64,000 nucleotides of DNA from positions 248,001 to 312,000 of the forward strand of contig NZ_QQTO01000019.1 of assembly GCF_003351345.1 (NCBI RefSeq). The letters run 5' to 3'. Positions within the stretch are counted from its first letter, which is position 1. Each line of letters starts with the position of its first letter. This document shows positions 1 to 64,000 of the stretch, in pieces. This DNA comes from Allobosea caraganae. Lineage in GTDB: Bacteria > Pseudomonadota > Alphaproteobacteria > Rhizobiales > Beijerinckiaceae. The position numbers and the translations under genes were made by a program. The notes beneath the pieces are model-generated. The model did not search any database. It saw only the letters and a program-made list of their open reading frames with translations, and had not been told where the DNA came from.

Positions 1-386
1 AGGCCGTGGCTGGCGATCTCCCAGCCGGCCTCGCGCATCGAGGGCACGATCTCAGGATAGCGCGCCAGCGCGCTCGCCACGGCGAAGACCGTGACCGGCA
101 ACCCGCGCTCGCTGAACATGCGCCAGAGCCGCCAATAGCCGGCGCGCGAGCCGTATTCGAAGACCGATTCCATGTTCATGTGGCGCTGGCCCGGCCAGGG
201 CGCCGCGCCGACGATCTCGGAGAGGAAGGCTTCCGAGGCGGCGTCGCCATGCAGGATGTTGTTCTCGCCGCCCTCCTCGTAGTTGATCACGAATTGCAGG
301 GCGATGCGGGCATTGCCCGGCCAATGCGGGTTGGGCGGGGTGCGGCCGTAGCCGACGAGGTCGCGCGGGTAATCTGTGGAGGTCAT
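1..386 (-). CDS. puuE: Allantoinase PuuE (polysaccharide deacetylase family), partial
   Basis: The N-terminal 128 residues are present; the gene runs off the left edge of the window. The protein begins MTSTDYPRDLVGYGRTPPN and contains NYEEGGENNILHGD and RHMNMESVFEYGSRAG, the hallmark start of PuuE, a cofactor-free allantoinase of the polysaccharide deacetylase fold that opens the allantoin ring to allantoate in the cytoplasm. It starts 6 bases after the uraH stop, so the two are almost certainly co-transcribed, with uraH first. The ATG has only a weak Shine-Dalgarno sequence, consistent with translational coupling to uraH. The identification rests on the N-terminal motif set and on the neighbouring uraH and puuD. 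The metal/active-site region lies largely outside the window. Confidence 0.88.
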   Translation of the reverse strand, partial: MTSTDYPRDLVGYGRTPPNPHWPGNARIALQFVINYEEGGENNILHGDAASEAFLSEIVGAAPWPGQRHMNMESVFEYGSRAGYWRLWRMFSERGLPVTVFAVASALARYPEIVPSMREAGWEIASHG

Positions 387-392
387 GAAAGC

Positions 393-749
393 CTAGCTGC
401 CACGATAGGTCGAATAACTCCAGGGCGATGCAAGAAGCGGGACATGATAATGGCCGTTCGGATCGGCGATGCCGAAGCGCAGCGGCACGACGTCGAGGAA
501 GGCCGGCTCGGGCAGGGCGGTGCCGAGGTTGCGGAAATAGGCGCCGATCGCGAAGGAAAGCTCGTAGGTGCCGGGCTTCAATGCCTCGCCGCTCAGCAGC
601 GGCTGGTCGGTGCGGCCGTCGGCATTGGTCGTGGTCTCGATGATGCGACGACGCGAGCCGTCCGCTGCCAGCAGGTCGAGCGTTAGACCGACGCCGGGTG
701 CCGGCCTGCCATTGACCGTGTCGAGCACATGCGTCGAGAGACGTCCCAT
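393..749 (-). CDS. uraH: 5-hydroxyisourate hydrolase
   Basis: A 118-residue transthyretin-like protein that hydrolyses 5-hydroxyisourate, the unstable product of urate oxidation, to OHCU. The family signatures are plain: an N-terminal [16 protein letters not shown] with the catalytic His, a central GRTDQPLL, and the C-terminal tetrapeptide YRGS that separates these enzymes from vertebrate transthyretin. Length is normal for the family. The start has a good AAGGAAGG ribosome site about 8 bases upstream. It is followed at 6 bases by puuE and faces puuD across a 119-bp spacer, so urate hydroxylase, HIU hydrolase and allantoinase are encoded together. No OHCU decarboxylase (uraD) is visible here; it may lie to the left. 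Confidence 0.95.
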
Positions 750-868
750 CCGCGAGCCTTCCTTGTCAGAGATCGTTCGGCAGCCCTAGTCTGCACATGT
801 GATGACAGTCCCATCCCGGATTCGCCCCTGTCAATTCCACGGCTCCCGCAACGCGCCGGGGGGCCGCG

Positions 869-2119
869 ATGCTTGACGCCTACCTGATGGAATGGGGCAG
901 CCAGCTGCTGCGCTGGCTTCACGTCATCACCGCCATCGCCTGGATCGGCTCGTCCTTCTTCTTCATCCATCTCGACGCCTCGCTGCGGCCGGCGGCCGAC
1001 ATCCCGCCGGGCGAGGGCGCAGCTCCGTCTCAGTTTCTTGCCTGGCAGGTCCATGGCGGCGGCTTCTACGAGATGCGGAAATACCTGGTCGCGCCACCGC
1101 GCATGCCGGAAGAGCTGACCTGGCATAAATGGCAGAGCTACTGGACCTGGATCTCCGGCTTCTTCCTGCTGGTCTGGGTCTATTACGCGCAGTCGGAGCT
1201 CTACCTGATCGACCCGGCGGTGATGGCGCTCTCGCCCTTTGCCGCGGGGGCGATCGGCATCGTCGCGCTGGCCGGCGGCTGGCTGTTCTACGATGTCATG
1301 TGCAAGTCGCCGCTCGGCCGGAACGATGTCGTGCTGGGCGTGCTCGGCTTTGGCTACGTGGTCGCGGCGAGCTGGGCGTTTGCCCAGGTCTTCTCGGGCC
1401 GCGGCGCGCTGATCCATACCGGCGCGCTGATGGCGACGATCATGACCGCCAACGTCTTCTTCAACATCATGCCGGGCCAGCGCAAGGTCATCGCCGCGCT
1501 GACGGCGGGCGAGAAGCCCGATCCGAAATACGGCAAGCAGGCCAAGCAGCGCTCGACGCATAACAACTACATCACCCTGCCGGTGCTGTTCCTGATGCTG
1601 TCGAACCACTATCCCGTCACCTATGCCAATTCGGCGGTGATCCCAGCCCTGGTCGCGCTGATCATCGTCGCCGGCGCGCTGATCCGGCACTTCTACAATG
1701 TCCGCCATGCCGACCACGCCAAATCACCCTGGTGGACCTGGGCGGTGGCGATCCTGGCGCTGTGGTTCGCCTTCTGGCTGGCGATGGCCTCCTCGCCGGG
1801 CGGTCGCGAGCGGCTCGGCCTTTCGCCGCGCGAGCCGGCCAAGCCGGTGCTGCTGGCGGGCATGAGCCTGCCGCCGGTCGAGGTCGCCAACATCGTCTCT
1901 GGGCGCTGCGCCATGTGCCACGCGCCGGAGCCGTCCTGGCCGGGAATCCAGATGGCGCCGAAGGGCGTCTTCCTGCACGAACCTGAACGGATCGCGGCCC
2001 AGGCGCGCGCCATTCGGACGCAGGCGGTGATGACGCACGCCATGCCGCCGAACAACCTGACGGGCATGACCGAGGCCGAAAGACATGTCCTTGCGGCATG
2101 GCTGGCGAAAACCCGCTGA
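869..2119 (+). CDS. puuD: Urate hydroxylase PuuD, membrane protein with C-terminal cytochrome c
   Basis: A 416-residue integral membrane protein that oxidises urate to 5-hydroxyisourate and passes electrons to a fused cytochrome c rather than to oxygen directly. Residues 1-315 form about eight membrane segments of the urate hydroxylase domain (DUF989), with WLHVITAIAWIGSSFFF at the start. The C-terminal domain has one heme c site, C347-A-M-C350-H351, and a later MPPNN methionine region that could supply the axial ligand. Length and order match PuuD. The gene is divergent from uraH-puuE, whose products act on its product. The spacer 750-868 must hold both promoters. Start ATG chosen because it begins the conserved N-terminus. 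Confidence 0.95.
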   Translation: MLDAYLMEWGSQLLRWLHVITAIAWIGSSFFFIHLDASLRPAADIPPGEGAAPSQFLAWQVHGGGFYEMRKYLVAPPRMPEELTWHKWQSYWTWISGFFLLVWVYYAQSELYLIDPAVMALSPFAAGAIGIVALAGGWLFYDVMCKSPLGRNDVVLGVLGFGYVVAASWAFAQVFSGRGALIHTGALMATIMTANVFFNIMPGQRKVIAALTAGEKPDPKYGKQAKQRSTHNNYITLPVLFLMLSNHYPVTYANSAVIPALVALIIVAGALIRHFYNVRHADHAKSPWWTWAVAILALWFAFWLAMASSPGGRERLGLSPREPAKPVLLAGMSLPPVEVANIVSGRCAMCHAPEPSWPGIQMAPKGVFLHEPERIAAQARAIRTQAVMTHAMPPNNLTGMTEAERHVLAAWLAKTR

Positions 2120-2235
2120 AATCCGGGCTTTTGCGAAGTGTTCAGCCTCTTTCCAAGCTGAACACGAAACCGTGATTTCATTCAGTTTCGGTTCATCTCG
2201 CGCTCCCCATTGTCCGGCCCACTGACAGGGCTGGA

Positions 2236-4767
2236 ATGAGGTTCCCAAACCGGGGCCGTCCGTGCCGGGGGACCCGGGGGGTCCGCTTGAGACGCTTGGA
2301 TGTAAGGGGCGCCAGCTACCTGCTGGCGGCCGTGGGTTTCGTTTGCGCGTGGAGCGTCCTGTGCTGGCCCTGGCTGTCGGGGGCGGTGACGATTCCGTTC
2401 GACGCCAAGGCGCATTTCCAGGCGCAGATCCAGTTCCTCGCCCAAGCCCTGCATTCCGGCCAATCGCCGTTCTGGAACCACAACGTCTTCGGCGGTTCGC
2501 CGCAGGTGGCCGACCCGCAATCGCTGATCTTCTCTCCCGCGATCCTGCTGGCGCTGATCAGCCCCTCGCCGAGCTTCCGCGAGGTCGACGCCTATATCCT
2601 GGCGCATCTGCTGGCGGGCGGCCTGGCCATGCTGATGTACTTCCGCGACCGCGGCTGGCACCCGGCCGGCGGGTTGCTGGCGGCGCTGGTCTTCGCCTTC
2701 GGCGCCTCGGCCGCCTGGCGCGTGCAGCATGTCGGCCAGATCGCCAGCCTCGCCTTCTTCGCCATCGCCTTCTGGCTGACGGCGCGGATGCTTCAGCGCG
2801 GCTCGCTGCTCTCGGGCGCGCTTGCCGGCCTTGCTGCCGGCCTCATGGTGCTGGAACCCGACCAGGTGGCGCTGCTCGGCGGCTACGTCATCATCGGCAT
2901 GGTCGTCGCGCACTGGATTTCGGGCGGTTGGCCGGCTGTCCGCGCCACCTTCGTCCCATCCGTCGTCGCGGCCATCGCCGGCTTCGCCACGATCCTGGTG
3001 CCGCTGCTCCTGACCTGGCTCTTCGCCGAGGCGACGACGCGTCCCGAGATCGACTTCACCGTGGCCGCGCGGGGCTCGCTCCACCCCATCTCGCTGCTCT
3101 CGGCCTTCATCGCCGACCTGTTCGGCGCGCGCGACCCCAATGTCGAGTTCTGGGGGCCGTACAATGCGGAGGGCTCGCTCTACCTGTCGCAGAACATGGC
3201 GCAGGTCTATATGGGCGCGCTGCCGGTCCTGCTGCTGATCGCGCCCGGTCTGACGCGAGGCTGGCTCTGGGACAAGGCGGTCCGGCCGCTTTCGCTGCTC
3301 TTCCTGTTCGTGGTGCTGTTCGCGCTCGGGCGCTACACTCCTCTATTCCACGTCGTCTACGACTACCTGCCGGGCGTGAAGCAGTTCCGCCGCCCGGCCG
3401 ATGCGACCTTCCTGATCGGCGCGCTCGGCGCCGTGCTTTCGGGCTATGTGCTGCACCGGCTCCTGAGCGAGGAGAACCTCGGCTCGCTGAAGCGCGACCT
3501 CGCGCTCGGCGGCGCAGCGCTCGCTGCGCTGATCGGCGTCGGGCTTGTCGCCGCCCTGCAGTACGGGCATCTCCCCGATGCCTGGTGGCCGAGCCTGTCC
3601 GCCGGCCTGTGGTTTGCCGCCGCGGGGGCGCTCGTCCTCGCGCTGACGCGCTGGCGCCAGGCGCTCGGCCCCGTTGCGAGCGTGCTGCTCGTCACCGGCG
3701 TGGTCAGTGCCGACCTGCGCGTCAATAACGGCCCGAACGAGTCGACCGCGCTCTCGCCGGAACTCTACGACGTGCTGCGGCCGGAGACGAAGAACGAGAC
3801 CATCCGCCTCCTGAAGACGCTGGTCGCCCAGCCCGCCGGCTCGCCGCGGCGCGACCGGGTCGAATTGCTCGGCATGGGCTTCGAATGGCCCAATGCCAGC
3901 ATGGTCCACGGCTTCGACCATACGCTGGGCTACAACCCGCTGCGGCTCGCCGACTTCTCCGACGCGGTCGGGACGGGCGACGGCATCTCGCGGTGGGGCG
4001 AGCGCAAGTTCACGGCGCTGTTCCCGTCTTATCGCTGCCGCCTCGCCGATCTGCTCGGCCTGCGCTACATCGCCACCCGCGTGCCGATCGACCAGGTCGA
4101 CCACAAGCTGCGCGAGGACGACCTCAAGCTCGTCGCCTTCACCGGCGACGGCTACATCTACGAGAACCCGCGGGCCCTGCCGCGCGCGCAGTTCGTCGCC
4201 GGCTGGCAGCTCGCCGATTTCGAGGGCATGAAGTCGGCCGGGCAATGGCCCGACACCGACCCGCAGCAGGTCGTGCTGCTCGATACGGTGCCGCCCGACG
4301 CCGTGCCCGAGGGGGCGATGACAGCCAATGCCGAGGTCAGGCTGACCCGCTACGCCAATACCGAGGTCGAGATCACCGTCACCACCGACAAGCCCGGCTT
4401 CGTCGTGCTCAACGACGTCTGGCACCCCTGGTGGCGGGCCGAGCTCGATGGCACTGAGGCCGAGATCCTCAAGGCGAACGTGCTGTTTCGCGCCGTGCAG
4501 GTGCCGGCCGGCAGCCACAAGGTGCGCTTCAGCTTCCACCCCGTCGAGGGCGCGATTGCCGAACTGCGCGAGCGTGTCGAGGAGCCGCAGGGCGAGGATG
4601 CGCCGGCCCCCACGCCGCCGCTGGTCGCTTCGGGACCAGGCGCAGCGCCGCTCCCGAGCACGGGCGAGGATGGCAGCTGGCACGAGAGCCGCGACTTCCG
4701 CTACGAGCCGGACCCGTATGGGCAGGGCTCGTCTGGCCTGCCGGTATCCTCGGCGGCGGTGCGGTAG
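2236..4767 (+). CDS. YfhO-like polytopic membrane protein
   Basis: An 843-residue protein with about a dozen hydrophobic segments in residues 25-490, followed by a soluble C-terminal region. The first loop after membrane segment 1 carries FDAKAHFQAQIQFLAQAL and FWNHNVFGGSPQVADPQS, as in the YfhO family of GT-C-like membrane proteins, some of which assist lipid-linked glycosylation of teichoic acids. The soluble part (about 640-760) contains VLNDVWHPWWRAELDG, the beta-rich module common at the end of YfhO proteins. Its substrate in a Gram-negative cell is unknown. The last 80 residues are Pro/Gly/Ala-rich and probably disordered. The basic N-terminus (MRFPNRGRPCRGTRGVRLRR) suggests the true start could lie some codons downstream. 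It stands alone, convergent with the reductase gene that follows. Confidence 0.8.
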   Translation: MRFPNRGRPCRGTRGVRLRRLDVRGASYLLAAVGFVCAWSVLCWPWLSGAVTIPFDAKAHFQAQIQFLAQALHSGQSPFWNHNVFGGSPQVADPQSLIFSPAILLALISPSPSFREVDAYILAHLLAGGLAMLMYFRDRGWHPAGGLLAALVFAFGASAAWRVQHVGQIASLAFFAIAFWLTARMLQRGSLLSGALAGLAAGLMVLEPDQVALLGGYVIIGMVVAHWISGGWPAVRATFVPSVVAAIAGFATILVPLLLTWLFAEATTRPEIDFTVAARGSLHPISLLSAFIADLFGARDPNVEFWGPYNAEGSLYLSQNMAQVYMGALPVLLLIAPGLTRGWLWDKAVRPLSLLFLFVVLFALGRYTPLFHVVYDYLPGVKQFRRPADATFLIGALGAVLSGYVLHRLLSEENLGSLKRDLALGGAALAALIGVGLVAALQYGHLPDAWWPSLSAGLWFAAAGALVLALTRWRQALGPVASVLLVTGVVSADLRVNNGPNESTALSPELYDVLRPETKNETIRLLKTLVAQPAGSPRRDRVELLGMGFEWPNASMVHGFDHTLGYNPLRLADFSDAVGTGDGISRWGERKFTALFPSYRCRLADLLGLRYIATRVPIDQVDHKLREDDLKLVAFTGDGYIYENPRALPRAQFVAGWQLADFEGMKSAGQWPDTDPQQVVLLDTVPPDAVPEGAMTANAEVRLTRYANTEVEITVTTDKPGFVVLNDVWHPWWRAELDGTEAEILKANVLFRAVQVPAGSHKVRFSFHPVEGAIAELRERVEEPQGEDAPAPTPPLVASGPGAAPLPSTGEDGSWHESRDFRYEPDPYGQGSSGLPVSSAAVR

Positions 4768-4808
4768 CACTCTACCCTTCTCCCGCAGGGGAGACGGGAA
4801 GGCCGGCC

Positions 4809-6424
<1,616 letters not shown>

Positions 6425-6636
6425 GGCGGGTTCCCGGTTGCGAAGCTGCGCTTGTGCCAGCCTCGGCCACGGCGGAAAAGAGGGCTTGGCGCCGAAGCTG
6501 CTGTGCAGGATCGCCGCGAATGATACCGGAAGTTACACCCCGAGTTACATCCCGATCCTGTCTTGCAGGCCGAAGCGTCTTGAACTTGTCGCCCCAAGCG
6601 GGCTTCATGCCGTCTCTACAATCAGGAGGAAGAACA

Positions 6637-7092
6637 ATGGGTCTGTTCAGTTTCATCAAGGAAGCCGGCGCCAAGATCTTCGGCGGCTCTGCCAAGGCGG
6701 CGACGTCCGAGGATCTGCAGAAGGAGCTGGCGGGTCACGGCCTGCCCTCCGACGTCCAGATCAGCATCGACGGCGACAAGGTGAAGGTCTCCGGCAAGGC
6801 GGTGAGCACCGAGGAAGCCGAGAAGATCATCCTCGCGCTGGGCAACACCGCCGGCGTGGCGCAGGTCGAATCCGAGCTGGCCGTCACCAAGGAAGCCGCT
6901 GCCGCCGTGTTCTACACGGTGAAGAAGGGCGACACGCTCTGGAAGATCGCCGAGGAGCACTACGGCAAGGGCCAGGGCGCGAAATACACCGAGATCGTCA
7001 AGGCCAACACGCCGCCGGTGAAGAACCCCGACCTGATCCAGCCGGGCTGGGTGCTGCGCATTCCGGCGCAGGCCGCCACCGCCAAGGCCTGA
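6637..7092 (+). CDS. kbp: BON-LysM protein (Kbp/YgaU-like)
   Basis: A 151-residue protein with the same plan as E. coli Kbp (YgaU), a cytoplasmic potassium-binding protein: a short MGLFSFIKEAGAKIFGG start, a BON domain at about residues 25-85 (DVQISIDGDKVKVSGKAV then NTAGVAQVESEL), and one LysM domain at about 92-145 (FYTVKKGDTLWKIAEEHYG, ending PGWVLRIP). The start is set by an AGGAGGA ribosome site at 6624-6630, seven bases from the ATG; a longer in-frame opening upstream is not conserved. It lacks a signal peptide despite the LysM domain, as in Kbp. Potassium binding is inferred by similarity only. Confidence 0.88.
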   Translation: MGLFSFIKEAGAKIFGGSAKAATSEDLQKELAGHGLPSDVQISIDGDKVKVSGKAVSTEEAEKIILALGNTAGVAQVESELAVTKEAAAAVFYTVKKGDTLWKIAEEHYGKGQGAKYTEIVKANTPPVKNPDLIQPGWVLRIPAQAATAKA

Positions 7093-7316
7093 CGAGGCAC
7101 TTCGATACTTCTACCGGGGCGGCCGCCTGACGCGGCCGTCTGCGCTTCCGGTGCTCAGGTACAAGCGTACGCTCCGCTCCGGTTCTCGACGACCACGCCA
7201 GTCGTCTCACCCCGGCGAAGTCTCGAACCGCCTCGCGTGTTAATGCACGCCGCATTTCGCGCGGACTGCTCTTGCGTCAGTCGCGCTTTGGCGCTCATGT
7301 CATACGGACGAAGCAG
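7093..7316. other. Non-coding spacer, left part, with a dispersed-repeat segment
   Basis: No gene is supported between the kbp-like stop and the first hairpin. The segment 7165-7200 contains a perfect 10-bp palindrome AGCGTACGCT followed by CTCCGGTTCTCGAC and CACGCCAG. The same order (palindrome, CTCCGGTTCTCGAC, CACGCCAG) recurs at 54931-54975, so this is a dispersed repeat. The rest, to 7316, shows no recognisable signal. Together with the three hairpins that follow, it makes a 422-bp spacer before the TRAP operon. Confidence 0.55.
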
Positions 7317-7343
7317 CAGGCCATTCCCGGCGGGAATGGCCTG
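7317..7343. repeat. Perfect 12-bp hairpin
   Basis: CAGGCCATTCCC and its exact complement GGGAATGGCCTG flank a 3-base loop. It is the first of three consecutive hairpins between kbp and the TRAP operon. It has no U-tract, so it is not a classical terminator. Confidence 0.8.
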
Positions 7344-7354
7344 TCGTGTTGTGC

Positions 7355-7412
7355 CTGGCGCGAGTTCTTTCCATTCGGCTGGTTCCAGCCGAATGGAAAG
7401 AACTCGCGCCAG
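7355..7412. repeat. Perfect 28-bp inverted repeat with 2-base loop
   Basis: The arms 7355-7382 and 7385-7412 are exact complements over 28 bases, separated only by TT. The arm starts CTGGCGCGAGTTCTTTCC. Near-perfect cruciform sequence of this length is rare by chance. On the plus strand it is followed by GATCGATATTTTGAG, a weak T-rich tail. It could act as a strong transcription barrier between kbp and dctP, or be the remnant of a mobile palindrome. Confidence 0.9.
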
Positions 7413-7426
7413 ATCGATATTTTGAG

Positions 7427-7469
7427 CATGTTCTTATCGCAAAAGTGCGTCCCACTTTTGCGGAACATG
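7427..7469. repeat. REP-like palindrome (family copy 1)
   Basis: The outer arms CATGTTC/GAACATG and inner arms CGCAAAAGTG/CACTTTTGCG form a stem with a 4-base bulge and a CGTCC loop. The plan (outer CAT/ATG arms, inner arms with AAAAGTG/CACTTTT) is shared with the palindromes near 14755, 30771 and 40336. It lies 46 bp before dctP. Confidence 0.65.
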
Positions 7470-7514
7470 TACTAAGCCGGGCTTTCGACGACCCGGTCTC
7501 CTGGGGAGGGGAAC

Positions 7515-8567
7515 ATGACTTTCGATCGCCGCAGATTCCTGACGCTCGCCGGCTCCGCAGTCGCTGCCCCGGCCGTGCTGCCCGCCACCCGCGCCAACGC
7601 GCAGGAGGTGACGCTGAAGATGCACCACTTCCTGCCGCCGGTCTCGAACGGGCATGCCAAGTTCCTGAAGCCCTGGGCCGATAAGGTCGCGGCGGAATCG
7701 GGCGGGCGCATCAAGATCGACATCTTCCCGTCCATGCAGCTCGGCGGCACGCCGCCGCAGCTCTTCGACCAGGCGCGCGACGGCGTCGCCGACCTGGTCT
7801 GGACGCTGCCGGGCAACACGCCCGGCCGCTTCACCGGCATCGAGGCCTTCGAGCTGCCCTTTGTGCCGAACAAGCGCGCGCTGGTGAACTCGTTGGCGCT
7901 GACGGACTATGCCGAGGAGCACCTCAAGGACGAGTTCAAGGAGGTCAAGCCGATCTGCTTCTGGGCGCATGATCACGGGCTGATCCACGCCAACAAGCAG
8001 GTCAAGACGATGGAGGACCTCAAGGGTCTGAAGTTGCGCTTCCCGACCCGTCTGGCCGGCGAGGCCCTGCGCGCGCTCGGCGCCAACGCCATCGGCATGC
8101 CGATCCCGCAAGTGCCCGAGTCGCTGGCGCAGCGCGTCATCGACGGCTGCGTCGTGCCCTGGGAGGTCGTGCCGTCGATCAAGGTGCAGGAGCTGGTGAA
8201 GTACCATACCGAGATCCCGGGCTCGCCGACCTTCTATGTCGCGACCTTCATCCTGGCGATGAACCGGGCCAAGTACGATTCGCTGCCGGCCGACCTGAAA
8301 GCTGTCATCGACAAGAATTCCGGCCTCGCGGCCGCGGCCATGGCCGGCAAGGTCTGGGACGAGCAGGCGGTGATCGTCTCCGACCTCGTGCGCAAGCGCG
8401 GCAACATCATCACGGTGCTGGAGGAGCCCGAGGCGGCGCGCTGGCGCAAGACCACCGAGCCGGTGATCGAGGGCTGGGTCAAGACCGCCAAGGACAAGGG
8501 GCTCGACGGCGAGAAGCTGCTGGCGAGCGCCCGCGCATTGCTGGCCAAGCACGAGAAGGCTGCCTGA
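7515..8567 (+). CDS. dctP: TRAP transporter substrate-binding protein, DctP family
   Basis: A 350-residue periplasmic solute receptor for a tripartite ATP-independent transporter. The N-terminus MTFDRRRFLTLAGSAVAAPA has a twin-arginine motif (RRRFL) and a cleavage site after about residue 29 (ATRANA), so export by Tat is likely. The mature part has the DctP pattern: LKMHHFLPPVSNGHAKFLKPWADKV, a central conserved Arg stretch LKGLKLRFPTRLAGEAL, and GMPIPQVPESLAQRVIDG. The start has a GGAGGGG ribosome site. It leads a dctP-dctQ-dctM operon with a 7-bp gap to dctQ. The ligand, probably a carboxylate, cannot be read from sequence. Confidence 0.93.
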   Translation: MTFDRRRFLTLAGSAVAAPAVLPATRANAQEVTLKMHHFLPPVSNGHAKFLKPWADKVAAESGGRIKIDIFPSMQLGGTPPQLFDQARDGVADLVWTLPGNTPGRFTGIEAFELPFVPNKRALVNSLALTDYAEEHLKDEFKEVKPICFWAHDHGLIHANKQVKTMEDLKGLKLRFPTRLAGEALRALGANAIGMPIPQVPESLAQRVIDGCVVPWEVVPSIKVQELVKYHTEIPGSPTFYVATFILAMNRAKYDSLPADLKAVIDKNSGLAAAAMAGKVWDEQAVIVSDLVRKRGNIITVLEEPEAARWRKTTEPVIEGWVKTAKDKGLDGEKLLASARALLAKHEKAA

Positions 8568-8574
8568 TCCAGGA

Positions 8575-9078
8575 ATGACCCAGCCGAACCAAGAGCGGCT
8601 GCTGTCGGGCTTCGACAGGGCGGTGGAGGCGGTCGCCCTGATCGGCGGCCTGCTCCTGATCACGCTCGCGACCATGGTCGTGGTCAGCGTGACCTTGCGC
8701 AGCGACCTCGTCGGCGCTGCCGGCGTGCCCGGCGATTTCGAGCTGGTGCAGATGGCGACGGCGATCGCCGCCTTCTGCTTCCTGCCCTATTGCCAGCTCA
8801 AGCGCGGCAACATCTTCGTCGACACCTTCACGCTGAGATTGCCCTTGCGCTGGCGCAACTGGATCGATGCGGTCTGGGACATCGTCTACGGGCTGGTGAT
8901 GGCGCTGGTCGCCTGGCGGCTCGCCGTCGGTGCGCGCGCGGCGCTGGCGAGCGGCGAGAACACGATGGTACTCGGCTTTCCCAGCTATGTCCCGATCGCG
9001 CTCTGCGCGGTGCTGGCCGTGCTGGTCGCGGCCGCGGCGTTCGTCTCGGCACGACGTCTGATCGGAGCGCGCGCGTGA
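8575..9078 (+). CDS. dctQ: TRAP transporter small permease, DctQ family
   Basis: A 167-residue inner-membrane protein with four hydrophobic helices (about 18-42, 55-75, 95-120, 135-160). The EL..MATAIAAFCFLPYCQLKRGNIFVD stretch between helices 2 and 3 is characteristic of DctQ. It binds the large permease DctM and is needed for transport. It begins 7 bp after dctP, and its stop overlaps the GTG start of dctM by 4 bases, so the three subunits should be translationally coupled. Length and topology are normal. Confidence 0.92.
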   Translation: MTQPNQERLLSGFDRAVEAVALIGGLLLITLATMVVVSVTLRSDLVGAAGVPGDFELVQMATAIAAFCFLPYCQLKRGNIFVDTFTLRLPLRWRNWIDAVWDIVYGLVMALVAWRLAVGARAALASGENTMVLGFPSYVPIALCAVLAVLVAAAAFVSARRLIGARA

Positions 9079-10394
9079 GCGGCCTTGCCCTGGCCATTCT
9101 CGGCTTCGCGGCGCTGCTCGCGCTGATGGCGCTCAGGCTGCCGATCGGGCTGGCGATGATGCTGGTCGGCGGGCTCGGCTATATTCAGCTCAACGGGCTC
9201 GATCCCTTCCTCAACTACATCCGCACCACGCCCTACCAGATATTCGCCAACTACACGCTCTCGGTCATCCCGCTCTTCGTGCTGATGGGCGCCTTCGCCG
9301 AGCGCTCCGGGCTGGCGAGCGACCTGTTCAAGGCGGCGGCGGCCTTCGTCGGCCATCGCCGCGGCGGGCTCGGCATGGCGATGATCGGCGCCTGCACCGG
9401 CTTCGGCGCGATCTGCGGTTCCTCGGTCGCGACCACCGCCACCTTCGCGCGAGCGGCGCTGCCGCAACTGCGCAGGTACCGCTACGATCCCGGCTTCGCC
9501 TGCGGCGTCACCGCGGTCGGCGGCACGCTCGGCATCCTGATCCCGCCCTCGGTGATCCTGGTCGTCTATGCGATCTCGACCGAGCAGAACATCGCCAAGC
9601 TGTTCAAGGCGGCGCTGATCCCCGGGCTGATGGCGGCGGCGATGTACTGCATCACCATCGCGATCATGACTCGGCTCGACGGCACGCTTGGGCCGGCGCA
9701 TGACCGCGTGCCCTGGCGCGACCGCTGGAAGCCGCTCTTCGGCATCGTGCCGGCGCTGCTGGTCGCGCTCATCGTGGTCGGCGGCATCTATGGCGGCGTG
9801 TTCACGCCGACCGAGGGCGCGTCGGTCGGCGCCTTCATCATGCTGCTGATCGGCGTCGTCAGGCGCACGCTGGGCCTGAGCGAGATCAAGCAGGCGATCC
9901 TGCAGACGGCCGAGACCTCGGCGATGATCTTCGCGATCCTGCTCGGCGCGGAGATCTTCAACGCCTTCCTGGCGCTGACCCAGGTGCCGACCGCGGCGGC
10001 CGAGATGATCGCGGCCTCGGGCTGGCAGCCTTATACCGTGCTGATCGGGCTGCTGCTCTTTTACATCATCCTCGGCGGCGTCATGGACGAGCTCGCCATG
10101 ATCCTGCTGACGCTGCCGGTGTTCTTCCCGATCGTGACCGCGCTCGACTTCGGCATGCTGCCGGATGACGTCGCGATCTGGTTCGGCATCCTCGTGCTGA
10201 TCGTGGTCGGCATCGGCATGACCTGCCCGCCGATCGGCCTCAATGTCTTCGTCGTCGCCTCGCTGGCGCGCGACGTCCCGGTGACGCGGATCTATCGCGG
10301 CGTGCTGCCTTTCGTGCTCTCCGACATCATCAGGCTCGGCATCGTGGTGGCATTTCCGGTGCTCACTCTCTATCTGGTGCGCTTGCTGGACTGA
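9075..10394 (+). CDS. dctM: TRAP transporter large permease, DctM family
   Basis: A 439-residue polytopic permease, the sodium- or proton-coupled transport subunit. The open frame extends far upstream, but the real start is the GTG at 9075, which overlaps the dctQ stop (GTGA) and begins the conserved SGLALAILGFAALLALMALRLP. Typical DctM segments follow: IPLFVLMGAFAERSGLASDLF, the ICGSSVATTATFARAALP signature, GGTLGILIPPSVILVVYAI, and a late GIGMTCPPIGLNVFVVASL. About 11-12 membrane helices are expected. Size matches the family. It is followed at 19 bp by a rhodanese gene. Confidence 0.94.
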   Translation: MSGLALAILGFAALLALMALRLPIGLAMMLVGGLGYIQLNGLDPFLNYIRTTPYQIFANYTLSVIPLFVLMGAFAERSGLASDLFKAAAAFVGHRRGGLGMAMIGACTGFGAICGSSVATTATFARAALPQLRRYRYDPGFACGVTAVGGTLGILIPPSVILVVYAISTEQNIAKLFKAALIPGLMAAAMYCITIAIMTRLDGTLGPAHDRVPWRDRWKPLFGIVPALLVALIVVGGIYGGVFTPTEGASVGAFIMLLIGVVRRTLGLSEIKQAILQTAETSAMIFAILLGAEIFNAFLALTQVPTAAAEMIAASGWQPYTVLIGLLLFYIILGGVMDELAMILLTLPVFFPIVTALDFGMLPDDVAIWFGILVLIVVGIGMTCPPIGLNVFVVASLARDVPVTRIYRGVLPFVLSDIIRLGIVVAFPVLTLYLVRLLD

Positions 10395-10413
10395 GAAACT
10401 GTGAGGCTTGCCC

Positions 10414-10728
10414 ATGATCGTGAACGACCTCGACATCGACGACATCAAGGCCGGCCTGGCGGATGACAGCATCCTGCTGGTCGACGTGCGCGAGCCGCAT
10501 GAGTTTGCGGCCGGGCACATTCCCGGCTCGGTCTCGCGGCCGCTGTCGCAGTTCAACCCCGCCGACCTGCCCTACGAGCCGGGCAAGCGCCTGGTGCTCT
10601 CCTGCGCCGCCGGCGTGCGCTCGCTGCGCGCCATGGAATTCGCCCAGTCGGCCGGGCTCGACGTCGACAGCCACTATATCGGCGGCTTCAAGGACTGGGT
10701 GATGCACGGCGAGCCGGTCGCGTACTAG
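10414..10728 (+). CDS. Rhodanese-like domain protein, single domain
   Basis: A 104-residue cytoplasmic single-domain rhodanese. It has the N-terminal LLVDVREPHEFAAGHIPGSVSRPLSQF and the active-site loop SCAAGVRSLRAME, where the cysteine of CAAGVRS would carry the persulfide. The ATG at 10414 is preferred to an in-frame TTG six bases upstream, because a GTGAGG ribosome site ends 7 bases before it. It is 19 bp behind dctM on the same strand and may belong to the TRAP operon, hinting that the transported compound could contain sulfur, but this is speculation; such stand-alone rhodaneses are widespread. Confidence 0.87.
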   Translation: MIVNDLDIDDIKAGLADDSILLVDVREPHEFAAGHIPGSVSRPLSQFNPADLPYEPGKRLVLSCAAGVRSLRAMEFAQSAGLDVDSHYIGGFKDWVMHGEPVAY

Positions 10729-10847
10729 GTTTTCACGATTGCGCGCCGAGCCCTGCGCTTAGTGCATTGCAGCATGCTGCGCGGCGGGGCTGACGAAGCC
10801 TGCGTCGTGTTCCAGTTTCTGTTTCGACCCATTCGAGGATATCGCCC

Positions 10848-13157
10848 ATGCGCCCCATGAAATTCGGTGTCGGACAGCCCATCCGCCGCGTGGAGGACCA
10901 GCGCCTGACCACGGGCATGGGCCGCTATACCGACGACACCGCCGTCGAGGGCGCGCTGCACGGCTTCGTCCTGCGCTCGCAATACGCCCACGCGACGTTC
11001 ACGATCCGTGACAAGGACGTGGCCCGCAAGATGAAGGGCGTGAAGCTGGTCCTGACCGGCGAGGATGTCGCCCATCTCGGCGGTCTGCCGTGCAAGGGCC
11101 TGATCGCGAGTTCGTCGGGGGAGCCGGTGAAGGCAATGCCGGTGCCGGTGCTGCCGCTCGACACCGTCAGGCATGTCGGCGAGGCGGTCGCCTTCATCGT
11201 GGCGGAGACGCTGGAGCAGGCGCGCGATGCGGCCGAGGCGATCGACATCGCCTGGGACGCGCTGCCGTCGATCACCGGGATATCGGAAGCGCTGGCCGAT
11301 GGCGCGCCGCTGGTCTGGCCGGATCGTGCCGGCAACGTCGCCTTCGAGGCCGGGCAGGGCGATGCCGAGAAGACCGAGAAGGCCTTCGCCAAGGCCGACC
11401 GCACCGTCTCCGTCACCATCGTCAACAACCGCCTCGCCTCCAACTACCTGGAGACGCGCGCCTGCATCGCCGAATACGACAAGGCGGATAAGCGCTGGAC
11501 CCTGACGATGGGCAGCCAGGGCAGCCACAACATGCGCGAGATCCTGGCCGACTACATCTTCAAGGTCGCGCACTCGCGCATCCGCGTGGTCACGCCGGAT
11601 GTCGGCGGCGGCTTCGGCACCAAGCTGTTCATGTACCGCGAATACCCGCTGACCATGGTCGCGGCCGAGATGCTGAAGCGGCCGGTGCGCTGGGTCTCCG
11701 ACCGCACCGAGCACTTTTTGGCCGACACGCATGGCCGCGCCAACCTCGCGACCGCGACGATGGCGCTGGACAAGAAGGGCAAGTTCATCGGCCTCAAGGT
11801 CGATCTGCGCGCCGAGATGGGCGCCTGGCTCTCGCAATACGGGCCGTTCATCCCCTGGGTCGGCACGACCATGACGCCGGGCTGCTACGACATCCCGGCC
11901 GTGCATGTCCGCATCCGCGGCGTGCTGACCAACACGACGCCAGTCGATGCCTATCGCGGCGCCGGCCGGCCGGAGGCCGCCTACCTGATCGAGCGGCTGG
12001 TCGACGCGATCGCGCGCGAGACCGGCAAGACGCCCGACGCGGTGCGCGCGCTCAACTTCGTCAAGCCCGAAAGCATGCCGCACAAGACGCAGACCGGCCC
12101 GGTCTACGATTCCGGCGAGTTCGAGGGCCATATGCGCCGCGCCATGGACGTCGCCGACTGGAAGGGCTTCAAGGCCCGGCTCAAGTCCTCGACCAAGGCC
12201 GGCAAGATCCGCGGCATCGGGCTCGCCTGCTATATCGAGGCCTGCGGCGGCGGCGGCCCGGAGAGCTCGACCGTGATCCTCGAGAAGGACGGCATGGTGA
12301 CCGTGCTGATTGGCACGCAGTCGAACGGGCAGGGCCATGAGACGGCCTATTCGCAGCTCGTCGCCCAGCATCTCGACATCCCGCTGGATCGCGTCCGCGT
12401 CATCCAGGGCGATACCGACAAGGTCGCGACCGGCGCCGGCACCGGCGGCTCGCGCTCGATCCCGGTCGGCGGTGCCGCGCTCGACAAGGCCTCGAGCATC
12501 CTGACCGACAACCTGAAGCAGCTCGCCTCCGAGAAGCTCGAGGCCGGCATCGGCGACCTCGAGATCGTCAACGGCGCGGTCAAGGTCGTCGGCACCGACA
12601 GGGGCATCGACCTCGCCGCCATCGCCGCGCTGCCTGGCGCGACGCCGGAGCTGCTCAAGGTGCATCAGAGCTGGCAGCCGCCGGAGGCGACCTACCCGAA
12701 CGGCACGCATGTCTGCGAGCTGGAAGTCGATCCTTCGACCGGCGCGACCGAGATCCTCAACTACATCGTGGTCGATGATTTCGGCATGACGCTCAACCCG
12801 ATGATGCTCGCCGGGCAGGTCCATGGCGGGGCGGCCCAGGGCATCGGCCAGGCGCTGATGGAGGAGATCCGCTTCGACGAGTCCGGCCAGATGCTGACCG
12901 CGACCTTCATGGACTACGCGCTGCCGCGCGCCGTCGACATCCCGAACTTCCATTTCGAGACCCGCAACGTGCGCTGCGTCACCAACGCGATCGGCGTGAA
13001 GGGCGCGGGCGAGGCCGGCGCGATCGGCTCCTGCCCGGCGGTGATGAACGCGATGGTCGATGCGCTCAACCGCGCCGCCGGCATCAGCGCCATCGACATG
13101 CCGGCGACGCCGAACAAGGTGTTCGGCATGCTGAAGGCGGCGGGCTACCCGCTGTAG
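10848..13157 (+). CDS. Molybdopterin-binding subunit of a xanthine dehydrogenase/aldehyde oxidase family enzyme (form II CoxL-like)
   Basis: A 769-residue large (molybdenum cofactor) subunit. It begins with GVGQPIRRVEDQRLTTGMGRYTDD, typical of CoxL-type chains. The substrate-site loop reads A368-Y-R-G-A-G-R374: the form II motif, not the AYRCSFR of true CO dehydrogenase, so an organic substrate is more likely than CO. The catalytic glutamate lies at E722 in GVKGAGEAGAIG, and the MPT-binding GGGFGTK is near residue 250. No 2Fe-2S or FAD subunit gene is next to it; instead two secreted c-type cytochromes follow. No Tat signal is apparent. A GC-rich hairpin follows the stop. Confidence 0.9.
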   Translation: MRPMKFGVGQPIRRVEDQRLTTGMGRYTDDTAVEGALHGFVLRSQYAHATFTIRDKDVARKMKGVKLVLTGEDVAHLGGLPCKGLIASSSGEPVKAMPVPVLPLDTVRHVGEAVAFIVAETLEQARDAAEAIDIAWDALPSITGISEALADGAPLVWPDRAGNVAFEAGQGDAEKTEKAFAKADRTVSVTIVNNRLASNYLETRACIAEYDKADKRWTLTMGSQGSHNMREILADYIFKVAHSRIRVVTPDVGGGFGTKLFMYREYPLTMVAAEMLKRPVRWVSDRTEHFLADTHGRANLATATMALDKKGKFIGLKVDLRAEMGAWLSQYGPFIPWVGTTMTPGCYDIPAVHVRIRGVLTNTTPVDAYRGAGRPEAAYLIERLVDAIARETGKTPDAVRALNFVKPESMPHKTQTGPVYDSGEFEGHMRRAMDVADWKGFKARLKSSTKAGKIRGIGLACYIEACGGGGPESSTVILEKDGMVTVLIGTQSNGQGHETAYSQLVAQHLDIPLDRVRVIQGDTDKVATGAGTGGSRSIPVGGAALDKASSILTDNLKQLASEKLEAGIGDLEIVNGAVKVVGTDRGIDLAAIAALPGATPELLKVHQSWQPPEATYPNGTHVCELEVDPSTGATEILNYIVVDDFGMTLNPMMLAGQVHGGAAQGIGQALMEEIRFDESGQMLTATFMDYALPRAVDIPNFHFETRNVRCVTNAIGVKGAGEAGAIGSCPAVMNAMVDALNRAAGISAIDMPATPNKVFGMLKAAGYPL

Positions 13158-13175
13158 GACGGCGTTTCTCAATCC

Positions 13176-13201
13176 GAAGCGGGCCTCTTCGGGCCCGCTT
13201 C
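13176..13201 (+). terminator. GC-rich hairpin after the CoxL-like gene
   Basis: GAAGCGGGCC and GGCCCGCTTC form a perfect 10-bp stem with a 6-base loop, 18 bp after the stop. The downstream tail (GCGATCTTTCTCTTTC) is T-rich but not a clean U-run, so termination may be partial, allowing some read-through into the cytochrome genes. Confidence 0.65.
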
Positions 13202-13318
13202 GCGATCTTTCTCTTTCCTCCAATGCGTATCTGCTCGCGCAATTGCGATTTGGCGCGCGGGCGTCGTTGCGATCATGTGAACTCGCGGGGGATTGTCTGC
13301 TGCCCCGAGGAGTCCTGC

Positions 13319-13753
13319 ATGCTTCGCCTATGCCTTGCCGTCGCCGTCTCCGTTGCCGCCGTTTCCGCAGCCTTCTCCCAGAGCGACCCGATTGCCGCCC
13401 GCCGCGACGCCATGCGCGCGGTGTCGTCAGCGACGCGCGACGGCGCCGCCATCGCCGAGGGGCGGGCGCCCTTCGACGCCGCCAAGGTCCGCAGCATTTT
13501 CGAGACCTATTCCCGTTCGGCCAAGGCGATGCCGCAGCTCTTTCCCGAGGATAGCCGCAGCGGTGGGCAAACGCGGGCGGCGGCGCGGATCTGGGAGGAT
13601 CGGCCAGGATTCACGGCGGCGCTCGCCAAGTTCGACAAGGACGCAGTCCAGGCCGCAGCCGATTCCAAGGAAGTCGCCTCCTTCCGCGCCGCCTTCGACC
13701 GGGTGGCGGCGAACTGCACCAGTTGCCACGAAGCCTACCGCACGCGTCGCTGA
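13319..13753 (+). CDS. Cytochrome c' (class II c-type cytochrome)
   Basis: A 144-residue periplasmic cytochrome. Residues 1-20 (MLRLCLAVAVSVAAVSAAFS) are a Sec signal peptide. The single heme site, C133-T-S-C136-H137, sits only seven residues from the C-terminus, the mark of four-helix class II cytochromes c'. The mature N-terminal helix (DPIAARRDAMRAVSSATRDGAAIAEG) also fits. The ATG at 13319 is chosen from the CGAGGAG site just upstream and because the signal peptide begins there; the longer open frame is not credible. It precedes a diheme cytochrome on the same strand, so both may serve the upstream dehydrogenase or act in nitric oxide handling, as some cytochromes c' do. Confidence 0.9.
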   Translation: MLRLCLAVAVSVAAVSAAFSQSDPIAARRDAMRAVSSATRDGAAIAEGRAPFDAAKVRSIFETYSRSAKAMPQLFPEDSRSGGQTRAAARIWEDRPGFTAALAKFDKDAVQAAADSKEVASFRAAFDRVAANCTSCHEAYRTRR

Positions 13754-13810
13754 TAGGGGGAGCCTTCCTGCCGCTGGTGCGTTAGGGTCGGCAAGCTGGG
13801 GAACCGACGG

Positions 13811-14752
13811 ATGCGCCGCCTTCTCATCACCTTGCTGGTCTTCATCGTGCTGGGCTTGGCCGGCTTCGTCGTGCTGACCGATCCGCGCGTGGTCTCGCCC
13901 GCGCCGGTGATCGGCACCTTGCCGGCGCCAGACATCGAGAACGGCAAGCTGCTCTTCAACGTCGGCGGCTGCACCTCCTGCCACGCCACGCCCGGCCAGG
14001 ATGACCGCCTGAAGCTCGGCGGCGGCTTTGCGCTCGCCTCGCCCTTCGGCACCTTCCACGCGCCCAATATCTCGCCGCATACGCGCGACGGCATCGGCAA
14101 TTGGGGCGTGCAGGACTTCGTCGATGCGATGGCGACCGGTACCTCGCCGACCGGCCAGCATTATTATCCGGCCTTCCCCTACACCTCCTATCGGCTGATG
14201 CCGCCGAAGGCGCTGGCCGATCTCTTCGCCTATATCCGCACGCTGCAGCCGGTCGAAGGCACGGCGCCGGACCATCAGCTCGCCTTTCCCTTCAACATCC
14301 GCCGCATCGTCGGCGGCTGGAAGCTGCTCTATTTCGACGGCTCGCCGTTCAAACCGGATCCGGGCAAGAGCGAGGAATGGAATCGCGGCGCCTATCTGGT
14401 GCAGGGGCCCGGCCATTGCGCCGAGTGCCATTCCAGCCGCAACAAGCTCGGCGCGATCATCCAGACGACGCGCTTCGCCGGCGGGCCCGACCCCGAGGGC
14501 AAGGGCACGGTGCCGAACATCACCCAGCATGAGGAGGATGGCATCGGCAAATGGTCGAAGGCGGAGATCGCTGAAATGCTCAAGACCGGCCTCACGCCGA
14601 GCTTCGACAGCGTCGGCGGGGCGATGGCGGCTGTGGTGCGGAATACCGCGCTGCTGCCGGATGCCGACCGGCTTGCGATGGCCGAGTTCCTGAAGTCGCT
14701 GCCGGCGGTAGCGAGTCCGGCGCAGCCGCCGAAAGCGCCGGCGGGGAACTAG
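13811..14752 (+). CDS. Diheme c-type cytochrome, membrane-anchored
   Basis: A 313-residue protein with an N-terminal hydrophobic segment (residues 5-24, probably an uncleaved anchor) and two heme c sites: C54-T-S-C57-H58 and C203-A-E-C206-H207. Each heme lies in its own cytochrome c module, with NISPHTRDGIGNW after the first and NITQHEEDGIGKWS after the second; these paired repeats show an internal duplication. The pattern matches the small diheme cytochromes that accept electrons from molybdenum hydroxylases and alcohol dehydrogenases in the periplasm. It is 57 bp downstream of the cytochrome c' gene. Electron transfer from the CoxL-like enzyme is an inference from position. Confidence 0.9.
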   Translation: MRRLLITLLVFIVLGLAGFVVLTDPRVVSPAPVIGTLPAPDIENGKLLFNVGGCTSCHATPGQDDRLKLGGGFALASPFGTFHAPNISPHTRDGIGNWGVQDFVDAMATGTSPTGQHYYPAFPYTSYRLMPPKALADLFAYIRTLQPVEGTAPDHQLAFPFNIRRIVGGWKLLYFDGSPFKPDPGKSEEWNRGAYLVQGPGHCAECHSSRNKLGAIIQTTRFAGGPDPEGKGTVPNITQHEEDGIGKWSKAEIAEMLKTGLTPSFDSVGGAMAAVVRNTALLPDADRLAMAEFLKSLPAVASPAQPPKAPAGN

Positions 14753-14754
14753 AG

Positions 14755-14842
14755 CATCGGACCGGAAAGTGGAATCCGGTTTCCGGAAAAGTCAGATGCA
14801 ATAACAAGTGCCTAGTTCGCCACTTTGCGTCCGATAGGACGC
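14755..14842. repeat. REP-like palindromes (family copy 2) with a second short hairpin
   Basis: Directly after the diheme cytochrome stop, GAGCATCGGACCGGAAAG and TTTCCGGAAAAGTCAGATGC form an imperfect foldback around GGAATCCGG. At 14827-14842 a second hairpin, GCGTCC/GGACGC with loop GATA, follows. Both resemble intergenic palindromes common in Hyphomicrobiales genomes. The segment up to 14892 otherwise holds no gene. Confidence 0.6.
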
Positions 14843-14892
14843 CGGCGATCTAGAGCGCCGCCCGCCTCGCGGCGGCGACGTACGTGCGCGGC

Positions 14893-15159
14893 TCAGCGAG
14901 CCGGCGCGCGCTTTCGGGGGGTACGGGCCTGTTTGGCCTCGGCTGCTGCAGCAGCGGCGACCGCAGCCGCTTCAGCGTCTGCGGCTTCCTTCGCAAGCCG
15001 CAATGCGCGCAGCCGCGCGGTCTTTTCCGCGACGGCCTTCTGCTCGGCCTGCTGGTCTTCGAGAATGCGTGACATTTCCTGACGTCGTGCCTCGGCTTTG
15101 TCGAACACCACCTGAGCCCGGCGTTTGGCCTCATCCGTAGACAATCGTTTCGTCGGCAT
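14893..15159 (-). CDS. Small Lys/Ala-rich helical protein, hypothetical
   Basis: An 88-residue charged protein beginning MPTKRLSTDEAKRRAQVVFDK. The middle is a long predicted helix (EARRQEMSRILEDQQAEQKAVAEKTARLRALRLAKEAADAEA), then an alanine run and a basic tail (ARTPRKRAPAR). The start at 15159 is set by a GGAGG ribosome site eight bases upstream; an ATG 24 bases earlier has no such site. It follows rpsU and the DUF6481 gene on the same strand in what looks like a conserved cold-shock/ribosome neighbourhood. The basic tail suggests nucleic acid or ribosome contact, but no known domain is recognised. Confidence 0.72.
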   Translation of the reverse strand: MPTKRLSTDEAKRRAQVVFDKAEARRQEMSRILEDQQAEQKAVAEKTARLRALRLAKEAADAEAAAVAAAAAAEAKQARTPRKRAPAR

Positions 15160-15187
15160 GATGGGGGCCTCCGGCTGCGTCATTGTC

Positions 15188-15565
15188 TCAGCGACGCCCT
15201 TTGCCAGCCGCACGCATCTGGGCGTACTGCACCGCTTCGAGCAGCACCCGGCGCGGACGCTCGGCGTCGAGCCTGGCCTGCTCCGCCTTGCGGGCGACTT
15301 CGCGGTCGAGTTCCGCCTGGCGCTCTTCCTCTTCGAGGCGAGCGCGCTCGATGACGGCGAGGCGTTCGGCCTCGGCGCGGGCCTCGGCCTTCTCGGCCTC
15401 ACGCGCGGCGCGGGCCTCGGCGATGACCTGACGCTCGGCGCGGCGCTGCTGCATGATCGGGTCGTTCAGGCCGGGCCTCGCCTTGAAGCGCTCCAGCAGC
15501 GCCTTCTTGGCGTTGGCGGAGTCGGACTGGCGGTCAGTGAAGTTCTGGGGATTCGAATGAAACAA
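15188..15565 (-). CDS. DUF6481 family protein
   Basis: A 125-residue, highly charged, mostly helical protein that starts MFHSNPQNFTDRQSDSANAKKALLERFKARPG, the conserved opening of the DUF6481 family. A long coiled-coil-like stretch rich in Ala, Glu and Arg follows (about residues 40-105). Family members occur widely in Hyphomicrobiales, often beside rpsU and cspA as here; their role is unknown. The gene lies 17 bp after rpsU and ends 28 bp before the next small gene, so the three are probably co-transcribed. Like S21 and its other neighbour it is strongly basic in parts, which suggests a translation-linked role. Confidence 0.83.
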   Translation of the reverse strand: MFHSNPQNFTDRQSDSANAKKALLERFKARPGLNDPIMQQRRAERQVIAEARAAREAEKAEARAEAERLAVIERARLEEEERQAELDREVARKAEQARLDAERPRRVLLEAVQYAQMRAAGKGRR

Positions 15566-15582
15566 GGGGGCTTTCTCGTGTG

Positions 15583-15846
15583 TCAGATCACGGCGGCCGG
15601 GCGCGGAGCGCGGACGGGCCGCGGCTTGGGCTTGGGCGCTGCGATCAGGCCTTCGCGCTGGGCCTGCTTGCGGGCGAGCTTGCGGGCGCGGCGGATGGCC
15701 TCGGCCTTCTCGCGGACGCGCTTCTCGGAGGGCTTCTCATAGGCGGCACGGCGCTTCATCTCCCGGAAGACGCCTTCGCGCTGCATCTTCTTCTTCAGGA
15801 CGCGCAGTGCTTGGTCGACGTTGTTGTCACGAACCAGAATCTGCAT
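15583..15846 (-). CDS. rpsU: 30S ribosomal protein S21
   Basis: An 87-residue bS21 protein of the small ribosomal subunit, which helps the anti-Shine-Dalgarno region engage mRNA. The core [51 protein letters not shown] is split by no gaps relative to the family, and a proline/basic tail extends the C-terminus, as is usual in alphaproteobacteria. The ribosome site AAAGGAG at 15851-15857 is optimal. A terminator-like hairpin with a U-rich tail ends only four bases before that site, so expression may be governed by read-through from the cspA side (see the separate entry). Confidence 0.96.
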
Positions 15847-15860
15847 GCGGAGCTCCTTTC

Positions 15861-15894
15861 AAAAACAAAAGGGCCGGGTTTTATCCCGACCCTT
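15861..15894 (-). terminator. Terminator-like hairpin between cspA and rpsU
   Basis: Read on the minus strand, AAGGGTCGGG and CCCGGCCCTT pair (one G-T pair) around loop ATAAAA, followed by TTGTTTTT: a standard rho-independent terminator for cspA. Its tail ends about four bases before the rpsU ribosome site, leaving no room for an rpsU promoter after it. rpsU must therefore be read through it or start within it, so it may work as an attenuator. Confidence 0.85.
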
Positions 15895-15987
15895 GGTCCG
15901 ACCGCGCTATGTGTGGTTCGGAGGGAGGCGCCAGTACATCCGTGGTCGCCATCCGATCCGAAGGATCACTCTCGCGCGGTCATGCGA

Positions 15988-16197
15988 TCACTCAGCCCGA
16001 AGGTTGTCGGCAGACATCTTGCCCGAGCGCTTGTCCTGGACGAGCTCGAACGTGATCTTCTGGCCTTCGCGGAGATCGCGCATGCCGGCGCGCTCGACAG
16101 CGCTGATGTGGACGAAAGCGTCCTGCCCGCCATCATCCGGCTGAATGAAGCCGAAACCCTTGGTGGAATTGAACCATTTCACAGTGCCGGTAGCCAT
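15988..16197 (-). CDS. cspA: Cold-shock protein, CspA family
   Basis: A 69-residue single cold-shock domain that binds single-stranded RNA and DNA. Both RNP motifs are intact: KGFGFIQP (RNP1) and DAFVHISAV (RNP2), after the usual [14 protein letters not shown] opening. Length is typical. The true start is the ATG at 16197; the open frame extends upstream without similarity. The leader is long, about 130 bases from a well-formed promoter at 16333-16361, as expected for cold-shock mRNAs whose leader folds with temperature. A terminator follows at 15861-15894, then rpsU. Confidence 0.96.
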
Positions 16198-16332
16198 AAA
16201 CAATATCCTTCTCGCAAAGCGTTGTTGCGCGTGAGACGACGCCTCACACGGGTTTCGATTTTGAGCAGGAAGTTCGTCAGCTGGAGCGCAATAGCGCGGG
16301 GGCCAATTCGTTCGGCCTAAGATCGAAGGCTC

Positions 16333-16361
16333 TATATGGTTGATTGAACCCTGTTTGTCAA
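16333..16361 (-). promoter_or_regulatory. Probable sigma-70-type promoter of cspA
   Basis: On the minus strand a perfect -35 TTGACA (16356-16361) is followed after 17 bases by CATATA (16333-16338). Transcription from here would give a leader of about 130 bases before the cspA ATG, fitting a cold-shock mRNA. Called from motif and spacing alone. Confidence 0.6.
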
Positions 16362-16400
16362 TGCAACCGATCATGGCGATGTTCGGATAGGCCCCGGAGC

Positions 16401-17021
16401 CTATTCCATCACCGCCGCCTTGAGGATGCAGACCATCAGCGCCGAGCCCGGCTGATCGCCGACGCAGCGCACGATATGGCGGCGGTCGCAGCGGTAGCGC
16501 AGGGTCTCGCCCGCCTTGGCGCGCTGGATGACGTCGCCGACCTCGACCTCGAACTCGCCGGCGCTGACCGAGAGCGATTCGATCGAGCCGCGCTGGTGGC
16601 CTTCCGAATCAAGCTCGCCGCCCGGCTCGGCCTGGACCTCGTACCATTGCAGCCATTCGACGGTCTTGATCCAGCCGATGATGGCGAGGCGGAGCTTGCC
16701 GTCCTCCGAGACCAGGATCGGCGTGTCGGCGCGGCTGGTCTTCTCGATGAAGGCCTCTTCCTCGCCGCTCGAGAGCACGCGCTCGATCGAGATGTCGAGC
16801 GCCTGCGACAGGCGCCAGATCGTCGCCAGCGTCGGATTGGTCTCGTTGCGCTCGATCTGGCTGATGATCGACTTGGCGACGCCGGACTGCTCGGCGAGCT
16901 CGGAGAGCGAGAGGTTATAGGCCTTGCGCAGGCGCTGGATCGTCTTGCCGAGCTGGCCCGAGATGACCTGGGCGCCCGATTCGAGCTCGCGTCCGACGCG
17001 TTCCTTCGTCTCGATGCCCAT
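16401..17021 (-). CDS. XRE-family regulator with C-terminal cupin domain
   Basis: A 206-residue DNA-binding protein. A helix-turn-helix of the XRE type occupies about residues 20-75 ([48 protein letters not shown]), and a cupin sensor fold about 120-200 ([35 protein letters not shown]). Such regulators usually sense a small ligand and control a neighbouring catabolic or transport gene. The start [10 protein letters not shown] is preferred to a more upstream ATG that would add a non-conserved 28-residue tail. It lies 93 bp after the EamA exporter gene on the same strand, which is a plausible target. Confidence 0.87.
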
Positions 17022-17114
17022 GCTGCCTGTCGCTCGGTCCGTTTGTGAAAGCGAACATAATCGTTTGTCCAAGCGGACAATGCCCCGTCCGGGGCTTGGG
17101 AGCAAGCAGCAGGA

Positions 17115-18044
17115 TCAGGTGCCGCGGGAGGACCCGACCTCGCGCGTTTCCTTCCTGAGCAGGCCGAGCTGCTGCTCGCGCAGGATGACGTAGATTCCGG
17201 AGATGATGACGATGACCGCGCCGAAGAAGACGGCGTTGGCCGGCCAGTCGCCGAACATGAACCAGCCGATCGCCACCGCCCAGAGCATGGTCGAGTACTC
17301 GAAGGGCGCGATCAGCGAGGCGTCGCCGTAGCGATAGGCCTGCACGATCAGGATCTGGCCGAGCCCGCCGAGGATGCCGATGCTGAAGAGCAGAGCTGCG
17401 TCCTGCCAGTTCGGCAGGTTCCAGCCGAGCACGCTGGTCGAGAGGCCGAGCGAGGCGGTCAGCACCATGAAGTAGAACACGATCGCGCCGGTCTTCTCGG
17501 TGCTGGTCAGCTGCCGGACCTCGACCGAGGCGAAGGCGGAGCAGAAGGCGCCGGCCAGCGCCAGCGCCGCCCCGATCGCCGGGCCGCCTTCGAGGCCGTG
17601 CGCCAGCGTGTCGCCGCCGAGATAAGGCGAGAGCATCAGCAGGACGCCGAAGAAGCCGATCGTCACCGCCGTCCAGCGGTAGATGCGCACGCGCTCCTTC
17701 AGGATGACCACCGCGAGCACGACGACCATCAGCGGCCCGGCATAGCCGAGCGCGACCGCATCCGGCAAAGGCAGGAAGCCGAGCGCGGCGAAGCCGAGGA
17801 ACATGCCGGTCGAGCCGAAGACGCCGCGCTTGAGATGTCCGCGCAGGTTCTTGGTCCTGAGCGCGGTAGGGAATTCCGAGCGCCAAGCCAGCCAGATGAT
17901 CAGCGGGATCAGCGCGAAGAAGGAGCGGCAGAAGACGATCTGGCCGGTCGGATACCGCGCCGCGACCGCCTTGATGCCGGCCGACATCAGCGTGAAGATC
18001 AAGGCGGAAACGAGCTTTAAGGCGATGCCGAGGAGAGGGGACAA
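17115..18044 (-). CDS. DMT-superfamily transporter, EamA domains
   Basis: A 309-residue inner-membrane protein with ten predicted helices arranged as two EamA repeats (about 8-140 and 155-290). Landmarks are KLVSALIFTLMSAGIKAVAARYPTGQIVFCRSFFALIP, the PLPDAVALGYAGPLMVVVLAVVILKERV end of repeat 1, and SLIAPFEYSTMLWAVAIGWFMFGDWP in repeat 2. Members export metabolites or amino acids; substrate unknown. It precedes the XRE-cupin regulator on the minus strand with a 93-bp gap. Its upstream side faces a 173-bp spacer that separates it from an SDR gene on the same strand. Confidence 0.9.
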   Translation of the reverse strand: MSPLLGIALKLVSALIFTLMSAGIKAVAARYPTGQIVFCRSFFALIPLIIWLAWRSEFPTALRTKNLRGHLKRGVFGSTGMFLGFAALGFLPLPDAVALGYAGPLMVVVLAVVILKERVRIYRWTAVTIGFFGVLLMLSPYLGGDTLAHGLEGGPAIGAALALAGAFCSAFASVEVRQLTSTEKTGAIVFYFMVLTASLGLSTSVLGWNLPNWQDAALLFSIGILGGLGQILIVQAYRYGDASLIAPFEYSTMLWAVAIGWFMFGDWPANAVFFGAVIVIISGIYVILREQQLGLLRKETREVGSSRGT

Positions 18045-18217
18045 GGTGCTGCGCAGGTTTGGGGAGTTGGGTCTTGTAGAAGACCTATGTCCTTAGACCA
18101 CGCCGATTCGGGTTCTCAAAGCGTGAACTCTGCAACCCCGATAGGCGGGGAGCGGGAGCCGCGGGCGCCCTCGACATCGCCCGCGTGCTTTGGCTCTGTT
18201 CGCGTTTCGGAAACGCC

Positions 18218-18997
18218 TCAGAAGCTGCCCTTGAACACGCCGCCGTCGATCAGCAGGTTCTGGCCCGTGATGTAGCCGGCATGCGAGCTCGCCAGGAAGG
18301 CGCAGAGCTTGCCGAACTCCTCGCTGGTGCCGAAGCGCTTGGACGGGATCTCGGCGATGCGGTTCTTCGCCATCACCTCGGGCGTGATGCCCTCCAGGGC
18401 CGCCATCTTGCCGGTCGTTCCCCTGAGCCGGTCGGTGTCGAACATGCCGGGCAGCACGTTGTTGATGGTGACGTTGGCATGGGCGACCTCGCGGGAGACG
18501 CCGGCGAGGAAGGCGGTGAGGCCGGCGCGCGCGCCAGAGGAGACGTCGAGCCCGGTCAGCGGCGTCAGCACGGTCATCGAGGTGATGTTGATGATGCGGC
18601 CGAAATTGCGGGCGATCATGCTGTCGATGACGCGCTGGATCAGCTCGATCGGCGTCGCCATGTTCTGGATGACGCCGTCGAGCAGCGCCTCGCGCGAGAC
18701 GTCGCGGAAGTTCTTCGGCGGCGGGCCGCCATTGTTGTTGATCAGGATGTCGGGCTCGGGCGCCGCTGCCAGCAGGGCGTCCTGGCCGGCTTTGGTCGAG
18801 ACGTCGCCGACCACCGCGATGACCTTGGCGCCGTAGCTGGCACGAATCTGGCTGGCCGTCGCCTCAAGGGCAGCCGCGTCGCGGCCGTTGATCACGACAA
18901 TGCAGCCGGCTTCGGCCAGCGCCTCGGCGCAGCCGCGGCCCAATCCCTTGCTGGAGGCGCAAACAATGGCCGTACGGCCGGCAATTCCCAAATCCAT
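18218..18997 (-). CDS. SDR-family oxidoreductase lacking the usual Tyr-Lys pair
   Basis: A 259-residue Rossmann-fold protein. The nucleotide-binding loop CASSKGLGRG is near residues 12-21, and DVSTKAG and NNNGG follow as expected. The serine of the active site is present in INITSMTVL, but the segment aligned with the classical YxASK reads SSGARAG, so tyrosine and lysine are replaced by serine and arginine. This defines a distinct SDR subgroup, or a non-canonical or inactive enzyme. The start MDLGIAGRTAIV at 18997 has an AGGGA ribosome site. The gene is divergent from the metallophosphoesterase gene across 73 bp. Substrate unknown. Confidence 0.87.
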   Translation of the reverse strand: MDLGIAGRTAIVCASSKGLGRGCAEALAEAGCIVVINGRDAAALEATASQIRASYGAKVIAVVGDVSTKAGQDALLAAAPEPDILINNNGGPPPKNFRDVSREALLDGVIQNMATPIELIQRVIDSMIARNFGRIINITSMTVLTPLTGLDVSSGARAGLTAFLAGVSREVAHANVTINNVLPGMFDTDRLRGTTGKMAALEGITPEVMAKNRIAEIPSKRFGTSEEFGKLCAFLASSHAGYITGQNLLIDGGVFKGSF

Positions 18998-19070
18998 GGC
19001 GTTTTCCCTGAAGTTCCTGCGGTTCGGCCTGAGGCAAACCATGGATTCGGGCCTACGTCATCAAAGCGCA

Positions 19071-19955
19071 ATGCAAATCAGACACACGCCGCAAGCATCG
19101 CAACTGGATGGGCCAGCGGGCATGAGCGACGACGACGACGCCAAGCAGGTTCGCAGCATCTTCATCTCCGACCTGCATCTCGGCACGCGTGGTGCGCAGG
19201 CGGATCTCGTGCTCGAATTCCTGCGCTCCTACGACGCGCCGCAGATCTACCTGGTCGGCGACATCATCGACGGCTGGCGGCTGAAGAGCGGCTGGTACTT
19301 CCCGCAGGCGCATAACGACGTGATCCAGAAGCTGCTGCGCAAGGTGCGCAAGGGCTCGAAGCTGATCTACATCACCGGCAACCACGACGAGTTCCTGCGC
19401 GATTTCGCCGGCACCCAGTTCGGCGGCATCACCCTGGTCGACGACGTCATCCACGAGACCGCCGACGGCAAGCGCCTGCTGATCATCCATGGCGACCTGT
19501 TCGACCTCGTGGTGCGCAACGCCAAATGGCTCGCGCTGCTCGGCGACTGGGCCTACACGGTCGCGCTGGCCTCCAACACGGTCGTCAACAAGGTGCGCCG
19601 CCTGCTGCACCTGCCGCATTGGTCGCTCTCGGCCTGGGCCAAGCTCAAGGTCAAGAACGCGGTCAACTATATCGGCGAGTTCGAGACCTGCCTGGCGGCC
19701 GAGGCGCGCCGGCACGGCGCCGATGGCGTCGTCTGCGGCCATATCCACCATGCCGCGCATCGCCAGATCGACGGCCTGACCTATATCAACACCGGCGACT
19801 GGGTCGAAAGCTGCACCGCCGTGGTCGAGCACCATGACGGGCGCTTCGAGATCATCCGCTGGCCGCAATACCGGCTGAAGGGCGAGCCTCTGCCGGCGCC
19901 GGTCGCGCTGCCGGCACCGCGCTCCGAACCGGCATTGGTGAGCGAGGCCGCCTGA
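19071..19955 (+). CDS. Metallophosphoesterase, LpxH-like (UDP-2,3-diacylglucosamine diphosphatase family)
   Basis: A calcineurin-like phosphoesterase of up to 294 residues. All five metal motifs are visible: ISDLHLGTRG, VGDIIDGW, TGNHDEFLR, IIHGDLFD and CGHIHHAAH. LpxH cleaves UDP-diacylglucosamine in lipid A synthesis; many alphaproteobacteria use LpxI for this, so this copy may act on another membrane-lipid diphosphate. A second possible start is the ATG at 19122 (MSDDDDAKQ), 17 codons in, which begins closer to the conserved domain; the choice is uncertain. The stop overlaps the start of the glycosyltransferase gene by one base, so the two are coupled. Confidence 0.87.
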   Translation: MQIRHTPQASQLDGPAGMSDDDDAKQVRSIFISDLHLGTRGAQADLVLEFLRSYDAPQIYLVGDIIDGWRLKSGWYFPQAHNDVIQKLLRKVRKGSKLIYITGNHDEFLRDFAGTQFGGITLVDDVIHETADGKRLLIIHGDLFDLVVRNAKWLALLGDWAYTVALASNTVVNKVRRLLHLPHWSLSAWAKLKVKNAVNYIGEFETCLAAEARRHGADGVVCGHIHHAAHRQIDGLTYINTGDWVESCTAVVEHHDGRFEIIRWPQYRLKGEPLPAPVALPAPRSEPALVSEAA

Positions 19956-21037
19956 TGCGCGTCCTGATCGCGACGGACGCCTGGCGCCCCCAGATCAACG
20001 GGGTCGTGCGGTCTCTGGAGCGGATGTACGAGGCGGGGCCGGCCCATGGCGTGACCCCGCAGATGCTGACGCCGGAAGGGTTCTGGCAGATCGGCCTGCC
20101 GTCCTACCCGGATATCAGGCTGGCGCTGGCGACGCGTAGGGCGATCTCCAAGCGCATCGCCGAGTTCAAGCCCGACCATATCCACATCGCGACCGAGGGG
20201 CCGATCGGCTGGCTGACGCGCGCCGTCTGCCTCGCCCAGAAGCGCACGTTCACGACGAGCTACCACACCCGCTTCCCGCAATATGTCGCGGCGCGCTGGC
20301 CGATTCCCGAGAGCTGGAGCTACCGCTTCCTGCGCCGCTTCCATGGCCCGGCCGCCGGCGTGATGGTCTCGACGGCGACGGTCGAGGCCGAGCTCGAGCA
20401 GCACGGCTTCGAGCGCATCCTGCGCTGGGGCCGCGGCGTCGACCTCGCGCTGTTCCACCCGCGCCCGGTGAGCGTGCTCGACCTGCCGCGGCCGATCTTC
20501 CTCAGCGTCGGGCGGGTCGCGGTCGAGAAGAACCTCGAGGCGTTCCTGTCGCTGAGACTTCCTGGAAGCAAGGTCGTGGTCGGCGACGGGCCGGCGCGGG
20601 CCGACCTGCAGCGCGCCTTCCCGGACGTGACCTTCCTGGGCACGCGCGAGGGCGAGGACCTGGCCTCGATCTACGCCTCCTCGGACGTCTTCGTCTTTCC
20701 GAGCCTGACCGACACGTTCGGCATCGTGCTGCTGGAGGCGGCAGCGAGCGGCTTGCCGGTCGCGGCCTTCCCGGTGCAGGGGCCGAGCGACGTCTTCGCC
20801 GGGAGCGGGGCTGCGGTGCTGGACGAGGACCTGCGCGGCGCGGCGCTCGCGGCCCTGCGGATTCCGCGCGAGACCTGCCTCGAACTCGCGTCCGGCTATA
20901 GCTGGCAGAGCAGCGCCGACCAGTTCTACGGCCACATCTTCCGCATCGCGCAGCAGGCCCGCCAGGCCCAGAACGTCACAACCTTCGCGACCGTCCATGC
21001 CGAGGAAGGGCCGGCGCGGGAGCGGCTGCGGGCTTGA
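19955..21037 (+). CDS. Glycosyltransferase family 4 (GT-B fold)
   Basis: A 360-residue glycosyltransferase. It opens with MRVLIATDAWRPQINGVVRSLERM, the glycine-poor acceptor loop typical of mannosyl- and lipid-directed GT4 enzymes, then has HIHIATEGPIGW, TSYHTRFPQYV, and the donor-site region SVGRVAVEKNLEAFL and DVFVFPSLTDTFGIVLLEAAASGLPV, which includes the E-x7-E motif. With the overlapping phosphoesterase gene it likely forms a two-step module for a glycolipid. Its last 62 bases overlap the end of the convergent kef gene, so the two C-termini are encoded on opposite strands of the same DNA. Confidence 0.9.
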   Translation: MRVLIATDAWRPQINGVVRSLERMYEAGPAHGVTPQMLTPEGFWQIGLPSYPDIRLALATRRAISKRIAEFKPDHIHIATEGPIGWLTRAVCLAQKRTFTTSYHTRFPQYVAARWPIPESWSYRFLRRFHGPAAGVMVSTATVEAELEQHGFERILRWGRGVDLALFHPRPVSVLDLPRPIFLSVGRVAVEKNLEAFLSLRLPGSKVVVGDGPARADLQRAFPDVTFLGTREGEDLASIYASSDVFVFPSLTDTFGIVLLEAAASGLPVAAFPVQGPSDVFAGSGAAVLDEDLRGAALAALRIPRETCLELASGYSWQSSADQFYGHIFRIAQQARQAQNVTTFATVHAEEGPARERLRA

Positions 21038-22763
21038 GCTCGCGCCGGAAGACGTCGCGCCGCTCATGGATCGAGGCGATGACGAGGCCCATCGGCACGC
21101 CCAGGCCGACCAGCGCAGCTTCTGAAAGCTGCAGGCTGGCCTCGATGGTTTCCGGCACCGCGTCGTTGACGCCGAGCTCGTAGAGATGGCGGGCATGGCC
21201 CGCGTCGCGGGCGCGGGCGACGATGATCAGGTCGGGCCCGAGCGCCCGCGCGGCCCGCACGATCTCGTCCACGGCCTTGCCGGTGTCGATGGTGACGATC
21301 AGCGCGCTGGCGCCGTCGATGCCGCAGAGCTTGAGGAAGTCGGGCTTGGTCGCGTCGCCGAAGAAGGCGGGCCGGCCGGCGCGGCGCTGGCTGGCGACGA
21401 GGGTCGGATTCGAGTCGACTGCGATATAGGGCTTGTTGTGCTCTTCGAGCATGGCGCCGACGAGGCGCCCGACGCGACCGCAACCGACGACGATGGCGCG
21501 GTTGGCGTGGTCGTCCGGCGGCAGGATCTTTGCCTCTTCCGGGAGGGCGACGGGCTTTGCCAGCTTGGCCGCGAGGTTGCGCGCCATCTTCGCGCAGAGC
21601 GGCAAGGTCACCATGGTCAGCGAGACTGCGGCCAGGACGAGGCTGACCGCATCCTGGCCGATCAGCTTGGCGCCGGCTGCGGCATTGAGCATCACGAAGG
21701 CGAACTCGCCGCCCGGGCCGATCATGATCGCGGTCTCGATCGCGGTCGCGGCCGAGAGCTTGAACAGGCGGGACAGGCCGAAGACGATCGCCGCCTTGGC
21801 GGCGACGAGGCCGATGGCGATGCCGATGATGGCGAAGGGCTGGGCGGCGATCTGGGCCGGGTCGATGCCCATGCCGACCGTCAGGAAGAAGACGCCGATC
21901 AGCAGCGACTTGAACGGCTCGACCGTGACCTCGATGGCGCGGCGATATTCCGTCTCCGCCAGCAGCAGCCCGGCGATGAAGGCCCCTAAGCCCATCGACA
22001 GCCCCGCCGTCGCGGCGATCAGGCCGGTGCCGAGCGCGGTCAGCAGCGTCGCCGCCATGAAGCTCTCGGAACTGTCGGTCGTGGCGACCAGGCGGAACAG
22101 CGGGCGCAGCGCGAGCCGGCCGATCACGACGATACCAGCAATGGCGGCGAAGGCCTGCACGCCCGCCTGCGCCAGGCCGGCCAGCAGCGAGCCGCCGTTC
22201 TGGGCGCCGAGCACGCTGATCAGGAAGAGCAGCGGGATGACGGCGATGTCCTGGCAGAGCAGCACCGCGAAGCTGGCGCGGCCGGCCGAGGAGGTCATGC
22301 GACGCCTGGCCGAGAGCAATTCGACCACGATCGCGGTGGAGGACAGGGCGAGGCCGAAGCCGATGATCAGCGCCGCCGCTGCCGGCTGCCCGAGCATGTA
22401 GGCGACGGCGCCGATCAGGCCGGCGGAGAGCGCGACCTGGCCGAGGCCGAGCCCGAAGACGAGCCGGCGCATCGTCATCAGGCGCTCGAACGACATCTCC
22501 AGCCCGATGACGAAGAGCAGGAAGGCGACGCCGAGCTCGGCCGGGCCGGCGAGCGCGTCCGGGCTGGAGACCGTGATGGTGCGCAGCAGGGGAATCGACG
22601 AGACCAGCCCGCCCAGTCCGAACGGGCCGAGCAGCGCGCCGCAGGCCATGAAGGCGACGACCGAGTTGATCTTGAAGCTCTTGGCGAAGGGCACGATGAC
22701 GCCCGCCGTGGCCAGCACGACCGCGGCGTCCTTGAAGAGCGAAGGGTCGACTGCGGTGGCCAA
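20976..22763 (-). CDS. Kef-type monovalent cation:proton antiporter with TrkA-N domain (CPA2)
   Basis: A 595-residue membrane antiporter. Residues 10-390 hold about 12-13 helices of the sodium/hydrogen exchanger family, with ELGVAFLLFVIGLEMSF, LALSSTAIVVELLSARR and LCQDIAVIPLLFLIS. Residues 415-530 form a cytoplasmic TrkA-N (RCK) domain with the Rossmann loop VVGCGRVGRLV and FFGDATKPDFL. It probably mediates potassium efflux in exchange for protons, as KefB/KefC do; the regulatory nucleotide or glutathione site cannot be judged. The stop overlaps the convergent glycosyltransferase by 62 bp. The start faces the MoxR gene across 162 bp. Confidence 0.9.
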   Translation of the reverse strand: MATAVDPSLFKDAAVVLATAGVIVPFAKSFKINSVVAFMACGALLGPFGLGGLVSSIPLLRTITVSSPDALAGPAELGVAFLLFVIGLEMSFERLMTMRRLVFGLGLGQVALSAGLIGAVAYMLGQPAAAALIIGFGLALSSTAIVVELLSARRRMTSSAGRASFAVLLCQDIAVIPLLFLISVLGAQNGGSLLAGLAQAGVQAFAAIAGIVVIGRLALRPLFRLVATTDSSESFMAATLLTALGTGLIAATAGLSMGLGAFIAGLLLAETEYRRAIEVTVEPFKSLLIGVFFLTVGMGIDPAQIAAQPFAIIGIAIGLVAAKAAIVFGLSRLFKLSAATAIETAIMIGPGGEFAFVMLNAAAGAKLIGQDAVSLVLAAVSLTMVTLPLCAKMARNLAAKLAKPVALPEEAKILPPDDHANRAIVVGCGRVGRLVGAMLEEHNKPYIAVDSNPTLVASQRRAGRPAFFGDATKPDFLKLCGIDGASALIVTIDTGKAVDEIVRAARALGPDLIIVARARDAGHARHLYELGVNDAVPETIEASLQLSEAALVGLGVPMGLVIASIHERRDVFRRELKPAAAPAPALPRHGRSRRL

Positions 22764-22925
22764 AGCTATCCTCGCGCTGATTCCGGAAGTGATTCAACTT
22801 TGTGGTCCAAGGCCTTGCAGTACAAGCAATAGCTTGCCCGGAGCCGAAGAAATCTGCGCCCGGAAACCTTGCGGCGACCGATGCCGGCCCGTAGCCTTTG
22901 CGCTCAGATGTCCGAAAGGCCCTTC

Positions 22926-23771
22926 ATGCGTTTTGCCGGTACCGAAAACTACGTCGCCACCGAGGACCTCACCGTCGCCGTCAACGCCGCGATCCGGCTG
23001 GAACGGCCGCTCCTGGTCAAGGGCGAACCGGGCACCGGCAAGACCGTGCTGGCGGAAGAGATCGCAGCCGCGCTGAAGGCGCCGCTGATCACCTGGCACA
23101 TCAAGTCGACGACCAAGGCGCAGCAGGGGCTCTATGAATACGACGCGGTCAGCCGGCTGCGCGACAGCCAGCTCGGCGATCCGCGCGTCTCCGACATCGC
23201 CCACTACATTAAGCGCGGCAAGCTCTGGGAGGCCTTCGTCTCGCCGGAGCGCCCGGTGCTGCTGATCGACGAGATCGACAAGGCCGATATCGAGTTCCCG
23301 AACGACTTGCTGCTCGAGCTCGACCGCATGGAGTTCCATGTCTACGAGACCGGCGAGACCATCCGTGCGGTGCGGCGCCCGGTGATGATCATCACCTCCA
23401 ACAACGAGAAGGAGCTGCCCGACGCCTTCCTGCGCCGCTGCTTCTTCCACTACATCCGCTTCCCCGACGCGGAGACGATGCAGGCGATCGTCGAGGTGCA
23501 TTTCCCCGGCATCAAGAAGCGGCTGATGGAGGAGGCTCTGCGCCTGTTCTTCGAGGTGCGCGAGGTGCCCGGCATCAAGAAGAAGCCCTCGACCTCGGAG
23601 CTGCTCGACTGGCTGAAGCTGCTCGTCGCCGAGGATATCGGGCCTGAGGTGCTGCGCGAGCGCGACCCGCGCAAGCTGATCCCGCCGCTGCACGGCGCGC
23701 TGCTGAAGAACGAGCAGGATGTCAGCCTGTTCGAAAAGCTCGCGTTCATGGTGCGGCGGGAGAGTAGGTGA
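22926..23771 (+). CDS. MoxR-family AAA+ ATPase
   Basis: A 281-residue AAA+ ATPase. Walker A is GEPGTGKT (about residues 35-42), Walker B LLIDEIDKAD, and the sensor-1 segment IITSNNEKELPDAFLRRCFFHYIRFP. MoxR proteins act as chaperones that insert cofactors or mature complexes, usually with a partner that has a von Willebrand A domain. No such partner gene is adjacent, and the downstream strand switches, so its client is unknown. The start at 22926 is favoured by GAAAGG seven bases upstream; two earlier in-frame ATGs (22881, 22908) would add a non-conserved leader. Confidence 0.88.
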   Translation: MRFAGTENYVATEDLTVAVNAAIRLERPLLVKGEPGTGKTVLAEEIAAALKAPLITWHIKSTTKAQQGLYEYDAVSRLRDSQLGDPRVSDIAHYIKRGKLWEAFVSPERPVLLIDEIDKADIEFPNDLLLELDRMEFHVYETGETIRAVRRPVMIITSNNEKELPDAFLRRCFFHYIRFPDAETMQAIVEVHFPGIKKRLMEEALRLFFEVREVPGIKKKPSTSELLDWLKLLVAEDIGPEVLRERDPRKLIPPLHGALLKNEQDVSLFEKLAFMVRRESR

Positions 23772-23800
23772 GCCGGATAGGGCGCGGGAGAGCCTCTCCC

Positions 23801-23876
23801 CGTCATTGCGAGCGTAGCGAAGCAATCCAGGGGAGTGCGTGAGGCCCTGGATTGCTTCGCTACGCTCGCAATGACG
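23801..23876. repeat. Perfect 32-bp inverted repeat (foldback element)
   Basis: The arms 23801-23832 and 23845-23876 are exact complements over 32 bases, with a 12-base loop. The arm reads CGTCATTGCGAGCGTAGCGA and continues to CCAGGG. Elements of this core (CGTCATTGCGAGCGTAGCGAAG) are scattered in many bacterial genomes. It lies between the convergent moxR and ABA4-like genes, so it may also terminate both transcripts. Confidence 0.9.
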
Positions 23877-23889
23877 ATCGGAGACGGTC

Positions 23890-25146
23890 CTAACTCAACC
23901 CGAAGAGCGGCCGCGCATTCAGCGCCGCCACCAAGGCCATCATCGTCACCGCAGCATAAGCAGCCGAGAACAGCCCGACCGCGGCAGTTCCCAGCCGCGG
24001 CTGATGCGTCACGAGCCAGACCAGCAGGCCGAAGGCCGGGATGATCTGCAACGCGTGCAGCCCGAGAAAATGCGCGACGCGCAAATCGCCGATCGCAAGC
24101 GACCAGCCGAAGAGCGGCAGCGTCGCGTGTCCGGCCGGCACAGTGCCGACGAAATGACTGCCATTGCCAGAGAGAGCGGCGCCGCTGACGAGGCCGAGGA
24201 TGCAGGTCAGCGCGAAGCCGATGACCAGTGACCAGCGCAGCGCCGGGGCGAGCGGGGTGGCGTCGCGGCGGGCAAGGCCATAGGCGAGCACGCCCGAGCC
24301 GAGCGTGATCATCACCGCGCCGATGCCCATGGCGCCGTAGAGCGTCGCGTCGAGCCAGGTTGCGACGTTGTAGTGCGAGGCCTCGGCGCGCGAGGCGCGC
24401 CAGCCGATATAGGCGACTTCGAGGAAGCCGGGCACGACCACGCCCCAGAAGGCGTAACGGCCGAGCCGGGAGGCCTGGAAGGCTTTGCTCGTGAGCGGAA
24501 GGGCAAGCGCCAGCGTCAGGAAGTAGAGGACGAGCGAGGCCTCGAATTTCAGCGGCTTCGTCCAGACGCTGGTGTCCTGGAACAGGCGCTGGTCGATGGC
24601 GTAGGCGAGGGCGGTCGGCAGCATCAGCGCAAGCATGGCAAGGCCGGCCGCCGTCAGGCGCGGGTCCAGCTCCAGCGCGCGGAGCCAGGCGGGCAGATGA
24701 GCCTGGAGGCGGGCGATGCGGTCGTTGCGGCTGGTCCGGATGCTTGCCCTGAGGATGAGGAATGCAAGGTAGCCGATCGGCCCGAACAGGAAGGTCGCGA
24801 GTAGTACCGGCACGTTCTGCCAGTGCGGGATCGCCTCCTCCTGTGCGCGGCGCAGGATCCAGTTGCCGAGGAAGAGGTCGAAGGCGAGGTAGTGCAGCCA
24901 GCCGGCCAGCAGCAGCGGCTTCGAGTCGAACAGGGTCGCGACAGCGTCGAGCGAGGAGAAGCCGCCCTTGGCCTCGTGCCAGTAGACCGCGATGAGAACG
25001 AAATAGCCTAGGGAGAGCGTGGCCGGGATCGCTGTGCCCGCGAGCAGTTCGGAGACGCCGCGCCAGCGCGGCAGCAGGATCAGGCTGAGCCAGCCCAGCA
25101 CTGCAAGCTGCGAGCCGAGGGCGAAGGCAGCATCGAGCGTCGGCAT
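23890..25146 (-). CDS. ABA4-like (DUF4281) membrane protein with a second membrane domain
   Basis: A 418-residue protein with about eleven hydrophobic helices. Residues 1-140 match the ABA4-like family: LFDSKPLLLAGWLHYLAFDLFLGNWILRRAQEE and a LLATFLFGPIGYLAFLILR end. In plants ABA4 is needed for neoxanthin formation; the bacterial role is unknown. The C-terminal 250 residues are a separate polytopic domain with no recognised family. The start at 25146 has GGAGG eight bases upstream and is preferred to an ATG 15 bases earlier that has none. The divergent tetR-type gene and several dyads between them imply that this is its target. Confidence 0.8.
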   Translation of the reverse strand: MPTLDAAFALGSQLAVLGWLSLILLPRWRGVSELLAGTAIPATLSLGYFVLIAVYWHEAKGGFSSLDAVATLFDSKPLLLAGWLHYLAFDLFLGNWILRRAQEEAIPHWQNVPVLLATFLFGPIGYLAFLILRASIRTSRNDRIARLQAHLPAWLRALELDPRLTAAGLAMLALMLPTALAYAIDQRLFQDTSVWTKPLKFEASLVLYFLTLALALPLTSKAFQASRLGRYAFWGVVVPGFLEVAYIGWRASRAEASHYNVATWLDATLYGAMGIGAVMITLGSGVLAYGLARRDATPLAPALRWSLVIGFALTCILGLVSGAALSGNGSHFVGTVPAGHATLPLFGWSLAIGDLRVAHFLGLHALQIIPAFGLLVWLVTHQPRLGTAAVGLFSAAYAAVTMMALVAALNARPLFGLS

Positions 25147-25164
25147 GGGGAGCGCCTCCATTTA

Positions 25165-25234
25165 AACGCTGTTAAGTTGCGGTACTCGGGTAAATCGGTA
25201 TCTTGACGTCGTCAAGATTTATTTTGACAGCGTT
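25165..25234. promoter_or_regulatory. Divergent operator region for the TetR-type regulator
   Basis: Three elements lie between the divergent genes. A perfect palindrome with 9-bp arms, ATCTTGACG-T-CGTCAAGAT, occupies 25200-25218. The 8-mer AACGCTGT at 25165-25172 recurs inverted as ACAGCGTT at 25227-25234. The paired 8-mers flank the central palindrome, one beside each gene start, which fits autoregulation and control of the ABA4-like gene. Confidence 0.6.
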
Positions 25235-25251
25235 CAGATTATGGGCCGCTG

Positions 25252-25938
25252 ATGACGAGGGCTGGGGCAAAGGCAGTGCGGGCGGGGTATCATCATGGCG
25301 ATCTGCGCCAGGCGCTGATCGATGCGGCCGAGGCGGTGCTGGCCGAGAAGGGCGTCGGCGGCTTCACCTTGCGCGAATGCGCCCGCCGGGCCGGGGTCTC
25401 GCCGGCCGCGCCGGCGCATCATTTCGGCAACCTCACCGGCTTGCTGACCGCGATCGCGACGCTCGGCTTCGACGGGCTCTCGGGCGCAATGGACGCGGCG
25501 GCGGAGGCTGCGACGCAAGCGGGCGGCAGCCGCCTGCGCGCCATCGGCGAGGCCTATCTCGCGACGGCGCTGGCGCGGCCGGGGCGGTTTCGCGTCGTCT
25601 TCGGCCAGATGGGGCTGAACGGGGAGGATCCTGATTTCAAGCAGGCGTCGGCGCGGGCCTTCAGCATCCTGGTGCGGGAGACGCGGGCCGAGCTGCCGCA
25701 GGACCAGGGCGAGGACGACCTGTTCTCGCGGCTGCCGCCGAGCTTCGCCGGCGATCCCGACCTTGCCGAGATCCTGCTCGTCTGGTCGGTGACGCATGGC
25801 TTCACCACGCTGCTGCTCGACGGCCAGCTCGATTTCCTCGCCGGCACCGCCGGGCGCGAGGCGCTGTTGAAGCTCCATTCCGAGCGGCTCGTGGTGCTGC
25901 TGATCTCGGCGCTGCGATCGAGCGATCCATCCGCGTAG
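25252..25938 (+). CDS. TetR/AcrR-family transcriptional regulator
   Basis: A 228-residue repressor-type protein. The DNA-binding domain is residues 10-60 (YHHGDLRQALIDAAEAVLAEKGVGGFTLRECARRAGVSPAAPAHHFGN), with the recognition helix in SPAAPAHHFG. The C-terminal ligand domain has VTHGFTTLLLDGQL, the WHG-type signature of one TetR subgroup. It is transcribed away from the ABA4-like gene; the 105-bp spacer contains a 19-bp palindrome and two inverted 8-mers that are good operator candidates. The ATG at 25252 has no clear ribosome site, so a leaderless or weakly translated message is possible. Confidence 0.9.
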   Translation: MTRAGAKAVRAGYHHGDLRQALIDAAEAVLAEKGVGGFTLRECARRAGVSPAAPAHHFGNLTGLLTAIATLGFDGLSGAMDAAAEAATQAGGSRLRAIGEAYLATALARPGRFRVVFGQMGLNGEDPDFKQASARAFSILVRETRAELPQDQGEDDLFSRLPPSFAGDPDLAEILLVWSVTHGFTTLLLDGQLDFLAGTAGREALLKLHSERLVVLLISALRSSDPSA

Positions 25939-25977
25939 GGCCTCGTAAAAGTGCGGGCACGTGTTTAGGTTCGAGCC

Positions 25978-26505
25978 ATGCGACGCCTCCTGCTCCTGCG
26001 CCACGCCAAATCGAATTGGCCCTCCGGGGTCGCCGACCGGGAGCGGCCGCTGGCGGCGCGCGGACGCGAGGCCGCCCCACTGATGGGGCGCTATCTCGCC
26101 GAAGAATTGCTGCTGCCCGATCTCGCGCTGGTCTCGCCTGCCAGACGCACGGTCGAGACCTGGGAATTGGTCCGGCCGATGCTGCCGGAGCGGCCGGGAA
26201 GCCATCTTGAGCCGCGCATCTACGAGGCCAAGCCGGAGCGGCTGCTGCAGGTGGTGCAGGAGACCGAGCCGCAGGTCCGCACCTTGCTTATGATCGGCCA
26301 TAATCCCGGCTTCGAGGAGCTGGCAGCGAGCCTGACCGGCCATGGCGACCGCTATGCGTCGGCGCGGATGGCGCAGAAATATCCGACCTGTGGGCTCGCG
26401 GTGCTCGACTTTGCCGTCGAGGACTGGCGCGACGTTGCGGTGCGCGGGGGCCGCCTGGATCGTTTCGTAACGCCGGCATCTTTGGGCGAGGGGCCGGACG
26501 AGTGA
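25978..26505 (+). CDS. Histidine phosphatase family protein (SixA-like)
   Basis: A 175-residue phosphoglycerate-mutase-fold phosphatase. The catalytic histidine is H9 in LLLLRHAKSNWP (the RHA motif), the second conserved Arg is in SPARRTVETWE, and the late catalytic His is in LLMIGHNPGFEELA. This is the SixA type, whose E. coli member removes phosphate from the histidine of phosphotransfer proteins. It starts 39 bp after tetR and ends 25 bp before ycjX, so it may belong to either transcription unit. Length is close to that of SixA. Confidence 0.87.
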   Translation: MRRLLLLRHAKSNWPSGVADRERPLAARGREAAPLMGRYLAEELLLPDLALVSPARRTVETWELVRPMLPERPGSHLEPRIYEAKPERLLQVVQETEPQVRTLLMIGHNPGFEELAASLTGHGDRYASARMAQKYPTCGLAVLDFAVEDWRDVAVRGGRLDRFVTPASLGEGPDE

Positions 26506-26530
26506 GCGCCGCCTCGGCCATTCTGTTCGC

Positions 26531-27979
26531 ATGAGCGCAAGCTCCTATCTCGACGAGGCGCGCAATGCCGCGCTCGCCTTTGGCGACAGCCTGCTCGGGC
26601 TGGCCCGGCCGCGCTTGCGTCTGGGCGTCACCGGCCTGTCGCGTTCGGGCAAGACCGTCTTCACCACCGCACTGATCCAGAACCTGATCGAGGGCGCGCG
26701 CCTGCCGGTGCTCAAGGCCGCGGCGCAGGGGCGGATCAGCCGGGTCAGGCTGGTGCCGCAGCCCGATCCGGAAGTGCCGCGCTTTCCCTACGAGGGGCAT
26801 CGCGCCGCGCTGTCGGGGCCGGAGCGGCGCTGGCCGGAATCGACGCGGCGGATTTCGGAACTGCGCGTCGAGATCGACTATGAGCGGGCAGAAGGCTGGT
26901 TCAAGGGGCCGGCGACGCTGACGCTCGACATCGTCGACTATCCCGGCGAATGGCTGCTCGACCTCGCGCTGATCGGGCTCGACTACAAGGCCTGGTCGCG
27001 CCAGGCGATCGCCGATGCCCGCAAGCCGCATCGGCGCGTGGTGGCGGAGCCCTGGCTCGCCGATCTCGGCAAGCGCGACCCGGCAGGGCCGGCCGACGAA
27101 CTGGCGGCGGAGGCGGCGAGCGACCTGTTCAAGGCCTATCTGGCGCGGCTGCGGGCTGATCCGGAGGCCGTGGCGGTGACGCCGCCCGGGCGCTTCCTGA
27201 TGCCGGGCGACCTCGAAGGCTCGCCGGCGCTGACTTTTGCACCTCTCGATCTTGGGCCGGATACCGAGGCGGTCTCCGGCACCCTGGCCGGGCTGATGGC
27301 GGAGCGCTTCGAGGCCTATAAGCGGCTGGTGGTGACGCCGTTCTTCCGCGACCATTTCGCCAGGCTCGACCGGCAGATCGTGCTGGTCGATGCGCTGGCG
27401 GCACTCGATGCGGGGCCGCCGGCGCTGGCCGATCTCGAAACGGCGCTCGGGCAGGCGCTGGCCGCCTTCCAGGTCGGGCGCAACTCCTTCCTGTCGAGCC
27501 TGTTCGCGCCGCGGATCGAGCGCGTGCTCTTCGCCGCGACCAAGGCCGACCACATCCACCACACCAGCCACGACCGGCTGGCGGCGGTGATGTCGCATCT
27601 GGTGGCGCGGGCGGCGTCCCGGGCGCAAGGGGCCGGTGCCAGGGTCGAGGCGATGGCGTTCGCCGCCGTGCGCGCGACGCGCGAGGTCAGGATCAAGGAA
27701 GGGCGCGAGGACCTGCCGGCGATCGCCGGCGTGCCGGAGGCCGGCGAGACGGTCGGCGACGAGCTCTTCGACGGCATCGCGGAAGCGGCGATCTTTCCCG
27801 GCGAATTGCCGGAGCGGCCGGAGGCGATCTTCGATGCCAATGCGCCGCGCTGGCAGATACGGGCGCCGCGCTTCCGGCCGCCGCTGGTCGTGGCCGACGC
27901 GGGCGGGCGCACCCAGCCGCCGCCGCAGATCCGCCTCGACCGCGCGCTGGAATTCCTGATCGGGGATAAGCTGGCGTGA
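26531..27979 (+). CDS. ycjX: YcjX-family GTPase-like protein (DUF463)
   Basis: A 482-residue protein of the YcjX/DUF463 family. The phosphate-binding loop GVTGLSRSGKTVFTTALIQNL is at about residues 35-55. Further landmarks are ERRWPESTRRISELRVEIDYE, DIVDYPGEWLLDLALI (Walker B-like) and LFAATKADHIHHTSHDRL. YcjX is a stress-associated predicted ATPase/GTPase encoded with the membrane protein YcjF in many proteobacteria; here the YcjF-like gene follows after a 206-bp spacer that contains a foldback repeat. No ribosome site is obvious at the ATG. Molecular function is not established. Confidence 0.9.
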   Translation: MSASSYLDEARNAALAFGDSLLGLARPRLRLGVTGLSRSGKTVFTTALIQNLIEGARLPVLKAAAQGRISRVRLVPQPDPEVPRFPYEGHRAALSGPERRWPESTRRISELRVEIDYERAEGWFKGPATLTLDIVDYPGEWLLDLALIGLDYKAWSRQAIADARKPHRRVVAEPWLADLGKRDPAGPADELAAEAASDLFKAYLARLRADPEAVAVTPPGRFLMPGDLEGSPALTFAPLDLGPDTEAVSGTLAGLMAERFEAYKRLVVTPFFRDHFARLDRQIVLVDALAALDAGPPALADLETALGQALAAFQVGRNSFLSSLFAPRIERVLFAATKADHIHHTSHDRLAAVMSHLVARAASRAQGAGARVEAMAFAAVRATREVRIKEGREDLPAIAGVPEAGETVGDELFDGIAEAAIFPGELPERPEAIFDANAPRWQIRAPRFRPPLVVADAGGRTQPPPQIRLDRALEFLIGDKLA

Positions 27980-28002
27980 TGGGCGCGATGGGGGAGAGGT
28001 CA

Positions 28003-28154
28003 GGCGCGGGGAACCCCTCTCCTGTAAGGAGAGGGGCGGGGGTGAGGTGTCGGTCCCTGGACCAGCGGTGCGGAGCGCTCACCACCGTCGCGTTTCGGGC
28101 GTCGAACGGCCTACACCTCTCCCAACCCTCCTTACAGGAGAGGGCTCCCGCGCC
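28003..28154. repeat. About 150-bp imperfect foldback element
   Basis: The left part (28003-28050) and the right part (28112-28154) are long imperfect complements; both contain CTCTCCTGTAAGGAG or its complement and end in AGGTGT/ACACCT. The left arm also folds on itself as CCCCTCTCC-TGTAA-GGAGAGGGG. It sits between ycjX and the YcjF-like gene and appears to be a non-coding mobile palindrome of the kind found between genes in this order. Confidence 0.75.
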
Positions 28155-28185
28155 TCTTGCTGCCAATGCGTGCTGAGGAGAGGTC

Positions 28186-29169
28186 ATGAGCAAGGCTCCA
28201 CGCGCCGTGCGCCTCGATGCGGCCACGCCGGAGGCGCAGGCCGAAATCCTGCCCGAGAGCGAGCCGTTCGACCCGGTCGAGCCGGTCGCGGTGCCCATCA
28301 AGAAGCGCTCCGGCATCAGCTGGGGCACGCTTTTCGTTGCCGGGCTCTCCGGCTTCCTGGCGCTCTCTGTCAGTGTCTGGATCGAGCGCACCGTAACCTC
28401 GCTGATGAACGAGAACCCGGTGCTGGGCTATGCGGCGGCGGCCTGCGCCGCAGTCGCCGCGCTGGCGCTGGTCGTGATGCTGGCCAAGGTGCTGCGCGAC
28501 ATCCTGCGCGAGCGCCGCGTCGAGGCGTTGCGCGAGCGCGCGGTGACGGTGCTGGCCGGTGGCACGCTCGATCAGGCCAAGGACATTGCCGGCGAGCTCC
28601 AGCGCCTCTACGCCTCGCGGCCAGAGACGGCCAAGGGCCGGGCGGAGCTGGCGGACAGCCTGCCGCAGCTTTTCGCGCCGCGCGACGTGCTCGCGGTGGC
28701 CGAGCGCAGCGTGATCGCACCGCTCGATGCCGCCGCCCAGGCGCAGATCGCCTCCGCTGCGCGGCGGGTCTCGCTGGTCACGGCGGTCAGCCCGCGGGCG
28801 CTGGTCGATGTCGTCTTCGTGCTCGTCGCCTGCGCCCGGCTGCTGCGGGCGATTGCCGGCATCTATGCGGGACGACCCGGCGCGCTCGGCCTGCTCAGGC
28901 TGGCGCGGCAGGTCATGGGCCATCTCGTCGTCACCGGCGGCGTCGCGGCGGGCGATGCGCTGGTGCAGCAGGTCATCGGGCAGGGGCTGGCGGCGCGGCT
29001 TTCGGCCAAGCTCGGCGAGGGCGTGCTCAACGGTTTATTGACGGCCCGGATCGGACTGGCCGCGCTGGCGGTGTGCCGGCCGCTGCCCTTCGTCGAGGTG
29101 GAGCCGCCGACGCTGTCGGACGTCGCGGGCGACTTGTCGTCCTGGCGCGGCAGCTCGGAGACGCCCTGA
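28186..29169 (+). CDS. ycjF: YcjF-like membrane protein (TIGR01620/DUF697)
   Basis: A 327-residue inner-membrane protein. A 40-residue acidic cytoplasmic head is followed by two helices (about 45-65 and 80-100), a helical soluble region, and a C-terminal DUF697 domain that includes VSPRALVDVVFVLVACARLLRAIAGIYAGRPGALGLLRL and GVLNGLLTARIGLAALAVCRPLPF. The plan matches the TIGR01620 family, always linked to YcjX. The ribosome site GAGGAGAGG precedes the ATG. The stop is followed almost at once by a CCGGCAA dyad and the flgE promoter region, so this gene marks the boundary with the flagellar cluster. Confidence 0.88.
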   Translation: MSKAPRAVRLDAATPEAQAEILPESEPFDPVEPVAVPIKKRSGISWGTLFVAGLSGFLALSVSVWIERTVTSLMNENPVLGYAAAACAAVAALALVVMLAKVLRDILRERRVEALRERAVTVLAGGTLDQAKDIAGELQRLYASRPETAKGRAELADSLPQLFAPRDVLAVAERSVIAPLDAAAQAQIASAARRVSLVTAVSPRALVDVVFVLVACARLLRAIAGIYAGRPGALGLLRLARQVMGHLVVTGGVAAGDALVQQVIGQGLAARLSAKLGEGVLNGLLTARIGLAALAVCRPLPFVEVEPPTLSDVAGDLSSWRGSSETP

Positions 29170-29174
29170 TCGTC

Positions 29175-29191
29175 CCGGCAAGATTTGCCGG
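29175..29191. promoter_or_regulatory. CCGGCAA-N3-TTGCCGG dyad upstream of flgE
   Basis: A perfect 7-bp inverted repeat, CCGGCAA-GAT-TTGCCGG, lies about 100 bp upstream of the sigma-54 candidate of flgE, the usual enhancer distance. Its CGGCA/TGCCG core recurs upstream of flgI and fliX. It resembles the ftr enhancers bound by FlbD in Caulobacter. It also lies just after the ycjF-like stop and could instead be a weak terminator stem. Confidence 0.5.
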
Positions 29192-29274
29192 CCAGCGCGG
29201 AATTTGCCCGGCTGGAGCCGACGCGTTAGATTCGGTAAACCATGTAACCCATTGAAAATGCGTAGACAGGCGCG

Positions 29275-29290
29275 TGGCATGGCCCGTGCA
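29275..29290 (+). promoter_or_regulatory. Sigma-54 (-24/-12) promoter candidate for flgE
   Basis: The sequence TGGCATGGCCCGTGCA has the obligatory GG (29276-29277) and GC (29288-29289) with exactly ten bases between, and a TGGCATG that differs from the -24 consensus at one base. Transcription would begin near 29301, giving a leader of about 47 bases before the flgE ATG. Confidence 0.65.
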
Positions 29291-29347
29291 GAATGCTTCG
29301 CGACGTATCAGGCGGCTTTCAGGTCCGCCAGGCGAGGCGAGGGTGTC

Positions 29348-30751
29348 ATGGGTGTTTTCAATGCGTTGACGACGGCGGTTTCCGGGATGCAGGCGCAGTC
29401 CTATGCGCTTGAGAACATCTCCGGCAACATCGCCAACTCGCGGACGGCCGGCTTCAAGCGGGTCGACACGAGCTTCGCCGATCTCGTGCCGGATTCGGCG
29501 CTGAACCGGCAGGTCTCCGGCTCGGTCGCGGCCTATAGCCGGACCACGAACACGATCCAGGGCGACCTCGCGCCGACCGGCATCGACACCAACGTCGCGA
29601 TCAACGGCGACGGCTTCTTCGTCGTCGACCAGCGCCAGAGCGGCGTCGGCGCCAACACGCAGTTCACCAACAGCAATCTCTACACCCGCCGCGGCGATTT
29701 CGACTTCGACGCCAACGGCTATCTGGTCAACGGCGCCGGCTACTACCTCAAGGGCCTGAAGATCGATCAGGTCACCGGTCAGCTGATCGGCACCCAGCCC
29801 GAGGTGCTGCGCATCACGCAGGAGCAGTATCCGGCCAAGGCGACGACCTCGATCGAGTACCGCGCCAACATCCCGTCCTTCCCGGGCACTAAGAACGCCG
29901 ATCCGAATGTGCCGGGTTCCGAACTGATCGACCCGGCCGGCTACACCACGAGCCCGATGGGGGCGACAGGCGTCGTCATCGGCACCGACACGCAGCGGTT
30001 CCTCAACGAGTCGCTCGCGGGCGGCTCGGTGACGGTCTACGACCAGCTCGGCCAGGCGACCACCGTCGAACTGCGCTGGGCCAAGACCGCGAAGGCTGCG
30101 CCGGCAGTGGTGGGCCCGCCGCCCGTGCCCGCGGTTCCCGATACCTGGAACCTCTTCGTCGCCGAGAACACCGGCGCGACCGGGGCGGCTGTCGCCTATC
30201 GCAATGTCGGCACCAGCATCACCTTCGACTCCAGCGGTCAAATGACCAACCCGGCCAACGGCAACATCACCTTGCCGAACATGACGATCGCGGGGACTGC
30301 GATCACCGGCATCACCCTGACCACCGGCGGCGACGGCCTGACCCAGAACGGCGACGTCAGCGGCGAGATCGATGCCCGCAGCATCCGCCAGAACGGCTAT
30401 ACCGCCGGCACGCTCGACCGTACCGAGGTCTCGGAATCCGGCCAGCTCATCGGCACGTTCAGCAATGGCCAGGTCGTGGCGCTGGCCCAGCTCTCGGTCG
30501 CCCGCTTCAACGCGGGCAACGCGCTGAAGCGGCTGGATGGCGGCGCCTTCGAGGAGACGATCGAGTCCGGCCCGCCAATCATCGGGCTGGGCACCTCGCA
30601 GCTCATCGGCGGCAATGTCGAGCAGTCGAATACCGACATCGCCGACGAGTTCTCGAAGATGATCGTCACCCAGCAGGCCTATTCGGCCAACACCAAGGTG
30701 ATCACCACGGCGCAGGACATGCTGCGCGACGTGTTCAGCATCATCCGCTGA
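29348..30751 (+). CDS. flgE: Flagellar hook protein FlgE
   Basis: A 467-residue hook subunit, exported by the flagellar type III system and polymerised into the hook. The N-terminus MGVFNALTTAVSGMQAQSYALENISGNIANSRTAGFKRVDTSF is the conserved rod/hook motif, and TGIDTNVAINGDGFFVV and the C-terminal QSNTDIADEFSKMIVTQQAYSANTKVITTAQDMLRDVFSIIR are typical. The central domain (about 170-330) is variable. The ATG at 29348 has a GAGGG site; the frame extends upstream without similarity. A sigma-54 promoter candidate and a dyad lie in front. It is the first gene of flgE-flgK-flgL. Confidence 0.95.
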   Translation: MGVFNALTTAVSGMQAQSYALENISGNIANSRTAGFKRVDTSFADLVPDSALNRQVSGSVAAYSRTTNTIQGDLAPTGIDTNVAINGDGFFVVDQRQSGVGANTQFTNSNLYTRRGDFDFDANGYLVNGAGYYLKGLKIDQVTGQLIGTQPEVLRITQEQYPAKATTSIEYRANIPSFPGTKNADPNVPGSELIDPAGYTTSPMGATGVVIGTDTQRFLNESLAGGSVTVYDQLGQATTVELRWAKTAKAAPAVVGPPPVPAVPDTWNLFVAENTGATGAAVAYRNVGTSITFDSSGQMTNPANGNITLPNMTIAGTAITGITLTTGGDGLTQNGDVSGEIDARSIRQNGYTAGTLDRTEVSESGQLIGTFSNGQVVALAQLSVARFNAGNALKRLDGGAFEETIESGPPIIGLGTSQLIGGNVEQSNTDIADEFSKMIVTQQAYSANTKVITTAQDMLRDVFSIIR

Positions 30752-30770
30752 GCCGTCTCTTTGAATTCAC

Positions 30771-30814
30771 GCATTTTCTTCACGCGAACCGGAATCCACT
30801 TCGCTTGAAAATGC
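30771..30814. repeat. REP-like palindrome between flgE and flgK (family copy 3)
   Basis: The outer arms GCATTTTC (30771-30778) and GAAAATGC (30807-30814) and inner GCGAA/TTCGC flank CCGGAATCCA. The outline matches the copies near 14755 and 40336. It lies in the 112-bp gap within the flagellar operon and could modulate read-through or mRNA decay between flgE and flgK. Confidence 0.7.
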
Positions 30815-30863
30815 TTTGGCCGCTGACCGCGCAATCCAGAAGGATTGAGAGGAGGAACTGCCG

Positions 30864-32708
30864 ATGGGCCTCAATTCGTCCCTGAACATGGCGATCTCCG
30901 GCCTGCGCTCGACGCAGGTCGGGCTCAACATCATCTCGCAGAACGTCGCCAATGCCGACTCGCCGGGCTATGTCCGGCGCAGTGTCAGCACGGTCGAGAC
31001 GCAGGGCGGCTACACCACCAGCAGCAACGTCCAGCGCCTGCTCGACAAGATCGTGCAGCATCAGCTCTGGCAGGAAAGCGCCGGGGCCGCCTACACCTCG
31101 ACGCGCGCCGACGCGATGTCGAAGCTGGACGAGCTGTTCGGCGCGCCGGGCAGCGCGACCGCGCTCGACTCGGTCTATAACAGCTTCACCAGCGCCCTGC
31201 AGGCGCTCGAGGATGACCCGTCCTCCTATACCAACCGCTCGGCGGTGCTCGACCGCGCCAACGAACTGGCGAACCGGCTCAACGGCCTCTCCAACGGCGT
31301 GCAGGACCTGCGCCGCCAGGCTGAGAGCGGCATTGCCAGCGGCGTGAAGCAGGTCAACGACCTGCTGGACTCGCTGACCTCGGTCAACGCCAAGATCGTC
31401 GGCAGCCCGAACGATGCGAGCTCGGCCAGCCTGCGCGACCAGCGCGACCGCATCGTCGCCGACCTGTCGCAATACATGGACGTCCGCACCAGCGAGGATG
31501 CGCGCGGCTCGCTCTCGATCATCACGACCTCGGGCACGCAGATTTTCGACGGCCGCCCGGCCGTCAAATTCTCCTTCGACCAGCACGAGAGCATCGGCCC
31601 GGAATCGCAGTGGAACGCCGACCCGGCCAAGCGCGGCGTCGGCACGATCACGATGCGCAGCTCGTCGGGCGGTGGCGCTATCGACGCCATCGCCAACCGG
31701 GTGTTCAAGTCCGGCGAGATCGCGGCCAATATCGAGTTGCGCGACAAGACCCTGGTCCAGGCGCAGGCGCAGCTCGACGAGATCGCTGCGCAGATGTCGA
31801 GCGCGCTCTCCGACCGCGAGGTTGCGGGCACCCCCGTGACGGCCGGCGCCGCGACCGGCTTCCAGGTCGACCTGACCGGGCTCCAGGCCGGCAATACCGT
31901 GACGCTGGACTACAAGGTCCAGCCGAGCGGCGAGACGCGGCGTTTCACCTTCGTGCGGGCGGAATCGGCGGCTTCGCTGCCGCTGCCGGCCTCGGCCAGC
32001 GGCGATGCCGGCAACACCGTGGTGGGCATCGACTTCTCGGGCGACGTCGCGGCGCAGATCCAGGCGGCGGTCGGCACCGGCTTCACTGTCGCCAATACCG
32101 GCACCGGCATCAGCATCGTCGATGACGGCGCCGGCAATACCCGCGACGTGCTCGGCCTGACCGCGCGCCCGACGGCGACCGGCCTGAACGGCTCGGCCGA
32201 GCTGCCCTTCTTCGTCGATGGCGGCCGCAACAACGCCGCCTATACCGGCTCCTACGAGGGCGGGTCGCAGGCGGCCGGCTTCGCGGCGCGCATCAAGCTC
32301 AATCCGGGCCTGATCGCCGACCGCTCCAAGCTCGTCCAGATCGACCCGACGACGCCGCAGGGCGACGGCACGCGCCCGTCATTGCTGCTCGACCGGCTGA
32401 CGCAGAGCCAGCGCAACTTCACCCGCGCGACCGGGGTCGACGGCTCAACCGCGACCTCGACCGGCACGATCTCGAATTTCGTGCAGCGCGTCGTTTCCTC
32501 GACAGGGCAGGCGGTCGAGGCGGCGCAGCGGCTCGACGAGGGCCAGCAGGTGGCGCTCGCCACCGTGCAGAGCCGCTTCCAGGAGACCGCGCAGGTCAAT
32601 GTCGACCAGGAAATGTCGATGCTGATCGAGCTGCAGAACGCCTATGCCGCCAATGCCCGCATCATCTCCACGGTCAAGGAGATGATGGACATGCTGATGA
32701 GGGTCTAA
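30864..32708 (+). CDS. flgK: Flagellar hook-associated protein 1, FlgK
   Basis: A 614-residue hook-filament junction protein, exported by the flagellar system and sitting at the hook tip. The start MGLNSSLNMAISGLRSTQVGLNIISQNVANADSPGYVRR is the FlgK signature, and the end VNVDQEMSMLIELQNAYAANARIISTVKEMMDMLMRV the usual coiled-coil. The middle (about 310-480) is a beta-rich variable domain. A strong GAGGAGG ribosome site precedes the ATG. The stop is one base from the flgL start, so the two are coupled. Length is normal for a long-form FlgK. Confidence 0.95.
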   Translation: MGLNSSLNMAISGLRSTQVGLNIISQNVANADSPGYVRRSVSTVETQGGYTTSSNVQRLLDKIVQHQLWQESAGAAYTSTRADAMSKLDELFGAPGSATALDSVYNSFTSALQALEDDPSSYTNRSAVLDRANELANRLNGLSNGVQDLRRQAESGIASGVKQVNDLLDSLTSVNAKIVGSPNDASSASLRDQRDRIVADLSQYMDVRTSEDARGSLSIITTSGTQIFDGRPAVKFSFDQHESIGPESQWNADPAKRGVGTITMRSSSGGGAIDAIANRVFKSGEIAANIELRDKTLVQAQAQLDEIAAQMSSALSDREVAGTPVTAGAATGFQVDLTGLQAGNTVTLDYKVQPSGETRRFTFVRAESAASLPLPASASGDAGNTVVGIDFSGDVAAQIQAAVGTGFTVANTGTGISIVDDGAGNTRDVLGLTARPTATGLNGSAELPFFVDGGRNNAAYTGSYEGGSQAAGFAARIKLNPGLIADRSKLVQIDPTTPQGDGTRPSLLLDRLTQSQRNFTRATGVDGSTATSTGTISNFVQRVVSSTGQAVEAAQRLDEGQQVALATVQSRFQETAQVNVDQEMSMLIELQNAYAANARIISTVKEMMDMLMRV

Positions 32709-32709
32709 G

Positions 32710-34227
32710 ATGACGATCACATCCTATGGCAGCGGCGCCTACCGCTCGGCCCAGCCGAACCAGTTCGTCACCAACCGGGGCGAACTGAACGACCTGCTGC
32801 GCCAGCTCGACACCGGCAAGCGCAGCACGACCTATGCCGGGCTCGGCATCGAGCGGCGCACCAGCCTCGACGTCAACGGCAAGATCTCCTCGCTGGATTC
32901 CTGGCTCACCGGCATCCAGCGCGCCGACGTCAACCTCAAGCTCGCGACGCAATCGGTCGAGAACTTCTACAAGCTCACCACCGAGACCAAGAACGACGCC
33001 CGGCCGGACAGCTACGTGCCGAGCTCGACCGGCCTGTCGGCGCCGCAGGTGCTGGCCGAGGAGAAGTTCAAGCAGGCGCTCGACCTGCTCAACGTCGATG
33101 TCGACGGGCGCTTCCTGTTCTCCGGCCGGACCTCCGATGTCGAGCCGGTGGCGAGCTATTCGCTGATCATGGACGGCGACGGCGCCGGGCGCGCCGGGCT
33201 GCGGCAGCTCGTCTCCGAGCGCAAGCAGGCCGATCTCGGCACGGCCGGGCTCGGCCGGCTGACGGTCGGCGGCGCGGCGACGACGGTGTCGATCGCGGAG
33301 GAGGCTGCCAACCCCAATTACGGCTTCAAGCTGAAGGGCGCCACGACCAATTCCGCCGGCATCACGCCGACCTATACCGCCGGCCCGCCGGCGAATATCG
33401 CCGTGGACGTCACCGCCCAGCCGCAGCCGGGCGACGCCGTGCGCGTCCAGGTCGCGCTGCCGGATGGCACGACGGAGGAGGTCGTGCTGACGGCGCGGGC
33501 CGCCGGCTCCGATGGCGACGGCGCCACCACGTTCGAGATCGGCGCCGACCCGACCGCGACCGCCGGCAACCTGCGCACGGCGATGACCGCGGCGCTGGGC
33601 AAGGAGGCCAAGACCTCGCTCTCGGCCGCCTCGGCCTCGGTCGCGGCCGAGAACTTCTTCGCCGGCAGCCCGAGCAACCCGCCGCTGCGCGTGCCCGGCC
33701 CGCCCTTCGACACCGCGACTGCGGCGCCCGCGCCCGGCACCGACGCGAACACCGTGATCTGGTATCGCGGCGATGACGGCCCCGGCAGCGCGCGCGCGAC
33801 CTCGACCGTCCAGGTCGATCAGAGCCAGAGCGTCAATACGGGCGCGCGAGCCAACGAGCAGGCCTTCCAGATCGGCCTGGCGCAACTCGCGATCTTCGCC
33901 ACCGAGACCTTCCCGGCCAGCGATCCGAACTCGAAGGCGGGCTACGAGGCCCTGGCCGAGCGCGTCAGCAACCGGATCGGCTATGCCGAGAACGAGCAGA
34001 CGCCGTCCGAGATCGTCGTCGAGCTCGGCAGCGCCCAGACGGGGCTGAGCCAGGCGAAGGAGCGGCACAGCGCGACCAAGAACTACCTGCAGACGACGCT
34101 CGACGGCGTCGAGAACGTCACGACCGAAGAGGTCGCGGTGCAGATACTCTCCCTGCAGACGCGCCTGCAGGCGAGCTATCAGACGACCTCGATGCTCGCG
34201 CAGCTGTCGCTGACGAATTATCTCTGA
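32710..34227 (+). CDS. flgL: Flagellar hook-associated protein 3, FlgL (flagellin-like)
   Basis: A 505-residue protein with flagellin-like ends: N-terminal LNDLLRQLDTGKRSTTYAGLGIERRTSLDVNGKISSLDSWL and C-terminal GVENVTTEEVAVQILSLQTRLQASYQTTSMLAQLSLTNYL. These form the D0/D1 coiled coils of FlgL, the adaptor between FlgK and the filament. It is longer than common FlgL (about 300), because an insert of about 200 residues in the middle (about 170-380) forms extra surface domains. It starts one base after flgK. Downstream the strand switches and three unrelated genes intervene before the flagellin group. Confidence 0.92.
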   Translation: MTITSYGSGAYRSAQPNQFVTNRGELNDLLRQLDTGKRSTTYAGLGIERRTSLDVNGKISSLDSWLTGIQRADVNLKLATQSVENFYKLTTETKNDARPDSYVPSSTGLSAPQVLAEEKFKQALDLLNVDVDGRFLFSGRTSDVEPVASYSLIMDGDGAGRAGLRQLVSERKQADLGTAGLGRLTVGGAATTVSIAEEAANPNYGFKLKGATTNSAGITPTYTAGPPANIAVDVTAQPQPGDAVRVQVALPDGTTEEVVLTARAAGSDGDGATTFEIGADPTATAGNLRTAMTAALGKEAKTSLSAASASVAAENFFAGSPSNPPLRVPGPPFDTATAAPAPGTDANTVIWYRGDDGPGSARATSTVQVDQSQSVNTGARANEQAFQIGLAQLAIFATETFPASDPNSKAGYEALAERVSNRIGYAENEQTPSEIVVELGSAQTGLSQAKERHSATKNYLQTTLDGVENVTTEEVAVQILSLQTRLQASYQTTSMLAQLSLTNYL

Positions 34228-34236
34228 CGGGGCCGC

Positions 34237-34572
34237 TCAGATCGGCTCGGCCGGCAGGGTCGCACACCAGTATGCCCTCCTATCGCGCAAGATGCGATCG
34301 CGCCCATGGGCGAGCTGCTCGTCGTCGAGCCGTTCGAGGATGTCAAAGGCGAAGCGTTCGGCGCCGTGCTCTGTCCACGCGTCCTGAAGGGAGCGGTGCG
34401 GGCTGACACCTTGCCGAAGCGTGAAGCACAGGCGGTTCCAGATCGTGGCGAGGTCCGGCGCGCTCCCAGCCCATTGTTGGTCGGTCGCGCTGCAGCGCAC
34501 CGCGTAGATGCCCACGGCCGCCTTGCGATCCTTGTAGGCGGCAACGGCGGCCTTCCTATCCTCTCGGTTCAA
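34237..34572 (-). CDS. GIY-YIG nuclease-like protein, degenerate second motif
   Basis: A 111-residue protein. After a charged start (MNREDRKAAVAAYKDRKAA) it has GIYAVRCSATDQQWAGSAPDLATIWNRLCFTLRQG: GIY is intact and the second motif is W-A-G rather than Y-I-G. The later AERFAFDILERLDDEQL and a C-terminal tail are typical of the short GIY-YIG group found in Hyphomicrobiales. The conserved Arg of the active helix may be the R in IWNRLCFTLRQ. Whether it cuts DNA is unclear. It is convergent with flgL and divergent from the DUF2239 gene across a 124-bp AT-rich spacer. Confidence 0.72.
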   Translation of the reverse strand: MNREDRKAAVAAYKDRKAAVGIYAVRCSATDQQWAGSAPDLATIWNRLCFTLRQGVSPHRSLQDAWTEHGAERFAFDILERLDDEQLAHGRDRILRDRRAYWCATLPAEPI

Positions 34573-34618
34573 GATTCAGTTCCTTCGTTGCGGGTCGCCG
34601 GACGGATTCGAGAGTCAC

Positions 34619-34675
34619 GCCAATTTATACCTGGGTGATAATTGATTCAATAATTTTACCTGGGTATAAATTGGC
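34619..34675. promoter_or_regulatory. AT-rich inverted repeat with ACCTGGGT direct repeats
   Basis: GCCAATTTATACC (34619-34631) and its exact complement GGTATAAATTGGC (34663-34675) flank an AT-rich core. Within it TACCTGGGT occurs twice (near 34628 and 34657) in the same direction. The repeats lie between the divergent GIY-YIG and DUF2239 genes and look like an operator/promoter that would switch both. No regulator gene is adjacent. Confidence 0.65.
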
Positions 34676-34696
34676 TCCTCTCCAACGAGCCACGCC

Positions 34697-35347
34697 ATGC
34701 CCCTTCTTCTGTCCAAGCCCTGCACCGCCTTCCAGGATGCGCGCCGCATCGCCGCCGGTCCGCTGATCGACGTCGCGCTGGCCGTGAAGGCTGCGATGGA
34801 CGCTGCCCCCACCGCTTCATTCCTGGCCTTCGACGATGCGACGGGTGCTGTGGTCGATTTCGACCTGCGCGGCACGACGGCGGAGATCGTGGCGCGGCTG
34901 GCGCAGCGCGCCGAGGCGGCGAGGCGCGCAAACCAGTCTGCCCGGCGCAGCGAGGGCGATGGCGCGAGGCAGGGTCGGGGGCGGCCGAAGCTGGGTGTGG
35001 TCGCCCGGGAGGTCACCTTGCTGCCGCGGCACTGGGACTGGCTGGCGTCGCAGCCGGGTGGGGCGTCGCAAGTACTCCGCCGCCTAGTCGACGAAGCGCG
35101 GCGCGGCGATGGCGGCAGGAGCGAGGCGCGAGCCGCGAAGGAGGCCGCCTACGCCTTCATGTCGGCGATGGCCGGCAACTTCGAGGGTTTCGAGGAGGCG
35201 GTGCGCGCACTGTTCGCGGACGACCGAACAGGCCTTGTTGAACATGCGCGCACGTGGCCGCCGGATATCCGTTCCCATGCAGAAGCCCTGATGACGAGAG
35301 CAGCCCCATCACCACCGGGAGATCCAGCCGATGCAAGCCTATCTTGA
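34697..35347 (+). CDS. DUF2239 family protein
   Basis: A 216-residue cytoplasmic protein of the DUF2239 family, function unknown. Characteristic segments are LAFDDATGAVVDFDLRGTTAEIVARL (about residues 35-60), GRPKLGVVAREVTLLPRHWDWLASQPGGASQVLRRLVDEARR (about 95-136), and SAMAGNFEGFEEAVRALFADD. The RGRPKLGVVAREVTLLPRHWDWL part resembles a ribbon-helix-helix-like DNA-binding element, but this is only a suggestion. It overlaps the DUF1330 gene by 17 bp, so the two form an operon behind the AT-rich repeat. The pair is inserted between two parts of the flagellar cluster. Confidence 0.82.
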   Translation: MPLLLSKPCTAFQDARRIAAGPLIDVALAVKAAMDAAPTASFLAFDDATGAVVDFDLRGTTAEIVARLAQRAEAARRANQSARRSEGDGARQGRGRPKLGVVAREVTLLPRHWDWLASQPGGASQVLRRLVDEARRGDGGRSEARAAKEAAYAFMSAMAGNFEGFEEAVRALFADDRTGLVEHARTWPPDIRSHAEALMTRAAPSPPGDPADASLS

Positions 35348-35765
35348 GCCGAGCCAGGAGGCTGGGCGCGCCCTTTTCATGCGTGCCATTCCGGGGGAGG
35401 TCGTCATGCTGAACCTGCTGCGGCTACGCGACGTCGCCGACTATGCCGGCAATCCCCAACTGGCGCCGGCACAACCGATCAGCGGCGCCGAGGCCTATGA
35501 CCGATATATCGAACACACCCTTCCCTATCTGGCGGAAAGTGGTGGCGCGCTTCTTTTCCTCGGAGAGGGCGGGCCCTTCCTCATCGGTCCCGAAGGCGAG
35601 CGGTGGGACCGCGCCATGCTGGTGAGGCAGCGTTCGGTGCAGGCCTTCATGGCCTTCGCCAGCCATGATACCTACCTCGCCGGCCTCGGGCACCGGACGG
35701 CCGCCATCGAGGATTCGCGGTTGCTGCCGCTGGTCCAGGCTCCGCTGCCGCCGGCGGGGTGGTAG
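35331..35765 (+). CDS. DUF1330-like small protein
   Basis: A 144-residue protein with a ferredoxin-like dimeric alpha/beta-barrel outline: VVMLNLLRLRDVADY, SGAEAYDRYIEHTLPYLAESGGALLFLGEG, RWDRAMLVRQRSVQAFMAFASHDTYLAGLGHRTAAIEDSRLLPL. This is the DUF1330/NIPSNAP-type pattern; members are small oxidation- or stress-related proteins of unknown function. The start has GGGAGA in the DUF2239 coding region, 17 bases of which overlap. It is the last gene of the three-gene insert; flaF lies 51 bp further on the opposite strand. Confidence 0.75.
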   Translation: MQAYLEPSQEAGRALFMRAIPGEVVMLNLLRLRDVADYAGNPQLAPAQPISGAEAYDRYIEHTLPYLAESGGALLFLGEGGPFLIGPEGERWDRAMLVRQRSVQAFMAFASHDTYLAGLGHRTAAIEDSRLLPLVQAPLPPAGW

Positions 35766-35816
35766 GGCGCGCAGGTCGTGGACGGCTCGTCCGCTCCGCC
35801 TCGCCGGCCTGTCAGC

Positions 35817-36188
35817 TCAGCGTCCGCGGAGGCCCGTCGCGATGTCGCGGTTGATGCTGACCAGTACCGCGAGCTTCTGCGGAGCCGGCTCGATCGAGAC
35901 ACGGATCGTATGGTTGAAGATGAAGTTGGCGAGGCCGAGGATGTTGCGCTTGATCTCGACCGGCAGCGGGTTGTCCTCGGCCGTGACGGCCGAGACCAGG
36001 ATCGTCCAGAGCCGGCGGTTATAAGTCAGCGCCTCGTCGAGCTCGCCTGAGCGCATCGCCCAGTCGTCGGCGACGGTCTGGATCCTGGCGGCGGCCTTGA
36101 TCAGCAGGGAGGCTTCGAGTTCTCGGGGGGAGACGGTCGACTGGGCCGTCTTGGCGGCAGCGGCGTAGGCATTAAACCCGTGTTGCAT
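35817..36188 (-). CDS. flaF: Flagellar biosynthesis regulator FlaF
   Basis: A 123-residue cytoplasmic protein, required in Caulobacter for flagellin synthesis and secretion. The sequence YAAAAKTAQSTVSPRELEASLLIKAAARIQTV, then EALTYNRRLWTILVSAVTAEDNPLPVEIKRNILGLANFIFNHT is the FlaF signature. It starts inside the end of flbT (17-bp overlap), so it is translationally coupled to it. Both lie downstream of the flagellin genes on the same strand, as in Caulobacter. Length is typical. Confidence 0.93.
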   Translation of the reverse strand: MQHGFNAYAAAAKTAQSTVSPRELEASLLIKAAARIQTVADDWAMRSGELDEALTYNRRLWTILVSAVTAEDNPLPVEIKRNILGLANFIFNHTIRVSIEPAPQKLAVLVSINRDIATGLRGR

Positions 36189-36564
36189 TCGCGATGAGTT
36201 CCGCTTCGTAAGCGATCAGCTTCTTGGCTGCCTTCAACGCCTTGTACAGTTCACCACTTAAAATGGTGTTATTGATCTCGGTCATATACGCCAAAGAGCT
36301 CGGTGCTGCCTGTAGAAAGTCGCGTACGAGCTGGAAATAGATCTCGTGCTGATGCGTCGTATCCTGCGTCAGGTACATCAGCTGGATGGCGAAGTAGATT
36401 TTCTTGGCCGGGCTGTCGGCGCTGGCGGCGGTCAGGATGTCCTTCTCGCGTAGAATCGGCGCCTCGCCTTCGATGAAGAAGCGCGTGCGCTGCTCGTCGT
36501 TGCGAATGACCACCTGGCCGATGATGATGCGCTCGTTCGGCTTGAGCTCGACCTTGAGTGCCAT
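36172..36564 (-). CDS. flbT: Flagellin mRNA regulator FlbT
   Basis: A 130-residue protein of the FlbT family, which in Caulobacter binds the 5' leader of flagellin mRNA and destabilises it until the hook is finished. The sequence MALKVELKPNERIIIGQVVIRNDEQRTRFFIEGEAPILREKDI, then QLMYLTQDTTHQHEIYFQLVRDFLQAAPSS is diagnostic. It lies 52 bp after a flagellin gene on the same strand and overlaps flaF by 17 bp. The base composition is visibly lower in GC than the neighbours over 36180-36350. Targets are probably the two flagellin messages upstream. Confidence 0.94.
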   Translation of the reverse strand: MALKVELKPNERIIIGQVVIRNDEQRTRFFIEGEAPILREKDILTAASADSPAKKIYFAIQLMYLTQDTTHQHEIYFQLVRDFLQAAPSSLAYMTEINNTILSGELYKALKAAKKLIAYEAELIANATRV

Positions 36565-36616
36565 GTCGGTCCTGCCTTCTGGCTAATAGGGTAGGGCGGG
36601 GTTTCCGGCGGAAGCG

Positions 36617-37996
36617 TCAGCCGAAGAGCCGGAGCACGCCCTGGTCGGCCTGGTTGGCGAGCGAGAGCGCGGTCTGCGAGAGCTGCTGGCGGGTGTTGAG
36701 CGCGAGCAGGCTGGCGCCTTCGGCGTTCGGATCGGCCAGGACGAGGTTGTCGCCGCCGATGGTCAGCGTGTTGACCATCTCCTTGGTGAAGTCCTGCCGG
36801 GTCTGCGCGACCGAGAGGTTCGAGCCGAGCGTCGAGGCGAGCGATTTCAGCGAGGTCAGGGCGCCGGTCAGCGCCGCACCCGCCTTGTCGAGGTCGAGGT
36901 CGTTCTGGAAATTGACGAAGCCGTCGAGCTGGGTGTTGGTCGCCTGCTCGATGCCGAGATTGTTGGCGCTCAGCGTCGAGCCCTGGATGTTGAGCTTGGT
37001 CTGGTTGACGCCGGTCTTCTCGTTGAAGACGATCGAGAGCGCGTCGCCCTGGAGCAGGTTGATGCCGTTGAAGCTCGAATCCTTGGCGAGCTGGTCGATC
37101 TGCTCGCGCAAGGTGTTGAACTGCTCGATGAGGTTCGAGCGGGTAGACGACGTGATGTTCGAGGAGGTCAGCTCGGAAGAGGCGACATCGCCGTCCGCGG
37201 CGTCGAAACCCAGGGCGGTGTTCGAGTTGGTCGCCACAGCTTCGGCCGCGTCGATTGCGGCTTGCTTGGCGGCGGCGACCAGAGCCGGGTCGGTGGGATC
37301 GGTCGCCGGTGCGGCTGCGCCGAAGCCGAAGGCGACGGTCTCGGAGCCTGTGCCCTTGACGTTGAGCTGGCCCTTCTCATCGATGAAGGCCGTCGCGACG
37401 CCCGATTTGTTGATCTCGTTGACGACGTCGCGAACGGTCGCATTCGTGCCGTCGAACGTCGCGGAATAGGTCGTGTCGCCGGCGGTGATCGAGATTGCCA
37501 GAAGGGAGTTCGCCGGGTCGAGGCCCAGATCGCCTGCACTGGAAGCTGTCGCGGCGTCAGCACCCGTCGTGCCTCCGGTCGCATCGAGGATATTCTTGTC
37601 GAGCGCGATGTCCTTCAGGCTCTTGTTGGAGACGACCTTCTCACCGGCGGTGGCCAGTGCCGTGCCTGCCTTGGTCGGACGGTTCTGGGCCGCGTCGGCC
37701 TGGGCCTGCTTGATCGTCGACTGCGCCGATTTGACCAGATCGCTGATGCCGTCGATGCCCTTGGAGGCGGTCTGAATGGTCTGGATGCCGTTCGAGATGC
37801 CGTCGAGCAGGCCGTTGAGCTGGCTCGAACGGTCGTAGAGGGAAAGAGAGGTGAAGTAGTTGACGGGATTGTCGATCGCGGAGTTGACGACGCGTCCGGT
37901 CGCGAGGCGGTTCTGGATGACGCTCTGCTCGGCCGTGGTCTTCTGCAGGGTGAGAAGATTGTTGCGGACGCCGCTGGAAAGAATCGTGTTGGCCAT
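36617..37996 (-). CDS. Flagellin (copy 1)
   Basis: A 459-residue filament protein. The N-terminal D0/D1 helices (MANTILSSGVRNNLLTLQKTTAEQ, NRLATGRVVNSAIDNPVNYFTSLSLYDRSSQLNGLL) and C-terminal helices (LTSLKSLASTLGSNLSVAQTRQDFTKEMVNTLTIGGDNLVLADPNAEGASLLALNTRQQLSQTALSLANQADQGVLRLFG) are conserved; the middle (about 130-270) is variable and contains ATVRDVVNEINKSGVATAFIDEKGQLNVKGTGSETV, a beta module shared with copy 2. Roughly 60-65% of the shared ends look identical between the copies. It precedes flbT-flaF, and copy 2 lies upstream on the same strand. No convincing sigma-54 site was found in its 237-bp leader spacer. Confidence 0.94.
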   Translation of the reverse strand: MANTILSSGVRNNLLTLQKTTAEQSVIQNRLATGRVVNSAIDNPVNYFTSLSLYDRSSQLNGLLDGISNGIQTIQTASKGIDGISDLVKSAQSTIKQAQADAAQNRPTKAGTALATAGEKVVSNKSLKDIALDKNILDATGGTTGADAATASSAGDLGLDPANSLLAISITAGDTTYSATFDGTNATVRDVVNEINKSGVATAFIDEKGQLNVKGTGSETVAFGFGAAAPATDPTDPALVAAAKQAAIDAAEAVATNSNTALGFDAADGDVASSELTSSNITSSTRSNLIEQFNTLREQIDQLAKDSSFNGINLLQGDALSIVFNEKTGVNQTKLNIQGSTLSANNLGIEQATNTQLDGFVNFQNDLDLDKAGAALTGALTSLKSLASTLGSNLSVAQTRQDFTKEMVNTLTIGGDNLVLADPNAEGASLLALNTRQQLSQTALSLANQADQGVLRLFG

Positions 37997-38140
37997 CTTC
38001 GGTCCCCAGAGCGCGCGATTCGGCGCTGAACAGTCTGATCTGGGGCCGATAATTCCTTGTTAAGGATAATAATCGGTTAACGCAGGGTAAGGTGCGCGTT
38101 TCGCCGCGCGGGTGAGGGCAGGCGCCGTTCGCGCCAAAAG

Positions 38141-38176
38141 AAGAGGGCGGCGGAGCTTGCGCTCCGCCGCCCTCTT
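38141..38176 (-). terminator. Strong hairpin terminator downstream of flagellin copy 2
   Basis: A perfect 16-bp stem, AAGAGGGCGGCGGAGC and its complement, with a 4-base loop, lies 57 bp after the copy-2 stop. T-rich bases follow on both strands (CTTTTGG on the minus, TTTTGCC on the plus), so it can also stop transcription from the other side. It insulates the two flagellin genes from each other. Confidence 0.85.
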
Positions 38177-38233
38177 TTGCCTTCGGCCCACGTTCTGTGG
38201 ACGAGCCGCTTCTGCGGCCGAAGGGATTGTGGA

Positions 38234-39568
38234 TCAGAACAGGCGCAGGACGGCCTGGTCGGCCTGCGACGACAGCGAGAGGGCGGTCTGCGAAAGCTGC
38301 TGACGGGTCTGCAGCGAGAGCAGGTTGGCGGCCTCTTCGTTGGCGTCGGCGTTGACCAGGTTGCTGGCGCCGGTCGTCAGCACGTCGGCCATGCCCTTGG
38401 TGAAGTCCTGGCGGGTGTTGGCGACCGCGAGGTTGGCGCCGAAGGTCGACGACAGCGACTTCAGCGAGGTCAGCGCGCCGTTGAGCTGCTCGGTCGCCTT
38501 CTCCAGATCGAGGTCGTTCTGGAAGTTGGTGAAGCCGTCGATCGTCGTGTTGGTCGCCTCGGTGATGCCGAGGTTGTCCGAGTTCAGGGTCGTGCCCTGG
38601 ATGCTCAGCTTGTTCTGGTTGGTGCCGGTCTTCTCGTTGAAGATCAGCGAGACCTGGTCGCCGGCCAGCAGGTTGACGCCGTTGAAGCCGGAATCCTTGG
38701 CGAGTTCGTCGATCTGGGTGCGCAGGGTGTTGTACTGCTCGATCAGGTTCGAACGGGTCGAGGAGGTGATGGCTTCGCCCACGATACCGGTCGTGGTCCT
38801 ATCGACGACGTCAAAACCAATCTCGACGTTGCTGGTGCCGTCTTGAGCGTCTGTGATAGCGGCGTCGCCATCGGCTCCGCTACCTAGACCGAACTTGACG
38901 GTTTCCGAGCCGGTGCCCTTGACGTTGAGCTGGCCCTTCTCGTCGACGAAGGCGGTGGCGATGCCCGACTTGTTGATCTCATTCACGAGGTCGCGGACGG
39001 TCGCGTTTTCCGCGTCGAACGAAGCCTCGAAAGTCGAGCCGCCGGCCGCCGGATCGCCGACTTCGATCGAGATCGCCAAGCTGACAGCACCGGTTGCGAC
39101 ACCGACATTGCCTGAACTCGTCTCAGTCGCGGCGTTGTTGGTCGCGTCGGCATCGTCATCCACCAGCAGCTTGTCGAGCGCGATGTCCTTCAGGCTCTTG
39201 CTGGTGGCAATCTTCTCGGCCGTGGTGGCGAGCGCATCGCCAGCCTTGGTCGGGCGGTTCTGAGCCGCGTCGGCCTGGGCCTGCTTCACGGTGGACTGAA
39301 GCGAGGAAACCAGCTTGGTGACGCCGTCAATGCCCTTCGAGGCGGCCTGGATAGTCTGGATGCCGTTCGACATGCCGTCGAGCAGACCCTTGAGCTGGTC
39401 CGAGCGGTTGTTCAGCGAAGATGCGGTGAAGTAGTTGACCGGGTTATCGACCGCGGTGTTGACGCGCTTGCCGGTGGCAAGGCGGCTCTGGACGGCGGCG
39501 GCCTGGGCGGTGATGTCCTGGACGGAGGCAAGCGAATTGCGAACGCCCGCGGAGAGAGAGACGGCCAT
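38234..39568 (-). CDS. Flagellin (copy 2)
   Basis: A 444-residue flagellin paralogous to copy 1, same strand and upstream. N-terminus MAVSLSAGVRNSLASVQDITAQAAAVQSRLATGKRVNTAVDNPVNYF; C-terminus LSLSSQADQAVLRLF. The central part (about 155-285) is shorter and differs in its loops, but carries the same module (ATVRDLVNEINKSGIATAFVDEKGQLNVKGTGSETVKF). A strong terminator follows, so it is a separate transcript from copy 1. Two flagellins suggest a composite filament or regulated switching, which is common in this group. It is preceded by a 244-bp spacer with only a weak sigma-54-like sequence. Confidence 0.94.
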   Translation of the reverse strand: MAVSLSAGVRNSLASVQDITAQAAAVQSRLATGKRVNTAVDNPVNYFTASSLNNRSDQLKGLLDGMSNGIQTIQAASKGIDGVTKLVSSLQSTVKQAQADAAQNRPTKAGDALATTAEKIATSKSLKDIALDKLLVDDDADATNNAATETSSGNVGVATGAVSLAISIEVGDPAAGGSTFEASFDAENATVRDLVNEINKSGIATAFVDEKGQLNVKGTGSETVKFGLGSGADGDAAITDAQDGTSNVEIGFDVVDRTTTGIVGEAITSSTRSNLIEQYNTLRTQIDELAKDSGFNGVNLLAGDQVSLIFNEKTGTNQNKLSIQGTTLNSDNLGITEATNTTIDGFTNFQNDLDLEKATEQLNGALTSLKSLSSTFGANLAVANTRQDFTKGMADVLTTGASNLVNADANEEAANLLSLQTRQQLSQTALSLSSQADQAVLRLF

Positions 39569-39763
39569 GATGTTTTACCCTTCTGGTAAAGTTGCCTACT
39601 GGCGCCCAAGCCATTCTGGCGAGGACGAGGGGGACACTCGGCCGGCATCTCGTAACGGGAGGTAAATTTCCTTAGGTCAATTCGCGCCGCCCGGGGCAAA
39701 GCCGGGGCATGGTTAAAGGCGCGCTAAGAGCTTCGGACGGGCGCGGCAGGGCGCAAACGCAAA

Positions 39764-39784
39764 CCGCCCGCACGAGGCGGGCGG
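39764..39784 (-). terminator. Hairpin downstream of the FlaG-like gene
   Basis: CCGCCCGC and GCGGGCGG form a perfect 8-bp stem with a 5-base loop, 29 bp after the stop. On the minus strand a TTTGCGTTTGCG tail follows, so it is a plausible though weak terminator. Confidence 0.6.
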
Positions 39785-39812
39785 CTGCAAGCTTTCGCAG
39801 GCCGAGCTTGTC

Positions 39813-40274
39813 TCAGGCTGTGCGCTCGACGTATTGCGCGGTGCCGCCCTCGGCCTCGGCTTGGCGGGCGCGCTCGGTCAGCTCGCGCGAGTAGATGCGC
39901 AGCTTCAGCATGGCCTCGGTTGGCAATTGCGTGATGGTCTCGCCGGTCGATCTGTCGGTCTTCTGGTAGACGACCGCGCGGGTGCGGGGGTCGATCACGA
40001 TGCGGCGCTCGATGACGTCGCGCATCGCCTGCTCGCGCTGGCGGTCGGCCTGCCTGCGGGTGTCGCCCTGCTGTCTTGCGGCTTCGTCGCGGGCGGCCTG
40101 CTCGGAGCGGGCCTTGAGGTCGAGGCGCACGGCCTCGCCGGCATTGGCCGATTGCACGGTCTGTTCGGGCGGCAGGTCCACGGGAATGCTGCCGCGCGTA
40201 GCGAGCGCATCTGTGCGGGCGGCGGCTGCGAAGACGCCGACGGCAGACGCCTTGGTCGGGCTGCCGAAATCCAT
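39813..40274 (-). CDS. FlaG-like flagellar protein
   Basis: A 153-residue protein. The C-terminal half contains RRIVIDPRTRAVVYQKTDRSTGETITQLPTEAMLKLRIYSREL, the conserved turn and strand (D..TGE.I.Q.P) of FlaG, a filament-length or cap-associated factor. The N-terminal half is Ala/Gln/Arg-rich and probably disordered, with a long helix (RSEQAARDEAARQQGDTRRQADRQREQAMRD). It sits among flagellar genes, upstream of the flagellins and on the same strand. A hairpin follows its stop. The FlaG assignment rests on the short C-terminal motif, so it is moderate. Confidence 0.62.
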   Translation of the reverse strand: MDFGSPTKASAVGVFAAAARTDALATRGSIPVDLPPEQTVQSANAGEAVRLDLKARSEQAARDEAARQQGDTRRQADRQREQAMRDVIERRIVIDPRTRAVVYQKTDRSTGETITQLPTEAMLKLRIYSRELTERARQAEAEGGTAQYVERTA

Positions 40275-40335
40275 CGGTCACTCCTTCTGGAGCATGGGGA
40301 GCAGCATCCAGCCGCCCTTGGTATGCTTAGAAACG

Positions 40336-40383
40336 GCGCATGATGTTGTCCGAAAACCGGTTCCCGCTTTTCGGCATCAAGCT
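40336..40383. repeat. REP-like palindrome (family copy 4)
   Basis: GCGCATGATGTTGTCCGAAA and CTTTTCGGCATCAAGC fold around CCGGTTCCCG. The features (outer CATGATG/CATCA, inner CCGAAAA/TTTTCGG) are those of the palindromes near 14755 and 30771. It lies upstream of the FlaG-like gene, in a 239-bp spacer that otherwise shows no gene. Confidence 0.7.
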
Positions 40384-40513
40384 TTAGGCCCGGACAGGAC
40401 ACGCCCATCCAATCCGGTACCATGCCGGTAAAATTTGAATCTTCCGTAAGGGAATTAGGTAAATATTGAGGGATCGGGTGGCAGCCGCGCGCTTTTCGCG
40501 TGCGGCTGGAAGC

Positions 40514-41002
40514 CTACAGCTGGCGCGACACCATCAGCGGCCCGGAGTTCGGGCGCGCATAGGCGGCATTGCCTGCCGTCGCGGCCGGGCCGTAGCCGGC
40601 GGCGCGCATCGGCTTGTTGGCCTCGCCGGCGAGGTCGCGCACGATCGACTCGGAGACGGCGCGGGCGGTCGCGAGCACGATCTGGTTGGTCTCGATCAGG
40701 TCCTGGAAGGCGAGATGCGCCGCCTTCAGCCGCTTGACCTGGTCCGGCACGAAGCGCGCCAGCGCGACGGCGTTGAGCTTCACCTGCTCGACGCCGCGCA
40801 TGTAGATGCCGGCGAGCTCGGTCTTGCGCGGCTCGCGCTCCATCGCATCCGGCAGGCGGCCGGCGCGGACAAGCTCGGTCTCCTCGCCGACGACATGGGA
40901 GAGCGCACCCAGCGTTTCCAGCACGGCCTCGATCAGCGCCAGCGCCTCGATGGCATTGGCGATGCGGGGTCGCTCGTCGACGACGCGCCTAGCGGGAAAC
41001 AT
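40514..41002 (-). CDS. Putative flagellar chaperone, FlgN/FlbY-like
   Basis: A 162-residue, mostly helical cytoplasmic protein. It contains IANAIEALALIEAVLETLGALSHVVGEETELVRAGRL and EPRKTELAGIYMRGVEQVKLNAVALARFVPDQVKRLKAAHLAFQDLIETNQIVLATARAVSESIV, the regular heptads of FlgN-type chaperones that guard FlgK/FlgL before export. It overlaps the flgJ-like gene by 14 bp and follows flgI-flgJ, a position that in other alphaproteobacteria is occupied by a small flagellar protein of this size (FlbY). The tail is Pro/Ala-rich. The identity is inferred from position and helical pattern more than from sequence. Confidence 0.6.
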   Translation of the reverse strand: MFPARRVVDERPRIANAIEALALIEAVLETLGALSHVVGEETELVRAGRLPDAMEREPRKTELAGIYMRGVEQVKLNAVALARFVPDQVKRLKAAHLAFQDLIETNQIVLATARAVSESIVRDLAGEANKPMRAAGYGPAATAGNAAYARPNSGPLMVSRQL

Positions 41003-41357
41003 TGGCGGCTCCCTGGGCGGCCGGAGCCCCCGACTGCTCCTGCACCTGCAGCAGGCCGCGCATGATCTGGTCGGACAGGCCGATGCCGCCGGAGCGCTGG
41101 ATCTGCTTGGCGTATTGCTGCGTCATCATCGAGCGGAAGATGCCGCCGCCGGTGCCGTTCTCGCCCATCGGGCCTTCGTCCTCGGTGGTGGCGAAGAGCC
41201 GGTCGGTGACCTGCTCCAGGAACATGCTCTCGAAATCGTCGGCCTGCTTCTTGACCTTGGCCTTGGCCGGGTCGAGCGCGTCGGTCAGGCCGCCGATCAG
41301 CTTGCCGGCGGCGCCGAGCGCGAAGCTGGCGGCGGGGAGGGCGAGGGCGGCGGTCAT
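40989..41357 (-). CDS. flgJ: Rod-binding protein, FlgJ N-terminal type
   Basis: A 122-residue protein corresponding only to the rod-capping half of FlgJ; the muramidase half of enterobacterial FlgJ is absent, as is normal in alphaproteobacteria. The motif KKQADDFESMFLEQVTDRLFATTEDEGPMGENGTGGGIFRSMMTQQYAKQIQRSGGIGLSDQIMRGLL is conserved. It assists rod assembly through the peptidoglycan layer. The ATG at 41357 overlaps the flgI stop by one base. A GTG three bases earlier is less likely. It is followed, with a 14-bp overlap, by the FlgN-like gene. Confidence 0.9.
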   Translation of the reverse strand: MTAALALPAASFALGAAGKLIGGLTDALDPAKAKVKKQADDFESMFLEQVTDRLFATTEDEGPMGENGTGGGIFRSMMTQQYAKQIQRSGGIGLSDQIMRGLLQVQEQSGAPAAQGAANVSR

Positions 41358-42490
41358 CACATCACCTCGATTTCAGCCTGCAGCGCGCCGGCTGCCTTGA
41401 TGGCCTGGAGAATGGAGATCAGGTCGCGCGGGCCGATGCCGAGAGCGTTCAGCCCGTCGACGAGCTCGGCCAGCGTCACGCTCTCGTTGACGAGCGCGAG
41501 CTTGTTGCCGCCCTCGGTATCGACCTTGACGCTGGTCTGCGGCGTGACCGTGGTCCGGCCGCGGGCGAACGGGTTGGGCTGGCTGACCTGCGGCTGCTCG
41601 CTGATCGTCACGGTGAGGTTGCCCTGCGCCACCGCGACGGTGGAGACGCGGACGTCCTTGCCCATCACGATGATGCCGGAGCGCTCGTCGATGACGATGC
41701 GGGCGAGCTGGTCCGGCTCGATGCGCAGCTGCTCGATATCGGTGAGCAGGCGGATCATGTTGCCCTGGAAGCGGGCGGGGATCTGCAGCACGACGGTGGA
41801 GGGATCGGTCGGCTCGGCCGTGTCGCCGCCGAGGAAATCGTTGATCGCGGCGGCCATGCGGCGCGCGGTGGTGAGGTCGGGATTGCGCAGCGAGAGCCGC
41901 AGCGTCTTCAGCTTGTTCAGGGCGAAGTCGATCTCGCGCTCGACCAGGCCGCCATTGGCGATGCGCCCGACGGTCGGCACGCCGCGGGTGACCTTGCTGG
42001 CCTCGCCCTCGGCCGAGAAGCCGGAGATCGCGACCGGACCCTGCGAGACGGCATAGACCTCGCCATCGGCACCGAGCAGCGGGGTGGCGAGCAGCGTGCC
42101 GCCCTGCAGCGACTTGGCGTCGCCCAGCGCGGAGACGGTGACGTCGAGCCGCGTGCCCTGCGTCGAGAACGGCGCCAGGTTCGCGGTCACCATCACGGCG
42201 GCGACGTTGGCGGTGCGCATGTTGGCGCCGCGGGTGTTGACGCCGAGCCGCTCCAGCATCGCCGTCAGCGACTGCTTGGTGAAGGGGGCGTTGTTCAGCG
42301 TGTCGCCGGTGCCGTTGAGGCCGACGACGATGCCGTAGCCGAGGATCTGGTTGGTGCGCACGCCCTCGACCGAGGCGAGGTCCTTGATGCGGGAGAGCGC
42401 CTGCACTGGTCCCGACGCCAGCGTGAGGCCGAGCGCGATGAGCGCGGCGAGCGGCGTCACGAGTCGTTTCAGGGCGGGCAAGCGGAGCAT
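41357..42490 (-). CDS. flgI: Flagellar P-ring protein FlgI
   Basis: A 377-residue periplasmic protein with a cleavable signal peptide (residues 1-31, ending SGPVQA). It forms the P-ring around the rod in the peptidoglycan layer. Landmarks are SRIKDLASVEGVRTNQILGYGIVVGLNGTGDTLNNAPFTKQSLTAMLERLGVN, the MTANLAPFSTQGTRLDVTVSALGDAKSL repeat and the C-terminal ALGIGPRDLISILQAIKAAGALQAEIEVM. It heads an operon with flgJ and the FlgN-like gene. A sigma-54 promoter candidate at 42530-42544 would give a 28-base leader. It is divergent from fliX. Confidence 0.95.
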   Translation of the reverse strand: MLRLPALKRLVTPLAALIALGLTLASGPVQALSRIKDLASVEGVRTNQILGYGIVVGLNGTGDTLNNAPFTKQSLTAMLERLGVNTRGANMRTANVAAVMVTANLAPFSTQGTRLDVTVSALGDAKSLQGGTLLATPLLGADGEVYAVSQGPVAISGFSAEGEASKVTRGVPTVGRIANGGLVEREIDFALNKLKTLRLSLRNPDLTTARRMAAAINDFLGGDTAEPTDPSTVVLQIPARFQGNMIRLLTDIEQLRIEPDQLARIVIDERSGIIVMGKDVRVSTVAVAQGNLTVTISEQPQVSQPNPFARGRTTVTPQTSVKVDTEGGNKLALVNESVTLAELVDGLNALGIGPRDLISILQAIKAAGALQAEIEVM

Positions 42491-42529
42491 TCTTCACCGG
42501 ATGAGCGAGTGCGGTCAGCTCATGGCTAG

Positions 42530-42544
42530 CGAAGGGCGTGCCAA
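42530..42544 (-). promoter_or_regulatory. Sigma-54 (-24/-12) promoter candidate for flgI
   Basis: On the minus strand TGGCACG, a perfect -24 element, is followed by CCCT and TCGC. GG (42542-42543) and GC (42530-42531) are exactly ten bases apart. Transcription would start about 28 bases before the flgI ATG. Dyads at 42601-42652 lie about 60-110 bp upstream, a good enhancer distance. Confidence 0.72.
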
Positions 42545-42600
42545 GCCTCGAAAAATTGAAAGTGCTTATTTGTCAGTTGTTTGCATCTTCGCCCCAAGAT

Positions 42601-42652
42601 CGGCAGGTCTACAGGACCCTACCGATCCTGCCGACGCGGCAATTTCTGCCGG
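42601..42652. promoter_or_regulatory. Two CGGCA/TGCCG dyads between flgI and fliX
   Basis: First, TCGGCAGG (42601-42608) and its complement CCTGCCGA (42628-42635). Second, CGGCA-ATTTC-TGCCG (42638-42652). Their core matches the dyad upstream of flgE and resembles Caulobacter ftr sites bound by FlbD, whose partner FliX is encoded next to them. They lie in the divergent spacer and could serve both genes. Confidence 0.5.
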
Positions 42653-42714
42653 GTAATTTACCTTGCGTTAACCATAGCAGTCCAAGGCTTGACCTATCGT
42701 CATGAGAGGCTCCG

Positions 42715-43122
42715 ATGATCCGCATCGACCAGCGCACGCCTGTCTCGGGAACCGGCTCCGCCAGCCAGGGCAAGCGGGCCGGCGCGTCCTCGTTCTCGCT
42801 GCCAGGGCGTGAGAGCGCGACGGCAGCGCGCGGCGGCGCGGTCAGCAGCGCGGGTCAGCTCGACACGCTGCTCGCCGTCCAGGCCGAGGGCGAGACGCAG
42901 GAGCGCAAGAAGCGGCAGGCCAGGCGCGGGCATGACCTGCTCGACGGGCTCGACAAGCTGAAGGCAGCCCTGCTGTCGGGCCGCGTTCAGGTCAGCGAGC
43001 TGGAGCGCCTGAAGACGACGCTGTCGCTGCGGCGCGAGACCACCGACGACCCCGCGCTCGACGACGTCATCGCTCACATAGAGCTGAGAGCGGCCGTGGA
43101 GCTGGCGAAGCTCGGCCGCTGA
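42715..43122 (+). CDS. fliX: Flagellar assembly protein FliX
   Basis: A 135-residue regulator of class II-III flagellar gene expression that in Caulobacter activates FlbD, the sigma-54 enhancer-binding protein. The sequence VSSAGQLDTLLAVQAEGETQERKKRQARRGHDLLDGLDKLKAALLSGRV and LKTTLSLRRETTDDPALDDVIAHIELRAAVELAKLGR is typical. It is divergent from flgI across 224 bp, with CGGCA dyads between. Its presence supports a FliX/FlbD circuit in this organism; FlbD itself is not in the window. It is convergent with a cupin gene (6-bp gap). Confidence 0.9.
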   Translation: MIRIDQRTPVSGTGSASQGKRAGASSFSLPGRESATAARGGAVSSAGQLDTLLAVQAEGETQERKKRQARRGHDLLDGLDKLKAALLSGRVQVSELERLKTTLSLRRETTDDPALDDVIAHIELRAAVELAKLGR

Positions 43123-43128
43123 CGCGCT

Positions 43129-43674
43129 TCAGCGGATGAACTGATCCGCATATTCCGCGCCGAGCCCGTTCTGGGCGTAATGCGCGCGGCACTTGTCGAT
43201 GCGGGTGAAGACGTCGTCATAGCCCAGGCACTTGCCGTCCGGATCGACATAGATCATCGCGCCATTGACCTGGAACATCGTGATCATCTCCTCGACGTCG
43301 GGATCGACCACGAGCGTATGGGTCTCGCCCGGCGCCTCGTAGACGTAGGAGCCCTCGGTCGCGACCCAGTCGTGCTCCAGGTAGCGCCACTTGCCCTTGA
43401 TGACGTAGCCATGCACCGGCAGCGGATGGCGGTGGCGCGAGAGCACGCCGGCGCGGCGCACCTTGAGCAGGTTCATCCAGTAGCCGCGCGAGGCGCTGAA
43501 GAGCAGGGGCCGGAACCAGACATTGTCGTCGACCGGCACCCAGACGCGCTCGTCCGTCGGAATGACGTTGGGCACGACGAGCTCCGGCGGCGAATCCTTC
43601 GGCTGCGGATGGCGATAGGGCATCCAGCGCTCTTCGACGGTGGCCTCGACGGGCATCGGGTTGGGCGTGTTCAT
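43129..43674 (-). CDS. 2,4'-dihydroxyacetophenone dioxygenase-like cupin protein
   Basis: A 181-residue cupin. After a proline-rich start it has RGYWMNLLKVRRAGVLSRHRHPLPVHGYVIKGKWRYLEHDW, where HRHPLPVHG would supply metal ligands, and ETHTLVVDPDVEEMITMFQVNGAMIYVDPDG as the second cupin motif. This is the pattern of 2,4'-dihydroxyacetophenone dioxygenases, which cleave a carbon-carbon bond next to a phenol ketone; the precise substrate here is unknown. The start MNTPNP at 43674 has an AAGGAGAG site. It follows an SDR gene on the same strand after a palindrome-containing gap, so the two may form a small catabolic unit. Confidence 0.78.
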   Translation of the reverse strand: MNTPNPMPVEATVEERWMPYRHPQPKDSPPELVVPNVIPTDERVWVPVDDNVWFRPLLFSASRGYWMNLLKVRRAGVLSRHRHPLPVHGYVIKGKWRYLEHDWVATEGSYVYEAPGETHTLVVDPDVEEMITMFQVNGAMIYVDPDGKCLGYDDVFTRIDKCRAHYAQNGLGAEYADQFIR

Positions 43675-43728
43675 GAGATCTCTCTCCTTGAGCGGTTGAT
43701 TCAAGGCGTTGTCGGTTTGATTCCGGAA

Positions 43729-43752
43729 GTGTCGGCAAGTGCTTGCCGACAC
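43729..43752. promoter_or_regulatory. Perfect 11-bp palindrome between the SDR and cupin genes
   Basis: GTGTCGGCAAG and its complement CTTGCCGACAC flank two bases. T-run bases are on the plus side only, not downstream on the gene strand, so it is more likely an operator, or a bidirectional terminator stem, than a terminator of the SDR gene. Confidence 0.6.
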
Positions 43753-43780
43753 GGTGTTTTTAGCGCTGGCGGAGGCGGCG

Positions 43781-44500
43781 TCAGACCGCCAGGTAGCCGC
43801 CGTCGACCGGCAGGATCGCACCCGTCACGAATTTCGCCGCGTCCGAGAGCAGGAACAGGATGGCCCCGCCGACATCGCTCGGCTGGCCCCAGCGGTTCTG
43901 CGGCGTGCGCGCCAGGATCGGCGCGGAGCGGACGGCGTCCTCGACCAGCGGGCGGGTCAGCTCGGTCGCGATCCAGCCCGGCGCCACCGCGTTGACGCGG
44001 ATGTTGTCGGCGGCCCAGGCGGCGGCGAGCGACTTGGTGAGCTGGCCGACGCCGCCCTTCGAGGCCGCATAGCCCGGCGCGAAGGGCGAGCCGTGGAAGG
44101 TCAGCATCGAGGCGGTGTTGACGATGGCGCCGCCGCTCGCCGCGAGCTTGTCCTTGGCGGCGAGGCACATGCGCATCGAGCCGGTGAGGTTGACCTCGAC
44201 GGTGAGGCGGAAGGCCTCGATCTCGAATTCCTTGCCGCCGCGCTGGATCATGCCGGCGCAGTTCACGAGCGCGTCGATGCGCGGGCAGGCGGCGACGATG
44301 GCCGCGACCTCGGCGTCCTTGGTGACGTCGAGCCTGGCATGGCGGATCGACGGATGAGGCGGGGCAACCGCGACCTCGCCGTCGGTGAGGCCGGTGGCGA
44401 GGACCTCGTAGCCGGCCTGCGCGAGGGCGAGCGCGGCGCCGGCGCCGATGCCGCTGGTGCCGCCGGTGACGAGAGCGAATTTAGTCGAAGGCTGAGTCAT
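43781..44500 (-). CDS. SDR-family oxidoreductase (classical)
   Basis: A 239-residue NAD(P)-dependent short-chain dehydrogenase. The Rossmann loop is GGTSGIGAG (about residues 13-21), NCAG follows, and the catalytic set is S in NTASMLTF and YAASKGG (Tyr and Lys intact). The C-terminal PVDGGYLAV is also conserved. The start MTQPSTKFALVTGG is preferred to an ATG nine bases upstream. It is divergent from the MBL hydrolase (203-bp spacer) and upstream of the cupin gene on its strand. The substrate is unknown; a sugar alcohol or hydroxyacid is a common type for this pattern. Confidence 0.88.
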   Translation of the reverse strand: MTQPSTKFALVTGGTSGIGAGAALALAQAGYEVLATGLTDGEVAVAPPHPSIRHARLDVTKDAEVAAIVAACPRIDALVNCAGMIQRGGKEFEIEAFRLTVEVNLTGSMRMCLAAKDKLAASGGAIVNTASMLTFHGSPFAPGYAASKGGVGQLTKSLAAAWAADNIRVNAVAPGWIATELTRPLVEDAVRSAPILARTPQNRWGQPSDVGGAILFLLSDAAKFVTGAILPVDGGYLAV

Positions 44501-44703
44501 GGCGCGCACGCTAGTGCGTCAGTTCCGCTGCGGGAAGCCGCATGTCCGCACGGGCCCCTTGCGTGGCGCGCGGCAGGTTTGGGCTCCCGTCGTAAAGCGC
44601 GGCCATGGTATCGTTGGAGAACCAACTCCCGGCTTTCCTCGCACGCCGTGCTTCGGCCGCGCCGATGCGATGCCGGGAACGGATCATGCCAGAGGAGCAG
44701 ATC

Positions 44704-45648
44704 ATGTCCGATATCGTTTCGGCCGGGACGGGGCTCAGCCGCCGGCACCTTCTCGCCGGCTCGGCCGCGCTTGCCGGGCTGCCGGCCTGGGCGCGCTACG
44801 CGCTGGCGCAGCAGGCCTACCGCTTCAAGCATGGCGAATTCGACATCACCGTCATCAGCGACGGCTATCTCACCCTGCCGGCCGAGATCATCATGCCGAC
44901 CGCATCAGTCGATGAGCGGGCCGACCTGCTGAAGCGCCTCGGCGGCACCGCCGACAGCGCCCAGATGAAGACCAACATCCCGGTCATCCGCGTCGGCTCC
45001 GACCTGATCCTGGTCGATACCGGCTCGGGCGACAAGTTCCAGGCGACGGCCGGCAATCTCGTCGAGAACCTCAAGGCCGCCGGCATCGACCCGGCCGCGA
45101 TCACCAAGGTCGTCTTCACCCACGCCCATCCCGACCATAGCGGCGGCACGCTCGGCAAGGACGGCAAGCTCGCCTTCCCGAACGCGGCCTACTATGCCAG
45201 CGCCGCCGAATGGCAGTTCTGGACCAATCCCGACTACAAGACGGCGATGCCCGAGGCGCTGCATCCTTTCGCGGTCGGCGCGCAGCGCGACCTCTTCGCG
45301 GTCAAGGACAGGGTGACGCTGGTCAAGCCGGGCGACGAGATCGTCTCCGGGATGCGGGTGCTCGACACGGCCGGCCACACGCCGGGCCATATCTCGCTCG
45401 AGCTCGCCGGCGGCGCCGGCCTGATCATCACGGCGGATGCGGCGACGAACCACCTGATCTCGTTCGAGCACCCGGACTGGCGCTTCGGCTTCGACCTGCA
45501 ATCGGACCTCGCCATCGCCAACCGCAAGAGGCTGGTCGATCGTGCCGCGAACGAGCGGCTCAAGCTGCTCGGCTACCACTGGGCCTATCCCGGCGTCGGC
45601 TATGCCGAGCGCAATGGCAGCGCCTTCAGGTTCGTGGCGGAGGCCTGA
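44704..45648 (+). CDS. Exported MBL-fold metallo-hydrolase
   Basis: A 314-residue zinc hydrolase. The N-terminus has a twin-arginine signal ([20 protein letters not shown]), so it is likely exported folded by Tat. The metal motif is H140-A-H142-P-D144-H145, followed by [13 protein letters not shown] and [16 protein letters not shown]. It resembles quorum-quenching-type lactonases and other periplasmic MBL hydrolases; the substrate is not readable. The ATG at 44704 has an AGAGGAG ribosome site nine bases upstream; earlier in-frame codons precede no conserved sequence. It is divergent from the SDR gene. Confidence 0.88.
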
Positions 45649-45808
45649 GCCGGTTCGGAACCGCGCTGCGGCGGCTGCGCACCCTCTGCCCAAAAGGCCG
45701 GCTTCCCCCTTTGCGTTTAAAGAGCTAGGAAGCGCCGCAACGGCCTGCGGCGCCCCCGCCGCAGGTTGGGAATGGTTCCAATCCGAGCGGAAGCAGGGGT
45801 CGCATCAC

Positions 45809-47023
45809 ATGAGCAAGATCAAGGTCGCCAATCCCGTCGTCGACATGGACGGCGACGAGATGACCCGCATCATCTGGCAGAAGATCAAGGACACGCTGAT
45901 CTTCCCCTATCTCGACCTCGAGCTGGACTACTTCGACCTCTCCGTCGAGAACCGCGACGCGACCGACGACCAGGTCACCATCGACGCCGCCAACGCCACC
46001 AAGAAGCATGGCGTCGCGGTGAAGTGCGCCACGATCACGCCCGACGAAGGGCGCGTGAAGGAATTCAACCTGAAGCAGATGTGGAAGTCGCCGAACGGCA
46101 CGATCCGCAACATCCTCGGCGGCGTCATCTTCCGCGAGCCGATCATCTGCAAGAACGTGCCGCGCCTCGTGCCGGGCTGGACCCAGCCGATCGTCATCGG
46201 CCGCCACGCCTATGGCGACCAGTACCGCGCCACCGACTTCAAGTTCCCGGGCAAGGGCACGCTCTCGATCAAGTTCGTCGGCGAAGACGGCGCCGTCATC
46301 GAGAAGGAGGTCTTCAAGGCTCCCGACGCCGGCGTCGCCATGGCGATGTACAACCTCGACGATTCGATCCGCGACTTCGCCCGGGCATCGCTGAACTACG
46401 GCCTGATCCGCAAGTACCCGGTCTACCTCTCGACCAAGAACACCATCCTCAAGACCTATGACGGGCGCTTCAAGGACATCTTCGAGGAGACCTACCAGAA
46501 CGAGTTCAAGGCCGAGTTCGACAAGCTGGGCATCACCTACGAGCACCGCCTGATCGACGACATGGTCGCCTCGGCGATGAAGTGGTCGGGCGGCTATGTC
46601 TGGGCCTGCAAGAACTATGATGGCGACGTGCAGTCCGACACCGTCGCGCAGGGCTTCGGCTCGCTCGGCCTGATGACCTCGGTGCTGATGACGCCGGACG
46701 GTAAGACCGTCGAGGCCGAGGCCGCCCACGGCACGGTGACCCGCCACTATCGCGAGCACCAGAAGGGCAAGGAGACCTCGACCAACTCGATCGCCTCGAT
46801 CTTCGCCTGGACCCGCGGCCTCAGCCACCGCGCCAAGCTCGACGGCAATGCCGAGCTCGCCAAGTTCGCGGCGCTGCTGGAGAAGGTCACGGTCGACACC
46901 GTCGAGGCCGGCGACATGACCAAGGACCTCGCCCTGCTGGTCGGCGCCGAGCAGAAGTGGCTCTCGACCACCGGCTTCCTCGACAAGGTCAGCGACAACC
47001 TGCGCACGGCGATGGCTGCTTGA
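45809..47023 (+). CDS. icd: NADP-dependent isocitrate dehydrogenase
   Basis: A 404-residue homodimeric TCA-cycle enzyme of the eukaryotic-like type, converting isocitrate to 2-oxoglutarate. Seen are [28 protein letters not shown], the substrate loop [34 protein letters not shown], and [17 protein letters not shown]. The frame opens much earlier, but the conserved start is the ATG at 45809. A strong terminator follows. It stands alone; recA-alaS lie within 6 kb, as in many alphaproteobacteria. Confidence 0.96.
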
Positions 47024-47050
47024 TCGCAAGGCCGATTGCCTGAGATGCGA

Positions 47051-47078
47051 AGCCCGGCCAAGTTTGGCCGGGCTTTTC
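47051..47078 (+). terminator. Rho-independent terminator of icd
   Basis: AGCCCGGCCAA and its complement TTGGCCGGGCT form an 11-bp stem with a two-base loop, followed by TTTTCTTTG. It starts 27 bp after the icd stop. Confidence 0.9.
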
Positions 47079-47137
47079 TTTGCGTGACCTCTATCGAACC
47101 GCGCGGCTGTGCGATGTCTGCTTAGGGGCGGAAGCTG

Positions 47138-47413
47138 TCATGGACGATTCCGACCGGCTGTCTCCCTGCATTCCTGAAGAAACGCTATCATCCCGTCCAA
47201 CGTCTCCGAAGGCAAAATGACTGGATTACCGTCGAGATTGCCGCCACTTTCGTCGGAGGCGCGAGGCATCATAAACACCACTTTTGTATCGCCTTTGAGG
47301 CGCACCAACAGAACTAACAGTCCTTGAGACATGCCAGGGCTGAAAAAGTATCGTTTAGTGATGGTTTCAGCGTTATGGAGCGGATTTAGAAAACCAAAGA
47401 TGCGACTAAGCAT
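47138..47413 (-). CDS. Hypothetical small protein in low-GC DNA
   Basis: A 91-residue protein beginning MLSRIFGFLNPLHNAETITKRYFFSPGMSQGLLVLLVRLKGDTKVVFMMPRAS. The start at 47413 has CGGAG eight bases upstream. The segment 47140-47430 is clearly lower in GC and in codon bias than the neighbours, suggesting recent acquisition or weak selection. No family is recognised. The central PGMSQGLLVLLVRL is hydrophobic but not long enough to be a clear membrane helix. A longer reading from 47479 exists but has no ribosome site. It is convergent with icd and divergent from the GFA gene. Confidence 0.5.
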   Translation of the reverse strand: MLSRIFGFLNPLHNAETITKRYFFSPGMSQGLLVLLVRLKGDTKVVFMMPRASDESGGNLDGNPVILPSETLDGMIAFLQECRETAGRNRP

Positions 47414-47502
47414 TAGATTAGCTCCGCACAACTCAGACACATTGGCAAAGCGAAGGCCGGTGTAAAGAGCTTTCTGCAAGGACCGCTAGGCCGGAAGACG
47501 AC

Positions 47503-47967
47503 ATGACCGAATCGACACCCATCCTCACCGGCGGTTGCCAATGCGGCGCCGTGCGCTACCGACTGGCCCAGCCGCCGAGCAAGGTCTCGCTCTGCTTCTG
47601 CCGGATGTGCCAGAAGGCGGTCGGCGGCTATTTCGGCGCCTATGCCAGCTCGCGCGCCGAGGACGTGGTCTGGACGCGTGGGCGGCCGAGCTTCTTCCGC
47701 TCCTCTGAAGCGGCGTCGCGCGGCTTCTGCCCGGCCTGCGGCACGCCGCTGACCTTCTCCTATCGCGGCAGCGGGAGGCTCTCGGTCTCGGCCGGCAGCC
47801 TCGACGACCCAGCTGCGTTTCCGCCGGGCGAGGCCGACGGCATCGAGGGCAAGATGCCGTTCTTCGCCGAGCTCTACGAGCTGCATGGTGTCCGGACGGA
47901 GGATGAGATTCCGCCCGAGGACATGGAGCGCTACCGCTCGCGCCAGCACCCCGACCACGATACCTGA
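47503..47967 (+). CDS. GFA-family protein (glutathione-dependent formaldehyde-activating fold)
   Basis: A 154-residue zinc protein of the GFA/CENP-V fold. Cysteine ligand groups are GGCQCGAVRY (about residues 10-19), CFCRMCQKAVGG (about 31-42) and GFCPACGTPLTF (about 74-85), all spaced as in the family, plus VSAGSLDDPAAF. Only a few members have shown formaldehyde-glutathione activity, so function is open. It is a single-gene unit and its stop is followed by a large foldback repeat. Confidence 0.9.
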   Translation: MTESTPILTGGCQCGAVRYRLAQPPSKVSLCFCRMCQKAVGGYFGAYASSRAEDVVWTRGRPSFFRSSEAASRGFCPACGTPLTFSYRGSGRLSVSAGSLDDPAAFPPGEADGIEGKMPFFAELYELHGVRTEDEIPPEDMERYRSRQHPDHDT

Positions 47968-47987
47968 GGCGATGACGCCGGAACCTC

Positions 47988-48108
47988 AGCCCTCATCCTG
48001 AGGAGCGCCGAAGGCGCGTCTCGAAGGATGAACCAGCTCGCGGTGACAGCGCCTTCTGGAGCATCCTTCGAGACGCGATCCTGCGGATCGTTCCTCAGGA
48101 TGAGGGCT
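47988..48108. repeat. About 120-bp foldback repeat
   Basis: AGCCCTCATCCTGAGGAGCG at 47988 is mirrored by the complement ending at 48108, and CGCGTCTCGAAGGATG at 48015-48030 by CATCCTTCGAGACGCG at 48062. The element reads like the CCTCATCCTGAGGAGC palindromes found repeatedly in this order. It separates the GFA gene from the convergent gene at 48123. Confidence 0.8.
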
Positions 48109-48122
48109 TGGATGGAAGGCGC

Positions 48123-48755
48123 TCAATCCACCAGCAGCGGCCGTCTGGCCAGGATGCGCTGGCCGCTGAGCGGCGCGTTCATCACGTAGCGCAGCTCGTA
48201 GGTGCCGGATTTCTCCGGCGCCTCCAGCGTGGCCTCGACATTCTCGGCCGGGAAGAAGCTCGGTCCCTCGGCCTCGACTGGCGCGCCGGGCTCGGTGATG
48301 ACGACGCGGTCGTGCCCGCCATTGGGGCCGATGCCGCGGGCGGGGAAGCTGACGCCGCGCTTGACCCGCTCAGGCGCGGCCAGCGTCGCCGTGGCCGGCA
48401 TGGTGACGAGCGACTGGCGCGCCAGGATCTCGCTCTTGCCGTCGTTTTCGCGCAGCAGCCTGAGCTCATAGGTTCCGGTCTCGCCCGGCGTCGTGATCGA
48501 GGCGGTGGAGCCGGCCCCGACCGGCACCGAGACCATCGCTGTCTCCGGCGCGTCGGTGGGCTTCGCGACGGCGACGAACGACGTGGGCGGCGCCTGGTTG
48601 ACGATGACCGAGAGCATGCTGCCCGCCATGGTGCTGCCCGAGGCGGAGAGGGCAGGGCCGGGCGGAGGGGCGGGCGGCCGCTGCTGCGCGGGCGCGGCGG
48701 TCATGCCGGCACAGAGGCACGTGGCCAGGATAAGGGCTGTCAGGGTTCGCATCAT
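48123..48755 (-). CDS. Secreted protein with two similar beta-type repeats, hypothetical
   Basis: A 210-residue exported protein with a signal peptide (MMRTLTALILATCLCAGMTAAPAQ). It is followed by a proline-rich linker and two related modules: one ends STASITTPGETGTYELRLL (about 95-115), the other VEATLEAPEKSGTYELRYV (about 175-195). The shared TYELR end shows an internal duplication of an immunoglobulin-like or similar beta fold. No enzymatic motif. The ATG at 48755 overlaps the stop of the tiny gene upstream in an ATGA arrangement. Confidence 0.7.
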   Translation of the reverse strand: MMRTLTALILATCLCAGMTAAPAQQRPPAPPPGPALSASGSTMAGSMLSVIVNQAPPTSFVAVAKPTDAPETAMVSVPVGAGSTASITTPGETGTYELRLLRENDGKSEILARQSLVTMPATATLAAPERVKRGVSFPARGIGPNGGHDRVVITEPGAPVEAEGPSFFPAENVEATLEAPEKSGTYELRYVMNAPLSGQRILARRPLLVD

Positions 48756-48892
48756 GATCTCGAGGCAATGCACAGGCGCTCCACGAGTTCCGGATGCCGG
48801 GCCATCAGCGAGCGGAAATCGTCGCCCGTGCCGAAATCGACGATCAGATGGACCCTGCGCCGCCAGCCCGGATGTGGCAGCGCAGCGTTCAT
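48752..48892 (-). CDS. Small protein between alaS and the secreted-protein gene, hypothetical
   Basis: A 46-residue frame, MNAALPHPGWRRRVHLIVDF and further to ERLCIASRS. It begins 7 bp after the alaS stop, and its stop overlaps the next start as ATGA, an arrangement typical of real coupled genes. It has no recognised family and no ribosome site that stands out. It may be a genuine small protein or a coupling leader for the downstream gene. Confidence 0.42.
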   Translation of the reverse strand: MNAALPHPGWRRRVHLIVDFGTGDDFRSLMARHPELVERLCIASRS

Positions 48893-48899
48893 GGCGGCC

Positions 48900-51542
<2,643 letters not shown>

Positions 51543-51716
51543 CGCAATTCGAACTCTGGTTTCAGGGCAGAACGCCGGACGGACCCGGCAGGATGATCGG
51601 TTCTAGTCAGCGCTTCTGCGCCTGTCCAGAAACTCGGCGCCAAAGCCTTGGCGTCCAAACGAAAACGGGCGACCCGAGGGCCGCCCGCCAGGAAAGATGC
51701 CGCGGCGGCAGCAAGC

Positions 51717-52802
<1,086 letters not shown>

Positions 52803-52888
52803 GGTGCGCGCTCCTTATGGCAGGGGCGCGACCACATCTCAATGCGCGCCATTGCGCAAATATGATCATGGTTTGTTCTCGTCTTCAA

Positions 52889-52903
52889 GTTCTTTTTTTG
52901 TTC
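52889..52903 (-). promoter_or_regulatory. Alphaproteobacterial SOS (LexA) box of recA
   Basis: On the plus strand GTTC-TTTTTTT-GTTC; on the gene strand GAAC-N7-GAAC, the exact LexA consensus of alphaproteobacteria (direct repeat with seven-base spacer). It is 87 bp before the recA start. The 281-bp spacer to the exchanger gene contains no other feature that could be supported. Confidence 0.85.
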
Positions 52904-53083
52904 TTCTCGCAGCCGTTGAGGGAAAGCGGGCGGGACGATGGATGGCGCATTCCAATCTGGCGGCGAGCGCTCGGAGCTATTTGGCGGAAAGGGGCACCGT
53001 AGGAATCGCTCGAAAGATGTATCGCGCAACTGCGGAACCCAAGGCCGCAGTTCTGCATTCCGCCAATTATTTCCGGCTTCAGC

Positions 53084-54769
53084 CTACATCGACATCATCG
53101 CCACGAGGATCGGCCCCCAGGCTGTCAGGAGAATGTTTCCGATCGCATAGGGGACCGTGTATCCCAATGCGGGGGTGCTGCTTTGAGCCTCCTCCTGTAC
53201 CGCGCGGAGTGCTGCCGTGATCGTGCCCGCTCCGGCGCAAGCGCCTAGAACGATGAGAGGGTTCATCTTCAGCACGTAATGGCCGAAGAGAATCCCGATC
53301 GTGTGAGGCAGCAGGGCGGAAACCAGGCCGACGACGACGAGGCTGACCCCTGTCGTTTGCAAGCCGGACACGAAGCTGGGGCCGGCGCTCAGACCCACGA
53401 CGCCGATGAAAACGCAAAGACCCAACGTATCGAAGATCCAGATCGCCGGCTCCGGAATTCGCCCGAAGAAGGGGTAGACCGACCTGAGCCACCCGAAGAC
53501 CAGGCCCATGATCAGCGCGCCGCCGCTCGCGGTGAGCGTTAGCGGCACGCCCCAGACAACGACCGAGAGCAGGCCGAGCAGCCCTCCGACGAAAATCCCG
53601 AGGCCGACGAAGACCATGTCCGTTGCCGCGGTCCGGCGGTCGGGGTAGCCGAGCCCTGCTGCCGCCCGCTCGACCGCGGGAAGGGGGCCGATGAGAGACA
53701 TCACGTCTCCCAGGTTGACGCGGCTGTCGGCCGCGACCGGCATCCTGATGCCCGAGCGGGTCAGCCTGGATAGGAACACCCCGCGCGCGAAGTCGGTCTC
53801 GGCCAGCCTGGAGAGCTTCGCCCCGTCGAAAGACCGGTTGGTCACGACGACATCCAGGGCCTCAATTGAAATGCCGAGAAGCCCCTGGTCGACGACCTCA
53901 TGGCCGATGGCGTCGCCGCGCATCGCATGGGCCTCCTGCCTCGCCATGACTGCAACGACATCGCCGTCTCGGATGACGAGGTCGGGGGCGGGTTCCAACA
54001 AGCGATCGCCGCTGCGAACCCGCAGGATGAAGGCCCGCGTCTCTTTGGGAAGAGCTTCGATAGCGGCAATCGTCTTGCCTAGAAGCTGCGGATTGGTGAC
54101 CTGATAGGCTCGAACGTCGAACGCATGCGCGGCAGAGACGATACCTTCCGCCTCACCTGCCGCCTCTTCCACGTCTGATTTCATTCGCGCCGCGGTTTCC
54201 CGCAGGTTGATGCCCATGAGCTTTGGGCCGATCGTCGGGATGTACCAGACGAGCGCGGCGGTACCCACGAGATAGGTCACGGCATAGGCGACCGGAATGT
54301 TATTGACCAACGCCGCCTTCTCGGCGGCGGGAATGGCGAGGCGCTGGATCGCTTCGCCCGCCGTGCCGATGACGGTCGATTCCGAGAAGGCCCCGGCGAG
54401 GAGCCCGGCCGCCGTCCCGACATCGTAATTCATGATCTTCGAAAAGGCGAAGGCCGTCAGCAGGCAGGTGACGCACAGCAACACGGTCAAGATCACCTGC
54501 GGCAGCGCGTCCTTCTTCAGCGCGCGGAAGAATTGCGGCCCGACCTTGTAGCCCGTCGTGAACAGGAAGAGGTCGAAGAAGATCGTCTTGACCAGCGGCG
54601 GAACCTTGATGTCGAGCTGGCCGATCAGAACGCCGGCCAGCAGGCAACCCACGACGGTTCCGAGGCTGAAGCCTCCAAATTTCGCGCGGCCAATCAAAAA
54701 ACCGATTGCGATGGTAAGGAAGATCGCGAGTTCCGGGTTCTCGCGTAGAGCCGATACAATGTAATGCAT
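53084..54769 (-). CDS. aspT: AspT-family aspartate:alanine exchanger (copy 1)
   Basis: A 561-residue inner-membrane antiporter with the AspT plan: about five N-terminal helices (LAIFLTIAIGFLIGRAKFGGFSLGTVVGCLLAGVLIGQL), a cytoplasmic middle with two RCK-C-like domains (about 195-370, for instance NPQLLGKTIAAIEALPKETRAFILRV), then about six more helices ending GACAGAGTITAALRAVQEEAQSSTPALGYTVPYAIGNILL. AspT imports aspartate and exports alanine, which with cytosolic decarboxylation removes a proton per turnover. The ATG at 54769 is preferred to a TTG 36 bases upstream. It follows aspartate 4-decarboxylase after 235 bp, where an AT-rich palindrome lies. Confidence 0.92.
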   Translation of the reverse strand: MHYIVSALRENPELAIFLTIAIGFLIGRAKFGGFSLGTVVGCLLAGVLIGQLDIKVPPLVKTIFFDLFLFTTGYKVGPQFFRALKKDALPQVILTVLLCVTCLLTAFAFSKIMNYDVGTAAGLLAGAFSESTVIGTAGEAIQRLAIPAAEKAALVNNIPVAYAVTYLVGTAALVWYIPTIGPKLMGINLRETAARMKSDVEEAAGEAEGIVSAAHAFDVRAYQVTNPQLLGKTIAAIEALPKETRAFILRVRSGDRLLEPAPDLVIRDGDVVAVMARQEAHAMRGDAIGHEVVDQGLLGISIEALDVVVTNRSFDGAKLSRLAETDFARGVFLSRLTRSGIRMPVAADSRVNLGDVMSLIGPLPAVERAAAGLGYPDRRTAATDMVFVGLGIFVGGLLGLLSVVVWGVPLTLTASGGALIMGLVFGWLRSVYPFFGRIPEPAIWIFDTLGLCVFIGVVGLSAGPSFVSGLQTTGVSLVVVGLVSALLPHTIGILFGHYVLKMNPLIVLGACAGAGTITAALRAVQEEAQSSTPALGYTVPYAIGNILLTAWGPILVAMMSM

Positions 54770-54804
54770 ATTGCATCCGCCAGAAATTTTTCGATTAATG
54801 CTCA

Positions 54805-54855
54805 ATATATTCTCTAAGATGCGCTCAATATAAAAGCGAATCTTAGAGAATATAT
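54805..54855. promoter_or_regulatory. AT-rich perfect 16-bp inverted repeat in the aspT leader
   Basis: ATATATTCTCTAAGAT (54805-54820) and its exact complement (54840-54855) are separated by 19 bases, and the stem continues with CGCT/AGCG after one mismatch. The 10-mer GCTCAATATA is also directly repeated (54800 and 54823). It sits 36 bp before the aspT ATG. It can be an operator for a dimeric regulator or a leader hairpin controlling aspT apart from the decarboxylase. Confidence 0.8.
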
Positions 54856-54930
54856 CGTGTATTCAACAAAGTTCTTGTTCGTTAATCTTCCGCCGCGGTC
54901 GTTTGGCGCTGCTGCCGGCTTCCGAAGCTT

Positions 54931-54975
54931 GCGGACTGCAGTCCGCTGCGCTCCGGTTCTCGACAGTCACGCCAG
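54931..54975. repeat. Dispersed repeat with 16-bp palindrome
   Basis: The perfect 16-bp palindrome GCGGACTGCAGTCCGC is followed by CTCCGGTTCTCGAC and CACGCCAG in the same order as at 7165-7200. It lies just after the aspartate 4-decarboxylase stop, before the aspT leader. Confidence 0.55.
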
Positions 54976-55004
54976 ACGCCCTGCGTCAGCGAATTCCGAA
55001 CGGG

Positions 55005-56633
55005 CTAAGCTGGCTGCTTCATATTCTTCTGAGCCAGTTTGTAGGCTTCGAAGGCCTGTCGATAGCTGCGAGCGACCGCCCGTGTCGCCCGCCCGATCTG
55101 GGCGTAGACCTCGTCGTCGAGATTGGCGAAGGATACCCGAACCGACCAGTCCGGAGCAGAGAAGCCGCCTCCGTTCAGCAGCACGATCCCATGGTCCTCG
55201 GCCAGGCGGAACACGATGTCCAGAGGATGGACGTGCTCCTTCATATAGGCGACGACGTCCGGGCCGACATATTTATTGGCCCAGTATTCAAAGTCGACAA
55301 GGCCGTAATAGCGATCGTAGAGCTGGTTTTCCGTCAGCTCGATACCGAGGCCCGTGATCATCTGAGCGAAGCGGTTCTGGACGATGTCCATGCAGGCCTT
55401 TTGATAGGCCTTCGCCTCATCCATCATCTCCGCCAGGGAGAAAATGGACATCATCACCTGCTGCGGGAGGGAAAGCCCGGCCGTATGATTCAGCGCGACA
55501 TCGCGGCTGTCGGCGACGATCCGGTCGATCATCCTGATCTCGCGAGGTTGCAGCGTCAGTGCGCCATAGCGAGCATCGAGCACGCGTTTGATGTCCTCGG
55601 GGTGATCGGCGATTTTCCGGTCGAAAACGTTCTCCCGGTGAATGGCGATCGTGCCCAGCCGCCAGCCGGTGCAGCCAAAATACTTGGAATAGGAGTAGAC
55701 GCCGATGGTGTTGTGGGGGAGCGCGCCGAGCAGGCCGCGGAACCCTTTCACGAAGGTGCCGTACACGTCGTCGGTGAGGATCATCAGATCGGGGCGCTTG
55801 GTCTGGACCAGGTTCACGATCTTGGCGATCGTCTCCTCGCTCAAGGCAACCGCGTAGGGATTGCCGGGGTTCACCACGAAGAAGGCCTTGATCTTCGGGT
55901 CCTCGAGTTTCTTGAGCTCGGCATCGGTGAACTGGAAGCGGTTCTCCTGCGGGGCTGCCACCGTGACGATCTTCAGGCCGTAATCCTCGAGATGAGGCAT
56001 TTCGAGATAGGGCGTGAAGATCGGCGTCCCAAGGGCGATGGTATCGCCTGCGTTCAGCAGCCGATTGGCCTTCAGTGATTTGAAGATGTAGCACATGGCC
56101 GCCGTCCCGCCTTCGACCGCATAGAGATCGAACTGGCCGGGAGGACGCGGATCGCCGCACATCGCCCACATCAGGTATTCGTGCACGATGCGCTCATTAT
56201 GGACGAGCATGCGATCGGGAACGGGATAGTTGTCGCCGATGATGGAATCGACGAGCTCGTGCACGAAGGCATCGGGCTTGAAGTCGAATTTCTTGACGGC
56301 GAACGGCACCATTTCTCTTAGAAATTCCGCGCCGGGCGAACTCTGTTGACCCGCGATCCAGGCTTCGAACCGCAGGGCGATGCCGTCGGCCTTCGGCATC
56401 CCGCCGATGCCGGCCGGCTTTTGCATCACGCGTCTGCTCTCGGTGATGGCAAACTGCCCCAGGAGGAAAAACGCCTCCCGGGGGATCGTGGCCACCCAAT
56501 TCGGGTTGCCGCGTCCGGCGTTCAGCAGCGCCAGCGATGACGTTTGCGCGGTTTGCTTCGCAAGCTTGATCAGCTCGTCCTTGATCTCGAAGGGGCTGAG
56601 TTTTTCGAAGTTGTGTAGCTTAACGAGGTCCAT
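55005..56633 (-). CDS. asdA: Aspartate 4-decarboxylase (bifunctional aspartate aminotransferase)
   Basis: A 542-residue PLP enzyme that converts L-aspartate to L-alanine and CO2, consuming a cytosolic proton. The PLP lysine is K317 in YSYSKYFGCTGWRLGT; other fold-type I motifs are AGRGNPNWVAT near the N-terminus, VEGGTAAMCYIFKSLKANRLLNAGDTIALGTPIFTPY, and FFVVNPGNPYA. Length and the insertions relative to ordinary aspartate aminotransferase match the dedicated decarboxylase. It lies 25 bp after the second exchanger gene and 235 bp before aspT copy 1, so one polycistronic message is likely. A good ribosome site GGTGGAG precedes the ATG. Confidence 0.93.
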   Translation of the reverse strand: MDLVKLHNFEKLSPFEIKDELIKLAKQTAQTSSLALLNAGRGNPNWVATIPREAFFLLGQFAITESRRVMQKPAGIGGMPKADGIALRFEAWIAGQQSSPGAEFLREMVPFAVKKFDFKPDAFVHELVDSIIGDNYPVPDRMLVHNERIVHEYLMWAMCGDPRPPGQFDLYAVEGGTAAMCYIFKSLKANRLLNAGDTIALGTPIFTPYLEMPHLEDYGLKIVTVAAPQENRFQFTDAELKKLEDPKIKAFFVVNPGNPYAVALSEETIAKIVNLVQTKRPDLMILTDDVYGTFVKGFRGLLGALPHNTIGVYSYSKYFGCTGWRLGTIAIHRENVFDRKIADHPEDIKRVLDARYGALTLQPREIRMIDRIVADSRDVALNHTAGLSLPQQVMMSIFSLAEMMDEAKAYQKACMDIVQNRFAQMITGLGIELTENQLYDRYYGLVDFEYWANKYVGPDVVAYMKEHVHPLDIVFRLAEDHGIVLLNGGGFSAPDWSVRVSFANLDDEVYAQIGRATRAVARSYRQAFEAYKLAQKNMKQPA

Positions 56634-56658
56634 GATAATTCTCCACCTGCAAATATGG

Positions 56659-58350
56659 CTAAGTCATCAATATGATGATGACCATTCCCCAGATTGTGAG
56701 CAGCGTATTTCCGACCGCGTAGGTCACGGTGTAACCTAGGGCGGGCACTTGGCTCTTGGCGCTTTCGCAGATCATGCCGAGAGCAGCCGTCGTCGTGCGC
56801 GCGCCGGCGCAGGCGCCCAGCAGGATCGCCGGATCGAACCGGAACACGAACTTCCCGACGAACATCGCGAGAATCAGGGGTACGGACGTCGCGACCATGC
56901 CCCAGATGAACAAGCCGAGACCCTGGGTTTGGAGTCCCCTGACAAAGCCCGGCCCGGCAGAGATCCCGACGACGGCGATGAACATGTTGAGGCCAACCGA
57001 ATTCATGAACCAGACGGTCGAAGAGGGAATCCGGCCGAATACGGGGCGGACCGAGCGGAGCCAGCCGAAGACAAGACCGGAGATCAACGCGCCGCCGGCG
57101 GTGGAAAGCGTCAGCGGCACCCCGCCGATCTTGAAGACAATGGCTCCAATCAACGCGCCGAGCGTGATCGCACCGCCAATGAAGGCGACGTCGGCCGCGT
57201 CGCTGGGACGGTCGAGATGTCCGATGACCTTGGCGACGGCGGCAATGTCCTGAGTGCGGCCAACGATGGTCAGGATGTCGCCGCGGTGGATGATCGTGTT
57301 CGCCAGGATGGGAATGTTGGTCGCAGTCGCTCCCCTGACGATCCGCCGAAGAAAGATGCCGCGCGCCGACGGCAGCGCGGAGAGTTCGGTCAGCGTCTTT
57401 CCATCGGCGGCGCTGCTGGTGACGTAGACATCGATGCCCTCGGCCTTGATGTCGAGAAGCTCGGGGTCTTCGACCTCTTCGGCCGCGTGGCCGATCAGAT
57501 TGACCAGTGCATCGCGCGGGCCGGCGACGGCGATGATGTCGCCGGCGCGCAGCACGGTGTCTGCGGTCGCGTCCTCGATGACGCCGTCGCGGCGGATGCG
57601 CTCCACGAAGACGCGTGCGTCGGGAACGAGCGCCTCTGCCTCCGCTGCCCGCATGCCGACGGCGCGCCCGCCGCTGGGCACGCGAAAGGCCCGCAGCTCG
57701 AAACGCCGCCACGCGGAGCCGGGTCCACCGATCTCCTTTCCACCGCCCAGGCGCGCCTCATAGTCCCTGCAGGCCTGGACGAGGTCGATACCGAGCAGCT
57801 TGGGGCCGATCTGGGCCAGAACCACTGCGGAGCCCACGGTTCCGAAAATGTAGGTCACCGCATAGGCGATGGGCATCGCATCGAGCAATTCCTTCGTCTG
57901 CTCCGGCGAAAGGCCGAGGCGGTTGATGGCGTCGGTGGCCAACCCCATCGAGGCCGAAATGGTTTGGGAGCCTGCCAGGAGTCCTGCGGCGTAGCCTGGG
58001 TGATAGCCCGCCAATCTTGCGCATATGAACGGCGCAACCAGGCAGAACACGCAGACGATGACGGCGAACAGAGCCTGCGGCGCTCCGTCCTTTGCGATGC
58101 CGCGGACAAATTGCGGACCCACGCCGTAGCCCACGGCGAAGAGGAACATCAGGAAGAAGGTCGACTTGACGTTGGGCGAGATCGTTATGCCGAGCTGCCC
58201 GATGATGACGGCGGCGATCAGGGTCGAGGTCACCGCGCCGAGGCTGAAGCCTCGATAGGAAAAGCCGCCCACGTAGTAGCCAATCGCAAGCGACAGAAAG
58301 AGCGCGATCTCGGGATAGCTGCGAAGCGTGCTGACGAACCATTCGAACAT
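56659..58350 (-). CDS. AspT-family exchanger (copy 2)
   Basis: A 563-residue paralogue of copy 1 with the same two-part membrane plan: [42 protein letters not shown], two RCK-C-like domains in the middle (about 200-370), and [47 protein letters not shown] at the end. The paralogue is clearly diverged from copy 1, mainly in the cytoplasmic part and helices 3-5. It lies directly between the Orn/Lys/Arg-type decarboxylase and aspartate 4-decarboxylase, so it may exchange the former's substrate and product, or a second acidic amino acid. AGAGGGG six bases before the second in-frame ATG (58350) makes that start better than the ATG at 58356. Confidence 0.88.
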
Positions 58351-58404
58351 GCTCATCCCCTCTTGCTGAAAGCGGTGCCGAGCTGCAGCGCTCTTGCGTG
58401 TCGC

Positions 58405-61170
58405 CTAGGCTGCACGCGGCTTTTTGCGGCCGGCTTCGAGGACGTTCGTGCCCCGCCCGTGCATGAGCGCATCTGCTCGCAGCAGCTTGAGGCCCTTCGC
58501 CTTCTCGTAGCCATGGATCTCCTTCACATCGAGCTTGCGCATGAAGGTGATCGTCTCTTCCGTAACTACCTGGCCGGGCACCATGATCGGGAAGCCGGGC
58601 GGGTAGGGGATCACGAAATTGGCCGAGACCATCTCGGGTCCCTCCCGCAGGCGGCGATCGCATTCCGGGCTGTCTATCCCGACATACTCGCACTGCTCCG
58701 GGGCGTAGGCCGCGAAGAATGCGGTGCGGATGTCGCCCTCGGGCGTGGCTTTGCCGGCGTCACCGCGGAACGTCTCGTGGAAGCGGCTGAAATCAGGGAG
58801 GTCCGGCACATCCTTCATCAGGCTCTGGACACGGGCCGCGAGGGTTCGCCGGGCTTCCTCGCCACCGTGCTGGAGGCGCGTCTCGATGCCGTTGCTGATC
58901 TTCAGCAGCACGCTGATCAGCAGCGCGACATCGCTGCGCGTGTTGTTGATGTTCGATTGCAGCAGGACGGAGTTGCGGGAGGTCTTATTGACCTGAATAT
59001 TGTATTCGGCCGCGAGCAGCCCCTTGAAGCCCGTGCCGTCGAAGCCGGCGGTGCCGCAGACCAGCGTCATTCGGGTCGGATCGAGGCAGAACTCGTCTTC
59101 CCGCATGCTGCGCAACTGATCGTCCCAGCGCAGGCCGGGCGTCAGGAAATCGGTGAAGCCGCTGGTGCGATACTCCTTGGGCACCATGCCATCCGCGCCG
59201 ACGATGCTGAAATATTTCGAGATCAGCGGATGGGTGTTCACCTCGCGGCGAATATCCAGTGCGATCTCTATGGCGTTCATCACCAGGCCGTAGCCCTCGA
59301 GCTCCATTTGCCGGCGAGCGACGTCGAGGCTGGCGATGAGCTGCTGGTTCGGACTCGTGGATGCGTGAGTGAAGACGGCCTCATGGAACTGGGCCTCCAC
59401 GGTGTGGAAGTCCACGTCCCGAACGAGAACCATCGATCCCTGACGGATCGCCGACATCGACTTATGCGTGGAGTTGGTCTGGTAGACCCGTAGACGTATT
59501 GCGCGCGGGTCGGGAACAAGCCTGGTGTCCAGCAGGGCTTCCGTGGAGGGTTTGGCGCCGAGCTCGGCATGCTGGCGCTCGTACTGGGTGAGCGAGCCTG
59601 GATCTTTCATCCAGGCTTCGATGTCGGCCGCTGCTCCCATGGCGGTGCGGGGCCTGAGGAACGGCGACCAACGAGCGAATCCGAACCAGGCTTCATCCCA
59701 AAGGAAGATGAGATCGGGCTTGATCGCCAGGCACTCTTCCATCACGCGGCGTGTGTTGTAGATGTGGCCGTCGAAGGTGCAATTGGTCAGGTCAACCATT
59801 TTCACACGGTAGAGCCGGCCTTCCGCCTTGAGGTCGAGCAGCGCCTGCTTGATCGTGCGGAGCGGCACGGCGCCGTACATCGAGAATTCCGCCATCGGAA
59901 AGGCGTCGACGTAGAAGGGCTGCGCGCCGCAGAGCATCAGTCCGTAATGATGCGACTTGTGACAGTTGCGATCGAGGATGACGATGTCGCCGGGAGCGAT
60001 GAGGGCCTGCAGCACCATCTTGTTCGACGTGCTCGTCCCGTTGGTGACGAAAAAGACGTGGTCGGCGCCGAAGGCTCTTGCCGCCATGTCCTGCGCGCGT
60101 TTGATGGTGCCCGTCGGTTCCAGCAGGCTGTCGAGCCCCCCGGTGGTCGCGCTGCTTTCGGCCAGGAAGAGGTTCAGCCCGTAGAATTGCCCCATGTCGC
60201 GGATCCAGGGCGATCGGAACACCGACTTCCCCCGTGCGATCGGCAGGGCGTGGAACGTGGCGATCGGGCGCTGGGCGTAGAGCTTCAGGTTGTCGAAGAA
60301 CGGCGTCTCGAAGCGAGCCTTGATGCCCTCGAGCACGGAGAGGTGCAGTTCGAGCGGTTCCTCGATCTGGTACATGACCCGTCGGATCATCGCGGCGCGC
60401 GGATCGCCGGCAAGGCGCTCCACTTTCCTGTCCGAGAGGAGATAGAGGTCCAGGTCCGGCCGTGTCTGCTTCAGCGTTGCCGCCAGCCGCAGCGCCACGT
60501 CGGCGTCGTCGGCCTTCGCCAAGGTGGGCTGTTGCGCGGCCAGAACGTTGCGGAGCACGGGGGCATCGTGACGTGATTTGAGCGCAAAGCCTTCGTAGAT
60601 GGCGACGGCGGCGATGTCCGGGTTGATCACGGCTGCGCAGATCGCATCTTCCAAGCTGCCGACGAGCACGGCCTCATAGACGAAGGCGTCTTCAGGCCGG
60701 CGCAGCCGCCGGAATTCGGCGGCAATATGCGGCCACCGCGCCGCAGGGGCTGGCGTCAATACGAGGAGTTCAAAATAGGGGCGGTGCGGTTGCGCATCCC
60801 CGAGAGAGGACGGCAGCAGATCGGCCGGCTCCGCGAGGGACGCATCGATGGCCTGCCACTCCTTGGCGTCGTGCTTGTAGTTGCCGGTGATGGTCGCAAG
60901 CGAAATCCGTTGCGCGAGAGGCGCGAAGCCACCGGCATCGTCACTCTGAAGCCGTTCGCGCAGGGCCGTCATCAGCTGCTGTCCGGGAAAGGCGTGGAAT
61001 TCCTCGATGACACCAACTTCATCGAGCGCGGCTTCGACGACGCGCCGCTTCTCCGCGCCTTTGGCCCAGGCTCTCGCGACGGTGTGAAGCTGGCGCCAGC
61101 GATCTTGCCGCGCCGACGGCGCCGAAAAGAAATGATCGATGACGTGCGCGTCTGGAGCGGAGGTCGACAT
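58405..61170 (-). CDS. Orn/Lys/Arg decarboxylase family protein, long form
   Basis: A 921-residue PLP-dependent decarboxylase. The catalytic lysine is K570 in NSTHKSMSAIRQGSM; WDEAWFGFARWSPFL carries the conserved PLP-ring Asp, and FVTNGTSTSNKMVLQALIAPGDIVILDRNCHKSHH is the fold-type I entry. A wing domain precedes it (about 130-230) and the usual C-terminal domain follows (ANFVIPYPPGFPIMVPG). It is about 170-200 residues longer than E. coli AdiA or LdcI, because of an N-terminal extension. Substrate among ornithine, lysine and arginine cannot be told. The ATG at 61170 has GGAG eight bases upstream. It heads the four-gene block, 54 bp from copy 2. Confidence 0.88.
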   Translation of the reverse strand: MSTSAPDAHVIDHFFSAPSARQDRWRQLHTVARAWAKGAEKRRVVEAALDEVGVIEEFHAFPGQQLMTALRERLQSDDAGGFAPLAQRISLATITGNYKHDAKEWQAIDASLAEPADLLPSSLGDAQPHRPYFELLVLTPAPAARWPHIAAEFRRLRRPEDAFVYEAVLVGSLEDAICAAVINPDIAAVAIYEGFALKSRHDAPVLRNVLAAQQPTLAKADDADVALRLAATLKQTRPDLDLYLLSDRKVERLAGDPRAAMIRRVMYQIEEPLELHLSVLEGIKARFETPFFDNLKLYAQRPIATFHALPIARGKSVFRSPWIRDMGQFYGLNLFLAESSATTGGLDSLLEPTGTIKRAQDMAARAFGADHVFFVTNGTSTSNKMVLQALIAPGDIVILDRNCHKSHHYGLMLCGAQPFYVDAFPMAEFSMYGAVPLRTIKQALLDLKAEGRLYRVKMVDLTNCTFDGHIYNTRRVMEECLAIKPDLIFLWDEAWFGFARWSPFLRPRTAMGAAADIEAWMKDPGSLTQYERQHAELGAKPSTEALLDTRLVPDPRAIRLRVYQTNSTHKSMSAIRQGSMVLVRDVDFHTVEAQFHEAVFTHASTSPNQQLIASLDVARRQMELEGYGLVMNAIEIALDIRREVNTHPLISKYFSIVGADGMVPKEYRTSGFTDFLTPGLRWDDQLRSMREDEFCLDPTRMTLVCGTAGFDGTGFKGLLAAEYNIQVNKTSRNSVLLQSNINNTRSDVALLISVLLKISNGIETRLQHGGEEARRTLAARVQSLMKDVPDLPDFSRFHETFRGDAGKATPEGDIRTAFFAAYAPEQCEYVGIDSPECDRRLREGPEMVSANFVIPYPPGFPIMVPGQVVTEETITFMRKLDVKEIHGYEKAKGLKLLRADALMHGRGTNVLEAGRKKPRAA

Positions 61171-61480
61171 CACGGATACTCCGGAGTTTGTCGAAGGCGC
61201 AGATCATCTGCCGCCGAGGACGCTATTCGCGTTCGGGCGATCCAATGATCGGGTGAGACGTGCGTACTGATTTCTCCAGATTACCTCAGCACAATGGAAA
61301 GTGCCGGCGTATTGTCCTTAAGGGCAGGTTTCTGGTGTAGCGGTTTCGGTGAATAGTCTCGACGGCGGATCGTCCCTGGCGTCGCCTCGATAGCGACTGG
61401 ACGAGCTTGCTCGCTCGAACCGCGGCGGCCAGCCGTTGGCAGGCGAACTAGAACAAATATTCGTGGAGGATGCTTTCCCC
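61171..61480. other. Divergent spacer between the decarboxylase block and the secreted-protein genes
   Basis: This 310-bp region must hold the promoter of the decarboxylase operon on the minus strand and that of the small secreted protein on the plus strand. Short inverted repeats are present (for example GTCGC-N7-GCGAC near 61380), but no promoter or operator could be supported firmly. No gene is seen. Confidence 0.5.
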
Positions 61481-61759
61481 ATGTCCAAGAATTTGGTTGT
61501 CGGCACAGCTCTCGTTGCTTCCTTCATTGCCTTGGTGTGGGACGCCGGCAAAGGCGAAGCTTTCGCCTGTAATAGAACGGCCGGGTGCGCCATGGATGTC
61601 TTCCAGGAAAGTTATGACATGAAGCAGAGCGGCGCGATGCGCGATGCGATGGAGGCCGGACAAGCCAATATCGAAGCTTTTCGAGCGCTGAGGGACAACC
61701 CTAATCCAGGCGCGAATACCTCTGGCACCGGCACAAAACCGGCCCGCCGGAAGAAATGA
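61481..61759 (+). CDS. Small exported hypothetical protein
   Basis: A 92-residue protein starting MSKNLVVGTALVASFIALVWDAG, a hydrophobic stretch that is probably a signal peptide, then FACNRTAGCAMDVFQESYDMKQSGAMRDAMEAGQANIEAFRALRDNPNPG and a basic tail PARRKK. Two cysteines (CNRTAGC) could form a disulfide in the periplasm. The ATG at 61481 has GGAGG about 11 bases upstream. No family is recognised. It precedes the DUF3300-DUF2950 pair by 75 bp on the same strand and may be co-expressed with it. Confidence 0.62.
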   Translation: MSKNLVVGTALVASFIALVWDAGKGEAFACNRTAGCAMDVFQESYDMKQSGAMRDAMEAGQANIEAFRALRDNPNPGANTSGTGTKPARRKK

Positions 61760-61834
61760 GGATCCCAACGCGGAATACATGACGCGTTGCTTCGCGGCAG
61801 CTGATTGCCGCCGCGTCTACGTCGGAGGAGACAC

Positions 61835-63460
61835 ATGGTTCCCCGGAATCTCATGGCCTGGTCGATCGCGATTGCCCTGTGCTCCCCGTCCTGGGCGCAG
61901 GCGCCGGTGCAGGCGCAACCTCAGCCGCAACCGTCTGCCGCAGCAAACCCGCCGGCGGCCAGCGACGCGCTCCTCAGTTCCGCGGAGCTGGAAGCATTGG
62001 TCGCGCCCATCGCGCTCTATCCCGATGCTCTGCTGGCCCAGGTGCTGATGGCATCGACCTATCCGCTCGAAGTGGTGCAGGCGGATCGCTGGGCTGCCGG
62101 GAACAAGAAGCTCAGCGGAGACGCCCTGAAACTGGCTGCTGAAAAGCAGGCCTGGGACGACAGCGTCAAGGCGCTCGTCGCCACGCCCGCCGTTCTCAAA
62201 CAGATGAGCGATAAGCTGGACTGGACCCAGAAGCTCGGCGACGCAGTCCTCGCCCAGCAGCCCGACATCATGAATGCGGTCCAGCGCATGAGGTCGAAAG
62301 CTTATGAAAACAAGAAGCTGACGTCAGGCATCCAGCAAACGGTCACGGTCGCCCAGGAGCAGGGCAGGCAGACGATCTCGATCGCGCCGACGGTCGCCGA
62401 TACGGTCTATGTCCCCTATTACGATCCCGCCGTCGTCTACGGCGCCTGGTCGTATCCGCAGTACCCGCCCTATTATTTTTCGGGCGTCGGCTATGTCGCG
62501 ACAGGTGTGCTTGCGGCAGGGGTCGCATTTGGAACGGCATATGCGCTCGGCCGTTGGGCGACCGGCGGAAACTACTGGGGCGGCTGGGGCGGTGGGGTCA
62601 ACTGGAACAGCGGCGATATCAATATCAACCGCGATCGGGTCTCGCACTGGCAGCATAACTCGCAACATCGGCAGGGCGTCCGATACAATAACGCCAACGT
62701 TCAGCAGCGGTTCGGGAGTAATACTGCTCGGGCCGGCCGTGACGCGCGGATGGATTTCCGTGGCCGAGGTGGCGACCAGCTGGGTCAACCGGGAGGCGGG
62801 CGCTCCAATTTGTCGGATCGCGGATCGGGCGATCGCGTTGGCGCCGATCGTGGTCGCGGGCAGCGCTCGCAGGCCGGAAGGCCGGGAGCCGCAACGCGCC
62901 CAGCGGCGGGTCGGACGCCTGGCGGCAGAGGCCGTGACGGTGCATTCGGTAACATGCAGTCGGGCCGGGCCGCCAATTTTCAGTCCCAGCGCGGACGGAG
63001 CAGCTTCGATTCAGGTTTTGGCGGCGGCAGGTCGTTTGCCGGCGGAGGCCGCGGCATGAGCGCCGGAGGTTTTGGCGGCGGCAGAGGATTCCACGGCGGC
63101 GGGGGTGGTGGCTTCCGCGCCGGTGGCGGCGGCGGGGGCTTCAGGGGAGGCGGCGGAGGCTTCGGCGGCGGGCGAGGCGGTGGTGGTCGCCGTTCGGATA
63201 TCCGTCTCAAGCACGAGATCGTTCTTCTTGGCCACCTGGCCGATGGCCTCGGATTCTATCGCTTCGCCTACAATGACAGCGACAAGATCTTCGTCGGCGT
63301 GATGGCGCAGGAGGTCCAAACCGTGATGCCCAGCGCGGTCTCGCGTGGGAAGGACGGCTATCTGCGCGTCCACTATGAGCGCCTCGGCGTCACGTTCCAG
63401 ACATATGATCAATGGCTGGCCACCGGCGCGAAAGTGCCGGCCGGATCAGTCCAGCGTTAG
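61835..63460 (+). CDS. DUF3300 protein fused to a glycine-rich region and a C-terminal S74-like chaperone domain
   Basis: A 541-residue exported protein. After a signal peptide (about residues 1-25) comes DUF3300 (about 50-220: SSAELEALVAPIALYPDALLAQVLMASTYPLEVVQADRW, then SIAPTVADTVYVPYYDPAVVYGAWSYPQYPPYYF). A long Gly/Arg/Ser-rich, probably disordered stretch follows (about 250-455). The C-terminus (SDIRLKHEIVLLGHLADGLGFYRFAYND, then GVMAQEVQTVMPSAVSRGKDGYLRVHYERLG) matches the intramolecular chaperone (peptidase S74) domain otherwise known from phage tail spikes, which trims itself after folding. The ATG at 61835 has a GGAGGAG site. It is followed by a DUF2950 gene, a usual partner. Confidence 0.86.
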   Translation: MVPRNLMAWSIAIALCSPSWAQAPVQAQPQPQPSAAANPPAASDALLSSAELEALVAPIALYPDALLAQVLMASTYPLEVVQADRWAAGNKKLSGDALKLAAEKQAWDDSVKALVATPAVLKQMSDKLDWTQKLGDAVLAQQPDIMNAVQRMRSKAYENKKLTSGIQQTVTVAQEQGRQTISIAPTVADTVYVPYYDPAVVYGAWSYPQYPPYYFSGVGYVATGVLAAGVAFGTAYALGRWATGGNYWGGWGGGVNWNSGDININRDRVSHWQHNSQHRQGVRYNNANVQQRFGSNTARAGRDARMDFRGRGGDQLGQPGGGRSNLSDRGSGDRVGADRGRGQRSQAGRPGAATRPAAGRTPGGRGRDGAFGNMQSGRAANFQSQRGRSSFDSGFGGGRSFAGGGRGMSAGGFGGGRGFHGGGGGGFRAGGGGGGFRGGGGGFGGGRGGGGRRSDIRLKHEIVLLGHLADGLGFYRFAYNDSDKIFVGVMAQEVQTVMPSAVSRGKDGYLRVHYERLGVTFQTYDQWLATGAKVPAGSVQR

Positions 63461-63520
63461 CAGATGAAGGAACAGGCAAGCGGTCACCCTTCAATCCACT
63501 GGACATAGGAAGCAATCACC

Positions 63521-64000
63521 ATGTCGCGGTTTTCTCCGATTGGCTCGTTTGCGACGAAACGATCTTGCATGAGCGCTGTGGCGTTGCTTGCTATGACCTT
63601 TGCCGCGAGCGCCCAGCAATCCTTCAACGCGCCGGAGGCGGCGGCCGAGGCGCTGGTCAAGGCCGTCCGCGGCGACGACGTGAAAGGGGCGCGTGCGCTG
63701 CTCGGGCGAGGGGGGGACGATATCCTGTCCTCCGGCGACGAGATCGCCGATGCCGCGTTACGCAAGCGGTTCGTCGCAGCCTATGATGCGCAGCACAAGG
63801 TCACGACCAGCGGCGACAAGGCGACGCTGATTGTCGGACAGGAGGATTTTCCATTCCCGATCCCGCTTTTCCGCAAGGGGGAGCGTTGGCAGTTCGACAC
63901 TGCCGCCGGCCGCCAGGAAATACTCTTTCGAAGGATCGGCCGCAACGAGCTCGACGCCATCCAGGTCTGCCTCGCTTATGTCGATGCGCAGAACGAGTAC
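63521..64000 (+). CDS. DUF2950 family protein, partial (right edge)
   Basis: The first 160 residues are in the window. After a signal peptide (about residues 1-35: MSRFSPIGSFATKRSCMSAV then ALLAMTFAASAQ) comes NAPEAAAEALVKAVRGDDVKGARALLGRGGDDILSSGDEIADAALRKRFVAAYDAQHK and FPFPIPLFRKGERWQFDTAAGRQEILFRRIGRNELDAIQVCLAYVDAQNEY, which match the DUF2950 family, exported proteins of unknown function often next to DUF3300. It lies 60 bp after the DUF3300 gene with an AGGA ribosome site. The C-terminus is outside the window. Confidence 0.85.
   Translation, partial: MSRFSPIGSFATKRSCMSAVALLAMTFAASAQQSFNAPEAAAEALVKAVRGDDVKGARALLGRGGDDILSSGDEIADAALRKRFVAAYDAQHKVTTSGDKATLIVGQEDFPFPIPLFRKGERWQFDTAAGRQEILFRRIGRNELDAIQVCLAYVDAQNEY

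What the first reader, a model, noticed from the sequence alone, without database searches (positions are those of the whole stretch)
53084..61170. Four-gene decarboxylation block with two AspT-type exchangers
Seen: on one strand and in order, a 921-residue Orn/Lys/Arg-type decarboxylase, an AspT-family exchanger, aspartate 4-decarboxylase and a second AspT-family exchanger, with gaps of 54, 25 and 235 bp. Known: AspT with aspartate 4-decarboxylase swaps aspartate for alanine and consumes a proton. Inferred: a combined system that uses two amino acids to remove protons or build proton-motive force, possibly for acid survival. The role of the second exchanger beside a basic-amino-acid-type decarboxylase is not covered by the known model.
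Basis: partly seen in the sequence, partly recalled or inferred. Interest (0 to 1): 0.72.

Follow-up and report, generated by a model that had tools for sequence, protein, structure and literature searches.

The report
Paired decarboxylase–AspT exchanger acid-stress block
A soil bacterium carries a conserved four-gene set in which two amino-acid-decarboxylating enzymes are matched with two different membrane exchangers, and the larger, poorly understood enzyme looks built for an acidic rather than a basic amino acid, pointing to an unstudied way of removing acid from the cell.

Summary
The four genes are real and in the stated order (a Bosea genome). The order recurs at 10 loci in 8 other Bosea genomes, in one further isolate and, with varying fourth exchanger, in three MAGs. 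The interpretation changes. (1) The 922-aa enzyme is not a known lysine/arginine/ornithine decarboxylase: its closest solved relative is M. tuberculosis Rv2531c (substrate unknown), it fails the basic-decarboxylase cut-offs, and two motifs shared by five E. coli basic enzymes (PGHxxG; GE) read ALPIARGKS and GQ. (2) Its usual partner is an AspT-family exchanger, not AspD: 88 of 96 distinct relatives with at least 54% identity have one beside them on the same strand, against 0 of 21 below. AspD is optional. (3) Where two exchangers accompany the enzyme on its strand, 37 of 39 loci combine clade A or D with B or C. Two acid-chaperone (HdeA) genes lie just past the window end; the genome has no GadB-type match. 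Best reading: a decarboxylase–exchanger pair for an acidic amino acid (glutamate or aspartate) joined to the classic AspD/AspT cycle, for proton consumption under acid stress. Substrate and acid role are inferred. New variant of a known kind.

The parts
58405..61173 (-). Large PLP decarboxylase (922 aa, 'LDC'); OKR fold family, Rv2531c-like; first gene of the block
   Evidence: PF01276 235 bits; closest PDB 9n0o/9n0n (Rv2531c) 750 bits over residues 47-904, arginine/lysine/ornithine enzymes at most 188 bits; PLP lysine of S-x-H-K in 77 of 77; AlphaFold2 pLDDT 80, Foldseek best hit 9n0o, TM 0.92 by target length
56659..58356 (-). AspT-family exchanger 1 (565 aa), clade A; proposed partner of the large decarboxylase
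   Evidence: TIGR03802 682 bits; clade A of the FastTree, 53 of 57 members next to LDC, in loci mostly fetched for LDC; solved AspT 9oqy 206 bits
55005..56633 (-). Aspartate 4-decarboxylase AspD (542 aa)
   Evidence: TIGR03801 771 bits; PDB 2zy2 522 bits over residues 9-533
53084..54769 (-). AspT-family exchanger 2 (561 aa from ATG; 573 from TTG 54805), clade B; proposed partner of AspD or accessory exchanger
   Evidence: TIGR03802 632 bits; clade B of the FastTree, 13 of 17 members next to AspD (most are Bosea)
54803..54857 (-). A+T-rich inverted repeat (16-bp perfect arms, 18-pair predicted stem) in the AspD-AspT2 spacer, peculiar to this copy
   Evidence: Fold z-score -5.85; 16-bp arms, not found in the 10 other Bosea spacers; no second exact copy of its 14-base core pair in the genome
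61805..63460 (+). DUF3300 protein, divergent neighbour (island context, not part of the pathway)
   Evidence: PF11737 261 bits
63521..64000 (+). DUF2950 protein, continues past the window end; followed by two HdeA-family genes outside the window (G000:C11:312512-312853 and 312857-313177)
   Evidence: PF11453 377 bits; PF06411 46.7 and 47.5 bits against 22

Best explanation
The block encodes two decarboxylation/exchange cycles run together. The known one: AspT-type exchange brings in aspartate(-) for alanine(0), and AspD removes CO2 and one proton. The new one: the 922-aa enzyme, an OKR-fold PLP decarboxylase whose motifs appear changed to accept an acidic amino acid (my lean is glutamate to GABA; aspartate to beta-alanine nearly as likely), is fed by its own AspT-family exchanger (AspT1), which swaps the anion outside for the neutral product inside. 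Each turn consumes a cytoplasmic proton and moves net negative charge inward, which raises pH and builds proton-motive force. AspT2 serves AspD, or widens the substrate range. Shown here: gene content, co-conservation, partner rule, motif replacement. Inferred: substrates, direction of exchange, acid-stress role, co-transcription.
For: LDC-exchanger pairing: of the 80 named loci kept, 67 have an AspT-family gene within 600 bp downstream on the same strand, 69 up- or downstream, and 21 hold AspD anywhere in the fetched stretch; 4 are cut off downstream. Pairing follows LDC subfamily: 89 of 97 rows at 54% identity or more against 0 of 22 below, or 88 of 96 against 0 of 21 without duplicates, with no row between 52.8 and 56.0%. 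In an even draw of 398 genomes of the phylum, 16 besides the window passed E 1e-150: all 6 with at least 54% identity have the exchanger (4 of the 6 from one genus), none of the other 10. Reverse control in the same draw, searching with a clade-D exchanger: 6 genomes passed E 1e-90; the 5 at 65-91% identity all lie directly downstream of LDC (4 from one genus), the sixth (34%) is a distant relative in a genome without a strong LDC match. Two same-strand exchangers near LDC: A+C 17, A+B 13, C+D 6, B+D 1; two others (A with an unrelated type, L053; D+E, L099). Charge change: R314 77 of 77, K316 77 of 77, Q868 76 of 76, against PGHxxG and GE in 5 of 5 E. coli basic decarboxylases; in the wider set of 100 close relatives R314 100, K316 99, Q868 98 of 98 scored. 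No GadB-type match (PF00282) in the genome. Acid context: two HdeA-family genes 3.3-4.0 kb from the LDC start; HdeA about 0.15 kb upstream and divergent in the Rokubacteriota copy; HdeA about 5 kb and carbonic anhydrase about 2 kb from LDC in Rhizobium T1473.
Against: No assay. R314/K316 lie in the least confident long stretch of the model (304-351, pLDDT under 50), so their place in the pocket is not shown. The distant subfamily without exchangers keeps R314 (21 of 21), K316 (19 of 21) and Q868 (21 of 21), so they are not tied to the exchanger. That the replaced Glu touches the distal amine in basic enzymes is recalled, not tested. Clade-A exchangers also stand next to AspD in fetched stretches without LDC (Ruegeria L208, Caballeronia L207), so AspT1 could equally be AspD's. 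Most loci were fetched by LDC similarity, which inflates clade counts. HdeA was found in 4 of 105 scanned sources, which by my rough estimate is near chance; none of the other nine LDC-bearing Bosea genomes has HdeA close to LDC on the contigs seen; the 9-of-10 versus 11-of-27 co-occurrence (p = 0.010) ignores relatedness. A supposed GABA cluster beside one LDC proved to be ectoine use. TM3 residue R76 of AspT is G in AspT1 and K in AspT2. 8 of 96 close relatives lack the exchanger.
Confidence: 0.5

Rival explanations
1. The large enzyme is a second aspartate-consuming enzyme (aspartate to beta-alanine); both decarboxylases share imported aspartate and the two exchangers export the two products.
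For: Clade-A exchangers pair with AspD in Ruegeria and Caballeronia stretches without LDC, and are the only exchanger near LDC in 21 loci, at least 18 of them without any AspD match in the fetched stretch; this is simplest if the imported substrate is the same. No PanD match in this genome.
Against: PanD is missing in 60 of 61 Bosea genomes with or without LDC, and the one with PanD (G024) holds LDC, so its absence says nothing. Two decarboxylases for one substrate in one block would be redundant.
Confidence: 0.25
2. The large enzyme decarboxylates a basic amino acid (Lys, Arg or Orn), as its annotation suggests, and its diamine leaves by another route; the neighbouring exchangers serve AspD only.
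For: PF01276 membership and the PLP-lysine motif; AdiA/LdcI are the next fold matches after Rv2531c.
Against: Fails the cut-offs of all NCBIfam models of basic enzymes that it matched (best 173.5 bits against 968); PGHxxG and GE replaced; exchanger beside LDC in many loci that lack AspD (69 of 80 against 21 of 80).
Confidence: 0.13
3. The block is a catabolic or energy-yielding module (proton-motive force from amino acids when respiration is limited) rather than an acid-survival system.
For: This is the role given for AspD/AspT in Tetragenococcus halophilus (passages of PMC9508256). HdeA proximity is rare over the family.
Against: HdeA near this copy and near the Rokubacteriota and Rhizobium T1473 copies; recurrent neighbours of envelope or stress type by representative (DUF3300, DUF2950, porins, PPK2).
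Confidence: 0.3
4. The neighbourhood is a chance assembly of unrelated genes kept together by common descent.
For: Bosea copies are related, and most loci in the sample are alphaproteobacterial.
Against: Exchangers of four clades (A, B, C, D) stand beside LDC, in genera from Acetobacter and Gluconobacter to Bradyrhizobium, Lysobacter, Comamonas and Acinetobacter; sharp subfamily split; reverse control 5 of 5.
Confidence: 0.03

Closest known systems
asp operon (AspD + AspT) of Tetragenococcus halophilus and of Lactiplantibacillus/Enterococcus plasmids
   Same: AspD and an AspT-family exchanger as neighbours; the window's AspD and both exchangers pass the family cut-offs
   Different: Two exchangers of different clades and an extra decarboxylase; the two Firmicute AspT sequences form their own clade
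Rv2531c of M. tuberculosis (PDB 9n0n, 9n0o, 9n0p)
   Same: Homology over residues 47-904, 750 bits, same fold; PGQ and the Arg of ARGKS shared (alignment)
   Different: The Lys of ARGKS is Ala there; activity not clarified (passage in PMC12910592); relatives below 54% identity sampled here lack exchanger neighbours (0 of 21 distinct; Rv2531c's own neighbourhood was not looked at)
E. coli amino-acid-dependent acid resistance systems (GadB-GadC, AdiA-AdiC, CadA-CadB, SpeF-PotE)
   Same: Would work like them: cytoplasmic decarboxylase plus substrate/product antiporter; HdeA genes nearby as in the E. coli acid island
   Different: Exchanger family is AspT/AAEx, not the permeases AdiC/CadB/PotE/GadC (family of these recalled); decarboxylase is a separate OKR branch
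LdcI/AdiA/SpeF (LAOdc) decarboxylases
   Same: Fold family, PLP lysine motif S-x-H-K, D-x-A-W
   Different: 922 aa against 711-755 aa, with extra N-terminal sequence; PGHxxG and GE replaced

Membership tests
Aspartate 4-decarboxylase (TIGR03801) | Full-length match over curated cut-off | tested here: met
   771.4 bits against 435.1, profile 1-520 of 521; solved AspD 2zy2 aligned over residues 9-533
Aspartate 4-decarboxylase (TIGR03801) | Aspartate to alanine activity | not testable with these tools
   needs assay
AspT / AAEx exchanger (TIGR03802, PF06826) | Full-length match over cut-off, two Asp-Al_Ex halves and TrkA_C | tested here: met
   AspT1 682.1 and AspT2 631.8 bits against 546.95; two PF06826 stretches each plus TrkA_C
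AspT / AAEx exchanger (TIGR03802, PF06826) | TM3 Arg76 of T. halophilus AspT | tested here: inconclusive
   G in AspT1, K in AspT2, but E in the AspD-linked Enterococcus and Lactiplantibacillus AspT, so not a family-wide feature
AspT / AAEx exchanger (TIGR03802, PF06826) | Asp:Ala exchange | not testable with these tools
   needs liposomes
OKR (Orn/Lys/Arg) decarboxylase fold family | PF01276 match and PLP-lysine motif | tested here: met
   235.5 bits against 27; lysine of S-x-H-K 77 of 77
Lysine, arginine or ornithine decarboxylase proper | NCBIfam equivalog/subfamily cut-offs | tested here: not met
   LdcC model 173.5 against 968, arginine model 172.7 against 1167, ornithine models 156 against 794 and 150.5 against 1310, lysine model 148.2 against 1056
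Lysine, arginine or ornithine decarboxylase proper | Motifs PGHxxG and GE shared by CadA, LdcC, AdiA, SpeF, SpeC | tested here: not met
   ALPIARGKS and GQ instead; that these motifs define the family is my inference from five sequences
Rv2531c-like decarboxylase | Homology over nearly the whole length and same fold | tested here: met
   750 bits, residues 47-904; TM 0.92 by target, 38% identity
Rv2531c-like decarboxylase | PLP-induced tetramer-dimer change | not testable with these tools
   reported for Rv2531c in a passage of PMC12910592
E. coli-type decarboxylase/antiporter acid resistance | Antiporter of the AdiC/CadB/PotE/GadC permease type | tested here: not met
   Neighbouring exchangers are AspT family
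E. coli-type decarboxylase/antiporter acid resistance | Acid survival phenotype | not testable with these tools
   needs mutants

The most novel reading that the evidence does not exclude
A widespread, uncharacterised amino-acid-dependent acid-defence system: an OKR-fold decarboxylase branch switched from basic to acidic amino acids (Glu or Asp), coupled not to an amino-acid permease but to AspT-family exchangers that come in two complementary classes (A/D with mostly SQT and GAR/GSR motifs, B/C without), one of each where there are two. It would fill the missing decarboxylase-antiporter role in acid-tolerant bacteria without GadB/GadC and predict the substrate class of the Rv2531c family.
Probability: 0.4. 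Interest if true: 0.8.

Novelty: new variant of a known kind. Interest (0 to 1): 0.6.

Why it matters
Decarboxylase-antiporter pairs are the textbook means of surviving acid, and the textbook list is short. A pair made of an OKR-fold enzyme with changed motifs and an AspT-family exchanger, seen here from acetic acid bacteria to rhizobia and Lysobacter, would add a system and give the Rv2531c family a testable substrate class. It also bears on a stated gap: acid-tolerant Castellaniella is proposed to decarboxylate glutamate with an unidentified enzyme, and the antiporter is called a remaining question (passages of PMC12915299); whether that strain holds this pair was not examined.

Tried and rejected
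GABA-pathway context: an aminotransferase and a succinate-semialdehyde dehydrogenase beside LDC-AspT in Phyllobacterium looked like GABA catabolism; NCBIfam showed the regulator is EhuR (ectoine use, 535 bits against 480), so it was dropped as evidence for glutamate.

PanD absence as evidence for a beta-alanine role: dropped because 60 of 61 Bosea genomes lack PanD.

HdeA as a family-wide marker: only 4 of 105 scanned sources; kept as local evidence only. None of the other nine LDC-bearing Bosea genomes has HdeA close to LDC on the contigs seen (places; several contigs are short).

Structural placement of R314/K316: the AlphaFold2 model is unreliable at 304-351 and no coordinates were at hand; not claimed.

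Promoter and terminator scans: 1 promoter-like site against 2.2 expected, 8 terminator-like against 6.8; uninformative.

R76 of AspT as a specificity marker: varies also among AspD-linked exchangers. Clade D on plasmids, as a check of sampling: no close match (3 records, 32-33% identity), so the check was made on whole genomes.

Genes beside the LDC copies that lack an exchanger were only listed, not identified.

Literature for a printed account of the pair: searches; none of the listings and passages I saw names an LDC-AspT pairing. The primary Rv2531c paper is not held. Passages of PMC7866039 and PMC8983666 gave no substrate-contact residues.

Full report
What is there. The window is a 64-kb piece of a 1.0-Mb contig of a 6.17-Mb genome. 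The nearest named relative carrying the block is Bosea sp. BK604 (L048, 87% identity in the decarboxylase), whose contig matches in length one of the same-genus genomes (G013), so the genus is Bosea. On the minus strand stand, in order, a 922-aa decarboxylase (here LDC), exchanger AspT1, AspD and exchanger AspT2, without internal stops. The first three are 48 and 25 bp apart; AspT2 follows after 199 bp (TTG start) or 235 bp (ATG start at 54769, which I think likelier because the TTG lies at the edge of a hairpin).

Identity of the parts. AspD and both exchangers pass the curated cut-offs of their families. LDC belongs to the OKR fold family, but the nearest solved structure is Rv2531c of M. 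tuberculosis at 750 bits, against 188 bits or less for arginine, lysine and ornithine enzymes. An AlphaFold2 model from 18 sequences (pLDDT 80, pTM 0.85) finds the same protein first (9n0o, TM 0.92 by target length, 38% identity), with AdiA/LdcI-type entries at TM about 0.54-0.58. The activity of Rv2531c was not clarified according to a passage in PMC12910592; the primary paper was not held.

Co-conservation of the block. Among 61 genomes (own plus 60 relatives) searched with LDC, nine of the 36 other Bosea genomes have a copy of at least 69% identity. In eight of these nine, ten loci carry the same four-gene order (L035-L044; two genomes have two copies). The ninth, G011 (L046), has LDC, a divergent exchanger and a 76% AspT2 but no AspD in the 20 kb fetched. 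A four-gene order LDC-AspT-AspD-AspT also occurs in the Rhizobiales isolate AFS057535 (L049, probably Bosea by identity) and in MAGs assigned to Rhizobiaceae (L092), Rokubacteriota (L101) and Proteobacteria (L126). In L092 and L126 the fourth gene is from another exchanger clade. MAG assignments may be wrong.

Who belongs with whom. In it, 67 of 80 LDC genes have an AspT-family gene within 600 bp downstream on the same strand, 69 of 80 up- or downstream, 13 on both sides, and 21 of 80 have AspD in the fetched stretch; 4 of the 80 are cut off downstream. Pooling all loci that could be scored (119 of 122 rows), pairing within 700 bp is 89 of 97 at 54% identity or more to the window LDC, and 0 of 22 below (Fisher p about 1e-17, which ignores relatedness). 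Two loci were counted twice; without them it is 88 of 96 and 0 of 21, and no row lies between 52.8 and 56.0%. In an even draw of 398 genomes of the phylum, 16 besides the window passed E 1e-150: the 6 with at least 54% identity all have the exchanger, the other 10 do not; 4 of the 6 are one genus. In the class draw (337 genomes) the six full-length copies other than the window's lie at 47-53% and have no same-strand exchanger in the 1.2-1.5 kb on either side. As a reverse control, a clade-D exchanger searched in the phylum draw found 6 genomes at E 1e-90: the 5 at 65-91% identity all lie directly downstream of LDC, again 4 from one genus; the sixth, at 34%, is in a genome without a strong LDC match. 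So there is an exchanger-coupled LDC subfamily, and AspD is the optional gene.

Two exchanger classes. A FastTree of 146 AspT proteins, mostly from loci fetched for LDC and cut into clades at a depth I chose, separates clade A (window AspT1; 57 members, 53 next to LDC), B (window AspT2; 17, of which 13 next to AspD), C (26) and D (27, all next to LDC, none next to AspD). Support values are 0.84, 1.0, 1.0 and 1.0. At 96 LDC loci, loci with two same-strand exchangers within 5.5 kb are A+C 17, A+B 13, C+D 6 and B+D 1; two others are A with an unrelated type (L053) and D+E (L099). Two of the same class, A with D, or B with C, do not occur among these 39. Eleven of the thirteen A+B loci are Bosea (window included), so the rule rests on fewer independent events than the counts suggest. 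Ten Bradyrhizobium D loci have an opposite-strand clade-E copy. LDC with one exchanger has A (21), D (9) or B (3; in one of these, L117, a D-like copy in two pieces was not counted). A and D mostly share SQT and GA/GS-R motifs in the two repeat loops, B and C do not. This suggests two non-interchangeable transport roles, and that the A/D role goes with LDC. Against an exclusive assignment: clade-A exchangers pair with AspD in Ruegeria and Caballeronia stretches without LDC.

Substrate of LDC. The PLP lysine and D-x-A-W motifs are kept in 77 of 77 sequences, so catalysis is plausible (7 of 80 named loci were not in that alignment). Two places change in kind: where CadA, LdcC, AdiA, SpeF and SpeC have PGHxxG, the family has ALPIARGKS (R314 77 of 77, K316 77 of 77); where they have GE, it has GQ (76 of 76). 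In the wider set of 100 close relatives K316 is 99 of 100. Losing an acid and gaining two basic residues fits an acidic rather than a basic substrate. From memory, the Glu lies in the pocket of the ornithine enzyme; I did not verify this. The model cannot place R314/K316 (pLDDT under 50). The distant, uncoupled subfamily shares R314 (21 of 21), K316 (19 of 21) and Q868 (21 of 21; one locus counted twice), and Rv2531c keeps R and Q but has Ala for K (alignment). AspT carries Asp/Ala, and the abstract of PMC9527358 names succinate and glutamate exporters in the same family. The genome has no GadB-type match. I lean to glutamate because AspD already serves aspartate in the same block, but aspartate to beta-alanine is nearly as likely.

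Role. Just past the window end lie the rest of DUF2950 and two HdeA-family genes (G000:C11:312512-312853 and 312857-313177), 3.3-4.0 kb from the LDC start and divergent from it; further on, an RND pump with a fusion protein and a histidine kinase. The E. coli acid island also joins hdeA/hdeB, an RND pump and a decarboxylase; the likeness may be convergent. The Rokubacteriota copy has an HdeA-like frame about 0.15 kb upstream, divergent, and the Rhizobium T1473 plasmid copy has HdeA and carbonic anhydrase within about 5 kb. Over all loci HdeA proximity is rare (4 of 105 sources), and HdeA presence in LDC-bearing versus other Bosea genomes is 9 of 10 versus 11 of 27 (p = 0.010 without correction for relatedness). 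An acid role is plausible, not shown; a purely energetic role as in Tetragenococcus (PMC9508256, passages) is the main alternative.

Verdict. The reading should shift from 'basic decarboxylase beside a surplus exchanger' to 'two decarboxylase-exchanger cycles, one of them new', with an exchanger-coupled branch of the Rv2531c-like enzymes as its core. The listings and passages I saw hold no account of this pairing, in a library that lacks most subscription journals.

Noticed in passing
54803..54857 (-): A+T-rich inverted repeat (16-bp perfect arms; 131-nt fold z-score -5.85) in the AspD-AspT2 spacer; its core pair has no second exact copy in the genome and it is absent from the ten other Bosea spacers, which are G+C-rich and 86-149 bp between match ends. 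Possible attenuator or small insertion remnant.
   Followed up: partly
G000:C11:312512-313177 (just past window end, L222 2512-3177): Two tandem HdeA/HdeB-family genes; a third HdeA match lies at C11:337536-337811 and a fourth on contig 40.
   Followed up: yes
61805..64000 (+) and L222: DUF3300 and DUF2950 genes divergent from the block; clusters whose representatives are DUF3300 and DUF2950 recur in 31 and 27 of 98 LDC loci (two of the 98 are duplicates; only representatives were scanned), with PPK2, SulP, AI-2E and histidine-kinase clusters.
   Followed up: partly
L047, L194, L196, L198, L271-L284: The distant LDC subfamily without exchangers often sits with a carbon-nitrogen hydrolase (12 of 20 loci), a weak ATP-grasp match annotated 'biotin carboxylase' in two records (15 of 20) and a C45/AAT-type protein (13 of 20); product unknown.
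   Followed up: partly
L200, L089; L280: Ectoine-use type genes (EhuR regulator, class III aminotransferase, semialdehyde dehydrogenase) beside LDC-AspT in Phyllobacterium, and a class III aminotransferase beside a distant LDC relative; possible 2,4-diaminobutyrate link.
   Followed up: no
Bosea genus, 61 genomes: No PanD (aspartate 1-decarboxylase) match in 60 of 61 Bosea genomes, so the genus may obtain beta-alanine another way.
   Followed up: no
G024, G027, G025: Two Bosea genomes carry two complete four-gene copies each, and a third has an extra LDC fragment (query residues 2-169) on another contig.
   Followed up: no
L117 8378-10022; L135: The clade-D-like exchanger of a Thermodesulfobacteriota MAG appears in two pieces, and one alphaproteobacterial LDC match has an internal stop.
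   Followed up: no
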